Below are positions 1 through 64,000 of a DNA stretch of 64,000 nt, piece by piece. Location of the stretch: the NCBI GenBank assembly GCA_017858735.1, contig JAFMBH010000003.1, forward strand, positions 58,712-122,711, written 5' to 3'. The notes below the pieces were generated by a model. The model searched no databases and was not told the origin of the DNA. It saw only the letters and a list, made by a program, of their open reading frames with translations. The DNA comes from Bacteroidota bacterium. Its GTDB lineage: Bacteria; Bacteroidota; Bacteroidia; Chitinophagales; Saprospiraceae. Position 1 is the first letter of the stretch, and the number at the start of each line of letters is the position of its first letter. Made by a program: the position numbers and the translations under genes.

Positions 1-1448
1 GACTTGCTGACGCGATGCTTGATTCTACTCCCTTGGTTTGTATAACGGGACAAGTAGCCTCAACTTTACTTGGTTCTGATGCATTTCAGGAAACAGATGT
101 AATAAATTGTACCATGCCTGTAACAAAATGGAACCATCAGATCACCCACGCTGCTGAAATTCCATCCGTTTTTGCCAAAGCTTTTTATATAGCCAATTCA
201 GGCAGACCGGGACCTGTGGTTATTGACATAACCAAAGATGCTCAAAATGAATTTTTTGATTTCGAATATTTGCCCTGCACGCACATTAGAAGTTACCATC
301 CATTGCCTAAACTGAATGAAGATGAAATAACATCAGCGGCTCAGATGATTAATAAGGCAAAGAAGCCACTCATTCTTGCAGGTCACGGTATTCAAATAGC
401 TAATGCCCAAAATCAGTTTAAATGGTTTGTGGAGAAATCGGGCATTCCGGTAGCCTGCACGCTACATGGGTTATCATCTCTTCCTGATGACCATCCTCAG
501 CATGTTGGAATGCTTGGCATGCATGGTAATTATGGAGCGAATATAAAACAAAATGAATGTGATGTGCTCATTGCTATTGGCATGCGTTTTGATGATAGGG
601 TAACTGGAAATTTAACAAAATACGCCAAACAAGCCAAAGTTATTCATATTGAAATTGACCCATCAGAAATTAATAAAAACGTAAAAGCAACCATTCCAGT
701 TCTTGGCGATGCCAAGATGGTTCTTGAGGCACTTTTACCCTTGATTGAAGAAAAAACTTATCCCGCGTGGCTTCAGGAATTTGGCGATTGTAAGAAAATT
801 GAATTTGAAAAGGTTATAAACAGGGACTTATCCCCTACTCCTGAGGGAAAAATGAGGATGGGAATGGTTGTGAAGGAAATTTCTGATCAAACGGATGGCA
901 TGGCTATTGTAGCTACTGATGTGGGACAACATCAAATGGCGGCTGCAAGATATTACACTTATCGTTCTACCAATCAATGGGTTTCATCAGGTGGAGCAGG
1001 AACCATGGGCTATGGACTCCCAGCTGCTTTTGGTGCCCAATACGCTCAACCTGATAAAACCGTCGTTGCTTTTATTGGAGACGGAGGTTTTCAAATGACT
1101 ATCCAGGAATTGGGCATGATAAATCAATGGAAAATGCCTGTGAAAATTGTTATTTTAGATAACAACTTCCTGGGAATGGTTCGTCAATGGCAACAATTAT
1201 TCTACGATAAAAGATACTCTTCGGTAGAACTTCAGAATCCTGATTTTCTAAAAATCGCCGAAGGATTTGGTATTACAGGAAAAAAGATTGAAGAGGTTTC
1301 CTCTTTAAAAGAGGCGGTAGCTGAAATGCTGGCCTACCCTGGTCCATACCTTTTACATGTAATGGTAGAAAAAGAGGACAATGTTTTTCCAATGGTTCAA
1401 AGTGGCGCTGGCGTGGGCGAAATCCTTCTTGAACCAAATATTAAATAG
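1..1448 (+). CDS. ilvB: Acetolactate synthase large subunit (5' end outside window)
   Basis: Catalytic subunit of acetohydroxyacid synthase, a ThDP/FAD enzyme that condenses pyruvate with pyruvate or 2-oxobutyrate in valine, leucine and isoleucine synthesis in the cytoplasm. The frame is open to the left edge (codons LADA precede the track's Met), so the listed ATG is internal and roughly 80-100 N-terminal residues are missing against the usual 560-590. The ThDP-binding motif is seen as [12 protein letters not shown] (about residue 354) followed by [11 protein letters not shown] (about 382), and GSDAFQE matches the family's second block. The small subunit gene follows after 5 bases, so the two are almost certainly one transcript. 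Identification is firm; only the start is unknown. Confidence 0.96.
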
Positions 1449-1453
1449 TACTT

Positions 1454-1990
1454 ATGGAAAAAAAAGAATTTACCCTGTCGGTTTTTTCGGAAAATCAAAC
1501 AGGAATGGTATCCAGAGTTGTTGCCATTTTCACCAGAAGACACATCAATATAGAAAGCTTAAATACCTCAAAATCATCCCTTCCTGGTATTCACCGTTTT
1601 ACTATTGTTGTTTTCACTACAGAAGAAATGATAAAAAAACTGGTTGCCCAACTAGATAAGCAAATAGATATATTAAAAGCGTTTTACTACGAAAAGCACG
1701 AAATAATATATCAAGAAATAGCCCTTTATAAAATACCATCTTCTATTTTTGGTGATTCGTTGAAAGTTGAAAAATTTGTAAGAGAATACAATGTTCGTAT
1801 TTTAGAGATTGAACCAGAATTCATCGTGTTTGAAAAAACGGGCAGAGCCATAGAAACTGAAGCATTGTTGGAAGAATTCAAAAAATATGGTATATTTGAG
1901 TTCGTTCGTTCGGGGAGAGTGGCTATAACACGCCCAATGGAAAGCTTGAAGAATTATATGAAACGAATGGAATTAAGCGATAATTTTTAA
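1454..1990 (+). CDS. ilvN: Acetolactate synthase small (regulatory) subunit
   Basis: Regulatory partner of IlvB that activates the enzyme and normally carries valine feedback sensitivity. The 178 residues match the usual length for the family. An N-terminal ACT domain covers about residues 5-80, with the typical opening FTLSVFSENQTGMVSRV and the segment RRHINIESLN; the C-terminal half fits the AHAS small-subunit C domain. The start lies 5 bases after the ilvB stop, pointing to coupled translation and equal dosage of the two subunits. Other branched-chain genes (ilvD, ilvC, leu) presumably lie left of the window. No terminator hairpin was recognised downstream. Confidence 0.95.
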   Translation: MEKKEFTLSVFSENQTGMVSRVVAIFTRRHINIESLNTSKSSLPGIHRFTIVVFTTEEMIKKLVAQLDKQIDILKAFYYEKHEIIYQEIALYKIPSSIFGDSLKVEKFVREYNVRILEIEPEFIVFEKTGRAIETEALLEEFKKYGIFEFVRSGRVAITRPMESLKNYMKRMELSDNF

Positions 1991-2085
1991 AACACCTATA
2001 GAAACCCGGTAATTTTCTTTTTATTATCTTAAGAATTTTGCCAAAGTAAGACGGATTTTTTTCCTACCTATTAAAGTAATATTTA

Positions 2086-5000
2086 ATGGGTTTTACTTAT
2101 TTATTAACCCATATACACATCAGAATAAAAATTACATTACTGAAAGCATTCGTTTTTCTGCTGTTTGTCTTCCTACACCAGAATGGACTGGCAGCTCAAA
2201 ACCGAACATTAAAAGGAACCATTACAGATGCCGACGACAATAGTCCTATGATTGGCGTGACTGTTTTGGTCGTTGGGACTGGCATAGGAACAGTAACAGA
2301 CTTAGATGGCACTTATGCTATTCAGGTGGCCACAGGCCAAACATTACGTTATTCTTACACGGGCTATAAACCCAAAGAAATTAAGTCACTAATGAAACTT
2401 TACTCGATGTACAGCTCATTGCTGAAGCTACTGCACTGGGTGAAATAGTCGTCACGGCCCTGGGTATAAAGGAAGAAAAGAAAAAACTGGCTTATTCGAT
2501 TCAAGAAGTTAAGGGAGAGGCGCTGCAAAATACTGGAAGAGATAACTTCATTGTTTCTCTTCAAGGCAGGGTAGCTGGTCTGAACATGACGCCAACCAGT
2601 GGACAAGCGGGTGCATCTGTTGCTGTACAGTTACGTGGACCGAGTTCCATAGACGGAAATAACCAGCCATTATTTGTAGTGGATGGGTTACCTATTGATA
2701 ATCGCACGTTCAATCAGGGTGCTCTTGTATCTGATCAGGCAAACAGAGCCAACGATTATCAAAACAGAGCAGGTGATATTAATCCAGCTGATATTGAATC
2801 GGTTACTGTGTTAAAAGGCCCTGAAGCTGCTGCCTTATATGGAATTGATGCTTCTTCTGGTGCCATTATCATTACAACAAAAAAGGGAAGTACTGGAAAA
2901 GGAAAAATTAGTTACGATAACCTCTTCAGGAATGAACATCTTTATAGATTTCCAGAGTACAACAGTGACTACGCCAGAGGATTTAACGGATCAGCTGATC
3001 CAACCACTTCTTTCTTCTTTGGTCCAAAACTTCCCGCATCTACTCCAAAATATGATAATATCGATGCTTTTTTCAGGGACGGATTCACTCAAACCCATAA
3101 TTTAGGATTTGAAGGGGGTACCACCGGATTAAGTTATCGCCTTTCTACCGCTTATACCGATCAAAAAGGGGTTGTACCAACCAATGATTTCAATAGAATT
3201 TCTGTGCGCTTGAGTACGACAGCCAAAATTTCCGATAAGCTAAGTACCAGTAGTTCATTGAATTTTGTTAACTCAAATACCACAGCACCGCAGAGAGGAG
3301 CCAATGGATATTTAATAAGCTTACTTTCCTGGCCATTTTATGACGATGCGAGTGTGTTTTTAAATCCTGACGGAACAAGAAGGCAGTTGATTCAAAGTAC
3401 GACGGAACAAGATAATCCGTTGTTTAACGTGAATGCAAATAAAAATCAAACCAGAAACAAGAGAACGATAGGAAATTTCAGTGTCCTTTACGACCCATTT
3501 AAATGGTTGAATGTGACGGGAAGGTTTGGTATTGACGCTTATTCTACGATTGGTAATACATTACTTCACCCTGAATCTATCTATGGCATTACGGGTAGAG
3601 GCGTCATTGAATCATATAATGAAAATTCATTATTAATGAATGGCAATCTTCTTGTAACGGCCAAAAAGACATTTGGTGACTTCAAAGCATCTTTCACCTT
3701 TGGGAGTTCTGTAGATGATAGAAATTATGAAGTTACCGCAGTAAGGGGTGAAAAAATGTATATACCTGACTATAATAGTATCAATAATACAGATCCTACC
3801 ACTCAGCGTAACAAGTTGACCATAACCAGACAAAGATTACTCAGTTTATTGGGAACCTTTGATTTAGGATATAAGGATATTCTATTTTTCAATGTAAGAG
3901 GTAGAAATGACTGGTCTTCTACCCTGCCGTCAGTTAATCGCTCCTTCTTTTATCCTTCAACGGGATTAAGTTTTATATTCAGCGAATTACCCTTATTCAA
4001 TAATTCATCAATTCTTAGTTATGGTAAACTAAGAGCAACTTTATCTCAAACAGGTAAAGATGCTCCTCCTTATAAAATATTACCCGCTCTGTTCCCACAA
4101 ACAACCACGGGTGGAGGCTTTGCATTTGGTTTCTTTGGTGGAAATCCTGATTTGAAACCTGAACGTACACAGGGTTATGAATTTGGAACAGAACTTAAGT
4201 TGTTTAAGAATAGAATAGGTATAGACTTTGCTTATTTTAAAAATTCTCGTTTCGACCAGATTGTATCTCAACGTTTAAGTTACGGAACGGGATTCATTTT
4301 TGGACTCGTTAATGGAGGTACCTTTTCAAATCAAGGGTATGAAGTACAACTCTCTCTAACGCCAATTAAAAAAGAGAAGGTACAATGGGATATATTAATG
4401 AATTTCACCACTTTCACCACCACTGTTGAAAATCTCCCAGCTGATCAGGCAGAGTTTTATAATTCTGATACCTGGTTATTTGGAAATGCCCGTGCCAGCG
4501 CATTTGTCTCTGATTTAGCCAGATTTTACCCAACCATTAATTTAGATTATAACCAGCGGGGTCTTGGTAGTGCCACTGCTATTGGCGGTTACAGTTATCT
4601 TAGAAACAAAAATGGTGATATTTTAATTAATCCATCCAATGGATTACCCGTGGTTAACACAAATTTCCTACCTATTGGTGACAGAAACCCTGATTTCACC
4701 ATTGGCTTAACCAATGAATTCAGGGTAGGAGAATTTAGTCTTTCTTTTCTATTAGATATCAGAAAAGGAGGAGATGTTTACAACGGTACGGCAAGATTTT
4801 TACATCAAAGAGGATTAAGCACCACTTTACCTGACAGGAACCAACCTTATATTTTTAATGGCGTATTAAGGGATGGAAGAGAAAATACAGAAAGTCCCAC
4901 AAAGAATAGTATTCAAGTTACCCCATTAACCCGTAGTGATTTCTTTAGTGCTGCGCCGGAGTCAGAATTTGTAGAGGAAGATATAAATTGGATTCGTTTA

Positions 5001-5240
5001 AGAGATGTATCCATTAATTACAATATCCCCAGTTCCATTTTAAAAGGAAGTAAACTATTTAAAAGTGCCAAAGTATTTGTCAGTGGTACTGACTTATGGT
5101 TACTCACAAACTATAGTGGAGCCGACCCAAATGTTAATGGTAATTCAGCTACAACAAGAGGTGTAGGCGCATTTGGTTTCGATTTTGGTACTATTTCTTT
5201 GCCCAGAACTATTTCTGGTGGTATTAGAATAACCCTTTAA
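2086..5240 (+). pseudogene. SusC/RagA-type TonB-dependent receptor split by a one-base frameshift
   Basis: Outer-membrane TonB-dependent transporter that works with a SusD lipoprotein to import glycans or other large nutrients. The 5' piece (2086-2448) has a signal peptide ending near GLAAQ and the CarboxypepD_reg-like domain (NRTLKGTITD...LRYSYTGYKPKEIK). The 3' piece is open from upstream of 2385 to 5240 and contains the plug (QLRGPSSIDG, PLFVVDGLPID, VLKGPEAAALYG) and the long barrel. The track starts the second piece at 2586 only because that is its first Met; the matching frame is readable from 2385 (VTNETLLDVQLIAEATALGE). Restoring one base near 2383-2385 would give about 1051 residues, normal for SusC. 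It is either a recent loss of function or a sequencing/assembly error; the intact partner genes downstream favour error or a very recent event. Confidence 0.85.
2380..2393 (+). other. Frameshift site in the susC-like gene
   Basis: The sequence ATTAAGTCACTAAT is read in the upstream frame as I-K-S-L, which leads to a stop at 2446-2448. Joined to the downstream frame it gives I-K-V-T-N, the expected linker between the CarboxypepD_reg domain and the receptor body. The simplest repair is ATTAAAGTC, one A restored in a short A run. I see no X_XXY_YYZ slippery heptamer here, so programmed -1 frameshifting is not supported. Confidence 0.8.
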
Positions 5241-5251
5241 AATTTACGACA

Positions 5252-6742
5252 ATGAAAAAAATATTATATCCATTCGCTTTTTTACTCTTCCTGGGTAGTA
5301 GCTGCGAATCTTATTTTGACATTAATCAAGATCCAAGTAATCCGCAGGTAGCGGAAGGATTTGCCTTACTTCCACCTATTTTTGCCCAAATGGTTAGAGG
5401 TGACGCCTGGGATGCCAGATATATCGGTCAATATGTTCAATATTGGGGTTGGGTTTCAGCTGGAAATTCTTGGGACAGACAAGGTTTTGCTCCAGGATCG
5501 GACGCATGCGGTGAAAAATGGCGGTCTTATTACTGGTCTATTGGTACCAATATTGATTTAATTATTTCAGATGGTGTAGCAAACAATAAATGGGATTATG
5601 TGGGTGCAGCTAAAGCCGTGCGCGCCTGGAGCTGGCAATCTACGACAGACCTACATGGTGAAATGATTTTAAAACAAGCCTGGGAGCCAAATAGATATGT
5701 GTTTGATTACGATTCACAACAAGATGTTTACGCTGAAGTAGTTAGATTAAGTACCGAAGCACTGGCAGATTTAGATAAAACGGGTTATTCCGCCTCATTA
5801 TCAAGAGGAGATATTGTATATAAAGGAGATGTTAGCAAGTGGAAAAAATTCATTTACGCAAATCTTGCCAGAAACGCTATCCACTTATCAAACAAAGCCG
5901 CGTTCAGTGCGGACAAAGTAATAGAATATGTCGATAAAGCATTTCAGAATAATGCTGATAACTTTATGGTTCCTCATGCAGGAACCAATTCTGGAGATGC
6001 TAATTTTTATGGTCCATTAAGAAATAACATAGGAAATTTTGTTCAATCAGCCTACATTATTTCCTTGCTTGACGGCACGACTTTTACAGGCGTAAAAGAT
6101 CCAAGACTTCCCATCATGTTTACGGCAAGTCCTGATGCTGTGTTCAGAGGCGTTGCTCCCGCTTCAGGTGATCCGAATAATATTGCAGGTAGGAAGAATA
6201 GAATTCCTAATTTATGGGGTGGCTTAGGGGTTAGACCAGCAACTGGAAGATGGATTTTTAATGATAATGCGCCTCACGCCATTCTTATTTATCCGGAATT
6301 GCAATTTATCAAAGCAGAAGCTGCCTTCAAAAAAGGAGATAAAACGTTGGCCTATTCAGCCTTTAGACTTGGGGTTAGTGCAGCTATGGATTTTGTTGGT
6401 GTTTCAGCAGCCAATCGCGACGCTTATTTAGCGAGTGCTGCTATACCTAAATCTGGTAACGATTTGACCCTTAGTGATATCATGCTACAAAAATATATCG
6501 CTTTGTATGGTCAGGGTGCCCTTGAAACCTGGGTTGACATGAGAAGATATGAATATAGCAACGAAATATATAAAGGTATTTCTTTCCCAACCAGCCTTTA
6601 CCCGGACAATAGCGGAAAATTTGTTCAAAGAGTTCGCCCAAGATTTAACTCCGAATATGTTTGGAATTTAGCTACCCTAAGAGGACTTGGTGCTGATTTA
6701 CCCGATTATCACACAAAACAACTTTGGTTTGTTCAACCTTAA
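5252..6742 (+). CDS. SusD/RagB-family outer-membrane lipoprotein (SusD-like_2 type)
   Basis: Surface-exposed nutrient-binding lipoprotein that caps the SusC channel. It begins with a lipoprotein signal, MKKILYPFAFLLFLGSSC, in which Cys18 is the predicted lipidated residue. The mature start (FDINQDPSNPQ) and the helical TPR-like body with KAVRAWSWQSTTDLHGE fit the SusD-like_2 branch rather than classical starch SusD. The length of 496 residues is normal. It starts 11 bases after the SusC-like stop, the standard paired arrangement. No glycoside hydrolase, protease or sigma/anti-sigma gene is adjacent to reveal the substrate, so this is a solo pair of unknown specificity. Confidence 0.92.
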   Translation: MKKILYPFAFLLFLGSSCESYFDINQDPSNPQVAEGFALLPPIFAQMVRGDAWDARYIGQYVQYWGWVSAGNSWDRQGFAPGSDACGEKWRSYYWSIGTNIDLIISDGVANNKWDYVGAAKAVRAWSWQSTTDLHGEMILKQAWEPNRYVFDYDSQQDVYAEVVRLSTEALADLDKTGYSASLSRGDIVYKGDVSKWKKFIYANLARNAIHLSNKAAFSADKVIEYVDKAFQNNADNFMVPHAGTNSGDANFYGPLRNNIGNFVQSAYIISLLDGTTFTGVKDPRLPIMFTASPDAVFRGVAPASGDPNNIAGRKNRIPNLWGGLGVRPATGRWIFNDNAPHAILIYPELQFIKAEAAFKKGDKTLAYSAFRLGVSAAMDFVGVSAANRDAYLASAAIPKSGNDLTLSDIMLQKYIALYGQGALETWVDMRRYEYSNEIYKGISFPTSLYPDNSGKFVQRVRPRFNSEYVWNLATLRGLGADLPDYHTKQLWFVQP

Positions 6743-6752
6743 AAAAATTATC

Positions 6753-7508
6753 ATGAAGTTAACATATATGTGGAATGCCTTTTTATTCATTAGCGCATTT
6801 TCTTTAGTTTCCTGTGGTGAGGAATTTGATTTCCTAAGGAATGCCACACCAGCTACCAATGGTGCAAGGATTAAAATGTTCCATGCAGCGCCTGATGTTC
6901 CAGGAGTGGTTGCCTCCATCAACGATAAAGTTGTATCAGGTGTATTAACTACTGTTGGTGATCCTAGATTGGTAACTTACGGTAGCTTATTTCCTATTAT
7001 TGATTATGCCGTTATCCCTTCAGGAACGGCAAAACTGAAAATTACTGTACCGGCAACGGCTACTACCGGAGAAGTAAATTTGACTACAGATCTCAATTTA
7101 GCTGACAACACTTATTACACGGTACATGCTTTTGGCATAGCAGGTAAATATGACTTTTTGGTCTCACAAGATGATCTATCTATTCCTGATCCAGAGAAAA
7201 CATATATTCGGTTTTTAAGTGCCTTAACTGACAGCCCGGCAACAGGCATTCAATTTTTAGTTAACAACGTTGTAAACACTGAATTTACAGGTAGAAGCAC
7301 GGGAAAAGAAAATTTCCAGGCATTTGATCAGCCTGGTTCAACTCGTTTTACCATTGTTATTCGCGAAAAAGGAAAAACGGTCGCATTAAGTACGTTGAGT
7401 AATCTTAACTTAGTTCGTGGTAAAAAATACACCATTGTAGCCAGAGGAAGTAGCTCAGCCACATTAGCGGCACAAAAACCAATTATTGGGTTAGTATCTA
7501 ATAATTAA
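6753..7508 (+). CDS. DUF4397-domain lipoprotein
   Basis: Predicted exported lipoprotein with a DUF4397 (Ig-like, beta-rich) domain; biochemical role unknown. I start it at MKLTYMWNAF because this gives a clean lipoprotein signal ending LVSC and a 10-base gap to the SusD stop; the track's start lies inside the SusD gene and adds 22 unlikely residues. Family-like segments are ARIKMFHAAPDVPGV and, in a second copy, YIRFLSALTDSPATG, indicating two related halves. It closes the SusC-SusD unit and sits just before a strong terminator, so it is probably an accessory surface protein of that unit. About 251 residues. Confidence 0.85.
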   Translation: MKLTYMWNAFLFISAFSLVSCGEEFDFLRNATPATNGARIKMFHAAPDVPGVVASINDKVVSGVLTTVGDPRLVTYGSLFPIIDYAVIPSGTAKLKITVPATATTGEVNLTTDLNLADNTYYTVHAFGIAGKYDFLVSQDDLSIPDPEKTYIRFLSALTDSPATGIQFLVNNVVNTEFTGRSTGKENFQAFDQPGSTRFTIVIREKGKTVALSTLSNLNLVRGKKYTIVARGSSSATLAAQKPIIGLVSNN

Positions 7509-7524
7509 AACAAATTAAAAAGGG

Positions 7525-7563
7525 AAAGTGCCATTTCTTCATTGATTGGCACTTTTCTTTTTT
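7525..7563. terminator. Bidirectional intrinsic terminator
   Basis: Perfect 9-bp stem AAAGTGCCA / TGGCACTTT with a 13-base loop. On the plus strand it is followed by TCTTTTTT; on the minus strand the distal arm runs into CCCTTTTT. It lies between two convergent genes and can end both the SusC-SusD-DUF4397 transcript and the metalloprotease transcript, whose stop codon (7562-7564) it touches. Confidence 0.8.
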
Positions 7564-10500
7564 ACTGAATGACCCATTTAATGTGTTGTTTTTTTCCATC
7601 TTCTCCTCTTATATCCAACAAATAAATTCCATTAACTAAATCAAAAAGTTTAATATACATTTCATTTTCAAACTGACTTTTTATCCATTCACCCTTTTTA
7701 TTTCCCAGGAAATCCCACAAAATGATACGCGCCTTCCCTTCATTCAAAAAGGATATTTTACCTATATTTTCAGTAGCAGGATTTGGTGAAATGTAGACTA
7801 ATATCTCATTTTTAAGGATATTTGAAGAAGAAGTAACCTCTCCCAAATAACAACTTTTAAATCCCCAACTTCCAATGCTTCCCGTCTGATTAACGCCTTC
7901 AAATACCAATTGCCACAATCCATCTAATTTCTCCCCTTTCAATAAATTAAATAAATTACCCACATTTAGATTTAAAGAATCGCCACCAATACAAGAATCT
8001 GTTAAAATAGCTTCTTTTGAAAAAGTTATTTTATGCCATTGAAGCGATTTTAAACAATTTTTGGGCAAAGGAAGAGATAGACTCAAACCGGAGGGCGTTT
8101 TTAGAAATATCTTAACTTTTTCTATGTCTGATAACTTAATATTCATCCACATTTCCAGAAAATCAGTGATAACTCCTTTTTGATTAATAATCAGGTTTGA
8201 TTGCCTGAAGGGAATTTGATTGAGAACGAGCGTATCTACTTTCTTCCATTCGTCACAAATGGCTGGTTTTATATAAAAGGAAAATACATCTGAAACATTA
8301 CTTCCACATAAAATAGTATGATATTTTATGCGCCAGAAATACTGTTTTCCAGCTATCAAGGGTTTATTTGGATAAACATAAGAACCTACTGTCACAAGAG
8401 AATCAATAATGTATTCGAAAGTCTTACCTTCTGACAGCTCTATTTGGTACCAATCGGCTTTATCATTTGCTTTCCAGGAAAATAGAGGACGTACATCACT
8501 AATTTCAGATTTATTCAGCGGATAAACTGCTTCGAAATTCAGCGGCTTTTTTGTCTGATAATGCCATTCTATGGGAAAGCTAAACTTTTTATTTGTCGCA
8601 GCCACCTGAAGCGTTGCCTGATTAAAAACAGGTACCGTTTCACCCGCCGGGGCAGACAAACGCCATTCCAGTATCCCCGGTTTAACCATTACCATTTCAC
8701 GCCAACCAGGGTTCCATTGAGTTACATTTTCTATTTTAAAGGTTAAAGGAAAAATAGAATCCGCTAAGGTTGATAAATCCCAACGAAAAAGAATTTCTCC
8801 TTCACAGGTAAAATGAGAAACATCGAAAGGAAGCCCGTTAAAAAAACCCGCTATATTCTGAACAATAATATTGCCGGGACTTAGATTAAAAAATAATTTA
8901 TTTGTCCCCTTTACCCCTAATTTGTATGTAGCATTTTTAATATTTTCATTTATAAACAAAGAATATTTACCAAGATTTGGGACATTCCTTTTTAAGAAAA
9001 TCAGAGCATCTGGATTAGCTACATCCACTAAAAAAATATCTACTTTGTCGGCATATAATGGTGGAAGAAAAGTATTTGCCGGCAACCATTCAACATTTAA
9101 TGGTTCATCTGCTGAGTAAATTACATCCTCTTTTGGTTTTACTAAAGTAAAAGGCCCCATATTAGCCTTTACCCGAAGATTAAAAAGTTGCCAAACCAGA
9201 TTTGATTCAAATCTTCTTACAAGCCTTAAACTCATATCTCTCTCATAATCAGCTAATATAACGCCAGGCTCATTAACCATTTTAACCAATGAATCCATGC
9301 CTGGAAATGATCTGAAGGTATTAGACTTAAGTTCTGTCATTTTGATATTAGGACTATGTCCCGATATACTATTTAATGACATCGGATCACCAATATCAAT
9401 CGACTCCCAAGAAAACCAGGTAGTAGTATCTGAGGCAATTGGATGGAGTAAGAAGGGCGTATTCCTTGGAAGATAAGTGTTTTCAATATCCAGAGTTGAA
9501 ACCTTTCTATTTGACCTTGATACTTTTACACCACAAAATTGATAGGCCTTGGACATTAAAAGATTAGAAATTTCTTCTACACTACCACTATGAAATCGCG
9601 GCAAAACGTGTAGGCCTAAATTATCTGATTTACATAAACCCGGATAACCAAGGATGCTCATACCCGAGCCAGGTTCCCAGGCGGTAAGTGGATTTCGCTG
9701 AGCATTACAAATTACGCTGTTGAAAGTATGATTTCCCCCCAGCTGATGGGCAAGTTCATGGCTAAAATAATCAAAAATAAAAGAGATACCGTCTGGAACT
9801 AGCGCAGTAGAAACGCCCCTACCCTTTTCCCCTTTTTGACAAACACTGCCAAATTTACCAATACTTACCGTTTGCAATCCACCTAAAACATGTCCAATAT
9901 CATAATTAACGTCACCAATGATACGATCTAACAATTGTTGATTTTCACTACTTTCATTACCCTTGGTAAATGGATCAGCGTTAGCAAATTGAAAAATCAG
10001 GTCATCTGATCTATCTATAAGAACAAATCGAACCCCCAAATCTCTTTCAAAAACAGCATTTACCAAATTAACCATTTTGAGCATAACGGATAATACCTTG
10101 GCTATGTCACCACCATGAAAATCAGTAAACTCCCCGGTTGCACTAAGCGCTAAGCGAAAAACGCTCAATGAATCATTTGATGAAATGGTAAGAGATTTAT
10201 CAAGCGGTTGAAAATTATTTGAAGTTGAGGTAAAGCATTTTACACTTTCATTAAAGTCGTCATCGACCTCTACATCCCAGACACCTTCTTTTTTACTAAT
10301 AAATTTGGTAATAGAATCTCCTTTTATAGCATAAATTTCCCATTCATTATTCACTTTTAAAATTCTAAAATCCACCTGGGGAAAAAGTTTATGCGTTGAT
10401 TTCCAGACTTTAATCATAGGAAATCGCTGCTGTAAAGAAGATGGCATAACCTCGGCGGCTTGTAACTTAAGAAAAGCAGACAATCCATTAGGAAAAGAGA

Positions 10501-10585
10501 CCAACACAGAGTCCTGGGCGGATCCATGCAATATTCCAGCAGCGCAAAAAAATAGGTAAAGGAAAAAATTTTTAAAAATTTTCAT
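7562..10585 (-). CDS. Secreted metzincin zinc metalloprotease with P-domain and T9SS type A tail
   Basis: Predicted extracellular protease. An N-terminal signal (MKIFKNFF... to GSAQ) is followed by a pro-region and a reprolysin-like catalytic domain with the zinc site HELAHQLGGNH (HExxHxxGxxH, about residue 275-285) and a Met-turn candidate, SGMSILGY. Then come Ig/Fn3-like segments (YFWRIKY region), a P/Homo B-like domain ending GSIGSWGFKSC, and a C-terminal type A sorting domain (ISPNPATENIG... GIYLLDI) that sends the protein through the T9SS. The track start adds eight residues (MRYSLNNK); I prefer MKIF because the signal peptide then starts cleanly. It is a single-gene unit, divergent from tex. 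The native substrate cannot be told. Confidence 0.9.
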   Translation of the reverse strand: MKIFKNFFLYLFFCAAGILHGSAQDSVLVSFPNGLSAFLKLQAAEVMPSSLQQRFPMIKVWKSTHKLFPQVDFRILKVNNEWEIYAIKGDSITKFISKKEGVWDVEVDDDFNESVKCFTSTSNNFQPLDKSLTISSNDSLSVFRLALSATGEFTDFHGGDIAKVLSVMLKMVNLVNAVFERDLGVRFVLIDRSDDLIFQFANADPFTKGNESSENQQLLDRIIGDVNYDIGHVLGGLQTVSIGKFGSVCQKGEKGRGVSTALVPDGISFIFDYFSHELAHQLGGNHTFNSVICNAQRNPLTAWEPGSGMSILGYPGLCKSDNLGLHVLPRFHSGSVEEISNLLMSKAYQFCGVKVSRSNRKVSTLDIENTYLPRNTPFLLHPIASDTTTWFSWESIDIGDPMSLNSISGHSPNIKMTELKSNTFRSFPGMDSLVKMVNEPGVILADYERDMSLRLVRRFESNLVWQLFNLRVKANMGPFTLVKPKEDVIYSADEPLNVEWLPANTFLPPLYADKVDIFLVDVANPDALIFLKRNVPNLGKYSLFINENIKNATYKLGVKGTNKLFFNLSPGNIIVQNIAGFFNGLPFDVSHFTCEGEILFRWDLSTLADSIFPLTFKIENVTQWNPGWREMVMVKPGILEWRLSAPAGETVPVFNQATLQVAATNKKFSFPIEWHYQTKKPLNFEAVYPLNKSEISDVRPLFSWKANDKADWYQIELSEGKTFEYIIDSLVTVGSYVYPNKPLIAGKQYFWRIKYHTILCGSNVSDVFSFYIKPAICDEWKKVDTLVLNQIPFRQSNLIINQKGVITDFLEMWMNIKLSDIEKVKIFLKTPSGLSLSLPLPKNCLKSLQWHKITFSKEAILTDSCIGGDSLNLNVGNLFNLLKGEKLDGLWQLVFEGVNQTGSIGSWGFKSCYLGEVTSSSNILKNEILVYISPNPATENIGKISFLNEGKARIILWDFLGNKKGEWIKSQFENEMYIKLFDLVNGIYLLDIRGEDGKKQHIKWVIQ

Positions 10586-10622
10586 TTTATTATTTAGTGA
10601 ATAACGCAAATATCATGCTTTT

Positions 10623-10639
10623 ATGCATTTTAAATGCAT
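10623..10639. promoter_or_regulatory. 17-bp palindrome between divergent protease and tex genes
   Basis: ATGCATTT-T-AAATGCAT is a perfect inverted repeat around a single T. It lies about 38 bases upstream of the protease start and about 40 bases upstream of the tex -7 element, a place suited to an operator acting on either promoter. No cognate regulator is adjacent, so this is a candidate site only. Confidence 0.35.
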
Positions 10640-10679
10640 TGAATATATATTTGATACATTAAAAAGTTGAATTATGGTT

Positions 10680-10687
10680 TAAATTTG
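10680..10687 (+). promoter_or_regulatory. -7 promoter element of tex
   Basis: TAAATTTG matches the Bacteroidota -7 consensus TAnnTTTG and lies 20 bases before the tex ATG, giving a short leader. A TTTG that could serve as the -33 element (10650-10653) is about 26 bases upstream, farther than the usual 19-21, so only the -7 part is well supported. Confidence 0.5.
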
Positions 10688-10707
10688 CCCACCAAAAAAA
10701 ATACCAA

Positions 10708-12840
10708 ATGGAAGATTACAGCAAATTAATAGCCTCCACTTTACAAATTCCACTACAAAGTGTTAAAAACACTTTGGCTTTGTTAAATGAAGGATCGACT
10801 ATTCCATTTATTGCCCGATATAGAAAAGAATCAACCGGTTCATTGGACGAAGTAGAAATTGCAGATATACAAAAGGAATGGAAACGACTTGAAGAACTGG
10901 ATAAGCGCAAAGAGGCTATTCTAAAATCTATTGAAGAGCAAGGAAAATTAACGGAAGAATTAAGATTAAAAATTAACGCTACCCTGCAATTAAACGATCT
11001 TGAAGATTTGTATCTTCCATTCAAAAGGAAGAAAAAAACAAAAGCGGGGGTCGCGAGAGAAAACGGATTAGAGCCGCTTGCATTAAGTATTTATAGTCAG
11101 GAAAATGGCATTTTTCCTCAGGAAATAGCCCAAAAGTTCCTAAACGAAAACGTTACCGACATAAATGCTGCCTTACAAGGCGCAAGAGATATTATCGCAG
11201 AAATGGTTAGTGAGGATATAAATTCCCGAAATCTGATGCGAAAAATTTATACCGAAACGGCTGTTGTAACAGCAAAAGTGGCTAAAGGAAAAGAGGAAGA
11301 AGGAATAAAATACAAAGATTATTATGAATTTTCGGAGCCATTGAGTAAATGTCCATCCCATCGTATTCTTGCTATTCGCAGGGCAGAAGAGGAAGGTATT
11401 TTAAGAGTTATGATTGTTCCAACCGATGAGGAAATGGCTATTTTCGAACTTGAAAGAGTTCACATCAAAAAAAATAATCAGTCGGCAAATGAGGTGAAAG
11501 TCGCTATTAAAGACAGCTACGAAAGGTTATTGAGTCCATCTATAGAAACTGAATTCAGACAACTATCTAAAGAAAAAGCTGATATTGCCGCCATAGATGT
11601 ATTCTCTGACAACCTCAGACAATTACTTTTATCCGCTCCTTTGGGACAAAAAGTTGTCTTAGGTATTGATCCAGGATTTAGAACGGGTTGTAAGATAGTA
11701 GTTCTGGATGCCAGTGGTGAATTATTGGAAAATACCACCATTTATCCGCATCCACCTCAAAATGACAGCTCCGGAGCAACGAAGACATTATCACATTTAA
11801 TACAAAAACATAATATAGAAGCTATTGCCATTGGAAATGGAACTGCTGGAAGAGAAAGTGTTGATTTTTGCCGGACCCTTCCACAACCTCACCCTATTTC
11901 TATATTTAGTGTAAATGAAGCTGGTGCCTCTATTTATTCTGCCTCCGAAGCCGCAAGAGAAGAATTTCCCGACCAGGACTTAACCGTTAGGGGTGCCATC
12001 TCTATCGGTAGAAGGCTCATGGATCCTTTGGCTGAATTAGTTAAAATTGATCCAAAATCTATTGGTGTTGGACAATATCAACACGATGTAAATCAGCCTA
12101 AATTAAAAGAAAGCCTGGATAGTGTGGTAGCAAGTTGCGTAAACAGTGTTGGCGTTAATTTGAATACAGCGTCCAAACATTTATTATCCTATATTTCAGG
12201 CCTCGGGCCAACTTTAGCACAGAATATCGTAAAATACAGGACAGAGAATGGCCCATTTAAAGCAAGGAAGGAACTAAAAAAAGTACCCAGAATGGGAGAA
12301 AAGGCTTTTGAACAATCCGCTGGGTTTTTACGCATCAGACAAGGGGAACATCCTTTAGATAACACGGCTGTTCATCCAGAATCTTACCCTATCGTTAAAA
12401 AAATGGCTAAAGATTTAGGCTGTTCAGTGGACGAGTTGATAAAACAATCAACTATCAGAAAACAGATTAAAGTTAATCAATATGTCACTGAAAAGGTGGG
12501 TATTCCAACCTTAAATGACATTATAAAAGAGCTCAATAAACCAGGTTTGGATCCACGAGGAGAGGCAAAAGCTTTTTCATTTGCCGATGGTATTCATTCT
12601 ATCAATGACTTAAAAACAGACATGGTTTTACAAGGGATTGTAAATAACATTACCAATTTTGGCGCTTTCGTTGATATAGGAATTAAAGAAAGTGGCTTGG
12701 TTCATGTGAGCCAAATGGCCAATCGCTTTATTAAAAATCCCGCAGAAGTAGTCAAACTTAATCAAGAGGTAACCGTTAGAATCGTCGAAATTGACTATGC
12801 CAGAAAACGGGTTCAATTAAGTATGAAAGATGTAAATTAA
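10708..12840 (+). CDS. tex: Tex, RNA-binding transcription accessory protein
   Basis: Conserved cytoplasmic nucleic-acid-binding protein of the Tex/YhgF family, linked to transcription and RNA handling. Domain order fits the family: helical N-terminal Tex domain (about 1-190), YqgF/RNase H-like fold with VVLGIDPGFRTGCKIVV (about 320), helix-hairpin-helix pairs (YISGLGPTLAQNIVKYR near 490 and KKVPRMGEKAFEQSAGF near 525), and a C-terminal S1 domain (GIVNNITNFGAFVDIG, about 637-706). The 710 residues are somewhat shorter than the roughly 770 of E. coli, mostly at the C-terminus after S1. It is monocistronic; the next gene is convergent 27 bases on. Confidence 0.95.
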   Translation: MEDYSKLIASTLQIPLQSVKNTLALLNEGSTIPFIARYRKESTGSLDEVEIADIQKEWKRLEELDKRKEAILKSIEEQGKLTEELRLKINATLQLNDLEDLYLPFKRKKKTKAGVARENGLEPLALSIYSQENGIFPQEIAQKFLNENVTDINAALQGARDIIAEMVSEDINSRNLMRKIYTETAVVTAKVAKGKEEEGIKYKDYYEFSEPLSKCPSHRILAIRRAEEEGILRVMIVPTDEEMAIFELERVHIKKNNQSANEVKVAIKDSYERLLSPSIETEFRQLSKEKADIAAIDVFSDNLRQLLLSAPLGQKVVLGIDPGFRTGCKIVVLDASGELLENTTIYPHPPQNDSSGATKTLSHLIQKHNIEAIAIGNGTAGRESVDFCRTLPQPHPISIFSVNEAGASIYSASEAAREEFPDQDLTVRGAISIGRRLMDPLAELVKIDPKSIGVGQYQHDVNQPKLKESLDSVVASCVNSVGVNLNTASKHLLSYISGLGPTLAQNIVKYRTENGPFKARKELKKVPRMGEKAFEQSAGFLRIRQGEHPLDNTAVHPESYPIVKKMAKDLGCSVDELIKQSTIRKQIKVNQYVTEKVGIPTLNDIIKELNKPGLDPRGEAKAFSFADGIHSINDLKTDMVLQGIVNNITNFGAFVDIGIKESGLVHVSQMANRFIKNPAEVVKLNQEVTVRIVEIDYARKRVQLSMKDVN

Positions 12841-12867
12841 ATTTACAAAAATTCCACGCTGTGTAAT

Positions 12868-13413
12868 TTATTTTCTACAAACGTAGATAAACGCCGGAGG
12901 TATGTTTAGCGGAGTGAACTTTCTTTCAACAGATGAGAACTTCTTTTTAAGAAGTTTATAATCTATCAGCGAATATTGAAATTGAATAAAAAAACCAGAG
13001 GGTTTAAGAGCATCATAGCACTGTTGTAAAATATCCCTTTTCAAGGCAAACGGAAAGTTGGCAAGAGGTAAACTTGAAATAACTACATCTACCGATTCTT
13101 TTTTAACGTAGGTCAACAAATTCAAGGCATCTCCGTTAATAATCTCCACATTTTCTTTTTCCAACAAAGAGAGTTCTTTCAAAAAATGATCATTTAATTC
13201 AAAAGCAAGTAAATGGGTATTTTCTAACAGGGAATCTGCCAAAGCTTTTGTAATACAACCTTGACCAGCACCAAGTTCTACGATTAATTCCACCTTATCA
13301 AAATGGATAGGCTGCAACATCTTCTTGATTAACTCAGGAGAACTTCTTACAATAGAACCTGTCGAACGCCAATCTTTAATAGCTTCTTTTAAGAAAGAGA
13401 TATGTTTACTCAT
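12868..13413 (-). CDS. SAM-dependent methyltransferase, phospholipid N-methyltransferase (PmtA)-like
   Basis: Class I methyltransferase of 181 residues. The SAM motif I is VELGAGQGCITKAL (about residue 43), the acidic motif II is LLAFELND, and INGDALNL follows. The opening FLKEAIKDWRSTGSIVRSS and the block SSLPLANFPFALKRDIL closely resemble PmtA-type enzymes that methylate phosphatidylethanolamine, as well as ornithine-lipid methyltransferases; distant rRNA dimethylase (KsgA) likeness is expected from the shared fold. The substrate is inferred from family likeness only. It is a stand-alone gene between the end of tex and the terminator of the RND operon. Confidence 0.75.
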   Translation of the reverse strand: MSKHISFLKEAIKDWRSTGSIVRSSPELIKKMLQPIHFDKVELIVELGAGQGCITKALADSLLENTHLLAFELNDHFLKELSLLEKENVEIINGDALNLLTYVKKESVDVVISSLPLANFPFALKRDILQQCYDALKPSGFFIQFQYSLIDYKLLKKKFSSVERKFTPLNIPPAFIYVCRK

Positions 13414-13442
13414 TAAAAAATGTCAAGTGTTACTATACACAC

Positions 13443-13482
13443 AAAAAAAGGGTGCGGGATACAAATATAGTACACCACACCC
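13443..13482 (-). terminator. Intrinsic terminator of RND operon 1
   Basis: Read on the minus strand: GGGTGTGG, a 17-base loop, then CCGCACCC (8 pairs, one G-U) and a run of seven T. It starts about 25 bases past the permease stop and ends before the methyltransferase start. Confidence 0.7.
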
Positions 13483-13507
13483 GATAAATATCAACACTCT
13501 GAATTTA

Positions 13508-16500
13508 TTATATAAACTCTGTTTTATTTTCCTTTACCACAATGATATCATCAGAGGGTTTATCTGCTCCAAACAGTTTATTTGTCCATTTTCTTGCTTT
13601 TTCCATAAGGAAGTAAATGACAGGAACGACAAGTAAAGTAAGCAACATAGAGCTGGTCAAACCACCTATCAGTGCCCATGCAAGACCATTTTTCCATTCT
13701 GCCCCTGGACCTTTTGCCAAGGCGATAGGTAACATACCGAACACCATGGCTACTGTGGTCATAATAATAGGACGAAGACGCAAAGAACCCGCTTCAAGAA
13801 TAGCTCTGATCGTTCTGTTCCCCTCCTCCTTTCGCTGGTTGGCAAAATCAACGAGTAAAATAGCGTTTTTACCTACGAGACCTACCAACATAATGATACC
13901 GAGAATAGCAAAAATATCCATGGTACTCATAGAAAGTGCCAGGGCTAAAAAGGCGCCCACCATAGCTACTGGAATAGAGAATAAAACGACAAAGGGACTA
14001 ACCCAGGAATTGTAAAGAGCCACCATAATAAGGTACACAAAAAGAATGGAAGCACCAAAGGCAAGACCGAGACTTCCAAAACTCTCTGCCTGAGCCTTTA
14101 AGTCGCCTTCATAGGCAATAAAAACGCCCACAGGTGGAGGATTATCAGCTATTTTATTTTGTATATCCACACCAATATCACCGGATTGACGTCCTAAAAT
14201 TTTCGACGATACTACCAATGAAGGAATCCTATCCTTTCGTTCGAGGAGGCTAGGTCCAGTTGAACTGGATACCAAAGCAAACTGAGATAACTTAATTTGC
14301 TCGCCTCGTGGATTTACGAACAACAAATTTTTAACATCCTCTTCATTATTTCTATCAAAGGCATCAAATCTAATATTTATGTCATACTCAGAGTTACCAT
14401 CTCTAAATTTGGTATCGGTATTTCCCGCAAAAGCAGTTTGCATAGTGGCACCTACTACCTGAAGATTTAAACCAAGCTCTGACATTTTCAGTCTATCTAC
14501 CTCAATTTTAATTTCCGGATTACCTTCTTTATAACTCATATCAGCTTCCATGGCACCGGGCGTATTTCTAACCCAATCGAGTACTTTATCCCCATAATCT
14601 TTAACCTTTTTCAGATCAGCTCCGCTGACAATCACCTGAATAGGCGCCTGGTCTGCTCCACCAAAGAAAGAAACCTGACTTGAATTAACTTTTACGCCAA
14701 CCAGTACCTTTTCCAGTTCCATCTTAATATTTCTGGCGAAGAAGTCGGTAGACTCCTTCCTTTGGGACGCTGGAGTTATTTTTACCTGTATTTCAGCCAG
14801 ATTGGATAGGGTTGAACTTCCTATAAAATCGGAGCTTCTTCCTACCGTTGTGAAAATATTTATAATTTCATTTTTGCTTACTAAATATTTTTCAGCGGCG
14901 AGTGCCACCTGATTTGTTTGCTCTAAAGTAGCTTCTTTAGGTAGCTCAAGTTTTATAATAAACTCACCTCTATCACTATTAGATATAAACGCTGTCCCAA
15001 TGAATCCACCGGTAATTAATTGGAAGGATGATAGAAAAACAATAGTTGTCAAACCTAAAACAGCCCACCAATTTCGAATGGCCCACTTCAATAATTTCAC
15101 ATAAGCCTCCGTAAGATTTGAAATTCCTTTTTCAAAAGCAATTAAAATAAATCCTCCGATGGTTTTCTTATTAAAATGCTCCAGTCTGGAAAAACGAGAG
15201 GCTAACATTGGGGTCAATGTAAATGAAACGAGAAGAGAAACCAGGGTAGAAATAACTACGACCAAGGCAAACTGTTTCATAATATTCCCAATAATACCGC
15301 CAGTTAAAGCGATCGGAAAAAACACAACGACATCCACTAAAGTAATCGCTAAAGCGGTAAAACCAATTTCATTCCTACCATCGAAAGCTGCCTGCCTTCT
15401 ATTTTTTCCCATTTCCAAATGCCTGAAAATATTTTCAAGTACTACGATGGAATCATCTACAAGAATACCGATAACAAGAGACATGGCAAGCAAGGTCATC
15501 AGGTTAAAAGTAAAATTAAAAGCGTACATAAAAATAAGGGTGGTTATTAAGGAAGCTGGAATGGCCACCATAACAATCAAAGCATTACGAAAACTATGCA
15601 AGAAAAGAAGCATAATAACAGCCACTAAAATAACGGCAAGACCAATATCATCAATAACGGCATTGACCGCTTCTAGAGTAAAATCAGAAGAATTATTTGC
15701 AATACCAAAAGTGAGTTCATCCGCTTTATAGAGTTCCTCTAACTCTTCGATTTCCTTAATTACACTCTCACTTACCGCTACAGCGTTAGCATCTGATTGT
15801 TTTTGAACAAGAAAGGCCAGACCTGACACACCATTTAAGCGGCTTAAATCAGTAGGTTCTTTTGTAGCATCTTCAATTTCAGCTACTTCATCGAGTCTTA
15901 CAGGGCTATTAGTTAAAGGATTATTACTAACAATAATACCTCTCAACTGACTTAATGCGTCTAATTTTCCAGCAAGACGAATGGTAATTTGCTCATCCTG
16001 ATTTTTAATTTTCCCCGTTGGGAAATCAAGATTTGCAGATTGAATAGCGTTTTGAACCTGAAGAAGACTCAATTTACGTTCTTCAAGTTCCTTTCTATTA
16101 ATATTTATTCTTATTTCCCTTTCCTGACCACCTACAATGGTAATCCTTGCCACACCCTCGATACTACTTAGGAGAGGAACAATTCTATTTTTTGCTAAAT
16201 CAAACATTTGACCAGCATCTAATTTACTTTTAGCCCCAATATTCATAATAGGAAATTCATCACTGGAAAACTTTCCGAGGACGGGCACTTTAGCATCTCG
16301 TGGAAAAGTAGGCTGTATTTCATTTAATTTTCTTTGCGCTTCTTGTAGACTTTCTTGAATATTAGCATCTTGCTCCAACTCGATGATAACCGACGAAATA
16401 TTTTCTCTCGAAGTAGAGCGAATACTATTAACACCTGCTAAGCCAGAAAGAGCATCTTCAATTTTTTTAGTGACACTTTGTTCGACCTCCATAGGCCCAG

Positions 16501-16660
16501 CACCCGGATAAACTGTAGTAGCGGTTAGAATAGGAGCTTCAAACTTAGGAATAAGTTCATAGCTCAATTGGGTATAACTAAAAAGGCCTAAAACGGTTAG
16601 CACAACAAACAGCACTATAATCAGGGAAGGCCTTTTAATAGCAATTTCAGTTAATGACAT
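13508..16660 (-). CDS. RND efflux permease, HAE1/AcrB family (operon 1)
   Basis: Inner-membrane proton-driven pump of a tripartite efflux system. The 1050 residues and duplicated architecture (TM1, large periplasmic loop, TM2-6, repeated) are standard. TM1 follows MSLTEIAIKRPSLIIVL; the proton-relay aspartates are in VIGILVDDSIVVLEN (about 400) and the partner lysine in VGKNAILLVDFANQ (about 930). The loop segment TTVYPGAGPMEVEQSV is typical of HAE1 transporters. It is last in tetR-tolC-adaptor-permease, 27 bases after the adaptor stop. Hydrophobic or amphiphilic drugs are the usual substrates of the family; the actual substrate is not shown by the sequence. Confidence 0.93.
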   Translation of the reverse strand: MSLTEIAIKRPSLIIVLFVVLTVLGLFSYTQLSYELIPKFEAPILTATTVYPGAGPMEVEQSVTKKIEDALSGLAGVNSIRSTSRENISSVIIELEQDANIQESLQEAQRKLNEIQPTFPRDAKVPVLGKFSSDEFPIMNIGAKSKLDAGQMFDLAKNRIVPLLSSIEGVARITIVGGQEREIRININRKELEERKLSLLQVQNAIQSANLDFPTGKIKNQDEQITIRLAGKLDALSQLRGIIVSNNPLTNSPVRLDEVAEIEDATKEPTDLSRLNGVSGLAFLVQKQSDANAVAVSESVIKEIEELEELYKADELTFGIANNSSDFTLEAVNAVIDDIGLAVILVAVIMLLFLHSFRNALIVMVAIPASLITTLIFMYAFNFTFNLMTLLAMSLVIGILVDDSIVVLENIFRHLEMGKNRRQAAFDGRNEIGFTALAITLVDVVVFFPIALTGGIIGNIMKQFALVVVISTLVSLLVSFTLTPMLASRFSRLEHFNKKTIGGFILIAFEKGISNLTEAYVKLLKWAIRNWWAVLGLTTIVFLSSFQLITGGFIGTAFISNSDRGEFIIKLELPKEATLEQTNQVALAAEKYLVSKNEIINIFTTVGRSSDFIGSSTLSNLAEIQVKITPASQRKESTDFFARNIKMELEKVLVGVKVNSSQVSFFGGADQAPIQVIVSGADLKKVKDYGDKVLDWVRNTPGAMEADMSYKEGNPEIKIEVDRLKMSELGLNLQVVGATMQTAFAGNTDTKFRDGNSEYDINIRFDAFDRNNEEDVKNLLFVNPRGEQIKLSQFALVSSSTGPSLLERKDRIPSLVVSSKILGRQSGDIGVDIQNKIADNPPPVGVFIAYEGDLKAQAESFGSLGLAFGASILFVYLIMVALYNSWVSPFVVLFSIPVAMVGAFLALALSMSTMDIFAILGIIMLVGLVGKNAILLVDFANQRKEEGNRTIRAILEAGSLRLRPIIMTTVAMVFGMLPIALAKGPGAEWKNGLAWALIGGLTSSMLLTLLVVPVIYFLMEKARKWTNKLFGADKPSDDIIVVKENKTEFI

Positions 16661-16687
16661 GAATTTTCTTTTGAAAAGGTTAAATGA

Positions 16688-17758
16688 TTATTCCTTATTT
16701 GTTTTTACAATAACGGGCGCACCGTCCACCAGATTTATTTGACCTGTAAGGACAATTTCATCTGACTTTTGCAAGCCACCAAGTACAGAAAGCAAACCTC
16801 CTGTACCAACCCCAATTTGAATATTTCTTAGAACGGCTTTACCATTTTCAATCACATAAACTGAAGGATTTCTGGAACTTCCGACCAAGCAAATACGTGG
16901 AATGGCCAAAATTTCAGAAGAAGCAATATCATTAAATGATACCTGCCCGGTCATACCCGGTCTTAATCGCCCTGGATTAGTTATCAAAAGCTCCACCAGG
17001 TATCTTCTTGAAGGATCTGATTTTACATCGATGAGCGTAACAACGCCTTTAAGTTTTTGATCTGGCATTGCGTCAGTCACAACATCTGCCATGAATCCCA
17101 CCTTGATAAGAGAAATCTGCTCGGCCGTGAGGTAAGTCTGGAAATACAATTTATTTGTTTGTACTATATCTCCTAACTTCATTGGCGGAGTGATAAAAGA
17201 ACCCTTTTCCACCATTTTATTTGAGATGATACCCGTTAAAGGTGCTTTAACCTTACTAAAAGAAAGTTGCTTTTCAAGGCTGACCTGCTGAAATTTTAGA
17301 TTTTCAAGCCCATTAACTGCATCATCTAATTGTTGCTGAGAAACGCCGCCCACTGGCAGTAAATTAGTCAGACGTTGAACGTCTTTATTGATTTTCTCCT
17401 GATTAAATTTAACTTGAGCGATTTGATTTAGCAATAAGTCAGCATCTAAAGTCACCAGGACATTACCTTCCTGCACTTGCTTTCCATTTTCAAAATTCAC
17501 CTGAGTCACTCTTCCGGCGGCTTCAGAAATAATTGCCACCTCCTTAAACGCTCTGAATGAACCATTTGCATTGAAATCTTTCTTCATCAAGGTAATTTCC
17601 GGAAAGGTAGAAGAAACCATTACCGTAGTATTTCTTACCTGAGCTTTCGCTGCAGAGCTATCGATCTTCTTTTTATTATCTGTTAATTTCCATCCAATAA
17701 CGGCAAATACACCGATGGTAATAGATAGGATGGCCAGAATTCTAAGTCCTTTTTTCAT
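16688..17758 (-). CDS. RND periplasmic adaptor, membrane fusion protein (operon 1)
   Basis: HlyD/AcrA-type adaptor that links the permease to the TolC channel. An N-terminal membrane anchor (LRILAILSITIGVFAVIGW) has no lipobox cysteine, so it is held by the transmembrane segment. Lipoyl half-motifs AAGRVTQVNFENGKQVQEGN and KAPLTGIISNKMVEKGSF flank a short alpha hairpin (about residues 115-165); beta-barrel and membrane-proximal domains follow. The 356 residues are normal. It sits between the tolC-like gene (27-base gap) and the permease. Confidence 0.92.
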   Translation of the reverse strand: MKKGLRILAILSITIGVFAVIGWKLTDNKKKIDSSAAKAQVRNTTVMVSSTFPEITLMKKDFNANGSFRAFKEVAIISEAAGRVTQVNFENGKQVQEGNVLVTLDADLLLNQIAQVKFNQEKINKDVQRLTNLLPVGGVSQQQLDDAVNGLENLKFQQVSLEKQLSFSKVKAPLTGIISNKMVEKGSFITPPMKLGDIVQTNKLYFQTYLTAEQISLIKVGFMADVVTDAMPDQKLKGVVTLIDVKSDPSRRYLVELLITNPGRLRPGMTGQVSFNDIASSEILAIPRICLVGSSRNPSVYVIENGKAVLRNIQIGVGTGGLLSVLGGLQKSDEIVLTGQINLVDGAPVIVKTNKE

Positions 17759-17785
17759 GTTGTTATAATATAAAGTTTGGGTTAT

Positions 17786-19153
17786 TTACTGTAAAAATTT
17801 AATCAATTGCCCATTAGCATGAAGCAAATCGAGTTCGGCTATTCTGACCTGAAACAAAGCTGAGAGCACATTATTTTTTGATTCTCTGAGGGATGTTTCT
17901 GCATTCAATATTTCCGTTAATGGAGCAAGTCCCTGCTGATATCTTGCCTGACTTTGGGCGTAAATTTCTTCGGCGAGGCTACGGGCTCTTTTAAGCGGGG
18001 TTAAATTATTCAGATTAAGTGTCAATGTTTTCTTTGCATTTTCAAATTGAGCTTCATACAGCGAAAGGAGTTGCTTTTTGTCTTCCTCTCCCTTTTTAAT
18101 ATCTATTTGAACCGATTCAACCTGCGTTCTTCTTAATCCACCGTCATAAATGGGCACGCGCAACCTTAATCCCACAGAACTAAAGCTGGCCCATGAGTTA
18201 GAGCTTACAAAATCACCAAAAGTTCTTGGCTGCGCCTGTGCTGCAATATTTGCAAATAAATTGGCTGTGGGCCAGTAACTTGCTTTGTACCGATTTAAAT
18301 TAATGACATTTAGCGCTTGATTTTGCTCGATGAGTGTTAAGCCAATACGCTGATTATAATTGGCTTGTAAAGCTACTACCTCAGGCAAGGTATAACTTGA
18401 TTCGCTTAGGGTATCTGTAAGAATGATATCGGTTACCAAGGGCATTTGAAGTGAAAGCTTAAACATAACCATCTGCTGTTGAATCTGCAATTCCAGATTA
18501 TTCAACTGGTTTTCCAGGATAAGTTCTGTAAGTTCAAGTTGTTTAACATCTTGCATTCTCCCTAATCCATTTTCAACCTGCACCTTGGTTAACTTCAGTA
18601 ATTCCTTAATCTTAAACAAATTAGCCTGAATATTTGCCTTTTGAGATTTTACTGCCTGAATAGCATAATAGCCTTTAGAAACCTGTAAAACCAATTCTTC
18701 TTTGGTAGCCTCTGCCCTGGTTCTGTACAATTCAGTCGCCTTTTTTGCAGCGTTCAGACCCACCTTGAATTCAGGACTAAATACCAATTGGGTCACCTCA
18801 ATAGAGGCATTGGTTCCCCAATGAGTGCCAATGGTCACCGGTCTGATATCGTCAGGTTTACCGTTCAAAAAATCTGGAAAAAAGATAACCTGTAACAATG
18901 GGTTGTACACAAATTGAGCATTTCCATTAATTTGTGGGTAACCTGAGGAAAGCAGCTGTTCCACATTAATTAATCCCTTTGCTTCGTCGAGTTTACCCTG
19001 AATTACGCTGCTATTGTTATCGACAGCATACTGCATTGCCGCCTTAAGATTCAATGGCATTTGGCCATTCACCTGATAAAACGAACACAGGAAAAACAAA
19101 CCTAAACTGGGAAATAATACATGTGATTTTAAAAAAATCTTCATTTTATTCAT
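17786..19153 (-). CDS. TolC-family outer-membrane efflux protein (operon 1)
   Basis: Outer-membrane channel with the two-fold repeated long-helix pattern of OEP proteins; 455 residues. A signal peptide ends near YQVNGQ. Repeated segments rich in Gln/Asn/Leu (LELTELILENQLNNLELQIQQQ) form the periplasmic coiled barrel, and YQQGLAPLTEILNAETSL is a common TolC C-terminal motif. The track start MNKMKIF may really be MKIF three codons on; both keep the signal. It is the first structural gene after tetR, 21 bases from its stop. Confidence 0.92.
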   Translation of the reverse strand: MNKMKIFLKSHVLFPSLGLFFLCSFYQVNGQMPLNLKAAMQYAVDNNSSVIQGKLDEAKGLINVEQLLSSGYPQINGNAQFVYNPLLQVIFFPDFLNGKPDDIRPVTIGTHWGTNASIEVTQLVFSPEFKVGLNAAKKATELYRTRAEATKEELVLQVSKGYYAIQAVKSQKANIQANLFKIKELLKLTKVQVENGLGRMQDVKQLELTELILENQLNNLELQIQQQMVMFKLSLQMPLVTDIILTDTLSESSYTLPEVVALQANYNQRIGLTLIEQNQALNVINLNRYKASYWPTANLFANIAAQAQPRTFGDFVSSNSWASFSSVGLRLRVPIYDGGLRRTQVESVQIDIKKGEEDKKQLLSLYEAQFENAKKTLTLNLNNLTPLKRARSLAEEIYAQSQARYQQGLAPLTEILNAETSLRESKNNVLSALFQVRIAELDLLHANGQLIKFLQ

Positions 19154-19174
19154 CGTGTTATTTGTTGGTAGATT

Positions 19175-19798
19175 TTATGAAATGGTAGTAGCCTTAGCGC
19201 TCATTAAAGTAATTAAACGTTCTAATCCTAATGGCGTACAAATGCTTCGTAGAAATAATTCATCTCTTATAGTAATGGCTTCAATAAGCTCCAGGGATTC
19301 AGGTTCGAAAATTCTTGGTCTTAACATACCTTCCGACTGCAATAAAAATAATTTAGCCACCTTGGATGAGTTAATTTCAGCTCTGTAAAAACCTTGTTCA
19401 ATACCTGACTGAAAATTAAAAACCAGCATATTATACTGCCATTCAAAATCATGATTAACAAATTTTTTCCATATTTCAGGATGGTTTTTCTGTAAATCGA
19501 AAATGACAAAAGGTGAAACCTCTTTTAACGATTCCAACGCCCTTTTCGATAAACTATAAAACGCATCCACGGGATCTGTCGCCTTCTTCCGTATCTGCTG
19601 AACTTTATCGGCCTCTTTTTCCATATATCCAAAAATACAGGATTCCACCAGGGCGTCTTTGGTCTGGAAATATTGGTATAATGTTTTTTTACTTATACCC
19701 ATTTCTTTACACAAATCGTCCATGGTTACGTTTCTGAAACCATATTTCATAAAAAATGCCTCCGCCTGGATGAGAATATTATCTTTTGTAGAATTCAT
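19175..19798 (-). CDS. TetR/AcrR-family regulator (operon 1)
   Basis: One-component repressor, 207 residues. The N-terminal helix-turn-helix runs from about residue 25 to 47 (TMDDLCKEMGISKKTLYQYF) and the remaining helices form the ligand-binding and dimer domain. It is the first gene of its own efflux operon, so autorepression with release by a pump substrate is the expected logic. A palindromic site 15 bases upstream of its start (19813-19842) is the likely operator. It is divergent from fabG. Confidence 0.9.
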   Translation of the reverse strand: MNSTKDNILIQAEAFFMKYGFRNVTMDDLCKEMGISKKTLYQYFQTKDALVESCIFGYMEKEADKVQQIRKKATDPVDAFYSLSKRALESLKEVSPFVIFDLQKNHPEIWKKFVNHDFEWQYNMLVFNFQSGIEQGFYRAEINSSKVAKLFLLQSEGMLRPRIFEPESLELIEAITIRDELFLRSICTPLGLERLITLMSAKATTIS

Positions 19799-19812
19799 GT
19801 CTTAATAAACTA

Positions 19813-19842
19813 TGGAAACTAAAAAGGTTCAATTAGTTTCCA
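19813..19842. promoter_or_regulatory. Candidate TetR operator of RND operon 1
   Basis: Perfect 10-bp inverted repeat TGGAAACTAA / TTAGTTTCCA with a 10-base spacer, 30 bp in all, 15 bases upstream of the tetR ATG. Size, symmetry and position fit an autoregulatory TetR site. It is also 32 bases upstream of the fabG -7 element, so an effect on fabG is possible. Confidence 0.65.
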
Positions 19843-19873
19843 AGTTTTTTAAAATTATTTTTGAAAATTTTGA

Positions 19874-19881
19874 TAACTTTG
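19874..19881 (+). promoter_or_regulatory. -7 promoter element of fabG
   Basis: TAACTTTG matches TAnnTTTG and lies 18 bases before the fabG ATG. No clear TTTG sits at the usual 19-21 base spacing upstream, so the promoter is only partly supported. Confidence 0.5.
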
Positions 19882-19899
19882 TCTTTATAAAAACAGGAT

Positions 19900-20646
19900 A
19901 TGAAGTTATTACAAGATAAAGTTGCCTTAATTACCGGCGGATCGAGAGGCATTGGCGCTTCATTGGTTGCGCGTTTTGTGGAACATGGTGCTCATGTTGC
20001 TTTTACTTATAGATCAAGTGCTGCAGAAGCAGAAAAAGTAATTGCTGACAACGCCGTTTCGGGTATTACCATAAAGGCTTATCAATCAGATGCGTCTAAT
20101 TTTCAAGCTGCCGAAACCTTAGTAAATCAGGTCATAGAAGATTTTGGTAAATTAGATATTTTAGTAAATAACGCAGGAATAACGCAAGATACCTTGTTAT
20201 TGAGAATGACTGAGGAACAATGGGATAAAGTGATTGAGACAAATTTAAAATCTGTCTTTAATCTTTGCAAGCAGGTTTTAAAACCCATGCTGAAAGCTAA
20301 AAATGGTGCTATCATTAATATGGGTTCTATTGTTGGTGTTACTGGAAATGCGGGACAAGCGAATTATGCCGCATCAAAAGCTGGCATTATTGGCTTTACA
20401 AAATCTTTAGCCAAAGAGATGGGTACCAGAAATATTCGTTGTAATACCGTTGCACCAGGATTTATTGAAACGGATATGACAGATGAGTTGGACGACAAAA
20501 CACGAGAAGCATATTTAGCGAATATTCCATTAAAAAGATTCGGAAAATCTTCTGAAGTAGCAGATGTTTGTGTTTTTCTGGCTTCCGATATGGGCGCTTA
20601 TATCAGCGGACAGACTATCAGCGTGTGCGGTGCATTAACTACCTAG
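19900..20646 (+). CDS. fabG: 3-oxoacyl-ACP reductase, short-chain dehydrogenase
   Basis: NADPH-dependent reductase of the second step of each fatty-acid elongation cycle. The 248 residues are the standard FabG size. Motifs: TGGSRGIG cofactor site (residues about 10-17), NNAG near 89, catalytic Ser in NMGSIVG, YAASKAG with the Tyr-x3-Lys pair, and a family-like IRCNTVAPGFIETDMT. The C-terminal GQTISVCGALTT deviates slightly from the usual VDGGM ending (Cys for Asp), so another SDR of the FabG clade is possible. No other fab genes are near; it is divergent from tetR. Confidence 0.88.
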   Translation: MKLLQDKVALITGGSRGIGASLVARFVEHGAHVAFTYRSSAAEAEKVIADNAVSGITIKAYQSDASNFQAAETLVNQVIEDFGKLDILVNNAGITQDTLLLRMTEEQWDKVIETNLKSVFNLCKQVLKPMLKAKNGAIINMGSIVGVTGNAGQANYAASKAGIIGFTKSLAKEMGTRNIRCNTVAPGFIETDMTDELDDKTREAYLANIPLKRFGKSSEVADVCVFLASDMGAYISGQTISVCGALTT

Positions 20647-20751
20647 GATTAAAAATGGATACAGGTCTAAAATTTCGGAGTAAACTGTCAAAGCACTTCA
20701 GCAGGAAATCTCATTCTGAAGATTTAAATAGTTGGATATTTTAATATAAAT

Positions 20752-20907
20752 TTATCTAATAAGAACCCAATGACCAATTCTTATAGGTGTATTAGATATT
20801 AATATATTTGATACGAGGCTAGTTGAATATTTATTTTTAATGAGTCCGTCTATCGAATTGTCTATTTTTTTAATAAAAGAGCCAAAGGTGGAAGCCCCAA
20901 TGGTCAT
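20752..20907 (-). CDS. Possible 51-residue small protein downstream of the toxin gene
   Basis: An ATG-started frame below the track's size limit encodes 51 residues beginning MTIGASTFGSFIKKIDNSID. It begins 22 bases after the DUF3368 stop on the same strand, so it could be the third gene of the toxin-antitoxin transcript. I recognise no family and see no ribosome site; it may equally be a chance frame or a remnant in an otherwise empty 283-base gap. Confidence 0.2.
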   Translation of the reverse strand: MTIGASTFGSFIKKIDNSIDGLIKNKYSTSLVSNILISNTPIRIGHWVLIR

Positions 20908-20933
20908 AAGCCTTTTATTAGACGAAGGCTTAT
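20906..20933. other. Stem-loop at the end of the toxin gene
   Basis: ATAAGCCTT / AAGGCTTAT forms a perfect 9-bp stem with a 10-base loop and overlaps the DUF3368 stop codon. There is no T run on either side, so it is not a convincing intrinsic terminator; it could stabilise the 3' end or be an element border. Confidence 0.3.
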
Positions 20934-21385
20934 TCGCCAGCCAGCTTTAAAATAAGTAATTCTAACTGTTCGGTAATTCTGAAATTAGTAGATTTTATTT
21001 TAGATAGTATAGGTTTTATTGATGGAATTATTCCAGCAAGTTTAGCGTCTACTAAAACTCCTATAGTACCAATTATTGTTAAGCCAAGTTGATGTGCAAA
21101 TTTTCTTCCTTTGAGATCATCAATGATCAGAAGGCAATTATCTAACTCAATAGCCAAGGCAATAGCACTTGCTTCACCTTTATCTAATGAAGCTTCAATT
21201 ATTGATTGATAATTCTTATTACAAGGTTCTTTAATTTCAATCCAGGGAGGAAGTAGTCCACCAAATTCTCCTGCTACTTCCGATGTCGTTGTTATATTTC
21301 CGAATAATTTATTTAGGATTGAAAGTTCACCAATGATGTCTAATAGAATAAGGCAACTAGTGTCAGAGATGATAGTTCTGCGCAT
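20930..21385 (-). CDS. DUF3368 PIN-like nuclease, probable toxin
   Basis: 151-residue PIN-fold protein of the DUF3368 family, which is repeatedly found with UPF0175 proteins as a toxin-antitoxin pair. Acidic residues expected in the PIN active site are visible: ISDTSCLILLD (Asp8), DKGEASAIALAIE (Glu near 72) and IIDDLKGRKFA (Asp near 93-94). The expected activity is RNA cleavage, inferred from the fold. Its start overlaps the end of the UPF0175 gene by 23 bases, which enforces coupled translation in the antitoxin-first order usual for such modules. Confidence 0.82.
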   Translation of the reverse strand: MRRTIISDTSCLILLDIIGELSILNKLFGNITTTSEVAGEFGGLLPPWIEIKEPCNKNYQSIIEASLDKGEASAIALAIELDNCLLIIDDLKGRKFAHQLGLTIIGTIGVLVDAKLAGIIPSIKPILSKIKSTNFRITEQLELLILKLAGE

Positions 21386-21599
21386 TCTTGATGTCTTTTT
21401 CTAGTTCCATTTCAGGATATTCAAAAATCGAAACTCCATAGTTTCCTAAAAGTTCCATGAATGTCCGCTTAGAGTAACCAGCAAGCTCAGCAGCTTGACC
21501 TAAAGACAATGATCCCTTTTCATAAAGCTTAGCTGCAAAAAGAGTTTTAGCTTCCCTTTCATCGAGATTATCAGGTATTTCGAGAGTCATTGTTTTCAT
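21363..21599 (-). CDS. UPF0175-family small protein, probable antitoxin
   Basis: 78-residue protein with the UPF0175 signature: a short beta start (MTLEIPDNLDERE), a helical core and a helix-turn-helix-like SLGQAAELAGYSKRTFMELLG. Such proteins precede PIN/DUF3368 genes and are thought to neutralise the nuclease and bind the promoter. It overlaps the downstream toxin gene by 23 bases. A near-consensus promoter (21604-21635) ends only four bases before its ATG, implying a leaderless or nearly leaderless transcript. Confidence 0.82.
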   Translation of the reverse strand: MKTMTLEIPDNLDEREAKTLFAAKLYEKGSLSLGQAAELAGYSKRTFMELLGNYGVSIFEYPEMELEKDIKNAQNYHL

Positions 21600-21603
21600 A
21601 TTT

Positions 21604-21635
21604 CAAATGTAAGAAAAATTGCTAAGAGTTTCAAA
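21604..21635 (-). promoter_or_regulatory. Consensus Bacteroidota promoter of the toxin-antitoxin pair
   Basis: On the minus strand TTTG (21635-21632), 20 bases, then TACATTTG (21611-21604) matches TTTG-N19-21-TAnnTTTG exactly. The start ATG (21599-21597) follows the -7 box by four bases, so transcription should begin at or next to the start codon. Confidence 0.7.
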
Positions 21636-21815
21636 TAAAAGGAGTTTCAGTGAACTTACAACAAAATTCGTAACTGCAAGAAACGGCTGTTGTAGTAGTA
21701 ATTTCTCTTCTTTTTTTTCAAATTTTACCATAGAAAGTTGATTATATCTATTGGCTTATTGGTAAAAATCTGGGGTCTTTCTAAAACGATGTAAAACGGT
21801 GTTTATTAATCCATT

Positions 21816-23255
21816 TTATTCATTAATTATAGCGTCAGCTTCAACTTCCACGAGGTATTCATCCCCTATTAATTTAGCCACCACCAGGGTATTTGTTGGA
21901 TTAATCCCTTCAAACCTTTTACCATGTACCCGTGCAATGGCTTCCCAATGCTGTACATCCGAAACAAAAATCCTTGTTCTGACTACATCCCTCATGGTGG
22001 CATTCATTGATTTTAGAGCACCTTCTATTTTATCCAACACAAAGTGCATTTGAGAATCAGGACTATTGCCACCTATAACCAATGAACCCTGCGTTGCGGT
22101 AGTACCTGAAACAAACACATGATTTCCCTTTTTTACCGCCCGCGAATAACCTGCAAAAGCCTCCCAAATAGTACCACTTGAAGCACTATATCTGCCATTT
22201 CCCTCGTCCATCACTTGAAAAGCGGGTGGAAATGAAGCAATATGCTGGCTTAAATCGCCAGAAGCCGTCAGAAAAGGAGGATATCTATATTCATCTCCAC
22301 AATCGCCGTTTACAGATTTGAATTCATTGATTAAAGCAGCAATTTCCATTTTAGATTCCTCATCTAATCCCATTTTACTTACCTGTTTATTCTCAGCAAT
22401 ATGTTCTAACTCCCCTAACCTTGCTCCAATAATGACTGAATTACAATGAAACTCCTCCTTAATATACAAGGAAGCAAGCTGGGCTATGGATAAATCTAAT
22501 TTTTTTGAAATGGCATCTAATTGTTTAAGTAAGTCTTGAAATTGATTCCAATCACAAACCTCCTCTTGAAATCTTTTATACTTCATTAAAGACCAGGTAG
22601 GTAAATTTTCTACGGAAGGCTCTACTTTTCCCAACCATTTATTTGAAAAAAAACCTCCTGCCACGGTGCCATAACAAAGAACCCTTACCTGATTTTCCAA
22701 ACAATACGGAATCATTTTATTGACAGCCCTTTGATCAAAAAGAGAATGAGAAATTTGATTGGAGACAATGGGTATGTTGGAATCAATAGCCATTTTCAAA
22801 TGAACTGTATCCATATTAGTTACCCCTAACGCATTAATATAGCCTTCCTTTCTCAGGTCATCCAGATAAAACAAGGTTTCAATCCAGGAGGGATCTGTGT
22901 AATCCCAGGCATGAAATTGAAGTAAATCGAGTTGATCTACTTGTAACCTGTTTAAAGCCAATGTCACAGCATCTTTAACCATATCTTTTGAATTATGGCC
23001 AGGTTTAGGTACCCATTTGGTAGCCAAAACAGGTAAAGATTTACCTTCCTCTTTTCTTTTTTTATATAAAAGACCAGCAATAATTTCTGCAGAACCATAA
23101 TGGTCAGCCATATCGAAAAAATTCAAGCCTGCATCCAAATATGCCTCCATATTTTCAACTACAGAGGCAGGATTGAAGGTTGCATTTTTCCGCTCGATAT
23201 CGGCAATTTGCCATAATCCAATGATAACCGGTGGAATATTTATGCTCATAAACAA
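21816..23255 (-). CDS. Aldo/keto reductase fused to a RidA-like domain
   Basis: Two-domain protein of 479 residues. Residues about 1-325 form an aldo/keto reductase: catalytic Asp and Tyr in FFDMADHYGSAE (about 48-53), Lys in LATKWVP (about 78), His in LLQFHAWDY (about 114), and a C-terminal NADPH-site-like SVIIGARLGELEHIAEN. Residues about 350-479 are a YjgF/YER057c/RidA domain (HVFVSGTTATQG, VVRTRIFVSDVQHWEAIARVHG, VEVEADAI). By hand alignment the substrate arginine of true RidA enamine deaminases is Asn here (NPTNTLVVAKL), so this half may bind rather than deaminate. It is monocistronic. The fused pair suggests a reductase acting on an aldehyde or imine handled by the RidA half. The start could be three residues on (MSINIPP) or two. 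Confidence 0.85.
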   Translation of the reverse strand: MFMSINIPPVIIGLWQIADIERKNATFNPASVVENMEAYLDAGLNFFDMADHYGSAEIIAGLLYKKRKEEGKSLPVLATKWVPKPGHNSKDMVKDAVTLALNRLQVDQLDLLQFHAWDYTDPSWIETLFYLDDLRKEGYINALGVTNMDTVHLKMAIDSNIPIVSNQISHSLFDQRAVNKMIPYCLENQVRVLCYGTVAGGFFSNKWLGKVEPSVENLPTWSLMKYKRFQEEVCDWNQFQDLLKQLDAISKKLDLSIAQLASLYIKEEFHCNSVIIGARLGELEHIAENKQVSKMGLDEESKMEIAALINEFKSVNGDCGDEYRYPPFLTASGDLSQHIASFPPAFQVMDEGNGRYSASSGTIWEAFAGYSRAVKKGNHVFVSGTTATQGSLVIGGNSPDSQMHFVLDKIEGALKSMNATMRDVVRTRIFVSDVQHWEAIARVHGKRFEGINPTNTLVVAKLIGDEYLVEVEADAIINE

Positions 23256-23446
23256 ATTATTTTTTCCTTAAAATGTTTTACTCTTTTCAGATTTAAACTA
23301 TTAACAATCAATTATTAACATATATATTTTATCTGAAAAATCCCAAAAAATTTCCTCATATAATATTCTCAGAAAATTTTAATACTATATTATCTTTAAA
23401 ATATTCAAAAGAATAAATAAATTTATAAAATAATTACTCTCAGTTG

Positions 23447-24922
23447 TCACCCCTCGGGAAGTTCCTCAAAATGGGATTTCCCATTTTTATTTTTAAGCCA
23501 GAATAGATAAAACCAGACACTTCCCATAGTCATAACGATTAACCAAACCCAGGTCGCTTTAAAATACCAATGACTAAGAGAACTATTTAAATCCTTTATG
23601 GTATGAAAGACCATTAAAATGGATAATAAAAAGACACCTAACAACGCCAATAAGGTTCTAATTTTTGGAAATTGATAGCCTAACATATTAGCTGAAAGCG
23701 TTTTATTCTTTAGGGGTAAAAATACCACTGAAAGACAAATAAGAATAAAATTCACCAACATGGAAGTGACCATAATATCAATACCTAGAAAAATATCCCC
23801 GGCAAAATGACACCCTAAAATACCCAGGGCAGAAATGAAGGAACTAAACATGATGGCACTTTGAGGTGTCTTCGTTGTTTGATTTACCTGGGCAAAAACA
23901 GGATTTATAATACCATCTTTTGCCCAGGCGAAAACCAATCTTGAAACAGATAAAATCATTCCAGGCAAATCGTTCAATAAAGCAATGGCAGCACCTGATA
24001 GGATAATAGCTGACCAAAATGGATTTAATAAGATGGAAAACAACCCTGGTGCAGTCAGATCTTTTTGTTTTGCTTCCTCCGCAATGTACCACCAGGGAAT
24101 AGAATGATAAACAGCCGCTGAAAAAACAAAGTAATATAATCCTACCAGGGAAATAGCTAAAATAATAGCCTTTGGTAAATTCTGATATGGATTTTTAGCT
24201 TCACCGCCTGCCTGAGCTATGGAATCAAAACCTATAAAACTGGCAAATAATATGGAAGCACCTGTAAAAAGAGTTTGCCAGGAAAATACCAATACTGGTT
24301 TTTCTGATAACGGCTGCCCTGTTTTTTCCAATAAAGCTTTTGTAAAATCTGTATTATCATAATAAAATCCAAAAAAGATCACAATACCACCTAAAATGAA
24401 CATTAGGAACATGAGCGGAATTAAGGTATTTGTATAAAATGCACCTCCCTTAATATTTGTAAAAGTAAAAAAAACCAGAATGGCCATAGCTAAAAATAAT
24501 CTTACATAAGGTATGGTTAAAAAAGCACCTATTTCTACAAATCCGAGGGCATTGAAAAAATCTCTAAAAAAGGGAATCGTAACAAAAGCAACCACACCAA
24601 TAACCAAACTAAGACCAAACCATTGGGAGAAACTCGCTGCAAATCCGACGTATGGATGCAGGCTTCTGCTTGCATAAATGTAACTGCCTCCAGCCCTTGG
24701 CATGGCCGATGCCAGAGCGGCATAAGAAAGGGCAGCAAAAAGAGCGGGTACTGCGGCCATTAAAAAAGCAACTAATACATAAGGTCCTATGCCAGGAACA
24801 TTCTTTTGAATCATTATGGGAACCACATAAATAGAGGCACCGACCATAGAGCAAATACCCGTAGCCGTTAAGGTTAAAAGATTTAAATGTCTGTCCAGTC
24901 CATTGGATTCCTCTTTTTTCAT
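23447..24922 (-). CDS. APC-family amino acid permease
   Basis: Inner-membrane transporter of the amino acid-polyamine-organocation superfamily; 491 residues with about twelve hydrophobic segments. The first segment has the typical LTLTATGICSMVGASIYVVP (TM1 with a Gly-rich break where substrate binds), and SFIGFDSIAQAGGEAKNPYQNLPKAI is the conserved TM6-7 region of the family. The substrate is not recognisable. It lies between the reductase-RidA gene (191-base AT-rich gap with nothing recognised) and the divergent FISUMP gene; no operon partner is evident. Confidence 0.88.
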   Translation of the reverse strand: MKKEESNGLDRHLNLLTLTATGICSMVGASIYVVPIMIQKNVPGIGPYVLVAFLMAAVPALFAALSYAALASAMPRAGGSYIYASRSLHPYVGFAASFSQWFGLSLVIGVVAFVTIPFFRDFFNALGFVEIGAFLTIPYVRLFLAMAILVFFTFTNIKGGAFYTNTLIPLMFLMFILGGIVIFFGFYYDNTDFTKALLEKTGQPLSEKPVLVFSWQTLFTGASILFASFIGFDSIAQAGGEAKNPYQNLPKAIILAISLVGLYYFVFSAAVYHSIPWWYIAEEAKQKDLTAPGLFSILLNPFWSAIILSGAAIALLNDLPGMILSVSRLVFAWAKDGIINPVFAQVNQTTKTPQSAIMFSSFISALGILGCHFAGDIFLGIDIMVTSMLVNFILICLSVVFLPLKNKTLSANMLGYQFPKIRTLLALLGVFLLSILMVFHTIKDLNSSLSHWYFKATWVWLIVMTMGSVWFYLFWLKNKNGKSHFEELPEG

Positions 24923-24997
24923 TTAATTTTACTTTCTTGCAAAATAATATGAATCCTTCTTTTAATAAAATTAAAAGCCTTTTAATTATTTTTTTAT

Positions 24998-25597
24998 ATG
25001 ATTCGACCGCCAGAAACCATTATTATCGGAGAACAGGAATGGATGAGTAGCAATCTGGACGTAAACTCCTTTAGAAATGGATTGCCCATTCACCATGCTG
25101 TCAATGAAGAAGAATGGGAATATGCTGCAAAGAACCATTTACCCGCTTATTGCCTTTATGAAAATAACCAGACATTAGATTTGATTTTCGGAAAATTATA
25201 TAATTACTACGCGGTAATTAATGAAAATGGTCTGGCTCCGGCAAACTTTAAAATTCCGTCTATCAATGATTGGACAGATTTGGCTGCTCATTACGGAGGA
25301 TTAACAGAAGCTGGAACTCATTTGAAATCAATAGATTGTTGGGAAAGTGGCACTTCTGATGTATCAGTATTACATGAATTATGTCTGTTTAACGGATATC
25401 CAGGTGGCCTCAGATATCCCTTGGGATATTTCGATTTAGCTAATTCTAATGGCTTTTGGTGGACAATAAATGACTATGACCTTGCAAACGCAATGGGAAT
25501 AAACTTATACTACGACGATACCATGCTTTTAAAACGGCATTATTCGAAAGGAAGCGGATTTTCTGTACGTTGCATAAAAATTACTGCTGTATCTTAG
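24998..25597 (+). CDS. FISUMP-domain protein without signal peptide
   Basis: The 199 residues are essentially one FISUMP domain (Fibrobacter succinogenes major paralogous domain): IGEQEWMSSNLDVNSFRNG, FGKLYNYYAVI, KIPSINDWTDLAAHYGG and the ending GSGFSVRCIKI. Function of the domain is unknown. Most such proteins are exported lipoproteins; this one has no signal peptide, and an in-frame TAA shortly upstream of the ATG rules out a longer start. It therefore appears cytoplasmic or exported by another route. Its last 17 bases overlap the convergent RND permease gene. Confidence 0.8.
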   Translation: MIRPPETIIIGEQEWMSSNLDVNSFRNGLPIHHAVNEEEWEYAAKNHLPAYCLYENNQTLDLIFGKLYNYYAVINENGLAPANFKIPSINDWTDLAAHYGGLTEAGTHLKSIDCWESGTSDVSVLHELCLFNGYPGGLRYPLGYFDLANSNGFWWTINDYDLANAMGINLYYDDTMLLKRHYSKGSGFSVRCIKITAVS

Positions 25598-28500
25598 GTG
25601 GAATCAATTTATAAATTACCGGAGTGAATATTCTGGACAGTAAGGTCGAACTTATTAGCCCTCCAATAATTACAATCGCCAAAGGTGAAATAAGCGGATT
25701 AGTTGACAGTGCGATAGGAATAAGGCCACCGATAGCCGTTAAAGAAGTTAATATAATAGGTAAAAATCGAATTTCACCCGCTTCTCTGATGGCTTCGTCT
25801 AATGATTTCCCCTCTTCCCTTAACTGATTGGTAAAATCGACCAGTAAAATAGTGTTTTTAATTTCAATACCCGCCAAAGCGATCAAACCTACCACGGCAA
25901 CAAAAGAAAGCGAATTATCCGTCAACCATAAGGCTGTTAATGCGCCAACCATACCTAAGGGAATAACGCTCAAAACGATGATAGTACTTTTAAAGGTTTT
26001 AAACTCCAGCAGTAAAATACCAATAAATAGAAAAACAGTAAGGATTATAATCACCGTAAATCCACTAAATGATTCTTGTCTTGTTTCATATTCACCCCCC
26101 ATAACATAGGTATAACCTACAGGCATAGTGAATTGATCCATTTTAGCCATTACATTTTTAATAACCTCATCATTTAAGTACCCTTTATTAATAAACGCCG
26201 AAAGAGAAACCATCCTTGTCTTATCCAAATGATTTATCGATAAGGGAGAAGACTCGAGTTCCAGATGAGCAAACTGCGTTAACGGAATGGCTTTACCTTT
26301 AACATTTTCCACAAAAAGCGTCTTAAAAACGTCTAAATCAATAGGCCCGGCTTCCTTTTTCTTAATAATAATCTGGTAATCTTCACCATCATCATCGGAC
26401 ATAATACCTATTGGAATACCTGACAAAGCCAAACGAAGGGTTTTATCGATAGACACTATAGGAATACCAAGTATGGCAGCTTTTTCTTTATTTATTTTAA
26501 CTCTCAGGTCTGTTTGAAGATTACTGACAGGATTATTTACATAAATAGTACCGGGGACACTTTTTATCAGATTTTCTATTTTAAAGGCTAAAGCTCTCAA
26601 GGAATCCAGATTATCCCCTAATAATCTGACCTCCACTGGAGCAATGACGGGTGGACCTTGCTCAAAATTATTAATCTGTATTTTGGCACCATGAAAAGGC
26701 GTCCATTCTTGTCTTAAAGAGTCAATAAGGAATAACTTTCTTTCAACCGGCGTATCATCATTTAGTTGAACAAAAATTTCTGCGAAATTTGGTTTTTTAA
26801 TGGATCTAATCTCATTGTAATATATTTGTGGATTTCCCATACCCACATTGGTGGCATAATATTGAACATCATCTAACTTGGCCAGTTCCTTTTCAATAAA
26901 CCCCGAAAGGGTATCTGTATTCTTAATATTAACCTGAGCTGGGGGCGTAATCCTAATGAAAAATTGAGGTTTTTCGGAAGCGGGAAATAAACTAAATCCA
27001 ATAACGGGTATTATTTGAAGCGAAGCAAAAAAGACCAGTAAAACAAAGACCATGGACATAAAAGGTCTTTTTAAAGAAACTTCAAGAATAGGAGCATAAC
27101 TTCTACTGATTCCTTTTTTCAGCACTCTCATGAAAAAATTTCCATCGGAATGTTCTAAATTCTTTTTGAGTAAAATATTTGCCAGGAAAGGTATAATAGT
27201 TAGTGAAACAACCAATGAGGCCAAAACGGAGGCAATAATACTTATGGGTAATGACCTAATGAACTCCCCCGAAGCCTCAGGAAGAAAGATCAGGGGAAGA
27301 AATGCAATAATTAAGGTAGCTGTACATCCGACGACTGCGGTACCAATCTGTGAGGTAGCTTTTAGCACCGCATCTTTCCGACTATACCCATTTAACATCC
27401 ATCTTTCAATATTTTCTATAACTACAATACTATCATCTACTAACAGTCCGAGAGCAACTACAAGGCCAACAATACTTAGCTGATTTAAACTAAAACCGAG
27501 ATAATTCAAAATAATAATACCTATCGACAAAGAGAGAGGTATTGAAATCATCACAATAATTGCGGGTCTGATACCTAAAGGAAGTAAGGTAATAGCGACT
27601 AATAAAATCGCCCAGATAAAATCGAAGCCTAATCCTGAAAGTCTTTTTTGAACCACCTTTGCCTGGTCAAAATGACTAATCATATCAATATTGTTAGGCA
27701 AGGAACTTCTAAATCTTTCTAAAACAGGCTGATAAGCCAGTTGGGTGGCTGCGATATTCTCTCTTGATTTTTGAGCAGCCACCACAAAAATTCCTCTATG
27801 TCCGTTTAATCTGGTAATATGATCTCTTTCAGCAAAAGTCATAGTTACTGTAGCTATATCTCTGAGTTGGATATTCCTATTATTTGCTGTGAACACCAAG
27901 GTATTTTGGATATCTTCTACTTGCTTAAAATTTCCACTTGATTTAACATTAAAATATCTGTTTCCCACATCTATACTTCCCGAGGGAATATTGGCCAATT
28001 CACTTTGGAGATTATTCAACACCACCTGTTGGGAAACGCCAAGGCGCGCCATGCGTTCAAAATCCAAAGATATTTGAATTTGTTCTTCGGGTAAACCAGC
28101 AATTTCAATATTTTTTAAGGAGGGTATTTTTTCTAAAGCCTCGGCAAGAACATCGGCCTCTTTTTTTAATTGCTTCCAGGTAGCAGTCTCCGAAATAAGC
28201 GCCGTTTGAATAACATTTACATTTGAGGGGCTCACTTTTTCCACGGTAGGAAGAGGCATATCAGCAGGAAGCTTTCCTTTTAGCGCTGATAATTCACGAA
28301 TAAGCTCTTGATATTTTTCATTTACATCTACTCCATACTTAAATTCAACTCTGATTACGGCATAACCGTCACCGATAATACTTTTTAACCTGCGAATATT
28401 TTCGAGACCATATAAGGCCTTTTCCATGGGTTTAATCACTAATTCCTCAATATCTACCGGACTGGTTCCCGGATAAATAACGGTCACTGGAAAAATGGGT

Positions 28501-28625
28501 GCGTTCAATTCCGGATCTTCTGCTCGGGGCATATTGATAACGGTAAAAGCCCCAATTACAGAGATGAGCAAAAAAACAATGAGTGTAAAAGGGTAATTTT
28601 TTACCGCGAATTCAGTGATTTTCAT
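25581..28625 (-). CDS. RND efflux permease (operon 2)
   Basis: Second proton-driven RND pump of the window, 1014 residues, from a different branch than the operon 1 pump. It starts MKITEFAVKNYPFTLIVFLL with TM1; VVALGLLVDDSIVVIEN (about 395) has the paired aspartates and GIEIKNTILLVDFTNQ (about 923) the TM10 lysine. The opening PRAEDPELNAPIFPVTVIYPG resembles RND proteins often annotated with general efflux rather than metal export, and no Met-rich metal-binding segments are visible. It is last in the operon, 13 bases after the adaptor stop. Confidence 0.92.
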   Translation of the reverse strand: MKITEFAVKNYPFTLIVFLLISVIGAFTVINMPRAEDPELNAPIFPVTVIYPGTSPVDIEELVIKPMEKALYGLENIRRLKSIIGDGYAVIRVEFKYGVDVNEKYQELIRELSALKGKLPADMPLPTVEKVSPSNVNVIQTALISETATWKQLKKEADVLAEALEKIPSLKNIEIAGLPEEQIQISLDFERMARLGVSQQVVLNNLQSELANIPSGSIDVGNRYFNVKSSGNFKQVEDIQNTLVFTANNRNIQLRDIATVTMTFAERDHITRLNGHRGIFVVAAQKSRENIAATQLAYQPVLERFRSSLPNNIDMISHFDQAKVVQKRLSGLGFDFIWAILLVAITLLPLGIRPAIIVMISIPLSLSIGIIILNYLGFSLNQLSIVGLVVALGLLVDDSIVVIENIERWMLNGYSRKDAVLKATSQIGTAVVGCTATLIIAFLPLIFLPEASGEFIRSLPISIIASVLASLVVSLTIIPFLANILLKKNLEHSDGNFFMRVLKKGISRSYAPILEVSLKRPFMSMVFVLLVFFASLQIIPVIGFSLFPASEKPQFFIRITPPAQVNIKNTDTLSGFIEKELAKLDDVQYYATNVGMGNPQIYYNEIRSIKKPNFAEIFVQLNDDTPVERKLFLIDSLRQEWTPFHGAKIQINNFEQGPPVIAPVEVRLLGDNLDSLRALAFKIENLIKSVPGTIYVNNPVSNLQTDLRVKINKEKAAILGIPIVSIDKTLRLALSGIPIGIMSDDDGEDYQIIIKKKEAGPIDLDVFKTLFVENVKGKAIPLTQFAHLELESSPLSINHLDKTRMVSLSAFINKGYLNDEVIKNVMAKMDQFTMPVGYTYVMGGEYETRQESFSGFTVIIILTVFLFIGILLLEFKTFKSTIIVLSVIPLGMVGALTALWLTDNSLSFVAVVGLIALAGIEIKNTILLVDFTNQLREEGKSLDEAIREAGEIRFLPIILTSLTAIGGLIPIALSTNPLISPLAIVIIGGLISSTLLSRIFTPVIYKLIPPKIQQ

Positions 28626-28638
28626 ATTATATAACTAA

Positions 28639-29685
28639 TTAGGGCTTTATAATAATAGCGGCACCGTCCTTTAAATAAGGACCACCCTCTATGACTAAGT
28701 AGGTATTTTTATCAAAATCAGCCGCAGTCCAGGCGCCAATTTTATCGAAGCCGGCTATTTTTATCAACCTCTTTTTTACCACCTTTTTGTCGGTAGTAAT
28801 GAAAATAAAGCCATCATTTTGATTGGCATCAAGCAAGGCAGAAAAAGGGATACGATATACTTCAGTACCCTTGGTTGGCGTAATCACAGCCTTCCCAAAC
28901 ATGCCGCTGGCCAATGAAACATTACCCATATTGAGCGGTTTAAGCTCCACGGTCAAGGTGCCAGAAAAGGGATCTACCAAGGCAGACTTCCTGACTATTT
29001 TAGCAGGTACAGCAGTTCCATTTTCAAACTGAATGGTGGCAACCTCTCCTATATTTAAAGTTTGCCATTGATAATCTGACACCCCTGCTTTTAACACCCA
29101 AGCCGTATTTCCAGCAATATCATTGGCTAAGAAAACAGGAGAACCAGGACCTACTACCTGCCCCACATCGGCTAATTTTTTTAAAATAAAGCCACCGGCA
29201 GGAGCTTTAATAGAAGAAAACTGGCCGTTAAAGGTGGCCGTTTTATTCTGCTCTTTCGCCAATGCCAAAGCTGATGTAGCATTCTGGAATTGTTCCAGCG
29301 TGGCCACACTATCCCTATATAAATTTTTGACTCTAGTCAAATCTCTTTCTGCCTTTTCCAAACCAATTTTAGTCATCTGGATTTGACTTTGGATGTCCAA
29401 AGGGTCTAATGTAGCCAAAACCTGACCTTTTTGAATGACGTCGCCCTCCTTAACAAGAACAGACTGAATGATACCGCCCAGTTTAAAGGAGAGATATCTT
29501 TCATTTTCAGTAGTAAAAACACCTGATAACAAGTAGGATTCTCTTATTACTTCCTTTTTCAAGGTTACAATGGTAACCGGAATATTCTTATCTACTATTT
29601 TGTTTTCGGCTACGGGACTTTCATTCTTACAACCAGCAAGCTGTATAATTATTCCAATAAAAATGATTTGGAGAGATCGTTGCAT
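28639..29685 (-). CDS. RND periplasmic adaptor lipoprotein (operon 2)
   Basis: Membrane fusion protein of 348 residues. It has a lipoprotein signal ending LAGC (Cys19), so it is anchored by lipid, unlike the adaptor of operon 1. The lipoyl halves FKLGGIIQSVLVKEGDVIQKG and KAPAGGFILKKLADVGQVV flank a hairpin of about 60 residues. Adjacent barrel domains are typical. It lies 5 bases after the tolC-like stop and 13 before the permease start, so the three are co-translated. Confidence 0.92.
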   Translation of the reverse strand: MQRSLQIIFIGIIIQLAGCKNESPVAENKIVDKNIPVTIVTLKKEVIRESYLLSGVFTTENERYLSFKLGGIIQSVLVKEGDVIQKGQVLATLDPLDIQSQIQMTKIGLEKAERDLTRVKNLYRDSVATLEQFQNATSALALAKEQNKTATFNGQFSSIKAPAGGFILKKLADVGQVVGPGSPVFLANDIAGNTAWVLKAGVSDYQWQTLNIGEVATIQFENGTAVPAKIVRKSALVDPFSGTLTVELKPLNMGNVSLASGMFGKAVITPTKGTEVYRIPFSALLDANQNDGFIFITTDKKVVKKRLIKIAGFDKIGAWTAADFDKNTYLVIEGGPYLKDGAAIIIKP

Positions 29686-29690
29686 CCTTT

Positions 29691-31049
29691 TTATTTTAAT
29701 TTTTGTAATTCAGATTGGGCCATTAAATATTGATAATACTTCATATTTTCTTGAAGTAAAGCCGTGGTATATTGGTTTTGAGCATCGTACATTTCAAGCA
29801 AAGTAACCGTTCCTCCTTGAAAGCCCTTCTCGCTAAGTCGCAAATAAGTAGCCGATGTATTTACCTGTTTTGCCATAGAGGCAAAAGCTTTTTTTGTGGA
29901 TATTACTTTGTTGTATGCCATATTAATAGCCATATTCTCTTGATTTTCAATTAGTTCTTTGCTCCATTTTAAAGACTGGATATCCAATTGAATCTGCTCT
30001 CCTTTTAACTTATTCATTTTATTCACCCATAATGGCATCGTTAATTGCAAGCCCCCCATGATGTAAACGCTTTTACTGTTAAATTGCCATCTAAATTCCT
30101 GAGAGCCTATATCAGAAAACAGACTGATTTGAGGCATAAAAAACTGTCGGTTTCTTTTTTCTACTAAAGATTGAATCGATAGCGCAATATCCATCTTTTT
30201 AAGGACCGGATTTCCAGGGGAAACAGTCAACCCTGTCAGATTTTCTGTGAAGTTATCCTCTGGAACAGGCTTTTCAAAAATGAAAGGCAAGTCATTTTCT
30301 CTGTTTAATAAAAATTTCAGATAAAGTTGTGCATTGATAATATTGTATTCAGTTTCCTTTAATTTAGTATCCAACATTTCAATTTCATTCTCCGCCCGAA
30401 GTATTTGAAATGGCAATGCTTTTCCTTCACGAACTAAAATTTGAATGGTCTCTAAGGATTTTTCGAGTAATTTTTTTGAATTTATTAAAATCTTTTGGCT
30501 TTCAATGACCAGTCCAAACTGATAGTATGCAAGTTTAACCGCTAAAATCAATTCCTTTTTATAAATATCTATTTCATTTTCCTGCAAGAGAATCTCCTGC
30601 ATTCTCACGTCCTTTTGGAGGTGTAAATCTCTATTTAAAACTGGGTAGCTTATCCTAATTCTACCATCGTAAAAATCGTTAGGAAGTAGTTGATTTTCAA
30701 CATTTTCTATTTGCGGAAACTGAGCGCTCTGGGTCACCTTATTCAGTGTACTATACACAGGATTCAATAAATCACCGATGGGCAAATCAATCGTTCTACC
30801 TCCAAGAGCTAAGGTATAGGAAAATGAAAAGTCAGCTGACGGTTTAAACCTTTTCTCCGCCTCTTTTAAGGCCAGTTTACCTTTTGCCAAAGGTATATTT
30901 TTCTGTTTTAGCAGCAGATTCTGTTGGATAGCCTCCGCTATATATTGATCGAGCACAGCGTTTTGAGTGTAAACGATCGAAACATTTAACAGAAAAATCA
31001 ATATAAATACAAGTCGAAATATATAGTTCATTTTATTAATATGTGACAT
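29691..31049 (-). CDS. TolC-family outer-membrane efflux protein (operon 2)
   Basis: Outer-membrane channel with two OEP repeats and long helices; 452 residues. The signal peptide is clear from MNYIFRLVFILIFLLNVS to YTQ. The track start lies six codons earlier (MSHINK); its ATG shares a base with the tetR stop (TAATG), which favours it through coupling, but MNYIF gives the neater signal peptide. The C-terminal LSEKGFQGGTVTLLEMYDAQNQY corresponds to the conserved TolC block. Confidence 0.9.
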   Translation of the reverse strand: MSHINKMNYIFRLVFILIFLLNVSIVYTQNAVLDQYIAEAIQQNLLLKQKNIPLAKGKLALKEAEKRFKPSADFSFSYTLALGGRTIDLPIGDLLNPVYSTLNKVTQSAQFPQIENVENQLLPNDFYDGRIRISYPVLNRDLHLQKDVRMQEILLQENEIDIYKKELILAVKLAYYQFGLVIESQKILINSKKLLEKSLETIQILVREGKALPFQILRAENEIEMLDTKLKETEYNIINAQLYLKFLLNRENDLPFIFEKPVPEDNFTENLTGLTVSPGNPVLKKMDIALSIQSLVEKRNRQFFMPQISLFSDIGSQEFRWQFNSKSVYIMGGLQLTMPLWVNKMNKLKGEQIQLDIQSLKWSKELIENQENMAINMAYNKVISTKKAFASMAKQVNTSATYLRLSEKGFQGGTVTLLEMYDAQNQYTTALLQENMKYYQYLMAQSELQKLK

Positions 31050-31666
31050 TAGGATTTGACAAGAAGTTTACTGAAAATGTTAAACGTCCGTTCAATAATA
31101 GTTTCCGGATTCGACAAACCAATCCTTAATCCCCTTTTCCTTATAGAAAGGGTAACCATACCATGAACGGTGCTCCATATTAAATAAGCAAGGGAATCGA
31201 CATCCGTTTCTTTTATTAGCCCCTTATAGATACAAGCTGAAATGACGGACTTCAAATAATCAAAAGCAGTTTTCCCTTCTATCCATTGAGTTTCATCGAG
31301 AAGATTAAGAAAATCGATCGGAGCTTCCATAATAAACATCAAGTCATACAATTCCGGATTATCTTCGGCAAACTGAATATATATTTTGCCTAGGGCTATG
31401 AGTTGTTCCAATGGATTTTCATGCAACTCTGAACGCTTCATTTGCTTTACTAATTCTAGGAAAGATTCTGTGTGAAGGGTATAAAATATTTCATTTTTGT
31501 CCTTAAAATATTGGTAAATGGTAGATGGACTATATTCAATTTTCTCTGCAATATTTCTAATGGTAGTAGCTTCAAATCCTTTCAACAGAAATAATGCTCT
31601 TGCCGTGGCTAAAATAGATTGCCTGGTATCTAATCGCTCTCGTATTCTTCTTTCCGATACCCCCAT
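31049..31666 (-). CDS. TetR/AcrR-family regulator (operon 2)
   Basis: 205-residue repressor with an N-terminal HTH (TIRNIAEKIEYSPSTIYQYF, about 35-55) and a C-terminal half resembling the WHG/TetR_C ligand domain (YLIWSTVHGMVTLSIRKRGL). It is first in the operon and overlaps the tolC-like start by one base. A 35-bp imperfect palindrome directly upstream of its ATG is the likely autoregulatory operator. It is divergent from the ECF sigma gene. Confidence 0.9.
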   Translation of the reverse strand: MGVSERRIRERLDTRQSILATARALFLLKGFEATTIRNIAEKIEYSPSTIYQYFKDKNEIFYTLHTESFLELVKQMKRSELHENPLEQLIALGKIYIQFAEDNPELYDLMFIMEAPIDFLNLLDETQWIEGKTAFDYLKSVISACIYKGLIKETDVDSLAYLIWSTVHGMVTLSIRKRGLRIGLSNPETIIERTFNIFSKLLVKS

Positions 31667-31667
31667 T

Positions 31668-31702
31668 ATTAAACAGTGTTTTATTTTAGAACATTGTTTA
31701 AT
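31668..31702. promoter_or_regulatory. Candidate TetR operator of RND operon 2
   Basis: Inverted repeat with 13-base arms, ATTAAACAGTGTT and AACATTGTTTAAT, 12 of 13 positions symmetric, spacer of 9 bases. It begins one base upstream of the tetR ATG, so bound repressor would block transcription start. The arms differ in sequence from the operon 1 site, which fits two separate regulators. Confidence 0.7.
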
Positions 31703-31783
31703 AAAAAAGGTTTAATGCTAATATTGAAAAAATGCAACCATTCTATAAATACTCAGTCTTTAGAATTGAAACAAGGGTAAAAA

Positions 31784-32335
31784 ATGGAACAACCCAATAC
31801 AGAAGACATTCACAGCTTGGTTAAAAAATGTTTACAAGGTAATCACAAGGCACAATATGATCTTTATCATGCCTTTTCAAAAGCCATGTATAATACCTGT
31901 CTCCGATTTTTGAGTGACAGCAGGGATGCGGAGGAAGCATTACAAAATGCGTTTATTCTAATTTTCAAAAACATGGAATCCTTTCGAGGAGATGCCACTA
32001 TTGGAGCCTGGATAAAAAAAATTGTCATTTATCAATGTATAAATAAGTTGAAGGAAAAAACCCTGGCATTCCAGGACTTAAATGCTCATCATTACGAGAT
32101 ACCTTATGAGGAAAGCAATAATGAGCTGCAATTTGAATATAATCAAAGCATGATTCCAATGATTACCGAAGCTGTCGCAGCATTACCAACAGGATATAAA
32201 ACGGTTTGTAATCTTTATCTTTTTGAAGGTTACGATCACGAAGAAATTGCAAATATTTTGAATATTTCTGTGGCCACTTCAAAATCACAGTATAGCAGAG
32301 CAAAACAAAAAATCAGAGAAACCCTAAGAAAATGA
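31784..32335 (+). CDS. ECF-type RNA polymerase sigma factor
   Basis: Sigma-70 family, extracytoplasmic-function type, 183 residues. Region 2 is seen in SRDAEEALQNAFILIFKNMESFRG with the basic tail IGAWIKKIVIYQCINKLK; region 4 in LPTGYKTVCNLYLFEGYDHEEIANILNIS followed by SKSQYSRAKQKIRETL. The following gene starts on the stop codon (ATGA overlap) and looks like its membrane-bound regulator. It likely directs transcription of its own operon and unknown targets in response to an envelope signal. Confidence 0.92.
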   Translation: MEQPNTEDIHSLVKKCLQGNHKAQYDLYHAFSKAMYNTCLRFLSDSRDAEEALQNAFILIFKNMESFRGDATIGAWIKKIVIYQCINKLKEKTLAFQDLNAHHYEIPYEESNNELQFEYNQSMIPMITEAVAALPTGYKTVCNLYLFEGYDHEEIANILNISVATSKSQYSRAKQKIRETLRK

Positions 32336-32868
32336 ATAAAATGGATGATTTAGAAAAATTTGTTCAGGAAAAAAGGGAATTATTCGATGTGAAAATTCCT
32401 AATGAAAAAATTTGGGAAAATATTTCCAAACAGGTTAACGCCCATACATTGCGCACAGTATGGTATCGTTCCAACCTATTTAGGAGTATTGCTGCAGGTT
32501 TTACCCTACTGGTCATTGGAGGTACTCTTGGCTTTCTCCTGGCAAATAAAAAGGAATCGCCCCTTTGGAATATTGCAAATACAGCGAAACCATTTACCGA
32601 TTTTGAAATGGTATCCCAAAAGAGCATTAACGAAAAACTATTCCAGTTAAGGGAGTTAAATGCAGAGGAAAGCATTTTTTCAGATTTACAACAAATAGAC
32701 AGATCCATGGAGGAGTTAAAAAAGGAATTGGATCGCATTCCTAAGGGTCAGGAGAAAATTATTTTAGAACAGCTCAAGCGAGGATATCAAACGAAAATTA
32801 ACATTCTTGACAAAATCATTCAACGTTTAGAGCCAAAAACACAAAAACAAGATGAAAAAGCAATTTAA
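32332..32868 (+). CDS. Probable membrane anti-sigma factor without zinc motif
   Basis: 178 residues: about 48 cytoplasmic residues, one membrane span (IAAGFTLLVIGGTLGFLLA, about 50-70), then a Lys/Glu-rich coiled-coil region (IDRSMEELKKELDRIPKG, LKRGYQTKINILDKIIQRL). I recognise no HxxxCxxC zinc anti-sigma motif. Position decides the call: it overlaps the ECF sigma stop by four bases and the next gene by 17. In Bacteroidota, similar small single-span proteins often follow ECF genes, so an anti-sigma role is inferred, not shown. Confidence 0.6.
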   Translation: MNKMDDLEKFVQEKRELFDVKIPNEKIWENISKQVNAHTLRTVWYRSNLFRSIAAGFTLLVIGGTLGFLLANKKESPLWNIANTAKPFTDFEMVSQKSINEKLFQLRELNAEESIFSDLQQIDRSMEELKKELDRIPKGQEKIILEQLKRGYQTKINILDKIIQRLEPKTQKQDEKAI

Positions 32869-33907
32869 AGTTTTCGTTCTATCTATTGCAGCCTTTATAT
32901 TACCTTTCATAATGGAAGCTAGAGATGTGAAAGAGACGTTTACCAAAAAAATCACGGAGGAATTTAATATCAACGCCAATGGAAAAACTAGCATCACCAA
33001 TAAATATGGCCATGTTGTATTAAATAATTGGGATAAAGATGCAGTTAAAATAATAGTTCAAATAGAAGTAAAAGCTTCCAATAAAAATGCAGCAAATGAT
33101 TTATTTGATGGTATAAAAATTGATTTTTCCAACAGTTCATCAAATGTAAGTGCGGCCACTGTTCTTCAATTTAACACCCAATCATATAATAATATGATAA
33201 ACACTTTAGGAGATCTACTTTCTTCAATGATTGGATGGTCTTCAAGTAATGAATTCAGGATTAATTATGAGGTATGGCTTCCTTATGAAAACAGCGTGGA
33301 TATAAACCTTAAATATGGAAATTTAACGGCAAAATCCATAGGTGGTAATGCAAATATTGATATAAAGTATGGAAATTTTACATTAAATGACGTCAAAGGC
33401 AATACAAACATTCTGCTTGGATATGGGAATGGAACTATGGGAAAAGCAAATAACCTCAATGCAGATATTAAGTATAGCAATTTAAAAGCAGAGGAAGTAA
33501 AAAAGGCAGATTTAATTACAAAATATTCTAATGTGAATATATTAAATGCAAGCATTTTGAAAATTAGTTCCGGGTATGATACTTATAAGATTGGGGGGAT
33601 TGAAAGTATAGAAATTGATGCAAAATATGGTGGATATACCCTATCCTTAGGCCAACAGGTGGAGAAGGTAAGATTATTTGGCAGTTATACTGGCTTTAAC
33701 CTTAAAATACCAAATGACAATGCCTTTGAATTTTATACCATTGGTAAATATGCTTCATTTAAATTCCCCTCCCCAGCACATTTTAATCTTAAAAGGGTTG
33801 AATCATCTACAAAAGAGTATAAGGGTTATTATAGAACAGCTCGGGGATTTTTTCTTCAAGCAGAGTTAAACTACGGAAGTTTAGTCATTGACGCGCCAAA
33901 CCAATAA
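32852..33907 (+). CDS. Exported DUF4097-like beta-repeat protein
   Basis: 351 residues with a signal peptide (MKKQFKVFVLSIAAFILPFIMEA). A KTSITNKYGHVVLNNWDKD segment resembles the beginning of DUF4097-type putative adhesin domains. The middle carries about seven short repeats around K-Y-G/S-N (LKYGNLTAKSI, IKYGNFTLNDV, LGYGNGTMGKA, IKYSNLKAEEV, TKYSNVNILNA, AKYGGYTLSLG), a pattern expected of a right-handed beta-helix. It overlaps the anti-sigma candidate by 17 bases, so it is translated with the sigma system and may be its envelope output or sensor partner. Function unknown. Confidence 0.7.
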   Translation: MKKQFKVFVLSIAAFILPFIMEARDVKETFTKKITEEFNINANGKTSITNKYGHVVLNNWDKDAVKIIVQIEVKASNKNAANDLFDGIKIDFSNSSSNVSAATVLQFNTQSYNNMINTLGDLLSSMIGWSSSNEFRINYEVWLPYENSVDINLKYGNLTAKSIGGNANIDIKYGNFTLNDVKGNTNILLGYGNGTMGKANNLNADIKYSNLKAEEVKKADLITKYSNVNILNASILKISSGYDTYKIGGIESIEIDAKYGGYTLSLGQQVEKVRLFGSYTGFNLKIPNDNAFEFYTIGKYASFKFPSPAHFNLKRVESSTKEYKGYYRTARGFFLQAELNYGSLVIDAPNQ

Positions 33908-33953
33908 AAGAACCATTTTTTGTTTTTTATGTTATTAAAATAAAACAAATACC

Positions 33954-34379
33954 ATGGTTGACAAGATTTTAAATCTCTTAGACGACGCTAAAAACAATAT
34001 AAAAAACCAGGCAGAGAATATTTCAGCCAGCGCCAAAAACCAATATGAGAAAATGGTTGAAGACTGGATTAAAATCATTCCACAAATTGAGGAATCAGGG
34101 TTGCAGCTGTACAGTTTTTCATTTAGCGCTTCTTTAAATCCGTCTATTGATGCAGAATTCAGAGCAAAATGTGTTGACTTCCCTTTAGAAAAATGGGAAG
34201 AACTCATTTCGCTGAATGAAAAAAATAAAAGTTTAGCTTTGGTTTACAATACCTTGAAGTCAACTTTTAAAATGTACCATAAAATTAAGCCGGAAATGCC
34301 CGAGGATTTTTATCTTCGTCTTCGCATTAAGTTAAGTCCTGAAATACGTGTGTATATCGGAGAGCCCCCTATTGCGTAA
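33954..34379 (+). CDS. Conserved-looking hypothetical protein, 141 residues
   Basis: No family recognised. The first 45 residues are strongly helical and polar (DDAKNNIKNQAENISASAKNQYEKM); the rest is mixed alpha/beta with LQLYSFSFSASLNPSIDAEF and ends with LRIKLSPEIRVYIGEPPIA. No signal peptide or membrane segment, so cytoplasmic. It lies 46 bases after the DUF4097-like gene and 6 before rlmH, hence probably in the same transcript. Codon use and density look like the neighbours, supporting a real gene. Confidence 0.65.
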   Translation: MVDKILNLLDDAKNNIKNQAENISASAKNQYEKMVEDWIKIIPQIEESGLQLYSFSFSASLNPSIDAEFRAKCVDFPLEKWEELISLNEKNKSLALVYNTLKSTFKMYHKIKPEMPEDFYLRLRIKLSPEIRVYIGEPPIA

Positions 34380-34385
34380 TAGTCA

Positions 34386-34859
34386 GTGAAAATAGAAGCC
34401 TGGTTTATTGGAAAAACATCCCCCGCCTATCTACAAATAGGATTAGATGATTTTACAGGAAGAATTAAGAAATACGTACCCTTCGAAACGGTTATTATTC
34501 CTGATATAAAGGATGCAGGTAGCTATGCTGCCAAGGACAGACTTCTTAAAGAAGGAGAAAAAGTACTTCAAAAATTAATCCCTCAAGATTATTTAATACT
34601 GCTCGATGAAGGTGGGAAAGAATTCTCATCTGTACAATTTTCTCAATTTATTGAAAAAGAATTAAATAAGTCTTACAAAAAGCTTATATTTCTGGTGGGT
34701 GGATCTTTTGGATTTTCCACGGAATTACAGCAGCGGGCGAATCTTAAAATTTCATTATCCAAAATGACCTTTTCACATCAGATGGTAAGGTTATTTTTTT
34801 TAGAACAAATATACCGAGGGTTCACTATATTGAATAACGAACCTTATCACAATGCCTAA
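34386..34859 (+). CDS. rlmH: 23S rRNA (pseudouridine1915-N3)-methyltransferase RlmH
   Basis: SPOUT-class enzyme that methylates pseudouridine 1915 in helix 69 of 23S rRNA on assembled ribosomes. The 157 residues match the family. The C-terminal knot carries LIFLVGGSFGFS and the almost invariant LSKMTFSHQMVRLFFLEQIYR followed by NNEPYHNA. The start is GTG at 34386 (first residues KIEAWFIGKTS match the family's N-terminus); no in-frame ATG fits better. It sits 15 bases before the rhomboid gene. Confidence 0.95.
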   Translation: MKIEAWFIGKTSPAYLQIGLDDFTGRIKKYVPFETVIIPDIKDAGSYAAKDRLLKEGEKVLQKLIPQDYLILLDEGGKEFSSVQFSQFIEKELNKSYKKLIFLVGGSFGFSTELQQRANLKISLSKMTFSHQMVRLFFLEQIYRGFTILNNEPYHNA

Positions 34860-34874
34860 ATTTTGTAGGAAAAT

Positions 34875-35525
34875 ATGGAGAATCTAAGTCTGACCCTTTT
34901 ACTGGTAATCATCATTGGTTTTATTTCCTGGCAAGGTTTTAATAAAGATCAGGTAAAAGCGAGGTTAATCTTTCACCCTTATGCCATAAAATACAATGGC
35001 GAATGGGTGCGATTTATCACCCATGCTTTCATACATGCTGATTGGAATCATCTGCTGATTAATTTATTTGTTTTATATCAGTTTGGCGAAGTAGCCGAAA
35101 GGTTTTTTAGTTATCTTTTTGGTGTCGAATATGCTTCCCTGGTATTTGTTTTATTTTTCCTTGGCGCGGTGATTTTTTCCAGCATACCTGATTATTTCAA
35201 GCATCAGGATAATCCATCTTATGGATCTTTGGGTGCGAGTGGCGCTACTTCAGCCTTAGTTTTTGTTTATATAGTTCAAGATCCATGGAATTGGTTTCTA
35301 TTTCCCCCTCTCCCCGCTTTATTTTTAGGCATTGCTTATTTGTATTATTCCTCCTACATGGACAAAAGGGGGGGCGATAATATAGGACATAACGCGCATT
35401 TTTGGGGAGCTACCTTTGGCTTAGCTTTTGCCTTTATCTCTGCCAGTATATTGAAACCCGAGTTTATTCAATACTTCATAGGCAAACTTATGGAAGGCCC
35501 TAGCTGGCCATCTTTTTTACAGTAA
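34875..35525 (+). CDS. Rhomboid-family intramembrane serine protease
   Basis: Six-span inner-membrane protease that cuts transmembrane substrates. The 216 residues contain the expected landmarks: FIHADWNHLLINLFVLYQFG (TM2 His/Asn block), the catalytic serine in LGASGATSALVFVYI (about residue 121) and the catalytic histidine in HNAHFWGATFGL (about 175). No extra cytoplasmic domain. It is in a tight row with rlmH (15 bases before) and the YdcF-like gene (15 after). The substrate is unknown. Confidence 0.92.
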   Translation: MENLSLTLLLVIIIGFISWQGFNKDQVKARLIFHPYAIKYNGEWVRFITHAFIHADWNHLLINLFVLYQFGEVAERFFSYLFGVEYASLVFVLFFLGAVIFSSIPDYFKHQDNPSYGSLGASGATSALVFVYIVQDPWNWFLFPPLPALFLGIAYLYYSSYMDKRGGDNIGHNAHFWGATFGLAFAFISASILKPEFIQYFIGKLMEGPSWPSFLQ

Positions 35526-35540
35526 TTTAATTTAAACCTT

Positions 35541-36314
35541 ATGTTTTTCATACTATCTAAAATTTTTGCCTTTTGCATTAAACCCATTGTTTGGATTATA
35601 GCTTGCTTTTTACTTTCATTCTTCTTAAAAAATGATAAACGAAAGCGGTCTTTTTTCTTTACGGGTTTGATTTTGCTGCTCCTGTTAACCAATGGAGCTA
35701 TTTTTCAGGGTGTTGTAAATTGGTGGGAACCTGATCCTATTACCACAAAAGATTTAGAAAAAGAATATGATTTTATCATATTACTCGGTGGATATAGTGA
35801 TTTCCAGACGGCCATGGGAAAATCGGAATTTCAATTAGGATTAAAAGGAGGTAATCGACTTATTACTGCTTTGAATTTGTACAAGAAAGGCATTGGTAAA
35901 AAAATTATACTTACTGGTGGTTCTGGCAAATTATTAGGGGATAAATATGGAGAAGCCGAGTACGTTGCTCCCTTTTTAAAAACCTTAGGACTGCCAGACA
36001 GCGCCTTCATTATAGAGAATAACTCCAGAAACACCTGGGAAAATGCTATATTTTCAAAGCAAATTGTAGATTCTCTTCAAAAAAACGCTTCTTGCTTATT
36101 GGTTACCAGTGCTTTGCACATGCCAAGATCAAAAGCTTGCTATGATAAGGCGGGACTACCCACCACGATTTATCCAACTGATTATTATTCTCAACAATCA
36201 GATAATTTATTCAAATTATTTTTTGAACCCTCCTCCTCAAAACTATTTGCCTGGGAAGCGCTCCTTCATGAATGGATTGGAGTCATAACTTATAAAATCA
36301 AAGGCTATAATTGA
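35541..36314 (+). CDS. YdcF/ElyC-family membrane protein (DUF218)
   Basis: 257 residues: two N-terminal membrane segments (IFAFCIKPIVWIIACFLLSFF and FFFTGLILLLLLTNGAIF), then a periplasmic DUF218 domain with IILLGGYSDF, KIILTGGSGKLLGD, ENNSRNTWENAIFSK and LLVTSALHMPRSKACYDKAGL. This matches the ElyC/SanA/YdcF group, in which ElyC is tied to envelope and undecaprenyl carrier metabolism in E. coli. The precise role here is inferred from the family only. It is 4 bases from the NUDIX gene. Confidence 0.85.
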   Translation: MFFILSKIFAFCIKPIVWIIACFLLSFFLKNDKRKRSFFFTGLILLLLLTNGAIFQGVVNWWEPDPITTKDLEKEYDFIILLGGYSDFQTAMGKSEFQLGLKGGNRLITALNLYKKGIGKKIILTGGSGKLLGDKYGEAEYVAPFLKTLGLPDSAFIIENNSRNTWENAIFSKQIVDSLQKNASCLLVTSALHMPRSKACYDKAGLPTTIYPTDYYSQQSDNLFKLFFEPSSSKLFAWEALLHEWIGVITYKIKGYN

Positions 36315-36318
36315 TACT

Positions 36319-36864
36319 ATGACAGATTGGAAAACCATTGCTAAGAAAGAAGTATATAACAATGCCTGGATTGAGGTAAGTCACCACGAAGTAATCAATC
36401 CATCAGGAAATAAAGGAATATATGGCATGGTTCATTTTCATAATAAAGCTATTGGCATACTGGCGGTAGATGAAGATTTAAATATCGTTTTAGTAGGTCA
36501 AGACCGTTACCCTTTAAATGCCTATTGTTGGGAAATTCCAGAAGGAGGTTGTCCCATTGGAGAAGATAATCTGTCCACAGCCAAACGTGAATTAAAGGAA
36601 GAAACGGGCCTTGAAGCTAAAGAATGGAAGCCTCTTTGTACCTTTCATTTATCAAACTCTGTTACTGACGAAGTGGGACAGTTGTTTTTAGCAAGGCAAC
36701 TCACAGCTGGCGAATCAAATCCTGAGGAAACAGAAAATTTAAGTGTCAAAAAAGTGAACCTGGAGGAAGCTTTAAACAAAATTGAAACTGGCGAAATAAC
36801 AGATGCCATTACTATCATTGGCGTTTACAAACTGGCACTGATGAAAGCAAAAGGAGAACTTTAA
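36319..36864 (+). CDS. NUDIX hydrolase, ADP-ribose pyrophosphatase-like
   Basis: 181 residues with an exact Nudix box, Gx5Ex7REUxEExGU: GGCPIGE followed by RELKEETGL (about residues 75-97), which binds the metals and cleaves a nucleoside diphosphate linked to X. The flanking WEIPEGG and SNSVTDEVGQLFLA are like ADP-ribose/ADP-sugar pyrophosphatases (NudF-type), but the substrate is not fixed by the box. It is last in the row rlmH-rhomboid-ydcF-nudix; the next gene is convergent. Confidence 0.9.
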   Translation: MTDWKTIAKKEVYNNAWIEVSHHEVINPSGNKGIYGMVHFHNKAIGILAVDEDLNIVLVGQDRYPLNAYCWEIPEGGCPIGEDNLSTAKRELKEETGLEAKEWKPLCTFHLSNSVTDEVGQLFLARQLTAGESNPEETENLSVKKVNLEEALNKIETGEITDAITIIGVYKLALMKAKGEL

Positions 36865-36893
36865 TCTGCTAAAATAGTAGTTGTAAATTTTTA

Positions 36894-37580
36894 TTATACC
36901 GATAATTCCTGATCGTCATAAATTCGTCCATTCACGCATCGAATAATTCTGGCTGGAAAAGTTTCCAGGATTCTATAATCATGGGTAGCAAACAAAACGG
37001 CAGTATTATTTTTTTTGGAAATCTCTCTCAATAACATTAGAATATCATCAGAAGTATCAGGATCCAGATTTCCCGTTGGCTCGTCAGCTAAAATAATTTC
37101 AGGACTATTTACCAGTGCGCGGGCAATAACTACCCTTTGTTGTTCCCCGCCGGAAAGTCGGTGCGGCATTGATTTTAACATGCCCGACAAACCTACCTGT
37201 TCTAACACGGTATTTATCCGATGGGTTCTCTGCACCTTATCGTTCCAGCCTGTCGCTTGAAGAACAAAATCAAGATTTTCTTCCACATTTCTATCTGTAA
37301 GAAGATTAAAATCTTGAAAAACGATTCCTAATTTTTTTCTCAGTTGGGGAATCGTTTTTCTGTTTAATTTGGTGAGATCAAATCCTGCCACTTCGCCCAA
37401 ACCTTTTTTAAGGGACAATGCTGCATATAATACCTTCAATAAACTGGATTTTCCACTGCCTGTTTTACCAATTAAATAAGTAAATTCACCGGCATGTATT
37501 CTTAAATTAACTTGTTGCAAAATCAATTTATCTTCCTGAAATATAGAAGCATCTTGCATGCGAACAATTTGTTGAGACAT
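36894..37580 (-). CDS. ftsE: FtsE-like ABC ATPase of cell division
   Basis: 228-residue ABC ATP-binding subunit. Walker A GKTGSGKSS (about 39), Q-loop FQDFNLLTDRNVEENL, signature LSGGEQQRVVIARAL, Walker B IILADEPTGNLD and switch His in FATHDYRI. The block LRKKLGIVFQDFNLLTDRNV is characteristic of FtsE, which with FtsX controls septal peptidoglycan hydrolases. No ftsX is in the window, so if this is FtsE its partner is encoded elsewhere; a LolD-like exporter ATPase is the alternative. A TAAATTTG -7 element lies upstream. Confidence 0.85.
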   Translation of the reverse strand: MSQQIVRMQDASIFQEDKLILQQVNLRIHAGEFTYLIGKTGSGKSSLLKVLYAALSLKKGLGEVAGFDLTKLNRKTIPQLRKKLGIVFQDFNLLTDRNVEENLDFVLQATGWNDKVQRTHRINTVLEQVGLSGMLKSMPHRLSGGEQQRVVIARALVNSPEIILADEPTGNLDPDTSDDILMLLREISKKNNTAVLFATHDYRILETFPARIIRCVNGRIYDDQELSV

Positions 37581-37599
37581 AATATTATTTTTAGGTTAA

Positions 37600-37607
37600 C
37601 AAATTTA
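37600..37607 (-). promoter_or_regulatory. -7 promoter element of ftsE
   Basis: On the minus strand TAAATTTG matches TAnnTTTG and ends 19 bases before the ftsE ATG. No clear TTTG at the -33 position was found. Confidence 0.4.
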
Positions 37608-37643
37608 ATATTTATATTGTAGTATTAGGATGAAATTGTCACC

Positions 37644-39119
37644 ATGAAAAATGTCCACTCCAAAATTTTATTTTTTTTAGCTCTATCAATCCCTGGTTTA
37701 TTAATTTCTCAATCTAATGCTTCTCGATTAGATAGTTTATTTAACCATTTGAGAACAAACGAAGCAGCGTTAAGAATATTTTTTAGTGCTATGCCCAAAG
37801 GGGGCGATTTACATCACCATTATTCTGGATCAATTTATGCTGAAAAATACATTGAAACAGCAAAATCGGCCAATGCCTGGATAAACGAGGTGACGTTAGA
37901 AATAAATTTTGATTCATCGGGCACTTTGATGGATAAGGAATGGAAAAAATTTCTGACGCTGGAAAAAGAAATTGGCGAATATGCTTTTCAACAAATATTA
38001 CTGAAACACCTTTCTTCAAAAGATTATTCGCGATCTGACGGCATAACCTCTTATGATGATTTTTTTGAAACATTTAACAGGTTCGGTTCATCAAAAAACC
38101 AAATTTCTAATGGTTCAGGCTTATTATGGCTAAAACAAAATGCTATCCATCAAAAAGTTTCATATATTGAAACCATGCTTGAAACCATACCTTGCGGTAA
38201 ATTACCTGAGGTTTTTAATCATTTAAATGATTCATTACTAATCTATCAAGCTTTAAATGACACCACAAAATTATTTAATTTATTTAATACATTAAAAAAT
38301 AGCTTATTAAACAAAAGCAATAAACTTTGCTTAGAAAATTATCTAAAGGAACTTGAAAAAGAGCATAAACGATTACAAATAGACGACTCATTATTTACAC
38401 TTCGCTACCAAACCTACGTATTAAGAACATTACCGCCCATTCAGGTACTTACTCAAATGATAAACTCATTTGAAGCGGCAAAAGAGGATACATTGCTGGT
38501 TGGCATAAACATGGTAGCCCCTGAACATCATCCGATGGCCCTTCGGGATTATAGATTACACATGAGAATGTTTCAATATTGTGCTAAAACATGGCCTAAT
38601 GTGTTGGTAAGTTTGCATGCCGGAGAATTGTCAGAGGGTCTTGTTTCTCCTGAAAATCTGCATTTTCATATACAAGAAGCCGTTGACATTGCTGGCGCTA
38701 AGAGAATTGGTCATGGAACGGCTTTGGCCTTTGAGCAAGATGTATTATCACTTATTGAAAGAATGAAGGATAAAAAAACGATTGTAGAAATCAATTACCT
38801 CAGTAACCGCTTCATACTAGGTTCCACGCACGAGAACCATCCCCTTTATTTATATCACAAAGCAAAAATACCCATTGTTATCTGCACGGACGATGCGGGA
38901 GTATTACGGACTGATCACAATGGAGAGTTTATCCAGATAGCCCTTGATTTTCCAAGTTTAACCTATACTGATTTCAAAGAATTCGCCTTCAATTCGATAT
39001 ATCACAGCTTTATTAAAGGCGTTGAAGTAAGGACAAGACTTTTACAAAAATTACAAAGAGACTTCACCTATTTTGAGCATCATTTTTTGGAGCAACACCG
39101 AAATATTTTTGGAGAATAA
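37644..39119 (+). CDS. Exported adenosine deaminase-like metal hydrolase
   Basis: 491 residues with an N-terminal signal (ILFFLALSIPGLLIS). All adenosine deaminase landmarks are present: metal-binding GGDLHHHYSG (about 55), catalytic LHAGEL (about 325), RIGHGTAL (about 356) and ICTDDAGV (about 414). It is longer than cytoplasmic Add (about 330-350) through an N-terminal and a middle insertion, as in the secreted ADGF/CECR1-type branch. Predicted reaction: adenosine to inosine, in the periplasm or outside, for nucleoside scavenging; other purine or adenosine-like substrates remain possible. It is convergent with the nuclease gene 4 bases on, which may also serve nucleic-acid use. Confidence 0.87.
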   Translation: MKNVHSKILFFLALSIPGLLISQSNASRLDSLFNHLRTNEAALRIFFSAMPKGGDLHHHYSGSIYAEKYIETAKSANAWINEVTLEINFDSSGTLMDKEWKKFLTLEKEIGEYAFQQILLKHLSSKDYSRSDGITSYDDFFETFNRFGSSKNQISNGSGLLWLKQNAIHQKVSYIETMLETIPCGKLPEVFNHLNDSLLIYQALNDTTKLFNLFNTLKNSLLNKSNKLCLENYLKELEKEHKRLQIDDSLFTLRYQTYVLRTLPPIQVLTQMINSFEAAKEDTLLVGINMVAPEHHPMALRDYRLHMRMFQYCAKTWPNVLVSLHAGELSEGLVSPENLHFHIQEAVDIAGAKRIGHGTALAFEQDVLSLIERMKDKKTIVEINYLSNRFILGSTHENHPLYLYHKAKIPIVICTDDAGVLRTDHNGEFIQIALDFPSLTYTDFKEFAFNSIYHSFIKGVEVRTRLLQKLQRDFTYFEHHFLEQHRNIFGE

Positions 39120-39123
39120 GTAT

Positions 39124-39630
39124 TTATTTACGTCTGAATTCCCAAGGTGCCACAGGATATGGATCTCTCCAAAGTCCTATGCTCATTGATTTTGCAGAAG
39201 CCTGTGCTTTTTTCAATACCGCACTTTTTGAATATTTTTCGTATTGCCAGGCCATGCCATTTTTCACCATTTCCAGATTGACATTCGTACCATTTCGCAG
39301 ATAAATAAAGCCCAGGGTACGACCGTACCTGTCTGTACCCATTTTTTCCAGCTTAACTTCTTTTCCAAAAATAAGGTTGGAAAGGAAAGTACGGGAAACA
39401 GTTCCAAAGGCTTGCTTCCTTTCAGGCGCATCGATTTCAGATAAACGGACCGTTATTTCTGTCTTAGCTGCCGTTAATAAAACAACGGTATCTCCGTCTT
39501 TAACACCGATAACTCGCAAAAATTCATTACTTTGTGAAAAGAACCAACTTTGGGTTGAAAAGGCAAAAAATAAGATAAGTAAAACAAATAAGAACTTCGT
39601 TTTTGAATTAATTAATCTAAATTTCATCAT
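39124..39630 (-). CDS. Exported thermonuclease (SNase-like) protein
   Basis: Staphylococcal-nuclease fold enzyme expected to cut DNA/RNA outside the cytoplasm. KDGDTVVLL, the catalytic-arginine block VRLSEIDAPERKQ (Arg and Glu) and TDRYGRTLGFIYL (second Arg) are intact, ending with GLWRDPYPVAPWEFRR as in many family members. I use the start MMKFRLINSK (39630) because it gives a proper signal peptide (FLFVLLILFFAFSTQS); the track's ATG 23 codons upstream would overlap the divergent PorP-like gene. About 168 residues. Confidence 0.87.
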   Translation of the reverse strand: MMKFRLINSKTKFLFVLLILFFAFSTQSWFFSQSNEFLRVIGVKDGDTVVLLTAAKTEITVRLSEIDAPERKQAFGTVSRTFLSNLIFGKEVKLEKMGTDRYGRTLGFIYLRNGTNVNLEMVKNGMAWQYEKYSKSAVLKKAQASAKSMSIGLWRDPYPVAPWEFRRK

Positions 39631-39646
39631 TTTTGATTTATAATTT

Positions 39647-40831
39647 ATGAATATGCAAATAATAAATAAGTGGACAAAATTAAGGGTATTTTTTATCACC
39701 TGTGTATTTTTGTTCTTCGTTTTAAATGTTATTTCTCAGGATAGACTTTATTCAAATTTTTTGGGAAATGAGGCTGCCTTCAATCCTTCCCTTTCAGGCT
39801 TTAGAGGAGCTTTTTCTATTTCAGGCCGATTTGTTTCTCAATGGCAATCTCCACAGCTAAATGCTTATAGAACTGGTTTGTTCAAAATGGAAGAAAGTCT
39901 CCCCTGTTCCATTTTTGACTATGATTTACATGCAGAATACAATGAAGAGGGTTCAGGTATTTATAAAACCATGCGTTTGGGCGGAAATATTGCGGGAACT
40001 GCTCCATTTGAAACCGGAAAAAGTACCGTTCATAACATAAGATTTGGTATAGGTCTCGCCTGGCAGTTTAATGCTGTAAACTTTAATCAATTGGTTTTTT
40101 CGGACCAGCTTGACCCCAAATATGGTGCATTTGATGCTTTTGGAAACCTAAACCAAAGCTCATTTATCGCCCCATTAAACAATAGAACTAAATGGTTTTT
40201 TACCCCTGCAGTAGGGTTCTGCCATCGTATTTTATTTAATAGTGAAAATAAAAAATCATCCACTGTTTTATGGGGATTAGCCATGCATCATTTAATTGGG
40301 CTGAGTAATGATAAAAACTGGGGCCAGGCAGAGTCCATTCTTCAGTTGGAAACCACTCTGCCCTATCGGTTTCATGGATTTGTCCAATTTGAATTTATCC
40401 CATATTATCATTTGGGTCAATTTCTTAGTGTAAAACCACACGTGTCGTTCGAAATGCAGAGTAATCTTCACTATTGGAATGTAGGCTCTCATTTTTCGTT
40501 AAACCGACATTTTTCTATTGGAACTTTCGTACAACAAATTTATAATTTTGAACAAAATAATGATACCCAGTGGATTTCCCTTCAACTTGGATTTGGTCAC
40601 AACGTACTTAAAGACAAAAAAATAGAACTGGGATTCACCTATAATATACCCCTCACTGGTCTCAGAAATAATATTGGTCCCTTTCTTGAAGCTAATCTGG
40701 CTTTTCACTTCAGCAAAAGTCCCGGTTGTGGTATCCTGGGCAAAGACAATGCCATGGCTTATCCCGGTGTTCAATGTCCCAGCTCATCATTTAGTCGGGA
40801 ACGACGAAAATTATATGAAAATATATGGTAA
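39647..40831 (+). CDS. PorP/SprF-family T9SS outer-membrane protein
   Basis: 394-residue predicted beta-barrel. A signal peptide ends VISQ, then the family opening DRLYSNFLGNEAAFNPSLSGF (NPSLSG-like) and repeated amphipathic strands such as RLGGNIAGTAP and HNIRFGIGLAWQFNAVNFNQ. PorP/SprF proteins are T9SS outer-membrane parts; paralogues next to giant type B cargo genes, as here, are thought to help export or anchor that cargo (SprF for SprB in Flavobacterium). Its stop overlaps the start of the 1627-residue gene, so a dedicated partnership is likely. Confidence 0.88.
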   Translation: MNMQIINKWTKLRVFFITCVFLFFVLNVISQDRLYSNFLGNEAAFNPSLSGFRGAFSISGRFVSQWQSPQLNAYRTGLFKMEESLPCSIFDYDLHAEYNEEGSGIYKTMRLGGNIAGTAPFETGKSTVHNIRFGIGLAWQFNAVNFNQLVFSDQLDPKYGAFDAFGNLNQSSFIAPLNNRTKWFFTPAVGFCHRILFNSENKKSSTVLWGLAMHHLIGLSNDKNWGQAESILQLETTLPYRFHGFVQFEFIPYYHLGQFLSVKPHVSFEMQSNLHYWNVGSHFSLNRHFSIGTFVQQIYNFEQNNDTQWISLQLGFGHNVLKDKKIELGFTYNIPLTGLRNNIGPFLEANLAFHFSKSPGCGILGKDNAMAYPGVQCPSSSFSRERRKLYENIW

Positions 40832-43800
40832 ATATGAAATTAGTAAGATACTTTAAATATATTTTTATATATATTTTATTATATTTCAATATATTAAGTG
40901 TAAATGCGCAAACTAATCTCTGTAATGACAATGATTGTGGAGATGTTTTTGCTACCTATAGTCCGATAGGTTCCAATGTTTTTTGTGAAGGGGCAACGGT
41001 CATTCTACAAAATAGAAGTTCCACTAAAGATTTTGAAGTTTTCTATATTGATTGGGGAGATGGTAAAAAAGATACGGTGCGAAATTATGACGATATAAAA
41101 CACGTTTACACTTATTCTTCACCATTTAAACGTTGCGAATCAAATGCTAAATTCAACCAAATAATCAGTTATATTGGGGAGAAAAAATGTGGCACAAAGA
41201 AGAGTTGCAATACTGCAACCACCGTTGTTAGTGTCAAATTAAATCCGGAGGCAAACATTGATATTCAAAGCGAATATTGTCTGGGTAAAACGATAAATTT
41301 CAAAGAGAACGGTTGCCATGGAGAAACCTATCTATGGGAATTTGGCGACGGAAAAACGAGCACAGATAGGAATCCTACCCATTCTTACGCAAGTACAGGA
41401 TTTTACAACGTAAAACTTACCTCTTTTAATGAATGTGGCTCTAATACGACCATAAAACCAATCAGGGTAGTTGATTTTCCCAAGGCAGGATTTACTATAA
41501 ATCCGGCGAAAGGGCTTTGTGGCCCGGGAGGCATTCAACTGAAAATGAATGATGATTTATGGGGAATAGGAAGTTGGAAAATCGATCCACAAGACACTAT
41601 GTCCTGGAAATTTTTAGATACAACATACACCTTGTCTTCCAAAGATTTAAAAATAAACGCCAAAAAAACAGGAGATTTCACCATCACTCATACCTCACAA
41701 AATGTTTGTGGTATGGACAAAAGTACAATGAAATACAAGGTTTTTAATCCGCCAACCTATCAAATAGACACTCCGAATATTTTTTGTGAAAAAGCAGTGA
41801 TTACCGAAAAAGATTTAAAATTTACCTCCGGTGGTGACATAAAATCAATTTCATGGACCTTTGAGGGTGCAGATAGAAGCGTAGATTTTTCTGAACGTTT
41901 CAGTGCGCTGACATTTACCAGATCAGGTACGGTTACCATGAAAATCGAGTCGGAAGTCTGTAGCACACTGACCCATCAGATACCTATTACCGTCATTAAA
42001 AACCCAAGCATAAACCTGAATGAAAATCCAAATCAATTTTGTGAAGGTGGTGACACATTGGTGCTCAAAGCGAGTCCTTTAGGAGGACGTTGGAAAGGAC
42101 AGGGCATCATAGATCCAATAAAAGGAACCTTTTACCCTAAGGATTTGCCTGAAAATACCTCCATTACGTTGACATACCAAATAGGAAATGGAGACTGCAG
42201 TGCTTCTGAATCATTTAAAATAGCCATTATTGCTACGCCTGCCATTTCGTTAGGTGTAGATTCATTTTGCTTAGGCGATGCTCCAAAATTATTACTTGGT
42301 AAACCGGTCGGAGGAGTATATTCCGGCATTGGAGTAGATCCCGTAAGTGGGATTTTTTCTCCTGTATTGAGCGGACCAGGCCGATTTAATGTTTCCTATA
42401 CTTTAGATAAATTGAATGGCTGTCGCATTACAGCAAGCGATATCATTCTGGTAGATAAACCTCCAGTTCTGACCTTAGCAGATAGTCTCTTATTTTGCAA
42501 CAGCAACAAAGTTTCAAACTTATTGGTAGAAACAGATTTGAAAGTTGATTCAACGAAGGGAAAATTCACTTGGGGAGGAATAGGAGTCAATTCATCGGAA
42601 GGTTCCTTAAATACTACCTTGCTTCCTCAAAATGAAATATCTACATTATATGTACAATATGACCGCTACGGATGCTCTGTCAAGGATAGTGTTTTTGTCA
42701 AATCCACCAACACGCCCCTTCTTTCTCTATCCAAAGACACTACGCTTTGCATTGATGCCATGTCATTCCAACTTACCTCAAATATTCCAGGAGGCATCTG
42801 GACAGGAAAAGGAGTAGATACTCAAAAAGGATTGGTAGATTTATCTATTCCAAATTCAGGGAAACACCTTTACCAATATATTTTCAGACCTGAAACTTCT
42901 TGTTTTCAAGAGGGAAACGTTACCATTGATTTACTCAATCCAGGATTAACTATTTCAGCTGGAGATCGTTTGGAAATTTGTCCCGATGCCACCCCATTTT
43001 TACTTTCAGGAGGATTTCCCCTGGGAGGCACCTGGACTGGCCCAGGATTATCAGGAGCCGACGATGCTTTAGTCAACACATCTCTTTTATTACCTGGTGA
43101 AAATAAATTTATTTACTGCCTGAGTGATCCAAATTTTAAAGCTTGTAAGGCTTGTGCGACTAAAATCATTTATTTAAATGCTGCGCCTATCCCAGATTTT
43201 ATATTACCCAATAATATTTGCTTAAATACGGCATTTAGCCCGCAAAATAAAAGTGTGGGTGGAAATGAATTTCGTTGGACTACAGAAGAAAATCAAAACA
43301 GCGATAAGAAAAATCCAAGCTTCGTTTTCCAAGAACCCGGGCTTAAAAACCTCAAGTTAGAGGTGATAAACGAAAAAAACTGTCGAACCAGTAAGGAATT
43401 AAGCTTCAATGTTTCCGCCCCAGCTAATATAAGCATTACTCTTTCTGACGATGAATCATGCGCTCCTTACACCGTTTCAATAAATAAAATATCCTCGGGA
43501 GATAATTTATCTATTACATGGATTAATGGAAAAGATACCATCTTAAGTGCCGATCCTCCAACGTGGAAACTTGAAGGTACGAGAAAAGATACGACCTATA
43601 AAATTGAGGCCATTGCTAAAAACAGCTGCGCTGAAATTAAAGATGTCAAGGAAATTGTAATACACCCCCTTCCGAAAGCCATTTTTGGCACCTTTCCATT
43701 GGAAGGTTGCTCCCCTTTGTCCGTTAAGATGGCCAATGTTAGTGAAGGTGGACCATTACAATATATTTGGGATTATGGCAATGGAAATCTAAGCTTTGAT

Positions 43801-45708
43801 TCATTAGCAGAAGAACAATTATACTATCTTGATGGAACAGATTACAAAGAATACAAAATCACCTTAAGGACAGAAAATGCTTGCGGAAAAGATAGTTTGG
43901 AAAAAACAATTTCAGTTTACAAAAGAGATACAGAAGCCTTTTTTGAAATTGAATCATTGAAGGGATGTCCCCCTTTTCAACTTACTGCCAAAAGTTTTTC
44001 TTCTTCTGGCGCTGAGCTCAACTGGCAATTGAGCTCCCCTGACGGAAAAATTATTTCAGGAAATCAGCCTATTTTTAATCCAATATTAACAGCCTCAGGT
44101 GAATATAATTTACTATTAGGTGCTACTAAATGTGGCACAGACACCTTACAAACGAAGATAAACGTTTGGCCTGCTCCAATAATTACACCTATAAATAAAG
44201 ACAATTACTGTCTTAATGAGACAATACCCAGCTCTTTTTCGATAAATGATTTGAGCAATGTATCCAATATTTTGTGGCAGCACGGTGATGGAACTACTTC
44301 GAATAATATTAATGCGCAGCATACCTATAAGTTAGCAGGCACCTATATAAGCACATTGACAGCTACCTCAGCCATCAATGCTTGTAAAACAACGCAAGAC
44401 AAAATCATCACTATTCATCCCCTACCCGATGTAACTTACAATTCAGATAAAATGGCTGGATGTCCACCCTTATCGGTTCAATTTAAACATCAAGTAGAAA
44501 TAGGAACAACTTATTCCTGGCATTTTGAAGATTTACCCCCCATCAATGAAATAAATCCAATCTATATTTTCAATAAAAGTGGTCAGGCGAAAATCATATT
44601 GACAGCTACCAATAGATTTGGCTGTAAGGAAGAAGGACAGCCCATAGAAATTTCTGTTTATCCCAAGCCAACGGCCAATTTCACCCTTTCAAAGGATGAA
44701 GTATGTGAATTTGCAATGTTAGAGGGACTAAAAAATAAATCACTCGGTTCTATCCAATTTGAGTGGAAATGGCAAGACGACATTTACACAGACGTTGAAC
44801 CTAATCTCTTTGCTGACAAAAACAAAGGCGATTATGATCTTTACTTAATCGCAAAAAATAATTTTGGATGTAAAGACTCACTAGTTAAAAAGATTAAAGT
44901 AAATACACAATCTTTTGCAGGTTTTGATATTTTATCGCCCACTATTTGCTTAGGAAAAACGCCTTTTATTACCAATAAAAGCAATAACGCCAATCAGTTT
45001 CAATGGTTCTTAAATACGACATTGGTAAGCGAGCAAGCAAATCCATCAATTAACATTTCTCGTATTGGTGATTTTTCCATTACGTTGGTCACAGCTCAGA
45101 ATGATAAATGCAAGGATACATTAACATTGATTAAAAACATTACCGTCCTGCCTTCACCTGAAGCCAATTTTGATTGCCGCACTAATTTTATTGAACGCAC
45201 TATTGGAGAAGTACAGTTTACTAATAAATCTAATTTTTCCAACCGATACTTTTGGAATTTTGGTGATGGCATTACCTCAGATGCTTTGTCTCCCATACAC
45301 GAATACAGTATAAACAGAAAGATTGAAGTAAAATTGATTGCTTATGCAGACTATTTAAATGGGTTTTATTGTTCAGACACCATCATAAAATCTATTGAAC
45401 CAGAATGGATTACCACCTTTCATGCACCTAACGCTCTGGTACCCTCAGCAAATAACCCAGAAATTCAGGTATTCAAACCAGTAGGCATAGGCCTTGCCGC
45501 TTATGAAATACAGATCTACAGTCCCTGGGGAGAAAGGGTGTGGTATTCCAACAAATTAAACCTGGATGCACCCGAAGAAAGTTGGAACGGAAGTAAAAAT
45601 AATATAGGACCAATTCTTCCTCAGGGAGCTTATATTTGGCAGGCTGTGGTAACCTTTGTTAATGGCAAAAAGGAAATTTTTACAGGTTCTGTGAGTATTT
45701 TAAGATAA
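40825..45708 (+). CDS. Giant PKD/Ig-like surface protein with type B T9SS sorting domain
   Basis: 1627 residues. Order: signal peptide (to SVNAQ); Cys-rich head (CNDNDCGDV, WGDGKKDTV); a PKD domain (YLWEFGDGKTSTDRNPTHSY, about 170); five repeats of about 80 residues keyed by GGxWxGxG-like turns (LGGRWKGQGI 418, VGGVYSGIGV 494, FTWGGIGV 578, PGGIWTGKGV 654, LGGTWTGPGL 732); several PKD-like domains (about 850-1510, with GCSPLSV, GCPPFQL, GCPPLSV and FGDGITSD); then a gliding-motility-type C-terminal domain (FHAPNALVPS to FTGSVSILR, about 1527-1627). An adhesin or filament exported by the T9SS is the likely role. The start may be three codons on (MKLVRYF). It overlaps the PorP-like gene and heads a long co-directional cluster. 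Confidence 0.88.
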   Translation: MVNMKLVRYFKYIFIYILLYFNILSVNAQTNLCNDNDCGDVFATYSPIGSNVFCEGATVILQNRSSTKDFEVFYIDWGDGKKDTVRNYDDIKHVYTYSSPFKRCESNAKFNQIISYIGEKKCGTKKSCNTATTVVSVKLNPEANIDIQSEYCLGKTINFKENGCHGETYLWEFGDGKTSTDRNPTHSYASTGFYNVKLTSFNECGSNTTIKPIRVVDFPKAGFTINPAKGLCGPGGIQLKMNDDLWGIGSWKIDPQDTMSWKFLDTTYTLSSKDLKINAKKTGDFTITHTSQNVCGMDKSTMKYKVFNPPTYQIDTPNIFCEKAVITEKDLKFTSGGDIKSISWTFEGADRSVDFSERFSALTFTRSGTVTMKIESEVCSTLTHQIPITVIKNPSINLNENPNQFCEGGDTLVLKASPLGGRWKGQGIIDPIKGTFYPKDLPENTSITLTYQIGNGDCSASESFKIAIIATPAISLGVDSFCLGDAPKLLLGKPVGGVYSGIGVDPVSGIFSPVLSGPGRFNVSYTLDKLNGCRITASDIILVDKPPVLTLADSLLFCNSNKVSNLLVETDLKVDSTKGKFTWGGIGVNSSEGSLNTTLLPQNEISTLYVQYDRYGCSVKDSVFVKSTNTPLLSLSKDTTLCIDAMSFQLTSNIPGGIWTGKGVDTQKGLVDLSIPNSGKHLYQYIFRPETSCFQEGNVTIDLLNPGLTISAGDRLEICPDATPFLLSGGFPLGGTWTGPGLSGADDALVNTSLLLPGENKFIYCLSDPNFKACKACATKIIYLNAAPIPDFILPNNICLNTAFSPQNKSVGGNEFRWTTEENQNSDKKNPSFVFQEPGLKNLKLEVINEKNCRTSKELSFNVSAPANISITLSDDESCAPYTVSINKISSGDNLSITWINGKDTILSADPPTWKLEGTRKDTTYKIEAIAKNSCAEIKDVKEIVIHPLPKAIFGTFPLEGCSPLSVKMANVSEGGPLQYIWDYGNGNLSFDSLAEEQLYYLDGTDYKEYKITLRTENACGKDSLEKTISVYKRDTEAFFEIESLKGCPPFQLTAKSFSSSGAELNWQLSSPDGKIISGNQPIFNPILTASGEYNLLLGATKCGTDTLQTKINVWPAPIITPINKDNYCLNETIPSSFSINDLSNVSNILWQHGDGTTSNNINAQHTYKLAGTYISTLTATSAINACKTTQDKIITIHPLPDVTYNSDKMAGCPPLSVQFKHQVEIGTTYSWHFEDLPPINEINPIYIFNKSGQAKIILTATNRFGCKEEGQPIEISVYPKPTANFTLSKDEVCEFAMLEGLKNKSLGSIQFEWKWQDDIYTDVEPNLFADKNKGDYDLYLIAKNNFGCKDSLVKKIKVNTQSFAGFDILSPTICLGKTPFITNKSNNANQFQWFLNTTLVSEQANPSINISRIGDFSITLVTAQNDKCKDTLTLIKNITVLPSPEANFDCRTNFIERTIGEVQFTNKSNFSNRYFWNFGDGITSDALSPIHEYSINRKIEVKLIAYADYLNGFYCSDTIIKSIEPEWITTFHAPNALVPSANNPEIQVFKPVGIGLAAYEIQIYSPWGERVWYSNKLNLDAPEESWNGSKNNIGPILPQGAYIWQAVVTFVNGKKEIFTGSVSILR

Positions 45709-45765
45709 TTTTTCACTGATGCAGAAAAAAAAATGAAAAATGAGTCTTTTGTAACGGGAAAATCG

Positions 45766-45773
45766 TATTTTTG
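45766..45773 (+). promoter_or_regulatory. -7-like element before the PKD lipoprotein gene
   Basis: TATTTTTG fits TAnnTTTG and lies in the 110-base gap after the giant gene, 45 bases before the next ATG. TTTTG upstream is only 14 bases away, too close for a normal -33, so the element is weakly supported. It could let the accessory genes be expressed apart from the giant cargo. Confidence 0.35.
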
Positions 45774-45818
45774 AATTTAAAATAAACAGTTTAAATTACT
45801 GATTATTAATATATTAAA

Positions 45819-46670
45819 ATGAGAAACCCCCATAAACCTCTTTTATTGGCTATTATTCTGGTATTGGGTATAACAATATTCAGTGCTTGTGAAACCAGAG
45901 AAAAATCAATATTACCTAAAACTCCTCAACAAAATGAACTGGATATATCGGTTCCTTCCTTTGCAATGCTTGAAATTGTAGGTTCAGAGACTGAGCCTAT
46001 ACAAGTAAAAAATGAAGTGGAGCTATCAAAATCAGAAGTCATTGAAGAAAATATAATACCCATTCAAAATAAAAATGAATTAGTATTTAAAGGCGGTGAA
46101 GCTCCCGTTTCCCCTGTTAAAACGGGCAACGGATTTTCGATTTTAGTATCATCATCCCGTTTGGAAGTAGGCGAACCAATAACGTTTTATGTCAACACTA
46201 CCGCTCCATTAATCTGGCAATTAGGAGATGGAACCACTAACACAGGCAAAAAAATATCTCACATTTTTCAAAAACCAGGACAATACAAAATAGAAGCCTA
46301 CAACGCTGATAAAACGCAGCGTAATCGCATTGAAATATTAGTTCTTTGTTCCTCTGAATATGTATTAAATAAAATAAATGTGATTCAAAAAGCAGCCTAT
46401 TCAAATGATGAAAAATGGTTACTAAAGAGCATTGATGAATTTAAAAAACTGTTTAAATCTAACGCTATGCTCATCGATTTGAACCAGGCTAGTCAGGGAA
46501 AAAGCAACAGAAAATTTGCTGATGTCGATTCGTTCATAGATTATTTTTTAATTAGAACAGAACAAAACAAAGAAAAAGGTTTTGTAGACTTATCGGTAAT
46601 AAACGGCGTAAGACAGTTAGAAACTGCTACAGAAAGTTCATTATTATCAAAGATTACTTTATATGAATAG
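45819..46670 (+). CDS. PKD-domain lipoprotein of the surface-protein cluster
   Basis: 283 residues. The lipoprotein signal ends IFSAC (Cys24). A linker with many charged residues (about 30-105) is followed by a PKD-like domain (PLIWQLGDGTTNTGKKISHIFQKPG, about 130-170) and a helical C-terminal region of about 100 residues (LLKSIDEFKKLFKS, RKFADVDSFIDYFL) with no recognised family. Likely attached to the outer or inner membrane facing the periplasm. It overlaps the next gene by 8 bases. The PKD fold links it by type to the giant neighbour; a scaffold role is inference. Confidence 0.7.
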   Translation: MRNPHKPLLLAIILVLGITIFSACETREKSILPKTPQQNELDISVPSFAMLEIVGSETEPIQVKNEVELSKSEVIEENIIPIQNKNELVFKGGEAPVSPVKTGNGFSILVSSSRLEVGEPITFYVNTTAPLIWQLGDGTTNTGKKISHIFQKPGQYKIEAYNADKTQRNRIEILVLCSSEYVLNKINVIQKAAYSNDEKWLLKSIDEFKKLFKSNAMLIDLNQASQGKSNRKFADVDSFIDYFLIRTEQNKEKGFVDLSVINGVRQLETATESSLLSKITLYE

Positions 46671-48030
46671 TACCTTAATAAGACTATTCCTTGCATGGAT
46701 ATTCATAGTTCAGATTGGCTCTTTACCATTAAATGCCCAGGATGGCATTTATAAAAATGGGAATAAATTCACTTTTGAAGCACCAAAAGCAAACAATGTT
46801 CCAGTTGGTCATACGATAGAATCCTGGAGTATAAAAAGGCAGGAAATTGAAATATCTTTAAATGAAAAGAAGCTAAACTTCGGGAATTTAGCTTACGGAA
46901 TGGCTCAGGAATTACATCAGTGTTTTAGAATTATCAGTGATGATGATAAAATTTTACGTCTAAAAGAAGCAGCTAAAAGGCATGCTTTAAGCCTTTTTAA
47001 AGATGCTCGGGGAGAAATATCAGGAAGTACGCCCTATTATGGTATGACTTTAGGCGAAAGCGGGCAGATTAACGAAAATTATTTGAATTTAGGTGCATAT
47101 ATGGATATGCTAATAGCGCAACCTAATGAGCAAACAGGAATAAATATTTGCTGGGCATTACCCAGCGAAGAATCTGAAAAAACAGTTGTTTTTAGTTCAG
47201 CCGGTTTTTCAAGTCCTATTTACCTTCCAAATGGACAAAAACACCCGGACAACCTTTTGTACGAAGTGTACAGGGGGTCTTTACCTGTTCGGGAACGTAT
47301 AGGATTTCTGCAAAATGGGTTACCTATCGAAAAGACAATTTGCAAAGAAATGTTTTTTGAGCTACGCTGTTTTTTAGATCCTGAACCAAAATTAAGTCTA
47401 AATGCTCCAGATAAATTCTACTGGCAAGTTGCCTTCATAAGAATAAGCAAGGTTTCTGACGAAAAGCTATGTGAAAATTTACCAGAAGTAGCATGTACTT
47501 TGCCCGATGTATCGATTTTAACTTCTGATATTGCCCTGATTGATTCTGCTGAAAATAATATAACATTAAAATCTGCTACTCCTCCCAAAGCATATAAACC
47601 CCTTTCGCCGTTTACCTATTTAGTACCTGGCTTCGGAATGAGGCATTTTCAATCTATGAAAGAAAATAAACCCAAAATTCCCATTTGGCCTATTGTAACA
47701 GGCGTTTGGCTGGGAAGTGGTTTTTTTGCTGCAGTAAGTAAAAAGCAATCATCTATTGATTATGTCATTCATAAAACAACTTTTTCAATCACTGAAAATG
47801 AAACAGCATATCTAAATGCAAATAAATGGAACCATCGAAGTTTGATAAGTGCTGCTGCGAGCTTAGGCATCTGGATAATAAATGATGCTGGTCTTTTTTT
47901 AAAAGATAAAAAAGCGAGGCGAACCAGTCGTGAGTTATTTATGAATACCGTGCCATCAATAGGTTACCAAAAAAATAGTCTTTATCCATTTGTAAATCAA
48001 CCCGTGGCAGGTTACAGAATAAAATTCTAA
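46663..48030 (+). CDS. Unknown exported protein with two C-terminal membrane segments
   Basis: 455 residues, no family named with confidence. Signal peptide to LPLNAQ; a long soluble region (about 25-320) with several Cys residues; then SPFTYLVPGFGMRHFQ and two hydrophobic segments (PIWPIVTGVWLGSGFFAAVS, about 338-358; SLISAAASLGIWIINDAGLFL, about 393-413). The tail pattern PG-G... plus two spans resembles the DUF5683-like membrane tails seen in Bacteroidota proteins. Topology suggests a periplasmic domain anchored in the inner membrane by its C-terminus. It overlaps the PKD lipoprotein gene and is 3 bases from the next, so all three are made together. Confidence 0.65.
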   Translation: MNSTLIRLFLAWIFIVQIGSLPLNAQDGIYKNGNKFTFEAPKANNVPVGHTIESWSIKRQEIEISLNEKKLNFGNLAYGMAQELHQCFRIISDDDKILRLKEAAKRHALSLFKDARGEISGSTPYYGMTLGESGQINENYLNLGAYMDMLIAQPNEQTGINICWALPSEESEKTVVFSSAGFSSPIYLPNGQKHPDNLLYEVYRGSLPVRERIGFLQNGLPIEKTICKEMFFELRCFLDPEPKLSLNAPDKFYWQVAFIRISKVSDEKLCENLPEVACTLPDVSILTSDIALIDSAENNITLKSATPPKAYKPLSPFTYLVPGFGMRHFQSMKENKPKIPIWPIVTGVWLGSGFFAAVSKKQSSIDYVIHKTTFSITENETAYLNANKWNHRSLISAAASLGIWIINDAGLFLKDKKARRTSRELFMNTVPSIGYQKNSLYPFVNQPVAGYRIKF

Positions 48031-48033
48031 TTC

Positions 48034-49176
48034 ATGAAAAAGGTACCTGTAATAATACTGCTGATTGGAATATGGTTTCCGTCTTGTGTTAAGTGGGATT
48101 TAGAAAAATTTCCCCTGAATACATTTTCTCAAGATTACCCAGTTTCCCCATCTATTGACACACAATACGTTCACCAGTTCATACAAATTACGGACGGAAC
48201 CTTTAGAATCATTGGTACAAATACCAAGCAGGAAATAAATCTCTTACAAGTCAGTGCCGACGGAAAATCTGCCAATCTTGCCATCTCGCCAGGAATAGGA
48301 AAAGCTATAGATATACAAAATGGTATAGGCCAAAATGCTTTCGGCACCTTAGTACAAAGAAAAGAAGGCATTACCTTTTTACAATATTCTGACGGCCTTT
48401 CACCTTCATTACAATCCATAGTTAGTGGAGATTTATCTAAAAAATTTCCACTTATTGAAAGCTCTGAGGGATTTCATTGCACCACAACAAAAGATGGAAA
48501 CTGGATTATAGCCGGAACCATGAAGCAATCAACACAGGATAGCCGATTATTCATGAGTTCTTTAAAGGCTGGAGGTGCTTCAGATTGGATACATACTTAT
48601 GAAACTAATCTTCAACCCTATGGAGTTTATTTAATGGACAATGGTACCTATTATTTATTGACAGGCAGACCCAACGGAAATGCCCTTTTACTTAGATTTA
48701 CAAATAAAGGCACGCTAACCCTATCAAAACCTTTACAAAATATTTATCTTTCGAAAGAGGGAGGAATCTCGGGTAACGGAAAATCTATTTATATAACCGC
48801 AGCACAAAAAACCTTGAAAGGATATAAAACCTCAGTAACCTCTTATTCCTTAAACGGTGACAGAGAATGGGAATTCACAAAAGAATCTAATACTGGTATA
48901 AGCAAAGGCATAAAAATTCTATGCGAAAAGGAAGGGCAAATCATTCTATTGGAAAGAGAAGGAAATATTTCAAATAATCAAAATTATAATCACCGGTTAA
49001 TCAGGCTAAATGCAGCGGGAGAGCTTTTATGGGAGAGTTTATTTCTACCTGAAAAGCCAAACGAAAAAATAGTAGATCTAATTATTTCAAATGATTTTGG
49101 TTATGCCCTGTTAGGAACAGATCCAACAGGCTATAAAATTATAAAAACCGATGTATTTGGTAAAATAAAACCCTGA
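48034..49176 (+). CDS. Predicted propeller-like lipoprotein, function unknown
   Basis: 380 residues. The lipoprotein signal ends WFPSC (Cys18). The body is made of repeated beta-hairpin units with Asp-Gly turns (TKDGNWIIAGTM, DNGTYYLLTGRP, SNDFGYALLGTD, NAAGELLWES), a pattern like bacterial beta-propellers that carry 'DGGYIITG'-type blades; perhaps six or seven blades. No enzyme motif seen. It is 3 bases after the previous gene. A protein-binding platform of the cluster is a reasonable guess. Confidence 0.65.
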   Translation: MKKVPVIILLIGIWFPSCVKWDLEKFPLNTFSQDYPVSPSIDTQYVHQFIQITDGTFRIIGTNTKQEINLLQVSADGKSANLAISPGIGKAIDIQNGIGQNAFGTLVQRKEGITFLQYSDGLSPSLQSIVSGDLSKKFPLIESSEGFHCTTTKDGNWIIAGTMKQSTQDSRLFMSSLKAGGASDWIHTYETNLQPYGVYLMDNGTYYLLTGRPNGNALLLRFTNKGTLTLSKPLQNIYLSKEGGISGNGKSIYITAAQKTLKGYKTSVTSYSLNGDREWEFTKESNTGISKGIKILCEKEGQIILLEREGNISNNQNYNHRLIRLNAAGELLWESLFLPEKPNEKIVDLIISNDFGYALLGTDPTGYKIIKTDVFGKIKP

Positions 49177-49203
49177 TTATTAGCGTAAAAGATTAATTTA
49201 ATA

Positions 49204-49211
49204 TATATTTG
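49204..49211 (+). promoter_or_regulatory. -7 promoter element before the ankyrin membrane protein gene
   Basis: TATATTTG matches TAnnTTTG and lies 58 bases before the ATG, inside the 93-base gap after the propeller-like gene. The -33 region has only a weak TTAG. It would give the last gene of the cluster its own start point. Confidence 0.4.
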
Positions 49212-49269
49212 TGTTTAATCTTTCTAAATTACTCCCAGTCAATTTAATTAATGTAGCTCATTCTTATGT

Positions 49270-51573
49270 ATGGCTGACGGGAATTCTTTGTTAAATGGCG
49301 ATGTATTAATTATAACCTTTAGTAACAGTACTAAAAGGATAAAATTGTACTATTATCATCATGATATAGACTTCAAAGAAGTAAAAAATCTTCCCGTTGT
49401 AAAAAATATAGCCCAATTACAGCCTATCATTTTTCAGTTTATCGAAGATTTTTTAAGGTCGAGAATTGAAATTGCCTTTGAACAATCAGATGCCATTTTT
49501 AATGCAGAAAAATTATCAGGCAATATTCTTTTTATAGTAGAATCAAACATTACTCCATCCTTTAAAACCGAAATCGAAGAATTCTATCATTGGATGTTTC
49601 ATTCACTTAAGGAAAATGAGTTCCACAAAATTTTTGTGGAAAAATCCTTCAAGAACCTGGAAACAAATAAATTTGAAAAGGTTACAGATACCCTTTTCGC
49701 GGACTATCATTTATCTATTAGTATATTAGACGCAGATAATCCACAGTCTTTCAAAACAGATAACCTGTTCAAATCAGGAAAAATTGATTTTAAAAAATCA
49801 GTCTTTTCACAACTTGTTCTAAACGAAGTTCTTCAAAAATCTGGCATAGTTACTAAAGTAACTAAAGAAAACGTTTTAAAAGAAGCATTTAAAATTTCCG
49901 AAAAATACTTTGCTTCTCAAGACAAAATATGGAGTGGAGAATTAATGGTAGCTAATAAACCCATTACTTTTCAATTAACTCCTCAAAAGTTAGAAACAAA
50001 TATAGTAGAAAAGGAAAAAACCATTAAAGAAAATAAATCTCAACTTCAATTAGTCATTCCTTATAATGATATCAATCATTTATTTTCTCTATTGAATAAC
50101 AGAAAATTAAGCGTTGCCCTTTTTAAGGAAGCCTTAGACGAAAGTGTAGGGATAGATTCATCTGAAAAGCTCATATCTTTTTTAAATCTGGGCGAAAAGA
50201 TAAGTCCCAAAGAAATAGTAAACGCAAAAAACAGTAAAACATCCTATCATAAAGGAATGATTAACACTGATTTTTTAGAGGATAATGATGATGAGATTTC
50301 TATTTTGGACAATTTAATAGTAGGAAAACCAAAAAAAGATTCTGTTATCAAAAAAGAAAAACCCAAAAGGAAATGGGTTATGTTTGCCGGGCTTTTTATT
50401 CTTATTTTAACCGTAGTTTTTGCTATTCCCGCTATTGTTTCACCTCCTGTTCAATGTAACGGCTCTCCCCTACTTTTAGAAATGGTTAAAGGAAACAGAC
50501 AAGAAGTTAAAAAAATGGTTCTTGCCTGTGCCGATTATCGCAACCCTGAACAACAAGTTATAACCATTGAAAAACACGATTATACAAGTCCAATTATACT
50601 TTCTATTGTAAATGGAGATCTTGATTTACTTAAATTTTTAAATGAGAAGGGTGAAATACCTCTGGACGTTCAGGAAAAAAACACAGAAAATCCATCGCTG
50701 AAAGGTTGGTCAGCTCCCTGGACCGCTGTAGCTTTCAATCAACCCAAAGTTTTGGATTATCTTACCGAACAAGGTGTAAACATGGATACTCGCCAGGATA
50801 AAAATGGTGAAACACCTCTTATCCTTGCCATTACCATGAATAACAAATACCTGGTAAATAAACTACTCCTTGCTGGGGCAGATCCTGATTTTTCTGACTC
50901 AAAGGGAATTACTCCTTTACTTTACACGCTTGCATTAGATTTACCAGATTTGGCAAAAATACTTCTTTCTAATGGTGCTACCATTCCTCCCTTTTTAACA
51001 AAAGGCGATTTTAATTCCCGTATTGAATCGGAGGAAATGAGAAGCGTCGTGAAAAAATATAGTTCAAATCTATTTTCCTTTTTAGATGCATTTCAAGCTA
51101 ATAGCCCCTTCAATAAAAATCTTAGTGGTTCATTCATCAATGAAAACGAAAATCTTGTTTTCAATAGTTCATTGTTCAGAATGTACCCTTTTAATTTATC
51201 TCCCTCGGCTAATTATCAATTTTCTTGTTTTCTTACCATACCATTGTCAGAAGAGAGTGGTGAATTCGGCATCATTTTTTCCTCCCAAATGAATAATAAA
51301 TGGACATTAATCATCAATTCTTCTGGTGAATGGCAGCTTAAAAACAATAAAGAAAACATTAAATCTGGCTTCATTGAATTGAAAAGGAATATAAAGAAAG
51401 TAAGATTAAAAATTAAGAAAGATAAAAACCAGTTTGAGTTTAGGTTAAACGATAGTACACTATTAACAACCACCTTACCCAAACCAATGGGAAATTATTT
51501 TGGGTTTCAGGTTGAAAACAATTTCCAGGGAAGCCAATGGATTATAGAAAAATATAAATTAAAAGAGTTCTAG
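49270..51573 (+). CDS. Single-span membrane protein with predicted periplasmic ankyrin repeats
   Basis: 767 residues. The first 365 are soluble with no recognised domain and no signal peptide. One membrane span (WVMFAGLFILILTVVFAIPAIV, about 368-390) is preceded by KKEKPKRK, so by the positive-inside rule the N-part is cytoplasmic and the C-part periplasmic. The C-part has about five ankyrin repeats (398-580; TSPIILSIVNGDLDLLKFLNEKG, NGETPLILAITMNNKYLVNKLLLAGADPD) and a C-terminal beta-sandwich (about 620-767; GEFGIIFSSQMNNKWTLII, FGFQVENN) like concanavalin/LamG-type folds. It may transmit state across the inner membrane for the surface-protein cluster. Function unknown. Confidence 0.75.
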   Translation: MADGNSLLNGDVLIITFSNSTKRIKLYYYHHDIDFKEVKNLPVVKNIAQLQPIIFQFIEDFLRSRIEIAFEQSDAIFNAEKLSGNILFIVESNITPSFKTEIEEFYHWMFHSLKENEFHKIFVEKSFKNLETNKFEKVTDTLFADYHLSISILDADNPQSFKTDNLFKSGKIDFKKSVFSQLVLNEVLQKSGIVTKVTKENVLKEAFKISEKYFASQDKIWSGELMVANKPITFQLTPQKLETNIVEKEKTIKENKSQLQLVIPYNDINHLFSLLNNRKLSVALFKEALDESVGIDSSEKLISFLNLGEKISPKEIVNAKNSKTSYHKGMINTDFLEDNDDEISILDNLIVGKPKKDSVIKKEKPKRKWVMFAGLFILILTVVFAIPAIVSPPVQCNGSPLLLEMVKGNRQEVKKMVLACADYRNPEQQVITIEKHDYTSPIILSIVNGDLDLLKFLNEKGEIPLDVQEKNTENPSLKGWSAPWTAVAFNQPKVLDYLTEQGVNMDTRQDKNGETPLILAITMNNKYLVNKLLLAGADPDFSDSKGITPLLYTLALDLPDLAKILLSNGATIPPFLTKGDFNSRIESEEMRSVVKKYSSNLFSFLDAFQANSPFNKNLSGSFINENENLVFNSSLFRMYPFNLSPSANYQFSCFLTIPLSEESGEFGIIFSSQMNNKWTLIINSSGEWQLKNNKENIKSGFIELKRNIKKVRLKIKKDKNQFEFRLNDSTLLTTTLPKPMGNYFGFQVENNFQGSQWIIEKYKLKEF

Positions 51574-51580
51574 GCATTCA

Positions 51581-54500
51581 TTATATCTTAATTACCCGTT
51601 GCGTTTTCCCATAGCCTTCAATAAAATACATACCACTTGGAAGAGAACTTACATCGAGCATCATCTCCCCATCAAAATCCGAAAATTCAACGGTCTTCAG
51701 TACTTTACCATAAACATCCAGGACACGAATTAGTGGGTATTTAGCTTGCTGCTTATCTATATTTTTATTTCTTAAATAAAGATAATCACTGCATGGATTG
51801 GGATAAACTTCTAATAAACTTAATTTTTGTAAAGATTCCTTAACACTGTTCACACCTCCAAAAGACACTTTAACGGTGTCTATTGCAGAACATCCCGAAG
51901 CCACATTAAATACCTCCAGGGTATAAATACCTGGGTCTTCCACCGCATAAGTAGATTGGGTTGAACCATCAAACCAACGATAAGAAAATCCTGGTACAGG
52001 AGGTTTTCCAATGATTAGTTTCTGTCCTGATAAAATAAAAGTATCTACAGCAGGGTCGAACGGAAATTTATCAGAAACAGAATATTTCCAATCTAACGAA
52101 TCTAAACAACCAGAATTATCACTATAGCGATAAGAAATGGCAAATTCACCTGACGTTAAAGGTTTAAACCGATACAGCCCAATTTCTTTATTAACCGATT
52201 CCACCACAGGTCCGTTTTTATTTATAAATAATCCTCCTGTTGGTTTTACTTTAAATTCGATCCATTTATCACTTTTGCAATAAGAAGGAATAAGGTTTTC
52301 GAATAATAGTGTGGGTGATTGTTTTAATTCTTTCAAAAAGATAGAATCCCTGCCTTTACATCCACCACTGTCGGTATAATCATAATAAATCCAACGATTC
52401 GAAATACCTGTACCTATGGGTAACTGATATTTACCATTTAATAAATCAATGACGCCTAAACCAGAAAACTTTCCACCTGTGGGATTTGCCTTTAGTTCAA
52501 TCTTATCTGTGGCAACACATAAATTACTTTTTAAATCCAGTATGGAAACTGGTGGAGAAGAATAAACATTTACCTCTGTCCTGGATTCACCTTTACATTG
52601 ATTTCCAGAGGTTGTGAGCAAGGTTAAAGGATAAAAACCATCTATTTTGGGAGGGAGATACTTATAATCTATAAAATCACCTCTCACTACAGTATCTAAT
52701 AAAATATTTCCCGATTGAAATAATTGAATTTTAACGGGATTACCTGAAAGATTTGACCATTTCATACTTACAGATGATTCATTGCCTAAACAAACAGGGG
52801 TTGCTGTAAATCGAGAAATACTAGGTTGTTCAATAACATCGAGCACAAGAGAATCAATAGATAATCCACAGGAACTTTCCCCTTCTACTTTTACGGTAAA
52901 CTTACCCGTGATATTATATTTGACTTTACCTGGATTCAATCCTACAAAAGAAGACGGAATACCACCAGGAAAAGACCATTTTAGTGATTCATAGGAACCT
53001 ACTGTGGTAAGAGAGGGAATAAACTCAATATTAGAACAAAAGGAGTTTAACTTAGCCAGAGAAAGACTAGGTTTCTGAATAATTTTTAATTCAGAAATGA
53101 GTTCCGCCGCACAATTTGCCCCTTTTGAAACAACTACTTTTAACGGATAATTCCCAACGTTGGCGAATGGTCTAAAAGACCAGATCAATGTATTTCCGGT
53201 AATAATGGTATCAAAAAGAGGGGAACCCGACAAAGAAATAGAGATTTTCAATGCCTCGTTATCTCTATTGGACAATCTTAATTTTAGGTCACTTTTTTCA
53301 CCAATACACGCGGTGGAAACAGATAAAGACTCCATAATGGGTTTAGAAAAAACCCTTACGGTAGTTGTATCAAAAACAGTTCCACAGGCATTAGTAGCTT
53401 GCAGGGTAATACCAAACACGCCAGGACTGGAAAATCTTATTTTTCCAGGGTTCAAACTAATGAAATTTGTAACAGAACCCCCATTAACTATCCATTTTAC
53501 CTCTGTAAAAACACCGTTTACTGCATAAACAGGTGTGAACTCTTCATTTTCACAAAGAGGTGAAACAGGAGCCAAAGCTACTGTCATAGCGTCAGTAATG
53601 GAAAGAGAAACAGAATCACGCAGGGTGCAATAAGGATTTGAAGCATTAAAATAAACGATTCCTTTTGTTTTATTTAGGAATAGAGAAGGGTCAATCAATC
53701 CCGTCGAAGAAATACCAAAACCTGACCAGGTTCCCGCGGGAGAAGCTGTTAATTGAATCGGAGCATCATTGGAGCAAAATGCCACTGCTTTTTTTGATAA
53801 TTTCAATGTGTCCTTAGGAAATACTTGTATTCTAATAGTATGTTGAAAGGAACCACATTGGCCATTAGTTTGAAGGTCTATCGTCCCATTTTTTTTAAAC
53901 AACGCTGGTTGGAAGGTACTTCCCTGGGCTGTAAAAGGACTTTCATTATTAACTTTCCAAATAAGAGAATTTATTCTTAGTTTATCATAAGTAAAAAGCA
54001 ACGATTCGGGAGAAACGAAACCCTCCTGACATAAATTTACCTCTGAATCAGTTTTAAAAAAAGGCGTTGATTTAAGAATAAAGGGCATAGAAATAGAATC
54101 GGACCCACAACCATTAGAAGTAAACAGTTTTATATTAATAGCACCCAAGCGTTTAAACCTTATCCATGTTGAATCGCCGGTAGGAAAGGAAAGGACAGAC
54201 TCCCAGACGGAGGTATCTCCTGTGATTTTCCAAACACCATCAGAGGAGTTTGTTTGTTTATTTTTCAACCTCACCGAAATTGGATAACAAAACTGCTGTG
54301 TATCAATAACAATATCAGCTTTTGGTTTTTCCAGAATGGTAACAATCTGTTTTACTGAATCAGCACCACAACTATTTCTTGCGGTTAGTTCTACTTCATA
54401 TTGACCGGGTAAATCATAATCCAGATTAATATCTCTAATATTGGTGATACGAAAAGTAGAATATCGCCAGGTATAAATAGCAGCATTTGAGAAACAAGTT

Positions 54501-54991
54501 TTATTTTGAAAATTAATTCTTGCTCCAACACATGCCGTAGTCGCAGAGGGTATAAATGCAGCTTTAGGTTTTAGGGCAATCTTTATTGGAAAAGATTGAA
54601 CTTTTTGGCTACAAGAAAATCCTTCGTTACATTGTTTGAATGCAGTAATACATACAGTTAAACTTAAAATTGTGTCATTTTGACAGGACGCTTTCAAAGA
54701 TTCAGGTAAATCATATTTATGAAAGAAATCATTTAATTGGTACACAGTATCTTGCTTACCATCTCCCCATCGAATAACGAGTCCGGTATATGTTTGAATC
54801 GCTGTATTATTTTTGAATCGCAAAATAGAACCTTCACAAACCAAGGAATCTATGGGAGAAACGTCATAATTTACTGCCCCACAATCATTCCTTGAACAAG
54901 GAACTTCACAGGTAGATTGAGCAGATAGGAAAGACACATTGATAGCACAGCTATATACTAACCAAAAAAAACACAAATGAATGAATTTCAT
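51581..54991 (-). CDS. Large Ig/PKD-like surface protein with type A T9SS sorting domain; paralogue of the 1627-residue protein
   Basis: 1136 residues. The signal peptide ends FLSAQ. The head (CSRNDCGAV, SPIDSLVCEG, IRWGDGKQDTV) clearly matches the head of the giant protein at 40825 (NDCG, SPI, CEG, WGDGKKDTV). Then come Ig/PKD-like modules including GGxWxGxG-type turns (PAGTWSGFGI, PTGGKFSGLGV). The C-terminus is a type A sorting domain (LLEVYPNPCSDYLYL to SSLPSGMYFIEGYG, about 1058-1136), unlike the type B tail of its paralogue. Exported by the T9SS, probably cell-surface attached. It is convergent with the ankyrin gene, 7 bases apart, and lacks its own PorP partner. Confidence 0.87.
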   Translation of the reverse strand: MKFIHLCFFWLVYSCAINVSFLSAQSTCEVPCSRNDCGAVNYDVSPIDSLVCEGSILRFKNNTAIQTYTGLVIRWGDGKQDTVYQLNDFFHKYDLPESLKASCQNDTILSLTVCITAFKQCNEGFSCSQKVQSFPIKIALKPKAAFIPSATTACVGARINFQNKTCFSNAAIYTWRYSTFRITNIRDINLDYDLPGQYEVELTARNSCGADSVKQIVTILEKPKADIVIDTQQFCYPISVRLKNKQTNSSDGVWKITGDTSVWESVLSFPTGDSTWIRFKRLGAINIKLFTSNGCGSDSISMPFILKSTPFFKTDSEVNLCQEGFVSPESLLFTYDKLRINSLIWKVNNESPFTAQGSTFQPALFKKNGTIDLQTNGQCGSFQHTIRIQVFPKDTLKLSKKAVAFCSNDAPIQLTASPAGTWSGFGISSTGLIDPSLFLNKTKGIVYFNASNPYCTLRDSVSLSITDAMTVALAPVSPLCENEEFTPVYAVNGVFTEVKWIVNGGSVTNFISLNPGKIRFSSPGVFGITLQATNACGTVFDTTTVRVFSKPIMESLSVSTACIGEKSDLKLRLSNRDNEALKISISLSGSPLFDTIITGNTLIWSFRPFANVGNYPLKVVVSKGANCAAELISELKIIQKPSLSLAKLNSFCSNIEFIPSLTTVGSYESLKWSFPGGIPSSFVGLNPGKVKYNITGKFTVKVEGESSCGLSIDSLVLDVIEQPSISRFTATPVCLGNESSVSMKWSNLSGNPVKIQLFQSGNILLDTVVRGDFIDYKYLPPKIDGFYPLTLLTTSGNQCKGESRTEVNVYSSPPVSILDLKSNLCVATDKIELKANPTGGKFSGLGVIDLLNGKYQLPIGTGISNRWIYYDYTDSGGCKGRDSIFLKELKQSPTLLFENLIPSYCKSDKWIEFKVKPTGGLFINKNGPVVESVNKEIGLYRFKPLTSGEFAISYRYSDNSGCLDSLDWKYSVSDKFPFDPAVDTFILSGQKLIIGKPPVPGFSYRWFDGSTQSTYAVEDPGIYTLEVFNVASGCSAIDTVKVSFGGVNSVKESLQKLSLLEVYPNPCSDYLYLRNKNIDKQQAKYPLIRVLDVYGKVLKTVEFSDFDGEMMLDVSSLPSGMYFIEGYGKTQRVIKI

Positions 54992-55059
54992 AATATTAAG
55001 GTTACTATCGGAATATTAAATAAGGCTGAAATGTACGCAAAAAAGGAATAAAATCAAAA

Positions 55060-55101
55060 AAAATAAATTGGCCGCTTTCGCCAAAGAGCAAAAGCGGCCA
55101 A
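55060..55101 (-). terminator. Intrinsic terminator of the TPR gene
   Basis: On the minus strand, 11-bp stem TTGGCCGCTTT / AAAGCGGCCAA with a 12-base loop, then TTTATTTTTTTTG. It starts 22 bases past the TPR gene stop; the GC-rich stem stands out from the AT-rich surroundings. Confidence 0.85.
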
Positions 55102-55122
55102 TAAAAATAAATACAGAGCTAA

Positions 55123-56457
55123 TTAGTTATTAGGAAAATAACTTTTGTCATTTTTCCCACCTCCTTGAACTAACTCCAATCTTGCTTTAAATTCTTTACT
55201 AAGATCTAATTGATCCTTTTTAGCATATATTTCTTTTAAAGCAATTAATGTGTTGGTATCATTTGGGTTGAGCGCTTCAGCCCTTTGAAAGTAAGGTAAA
55301 GATTCATCAAACTGTTTGAAAACCTGAGCTTTAAGATCATTAAACTTTTTAAGACCTTCTTTAGAATAATCTTCACTTAGTGAATTCATTTTTTGAGAAG
55401 TTACCGCAGCCTTATTGTAATAAAGAGCACCAATGCTGTAAAGAGCCTCTACATTTTTAGGATCCATTTCAATGGCCTTATTAAAATATTCCAGAGATTT
55501 TGTAAAATAACCTTCAGCAACGGTGAGGTCACCATTATCTTTCATTGTTTTCTGGTGCAGATTATCATAAACATTGCCCATAACGGAATAGAGAGAAACG
55601 TTAGACGGTTCCATTTTAATAGCTGTTTCCAATCTCTCTATCAATTCATTCATTTTCTGTAACTTAAGATAATGATTGATTTCGACAAAAAGCAATGATA
55701 AATCATCAGGAAACTGCTTGCGGGCATTTTCAAGAATCGGATAGGCCTCTTCTGGGGAAGTCTTTTTAGCTTTTAGGTTGTATAAAGATTCATAAATAGC
55801 AGGCTTATCGTATTGTTTGTCTGCAAGCATAGTAAAATACTTCTCTGCGTCTGCATCAAAGCCACCATTAAAAGCCGCTAAACCAGAGATATACACCTGA
55901 TTTAAATAATCAGCTTCGATATCTAGTGTACTAACTTCTCCAGCTTTTTTTAACATATCGTGAATCACAATAACGGTTGAAAAGTCTTTAAAAGCCATTT
56001 CATATTTCTGTTCATCGTAATTATAAACCCCAATATTACTTAATGAATTTTGAAGGGCACCAATAAGTTTTAAGGTTTTCTTTTTATCTGCAGGCTTTAC
56101 CGCCATATCCATTGCCTTCATAAAATGCTCATAAGCAATTAATTCCGGATTATCTACTTTAGGCAAATCATCCAATGAACCAACACCTAACTGTTTAGTG
56201 GTAACAATCTGATTAGCGAGTTCAGCCATAATCTCACCACTTTTTAAAAAAGCTTCAGGAGTAAGAGTAGCTTCCTGAAAGGTGACTGCTTTAGAAATTG
56301 CGGTAACGGCATCGGTTAATTTTGCTTTGTTCCCAATCATGTCCAATTGGAAAGCTATGAAGGCTTTTTTAGCGCTTGAAAACTCCGATTTGTAATCTTG
56401 TGCATTCAAAACTATAGTTCCTACTAAAAGAAAGGATAATAAAAATGACTTTTTCAT
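55123..56457 (-). CDS. Exported TPR-repeat protein
   Basis: 444 residues with a signal peptide (MKKSFLLSFLLVGTIVLNAQ). The rest is helical with several tetratricopeptide repeats, clearest at SLEYFNKAIEMDPKNVEALYSIGALYYNKA and SLPYFQRAEALNPNDTNTLIALKEIY (about 325-420). TPR proteins scaffold complexes; the partner is unknown. The periplasm is the likely site. It is a single-gene unit with its own -7 element (TAATTTTG) upstream and a strong terminator downstream. Confidence 0.85.
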   Translation of the reverse strand: MKKSFLLSFLLVGTIVLNAQDYKSEFSSAKKAFIAFQLDMIGNKAKLTDAVTAISKAVTFQEATLTPEAFLKSGEIMAELANQIVTTKQLGVGSLDDLPKVDNPELIAYEHFMKAMDMAVKPADKKKTLKLIGALQNSLSNIGVYNYDEQKYEMAFKDFSTVIVIHDMLKKAGEVSTLDIEADYLNQVYISGLAAFNGGFDADAEKYFTMLADKQYDKPAIYESLYNLKAKKTSPEEAYPILENARKQFPDDLSLLFVEINHYLKLQKMNELIERLETAIKMEPSNVSLYSVMGNVYDNLHQKTMKDNGDLTVAEGYFTKSLEYFNKAIEMDPKNVEALYSIGALYYNKAAVTSQKMNSLSEDYSKEGLKKFNDLKAQVFKQFDESLPYFQRAEALNPNDTNTLIALKEIYAKKDQLDLSKEFKARLELVQGGGKNDKSYFPNN

Positions 56458-56491
56458 GGTTCATTAAGGTTTGTTTGGTAAACATGATTTA

Positions 56492-56510
56492 CCTAAATAA
56501 CGTATTTAGG
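56492..56510. promoter_or_regulatory. Palindrome at the TPR gene start region
   Basis: CCTAAATA-ACG-TATTTAGG is a perfect 8-bp inverted repeat with a 3-base centre. It lies just downstream of the gene's -7 box, where transcription should begin, so it could be a repressor site or a 5'-UTR hairpin. Confidence 0.4.
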
Positions 56511-56513
56511 GTT

Positions 56514-56521
56514 CAAAATTA
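56514..56521 (-). promoter_or_regulatory. -7 promoter element of the TPR gene
   Basis: On the minus strand TAATTTTG matches TAnnTTTG, 56 bases before the ATG. No TTTG was found at the usual -33 spacing. Confidence 0.4.
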
Positions 56522-56538
56522 TTGTTTTTGCAAAAATA

Positions 56539-59106
56539 TTATAATTCCTGAGGAATTTCAGTGTCATTGTCTGAAATATCCGGGTTATCGATACTATTTT
56601 CGTTATTTTCCATAGAAATTTCAATATTTTCCTCACCCTCTGGCATCTCTATCTCTGGGGAATAGGGGATAACGGCAACATCAGCAATGGCATCATCTTC
56701 ATCTAATCGTATTACTCTTACGCCTTGAGTGGCTCTACCGATGACTCTCATTGTTGACACTGCCATACGAATAATAATTCCAGACCGATTAGTAATCATC
56801 AAATCCTCATTTTCCTGAACAGCTTTCATAGCAATGAGCGCACCCGTTTTATCAGTAATTTGCATTGTTTTTACTCCCTTGGCACCTCTATTGGTCAATC
56901 TGTATTCATCAACCTCCGATCTTTTACCATTTCCCTTCTCAGAAACAACAAGAATGGTATCCTGAACACTTTCTGCAGGATTAATACAAAGCATGCCGAC
57001 TATGGCATCAGATTCACCGGAAAGCGCCATGCCTTTTACGCCTGTGGCATTCCGTCCCATGGGTCTTACTTTAGATTCATGAAAGCGAACGGCATACCCA
57101 CGACGACTTGCGAGGAATATTTGATGATCTCCACCTGTTAAAGTAGCTGAAAGCAACATATCACCTTCAGCGATGGTAATGGCATTAATGCCTCCTACTC
57201 TTGGGCGGGAATAAGCTTCTACTGCTGTTTTTTTAATAATCCCCAGATGGGTACAGAAAATGATATAATGATTTTTAACAAACTCACTATCATTTAAATT
57301 TGGAATATTAATATAAGCTTTGACCTTATCGTCCTGTGCTATATTGAGGATATTCTGAATAGCTCTGCCCGCTGATGATTTACTTGCCTCTGGAATTTCA
57401 AAAACACGTAACCAAAAGCATTTTCCAGATTCCGTGAAAAGGAGCAAATAATTATGTGAATTGGCCACGAACATGTTGACAATAAAATCTTCGTCTCTTG
57501 TTCGCGAACCTTTCGCACCTCTTCCTCCCCTACTCTGCGTTCTGAATTCCGAGGCTGCGGTACGTTTAATATAGCCCAGGTTAGATATGGTAACGACCAC
57601 CTCTTCCTCCTTTATAAGGTCTTCCAGATTGATATCACCCTCAGCGGCAACAATTTCTGTTCTTCTGGCATCACCATAGTTATCTTTAATTTCTAAAAGT
57701 TCGGTTCTAACTATTTCCCTTTGAATTTCTTCAGAAGCCAGAATAGATTCATAGTAAGCGATTCTATCCATTACTTCTTTGTATTCAGCTCTTACTTTAT
57801 CTCTCTCAAGACCAGTCAAACGTTGCAGCCTCATTTCGAGAATAGCTTTAGCCTGAATTTCAGACAAACCGAAAGTAGACATCAAGCCCTCTTTAGCTTC
57901 ATCGACATTTTTGCTTGCTCTAATTAAGGCAATAACCTCATCTAAATGATCTAAAGCGATAAGGATACCCTCAAGAATATGCGCTCTTTCCTTCGCCTTT
58001 TTTAAATCATATTTTGTTCTTTTAACAATGACCTCCAGGCGGAATTTTATAAACTCCACAATCATGTCCTTCAAACATAAGATTTCTGGCCTGCCACCAA
58101 CTAAAGCTACATTGTTGATACCGTAGGAAGTTTGAAGAGGAGAATATTTGTAGAGTTGGGAAAGAACTACTTTAGCCATAGCATCTCTCTTTATCTCCAC
58201 AACTACCCTCATTCCTTGTCTTGCAGACTCATCTCTGACGTCAGAAATACCTGGAATCTTTTTTTCAATGGTGAGTTCAGCAATTTTTGCTACTAACATT
58301 GATTTATTGACCTGATAAGGAATTTCAGTAATAATAATAGATTCCCTTCCAGAAGCAGAGGTTTCAATTTCTGCTCTTCCTCTGAGTACAATTTTACCAC
58401 GACCTGTTTCAAAACCCTCTCTGACTCCTTTGGTACCGTAAATAATTCCACCTGTAGGGAAATCAGGTGCTTTAATGTATTGCATTAAACCATCCACATC
58501 AATATCCGGATTAGCTAAAGTGGCGACGATACCGTCAATAACCTCTGTCAGATTATGAGGCATAAGATTTGTGGCCATTCCTACAGCAATACCTGAAGCA
58601 CCGTTGATTAACAAATTTGGAACCTTGGTAGGTAAAACGGAGGGTTCTTCCAAAGAATCATCGAAATTTAGCGTAAAATCAACGGTATCTTTATCAATAT
58701 CGGCTAAAATCTCATCACTGATTTTTTTTAATCTTGCTTCGGTATAACGCATGGCAGCAGGACCGTCACCATCAATATTACCGAAATTACCCTGAGGATC
58801 GACCAAGGGATAGCGTAATGACCAGTCCTGGGCCATTCTCACCATTGTATCATAAACGGAAGTATCACCATGAGGATGATATTTTCCTAATACCTCACCT
58901 ACAATACGTGCAGACTTCTTATGCGCTTTATTATGCGTTAGTCCCAAATCAGACATGGCATAAAGAACTCTTCTTTGAACAGGTTTCATCCCATCTCTTA
59001 CATCCGGTAAAGCACGGGATACAATAACTGACATTGAATAATCAATGTAAGCTGATTTCATTTCATCCTCTATTTGAATAGGGATTATACGGTCTTCTGG
59101 AGTCAT
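56539..59106 (-). CDS. gyrA: DNA gyrase subunit A
   Basis: Breakage-reunion subunit of gyrase, which introduces negative supercoils with GyrB. The N-terminal winged-helix/tower part has [15 protein letters not shown], the quinolone region [15 protein letters not shown], and the catalytic tyrosine in AMRYTEARL (about residue 122). A GyrA-box-like RGGRGAKG (about 530) at the start of the C-terminal propeller marks gyrase rather than topoisomerase IV. The 855 residues are normal, with an acidic Asn/Glu-rich tail. The position matching E. coli Ser83 is Thr. It is divergent from ubiE; gyrB is not in the window. Confidence 0.97.
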
Positions 59107-59192
59107 TACAGCTGTTAGTTATCCTGAAAAATAAAAGAATCATCTAAATTATTTATCAGGTTTTCAGTATGAACGGATTAATTTTCGTACCA

Positions 59193-59200
59193 CAAATCTA
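59193..59200 (-). promoter_or_regulatory. -7 promoter element of gyrA
   Basis: On the minus strand TAGATTTG matches TAnnTTTG, 86 bases before the gyrA ATG. A TTTG lies 24 bases further upstream, slightly beyond the usual spacing. Confidence 0.4.
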
Positions 59201-59238
59201 AGAAATTTTCGGACTAATTTTTAACAAAAAAAATCCAT

Positions 59239-59268
59239 TTTGTAGCCCGTATAATCTGTCTATATTTG
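59239..59268 (+). promoter_or_regulatory. Promoter of ubiE-porT
   Basis: TTTG, 18 bases, then TATATTTG agrees well with the Bacteroidota promoter pattern. The -7 box ends 18 bases before the ubiE ATG chosen here. The track's earlier start codon (59266) lies inside this box, which supports the ATG at 59287. Confidence 0.65.
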
Positions 59269-59286
59269 CGGCATAAAAGAATCAAC

Positions 59287-60009
59287 ATGGAAATCAAACC
59301 TTATCAGGCTGATGATACTAAAAAGAGTCAAGTATCAAGGATGTTTAACAGAATAGCCCCCTATTATGACTTTTTGAATCATTTTCTTTCTTTAGGTATA
59401 GATAAATATTGGAGAAAAAGAGCTATATCCTTATTAGGCACTGAAGAAATTCAAAATATCTTGGATATTGCTACGGGAACGGCAGATGTAGCCTTAGCAT
59501 TAAATCGATATTACCCAAAAAGTACAATCATTGGTTTGGACATATCTGTTGAAATGTTATCTATTGGCAGAAAAAAAATAAGCGACAAAGGCTTAACACC
59601 TAAAATAACTTTATTGGAAGGAGATTCTGAAAATCTACCTTTCGACGAAGGTTCCTTTGACGCTATTACCGTAGCCTTTGGCGTAAGAAATTTTGAAAAC
59701 CTGGATAAAGGTATAAAGGAGATGCATCGGGTTTTAAAAAAAGGAGGTAAAATAGTTGTGTTAGAATTTAGCCAGCCTTCCTTTTTTTTATTCAAAATAG
59801 TATTTAATTTCTATTTCAAATACATTTTACCCCTGATTGGTCGTTTAACATCGAAAGACCCAAGAGCTTACCAATATCTATATGAATCAGTCCAGGCCTT
59901 TCCATCGGGGGAAAAATTTCTTGATGTTTTAGGTAAAAATGGCTTTAAACCAATTCGATGCAACCCATTAACTTTCGGAATATGTTCAGCTTATTTAGCA
60001 GAAAAATAG
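59287..60009 (+). CDS. ubiE: Demethylmenaquinone methyltransferase (UbiE/MenG)
   Basis: SAM-dependent C-methyltransferase of the last step of menaquinone synthesis. Typical blocks: FNRIAPYYDFLNHFLSLGID (about 20-40), SAM motif LDIATGTADVALAL (about 58), VAFGVRNFENLDKGIKEMHRVLKKGG and FSQPSF. About 240 residues, normal. The start is MEIKPYQ; the seven extra track residues overlap the promoter. It overlaps the following porT gene by 28 bases. Confidence 0.93.
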   Translation: MEIKPYQADDTKKSQVSRMFNRIAPYYDFLNHFLSLGIDKYWRKRAISLLGTEEIQNILDIATGTADVALALNRYYPKSTIIGLDISVEMLSIGRKKISDKGLTPKITLLEGDSENLPFDEGSFDAITVAFGVRNFENLDKGIKEMHRVLKKGGKIVVLEFSQPSFFLFKIVFNFYFKYILPLIGRLTSKDPRAYQYLYESVQAFPSGEKFLDVLGKNGFKPIRCNPLTFGICSAYLAEK

Positions 60010-60692
60010 TCCTTTTTTATTTTGCTTTGATATGTCCATTTCTGGTTTTAAGTCAACGGGGCAGTGTTCATAATCCTAACTATCAGCAGTTTAACCAAAA
60101 TGACTATTACTTTGGATTCACCTTTGCTATTAATAATTCCAGATTCAGAACTTATCAATCGAGTGAATTTTTAAAGCACGATAGTATAAGAATTGTTCAG
60201 GGATTGGGGGGATCAGGTTTTAACGTAGGGATTGTATCAAATTTAAAGATGGGCAATTATTTTGATTTTCGATTTTTACCAACATTATCTTTTGCTGAAA
60301 AAAGACTGAAATATCAATATCCGGGTTACGCAAGTAATAGAAAAGTAGAATCCGTTTTTGTGGAATTACCCTTTCAATTCAGGTATAAATCTGAACCTTA
60401 TCATGATGTAAGGTTATTTTTATTAGCAGGTTTGAAATATTCATTTGATGTTGCCAGCGATTCCAGAACAAAACAGGCAGAAACCCTGGTGAAAATAGCT
60501 CCCAATGATTTTTCCTTTGAGACAGGCGTAGGTTTTCAAATATTTTTACCCTTCTTCATATTTTCCCCTGAATTAAAAATTTCGCAGGGAATGGGAAACA
60601 CACTGATTTTCAATAAGAATCTTTCAGAATCAACGATACTTGAAAAAATACTTTCCAGGACATTTACCATATCACTACATTTCGAAGGCTAG
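59982..60692 (+). CDS. porT: PorT-family outer-membrane protein of the type IX secretion system
   Basis: 236-residue predicted beta-barrel. Signal peptide from MFSLFSRKIVLFYFALICPF to LVLSQ; PNYQQFNQNDYYFGFTFAINNSRF and NVGIVSNLKMGNYFDFRFLPTLSFAEK match the PorT/outer-membrane barrel pattern with alternating strands and an aromatic end (TISLHFEG). PorT is needed for T9SS export in Porphyromonas. The start at MFSLF gives a clean signal; the track's start adds eight residues. Neighbour ubiE is a common companion of porT-like genes as far as I recall. It overlaps the convergent acpH gene by 29 bases. Confidence 0.82.
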   Translation: MFSLFSRKIVLFYFALICPFLVLSQRGSVHNPNYQQFNQNDYYFGFTFAINNSRFRTYQSSEFLKHDSIRIVQGLGGSGFNVGIVSNLKMGNYFDFRFLPTLSFAEKRLKYQYPGYASNRKVESVFVELPFQFRYKSEPYHDVRLFLLAGLKYSFDVASDSRTKQAETLVKIAPNDFSFETGVGFQIFLPFFIFSPELKISQGMGNTLIFNKNLSESTILEKILSRTFTISLHFEG

Positions 60693-61263
60693 CCTGTTTT
60701 TTTGAATACTCAATCATATCGGGAAAAAGAGAAAGGAAAGATTTTTCTATAGTATCCCCTTCTTTTTGAAGACTAACGTGCCAACTTTCCAACCATTGAG
60801 GCTGGGCAACCCGTTTGGTTAATCTCAAAAAACAATACGACAAACCCTCATAATGCCCATAGTGTAAAAGCCAGTTACCTTGAATCATTGCTCTTAATTG
60901 AATTTGCGACAAATCTGGTAATTTTTCAATATTCTCTAATAATAGCTTATTAGTATCTGCAGAAAATTCTTCCAGTGAAATGCTGGAAAAGTAATGCCAG
61001 TTTTTGACTAAAAAATAATCGAAAAGAATATCAAGGACTACTGAGGCATATTTACCGTGTAAAGGATAAAGAACGGGCAAACAAGTTTGAAAATCAGGAT
61101 GGTTATCTGTGAAAATATCCATTTTCCTATGATGAATAACGCCATCAGAAACCTTTTCAGCAAGATTTTTATGGATATTACCTTTTAACAAATCAGCGGT
61201 AATATTTCCCAGAAGGAAATCTGGATCTTTACCCGACAAAAATGCGTGAGCCAAATAATTCAT
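60664..61263 (-). CDS. Acyl carrier protein phosphodiesterase (AcpH family, DUF479)
   Basis: 199 residues. The opening MNYLAHAFLSGKDPDFLLGNITADLLKGN and the HHRKMDIFTDNHP block match AcpH, an HD-like metal enzyme that removes the 4'-phosphopantetheine arm from acyl carrier protein; LDILFDYFLVKNW provides a further conserved Asp/Phe block. Activity in Bacteroidota members is assumed from the family. It is divergent from ychF and its 3' end overlaps porT antisense by 29 bases. Confidence 0.88.
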   Translation of the reverse strand: MNYLAHAFLSGKDPDFLLGNITADLLKGNIHKNLAEKVSDGVIHHRKMDIFTDNHPDFQTCLPVLYPLHGKYASVVLDILFDYFLVKNWHYFSSISLEEFSADTNKLLLENIEKLPDLSQIQLRAMIQGNWLLHYGHYEGLSYCFLRLTKRVAQPQWLESWHVSLQKEGDTIEKSFLSLFPDMIEYSKKQASLRNVVIW

Positions 61264-61335
61264 TAGAAAAATATAAAATAATACAATAAACAGTTAAGTT
61301 TTAAAATAAGTTTCTAATAATGAATTTTGGTTTTT

Positions 61336-61343
61336 TATATTTG
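61336..61343 (+). promoter_or_regulatory. -7 promoter element of ychF
   Basis: TATATTTG matches TAnnTTTG, 20 bases before the ychF ATG. A TTTC 21 bases upstream is a one-mismatch -33 candidate. Confidence 0.55.
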
Positions 61344-61363
61344 CATCCTTAAAATAAAATAAC

Positions 61364-62461
61364 ATGGGTTTGAAATGTGGTATTGTAGGTTTACCAAATG
61401 TTGGAAAATCAACTTTGTTTAATGCGCTGACATCTGCCGGCGCATTGGCAGCTAATTATCCTTTTGCAACAAAGGAGCCTAATATCGGAATGATTGTAGT
61501 TCCTGATGAAAGACTGGATCAACTGGCAGCGTTAATCAATCCACGAAATGTGCTCCCCACCAACGTTGAAATATTAGATATTGCCGGATTAATAAAAGGA
61601 GCAAGCAAAGGTGAAGGTCTTGGGAATCAATTTTTGGGTAATATTAGGGAGGTTGATGCCATATTACATGTAGTTCGTTGTTTTGAAGACGATAATGTTG
61701 TTCATGTTGACGGAAGTGTAAATCCTGTCAGAGATAAGGAAATCATTGATTTGGAATTAATTCTAAAGGACATTGAAACCGTTGAGAAAAGGTTAGATAA
61801 ATATAAAAAACAAGCTAAAAGCGGTAATAAAGAAGATGTTAGAGCAGTGGAACATTGTTCCAACTTGCTAAAACACCTTGAAAATAGCCAGCCTGCACGA
61901 AATTTTGACACCGACGATGAAGGTAAAGCTATCCTTGTTGAAATGATGCTATTAACAGACAAACCTATATTATACGTTTGCAACGTGGATGAAAATTCCT
62001 TCCCAGATGGAAATAAACTTACACGTGAATTTGAAAAGGCCATTGAAGGAGAACCTGCGGAAATTATTCTTATATGTGCTGGCATCGAAGCGGACATAGC
62101 TGCCCTGGATTCCGTAGAGGAAAGAAAGGAATTTTTAGAAGCAATGGGACTGGAAGAGCCTGGCGTGAATAGGTTAATCCGTAAAAGTTATCAATTACTA
62201 AACCTGGTAACTTACTTCACTGCCGGGGAAAAGGAAGTACGCGCCTGGACTATTACCAAAGGAACAAAAGCTCCCGGGGCTGCCGGTGTAATTCACTCTG
62301 ATTTTGAAAAGGGCTTCATTAGAGCAGAAGTTATTCATTATCAAGATTTCATACATTACAAGTCTGAAGCTCAAGTTAAAGAAGCTGGAAAAATGTCCGT
62401 AGAAGGGAAAGAATATACTGTCCTTGATGGTGATATCATGCATTTTAGATTTAATGTTTAA
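61364..62461 (+). CDS. ychF: Redox-regulated ATPase YchF (OLA1 family)
   Basis: Obg-related P-loop protein that prefers ATP and interacts with ribosomes. G1 is GLPNVGKSTLFNAL (about 8-21), G3 is DIAGLIKGASKGEGLGNQFL (about 68-88), and the G4 position reads NVDEN instead of NKxD, as in YchF proteins. A coiled-coil insertion (about 130-180) and a C-terminal TGS domain (YFTAGEKEVRAWTI, about 280-365) complete the usual 365 residues. Monocistronic, convergent with the GMC oxidoreductase gene 18 bases on. Confidence 0.96.
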   Translation: MGLKCGIVGLPNVGKSTLFNALTSAGALAANYPFATKEPNIGMIVVPDERLDQLAALINPRNVLPTNVEILDIAGLIKGASKGEGLGNQFLGNIREVDAILHVVRCFEDDNVVHVDGSVNPVRDKEIIDLELILKDIETVEKRLDKYKKQAKSGNKEDVRAVEHCSNLLKHLENSQPARNFDTDDEGKAILVEMMLLTDKPILYVCNVDENSFPDGNKLTREFEKAIEGEPAEIILICAGIEADIAALDSVEERKEFLEAMGLEEPGVNRLIRKSYQLLNLVTYFTAGEKEVRAWTITKGTKAPGAAGVIHSDFEKGFIRAEVIHYQDFIHYKSEAQVKEAGKMSVEGKEYTVLDGDIMHFRFNV

Positions 62462-62479
62462 TAAAAACTCCCGAAATTA

Positions 62480-64000
62480 TTAATCATTAAATTTAATTAG
62501 GTCTGAGGCTTTCTCGGCCACAACAATAACGGGTGCATTGGTATTTCCTGAAGTAACTTCGGGAATTACCGATGCATCCACCACTCTCAATCCTTCCACT
62601 CCATTGACTCTAAGTGAAAATGGAGAAACGACGGCTTCGTCATCCACACCCATTTTACAAGTTCCACAAGGGTGATAAACTGTTTCACAAAAATTCAATA
62701 TATGTTGTATCCTTTCCTCGTCATCATTAAAGATTCCAGGAAAGTTTAAGGTATTACTCTTCCTGAAAGGCTCAAACGCATTAGACAGTAATATAGCTTC
62801 AGCCCATTTAACACCTCTAAGTAAAGTTTTAAGATCTTCTCCCCCCGCATCACTGAGATATTGAGGATCAATAAGGGGAGCATCCAACGGATTTGAAGAT
62901 TGTAATCCAACAAATCCGCGACTTTTAGGTTTGAGCAAAGTAGGCAAAATAGTAAACCCTTCTTCTTTTGGAAGCGATGGAAAATCGTGGATATCCTTAC
63001 CTGCCACCGGCGCAAAATGAAATTGAATATCAGGTCTATCTAATTCGGGAAGGGTTCTAAGAAACGAGCAAGCAGCGAGTGGACTAGCTGAAAGGGGACC
63101 AGACTTTGAAACGAGATATTTAATAATATTTGGAATAACCCATGGAATTCTTTCTACATTATTGTAGGTGATTCGCTGGTTGCACAAAACATTAAGATTG
63201 ACAAACAAGTGATCAGACAGATTTTTTCCGACCCCCTTCAAATCTAAACGGCAACTTAAACCTTTATCCTTCAAATAATCTTTATCTCCAATCCCTGATA
63301 ACATCATTATCTGAGGAGACTGGAATGCGCCGGCACTAAGAATGACTTCTTTTGCCTTGATTACTTCCCTGATATTATTTTTAACATCGGTAAATACTTC
63401 TATGCCAACCACTTTATCTTTTTCCCAACTTAAGCCAGCCACGTGTACATTAGATAATAAGCGCAAATTAGGCCTACCCAAAATGGGTTTTATAAAAGAC
63501 TCATACGTCGAGTGCCTCACACCGTCTTTGATAGTAAATTGAAATTTTCCTGCACCATCTTGAACTTCTCCATTAAAATCAAGATTATGAGGGATACCCA
63601 TTTCTTCATTAGCCTCAATAAAAGCTTTAGTTAAAGGAGTTTCAAAACGGTTGTACGAAACTGAAAGTGGACCACGAACGCCATGATATTCATTTTCAAA
63701 ATTCTTGTTTTGCTCTGATTTTTTAAAATAGGGCAAAAGATCTTTGTAAGCCCAACCAACATTACCCCATTTTGACCAATCGTTATAATCTTCTGCATTT
63801 CCTCTGATGTAGGCCATGCAATTAACAGCACTTGAACCGCCCATCAACTTTCCTCTTGGTTGATACATTTTTCTGTTATTCACCCTTTTCTGAGGAACAG
63901 TATGAAAATTCCAGTTATGGCTTGAAAAATGTAATTTAGAGTAAGCCGCAGGAATTTTAACATTCATTGGTTGCAATGACGCGCCTGCCTCCACTAAGAT
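62480..64000 (-). CDS. GMC-family FAD oxidoreductase, choline dehydrogenase-like (5' end outside window)
   Basis: Flavoprotein of the glucose-methanol-choline family. The frame is open to the right edge (ILVEAGA), so the track's start is an internal GTG and the N-terminal GxGxxG Rossmann motif, about 30-40 residues, is missing. Visible: first GMC signature region [19 protein letters not shown], second signature [15 protein letters not shown], catalytic His in [13 protein letters not shown] and the closing [17 protein letters not shown]. These fit alcohol/choline dehydrogenases; the substrate is undetermined. No betB or transporter gene is visible. Confidence 0.92.

Follow-up and report, generated by a model that had tools for sequence, protein, structure and literature searches.

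A Saprospiraceae locus in which two surface systems probably lie side by side: a SprF/SprB-type pair and an envelope cassette

The window analyzed here, a stretch of 64,000 nucleotides at the end of a contig in a 4.2 Mb Saprospiraceae genome, contains seven adjacent genes that were originally proposed to form a single surface apparatus. We consider it probable that they comprise two surface systems placed side by side: a SprF/SprB-type pair (unit 1) and an envelope cassette (unit 2) proposed to be the arm of an intracellular NTPase or kinase switch. At least two units, rather than one six-gene apparatus, are indicated because the genes called here exp and prop never accompany PorP or cargo B in the four other genera that have them, PorP and cargo B occur elsewhere without exp and prop, and the ankyrin gene is confined to the window's genus. 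Within that genus, the conserved neighborhood and the common N-terminus of the two cargos still speak for a single apparatus, whereas the occurrence of the units apart from each other elsewhere speaks against it. The "unknown surface machine" is replaced by two testable objects.

Layout of the locus and its transcription units

Each of the seven predicted genes corresponds to an open reading frame. The plus strand encodes a PorP/SprF-type outer-membrane carrier (39647..40831; Pfam PF11751, E 1e-12); cargo B, an adhesin-like, PKD-rich, putative type B T9SS cargo of 1627 aa (40825..45708; PKD, E 8e-54); a PKD lipoprotein with a C-terminal domain, the first gene of the cassette (45819..46670; PF18911, E 1e-7); the exported protein exp with two late spans (46663..48030); the propeller-like lipoprotein prop (48034..49176), which like exp has no family match; and an ankyrin membrane protein (49270..51573; Ank_2, E 2e-12). 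Convergent to them, on the minus strand, lies cargo A, a type A T9SS cargo of 1136 aa (51581..54991; Por_Secre_tail, E 2e-11).

The tight co-directional spacing ascribed to most of the six plus-strand genes holds only inside two blocks. PorP and cargo B overlap by 7 bp, the PKD lipoprotein and exp genes by 8 bp, and prop follows exp after 3 bp, but the blocks are set apart by intergenic stretches of 110 bp (45709-45818) and 93 bp (49177-49269). Both gaps hold a promoter-like element of the form TAnnTTTG on the plus strand, TATTTTTG upstream of the PKD lipoprotein gene (45766..45773) and TATATTTG upstream of the ankyrin gene (49204..49211), each kept in 6/6 genomes of the genus; the background frequency of this pattern in the window is 0.68 per kb per strand. 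Because these conserved elements, which are consensus matches rather than mapped starts, occur in both gaps, the sequence suggests three plus-strand units: PorP-cargo B, PKD-exp-prop, and the ankyrin gene.

The genus is represented by seven genomes, including the window's own. The order of the whole block is kept in the five others that carry it, two of them interrupted by contig ends; exp and prop are absent from the seventh, which is 90% complete. dN/dS, calculated for PorP, cargo A, prop, and the PKD and ankyrin proteins, ranges from 0.05 to 0.13; these five genes are under purifying selection, and all seven are conserved reading frames. This synteny is uninformative on function, since the flanking genes are equally syntenic in these close relatives. 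A staphylococcal-nuclease-like gene lies on the minus strand at 39124-39699; read from its predicted GTG start, it shares 53 bp with the 5' end of PorP, and an internal ATG start is likelier.

The PorP carrier and cargo B

The PorP/SprF domain is present in the carrier (PF11751, 48.7 bits against a cut-off of 22.3), whose score for the NCBIfam subfamily, 58.1, lies below the cut-off of 90.55. The sorting domain of cargo B is borderline type B, with a CHU_C score of 26.7 bits just under the cut-off of 27; the C-terminal ends are alike across the cargo B family. Its N-terminal 450 aa yield one clearly best, near full-length match per genome in more than 20 genomes of the family, at 25-38% identity, and most of these genomes also give weaker, partial PKD matches.

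Sixteen cargo B loci from other genera were sampled, and their predicted genes were compared with the window proteins. An orthologous PorP gene lies immediately 5' of the orthologous cargo B in 12 of the 16, and a PorP-like gene lies 3' of the cargo in two more. No accessory gene and no cargo A was found in any of these 16 loci, where the genes downstream of the pair vary and are unrelated. The check proposed at the outset was whether the accessory set keeps company with PorP and the giant cargo; at least 12 other genomes have PorP and cargo B without accessory genes. Across the genomes compared, PorP and cargo B form a stand-alone pair independent of the accessory genes.

This kind of pair, which occurs across the family, is already known from SprF-SprB of Flavobacterium johnsoniae, where a PorP/SprF-like gene likewise adjoins the gene of a PKD-rich surface protein of very great length, whose C-terminus is CHU_C-like, as that of cargo B may be (PMC12618676, PMC9143113, PMC12635249). 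In the literature open to search, no SprB-type gliding adhesin is described for the family. The window's carrier gene differs in lying upstream of its cargo, not downstream. A further likeness is a cysteine pair in the periplasmic tail of the carrier. In F. johnsoniae, the CxC motif of the SprF tail forms a disulfide with Cys343 of GldK that is required for sustained adhesin movement (PMC12635249). The tail that follows the barrel of the window's PorP lacks CxC; its cysteines, C361 and C377, are 16 residues apart and are invariant in all 13 tails compared (12/12 orthologs and the window's own). Nearly all of these tails also have an additional conserved R[RK]KxYExIW-like end, which reads RRKLYENIW in the window. 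The same genome encodes a full GldK (560.8 bits) with a matching cysteine: Cys291, aligned to C356 of PorK, is presumably the equivalent of F. johnsoniae Cys343, judging by the spacing of the two GldK cysteines.

Given these domains and the known rule for SprF-SprB-type pairs, PorP would carry cargo B from the type IX translocon and hold it on the surface. Through C361 and C377 the carrier may be disulfide-bonded to a periplasmic protein, GldK being one candidate, and cargo B would then be a moving gliding adhesin; we do not claim that PorP is a gliding SprF. Unit 1 predicts a carrier whose two cysteines are spaced and which may share the disulfide chemistry of gliding SprF.

The envelope cassette and its counterparts in other genera

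The PKD lipoprotein and prop have lipoprotein-type starts, and exp has a signal peptide followed by hydrophobic spans near residues 339-359 and 394-413. Pfam searches gave no match for exp at E 1, for its G198 homolog at E 0.1, or for its G271 homolog at E 0.01. With its Pro-Gly-rich start and two hydrophobic spans late in the protein, exp presumably resembles the DUF5683-type membrane domain proteins of Bacteroidota; the DUF5683 family of Pfam matches neither exp nor its homologs, and exp differs from this type in having an N-terminal domain of its own. In the predicted structure (pLDDT 58 overall, about 70-83 over much of residues 66-265), long antiparallel strands come after helices. Among the top Foldseek matches, none of which is below E 1e-3 (best E 1.3e-3), are mitoribosomal chain d, ARC6/PARC6, TraM/DotI, and ketosteroid-isomerase-like proteins; we take several of them to be NTF2/Tim44-like folds. 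On this model, exp probably carries an NTF2-like periplasmic domain.

A phmmer search with exp found orthologs in the window's genus only, and profile searches were therefore used. The exp profile detected G198 (E 9e-9), and after inclusion of the G198 and G361 proteins, the latter from a locus reached through a SrfC search, it detected G271 (E 3e-22) and G093 (E 6e-15). At E 0.01, 14 of 398 family genomes were matched, six of them from the window's genus; matches in G074, G027, G517, and G540 covered the span domain only and were left out of the cassette count. In all four other genera (G198, G361, G271, and G093, the last across a contig break), exp and prop stand in the same order and are accompanied by a type A cargo, and PorP and cargo B never lie alongside. 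The accessory genes, for which scattering had been raised as the counter-case, thus keep partial company: exp and prop travel with a type A cargo, but not with PorP or cargo B.

The unit 2 proteins of these genera are about 13-28% identical to those of the window. Homology is strong for exp (blastp E 1e-29 to G271; hhalign 95.5% to G198/G361) and moderate for prop (blastp E 3e-6 to the G271 counterpart), which can be aligned with its counterparts in G271, G198, and G361 and for which profile-profile comparison was marginal. Counterparts of the PKD protein lie directly 5' of exp in G271, G198, G361, and G093, with weak sequence similarity: the G361 score was reached by 6/500 shuffles and the G271 score by 12/500, the G198 and G093 counterparts did no better than shuffles, and profile-profile comparison gave no link. 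Because this homology is weak, the membership of the PKD protein in the cassette rests on position.

Cargo A has a type A sorting domain (PF18962, 44.3 bits against a cut-off of 27) and PKD repeats. The predicted paralogy of the two cargos applies mainly to their N-terminal ~480 residues (26% identity, E 7e-42); the domain matches, type A in one and borderline type B in the other, indicate different sorting signals. The best genome-wide match of the C-terminal half of cargo A is the exp-linked cargo in G271 (3.5e-31), G361 (1.4e-23), and G198 (1e-20), in each case at least 10 orders of magnitude ahead of the next, and these exp-linked cargos align mainly with the C-terminal part. Cargo A (51581-54991) therefore looks chimeric, its N-terminal ~480 residues resembling the cargo B family and its C-terminal half the exp-linked cargos. 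Within the genus, the common N-terminal half of the cargos appears to be the sole thread joining both units.

The ankyrin protein has one span near residues 366-397, a predicted cytoplasmic part of ~365 aa, ankyrin repeats, and a C-terminal beta-rich part. Phmmer found orthologs in the genus only, and outside it, among 150 family genomes, the ankyrin stretch alone was matched, so the protein appears to be genus-restricted. Its structural model is poor (pLDDT 46), and the 50 best structural matches listed are mostly to ankyrin repeats. The strand order of the N-terminal part recalls actin-like folds; we do not claim such a fold. The four accessory genes do not hold together as the one set that was originally proposed: the ankyrin gene is found in one genus, the PKD counterpart is weak, and it is the exp-prop pair that recurs.

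Intracellular neighbors and competing readings

The genes preceding the cassette differ among genera. Both G198 and G361 have, in this order, SrfB (E 3e-93), SrfC (E 1e-107), subtilisin, membrane protein, GTPase, several envelope or membrane proteins, PKD-type protein, exp, propeller lipoprotein, and type A cargo, so that exp-prop-cargo A forms the downstream operon end of a SrfB-SrfC/DO-GTPase system (PF07520, PF10139, PF19993). The Pfam DO-GTPase2 match occurs in G198 only, the G361 counterpart being a homolog (E 6e-13). In G271 a kinase/FHA/MotA-ExbB/trypsin cluster is followed by a PKD-like lipoprotein, exp, prop, and a convergent type A cargo, a layout equal to the window's minus the ankyrin gene. 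In G093 the set is split between contigs: one ends with the PKD-type protein and exp, and another begins with prop and the cargo. In contrast to the SrfB-SrfC/DO-GTPase systems, the window's genus has no such intracellular genes beside unit 2, and SrfC (PF10139) was found in 0/7 of its genomes; this family-wide search serves as its own positive control, finding G091, G198, G350, and G361, whereas PF10139 in close relatives alone gave no match. The codirectional run that precedes the exp set in G271 (L075/L074, G271:C83:143312-157744) comprises FHA/zinc-ribbon, FHA-kinase, TolR-like, MotA/ExbB channel, FHA-trypsin, apparent PP2C, and second kinase genes; in PADLOC, its kinase resembles mad6 and its channel weakly ZorA.

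Because relatives join unit 2 to SrfB-SrfC/double-GTPase genes (GTPase/actin-like) or to kinase, phosphatase, FHA, TolQ-like, and protease genes, we propose a switch-to-surface role. Unit 2 would consist of the PKD lipoprotein, exp with its probable NTF2-like periplasmic domain on two spans, and the propeller lipoprotein, with cargo A released to, or attached at, the surface. Serving as either sensor or output, it would connect the periplasm and the surface with a switch inside the cell, an NTPase or a kinase, and the ankyrin protein would be its candidate intracellular partner in the window's genus. We infer complex formation, the direction of signaling, and the role of the ankyrin protein; the G271 kinase/TolQ genes and the G198/G361 SrfBC genes may be neighbors rather than partners of the exp set. 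If the linkage is true, unit 2 is an exported arm through which the SrfB-SrfC/DO-GTPase and kinase systems of Bacteroidota reach the surface, and this would be relevant to what these systems sense or do. A literature search yielded no description of the cassette. DO-GTPase systems have been described as conflict systems in a paper that does not mention Srf and in which a term search found no exported, propeller, or T9SS-cargo arm (PMC7159879).

Lipoproteins beside exp-type genes have W-x-L (N-L in two cases) shortly after the cysteine; mature prop begins C18-VKWDLE. Among 41 lipoprotein-like proteins in the fetched loci, ten have W-x-L within 12 residues of the cysteine, all in exp-linked clusters; six of these are paralogs or relatives in G084 and G124 and thus not all independent, and the count leaves out the window's and G361's own W-x-L lipoproteins, which escaped the filter. 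Starts of the C-x-K-W-[DNQ]-L-[DE] type were likewise confined to exp-linked members of the 41. The Bacteroidetes lipoprotein export signal, C-X-K-(D/E)2 (PMC5080379), also has Lys at +3 with an acidic residue close behind, but lacks the conserved Trp and Leu, the Trp being inserted here. As a genome-wide DNA pattern, lipobox-W-L was at background level (19 against 16 in the control in the window's own genome), and no further exp-type cassette was therefore found by pattern.

Exp-type sequences also occur in other settings. The span domain is fused to a caspase in G459 and G477, and exp-type genes lie beside STAND and CHAT genes and kelch lipoproteins in G084 and G124, with a type A cargo as well in G084. 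In the fusions (L090:9731-12076 and L091:329-2683), the two-span domain forms the C-terminus of the caspase-domain protein, and a lipoprotein with a WDL start follows. A broader proposal, which we put forward only tentatively, is an undescribed envelope-and-surface arm of exp with its NTF2-like domain and two spans, a W-x-L/N-L-tagged propeller or kelch lipoprotein, a PKD protein, and a type A cargo, mounted on interchangeable intracellular switches (SrfB-SrfC/DO-GTPase; kinase/PP2C/TolQ-like; caspase fusion or STAND/CHAT near related exp-type genes) in Saprospiraceae and elsewhere in their order, and here uncoupled beside a possibly mobile adhesin pair.

Since cargo A resembles a fusion between the cassette's cargo end and an N-terminal half of the cargo B kind, a single machine is still conceivable in the genus, where all seven genes occur together and could form one unit; cooperation of units 1 and 2 there is possible. 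We regard it as unlikely, however, that unit 2 was recruited to the PorP-adhesin pair as one integrated apparatus, regulating or anchoring both cargos through a common N-terminal half that binds the same partner. The neighborhood is conserved in all 6 carrying genomes, and the N-terminal part of cargo A may come from the cargo B family in this lineage, but the flanking genes are just as conserved, the units occur apart elsewhere, and they have separate promoter-like elements. It is more likely that the ordinary part of the locus is the SprF/SprB-type pair, and the new part an envelope cassette tied elsewhere to intracellular NTPase/kinase operons and uncoupled here.

That unit 2 belongs to an antiphage or conflict system whose intracellular part was lost or replaced in the genus seems decidedly doubtful: the caspase fusions, the STAND/CHAT neighbors, and the published view of DO-GTPase systems fit such an origin, but PADLOC has no match for the PKD, exp, and prop proteins of the window, those for the ankyrin protein fall in the repeat stretch, the DUF5683-like span domain occurs in a wide range of settings, and a housekeeping role is possible. 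A chance neighborhood, with exp, prop, and cargo A as ordinary envelope proteins traveling together without functional meaning, would suit the sporadic distribution of exp but is improbable: four other genera show the same order, with a type A cargo that is specifically related, despite such low identity, and cargo A, prop, and the PKD protein are under purifying selection.

Two minor observations concern the fetched loci. Those of G361 (L061/L062), G198 (L050/L051/L054), and G093 (L076) begin with an exported endonuclease/exonuclease/phosphatase-family protein that is 54-75% identical between genera; SrfB-SrfC genes lie alongside in two of these loci, and G093 lacks SrfC. L076:12680-14467 of G093, with no Pfam match at E 0.001, encodes a lipoprotein in which a vWA-like domain is followed by a PKD-like part and the C-terminal domain of the cassette.
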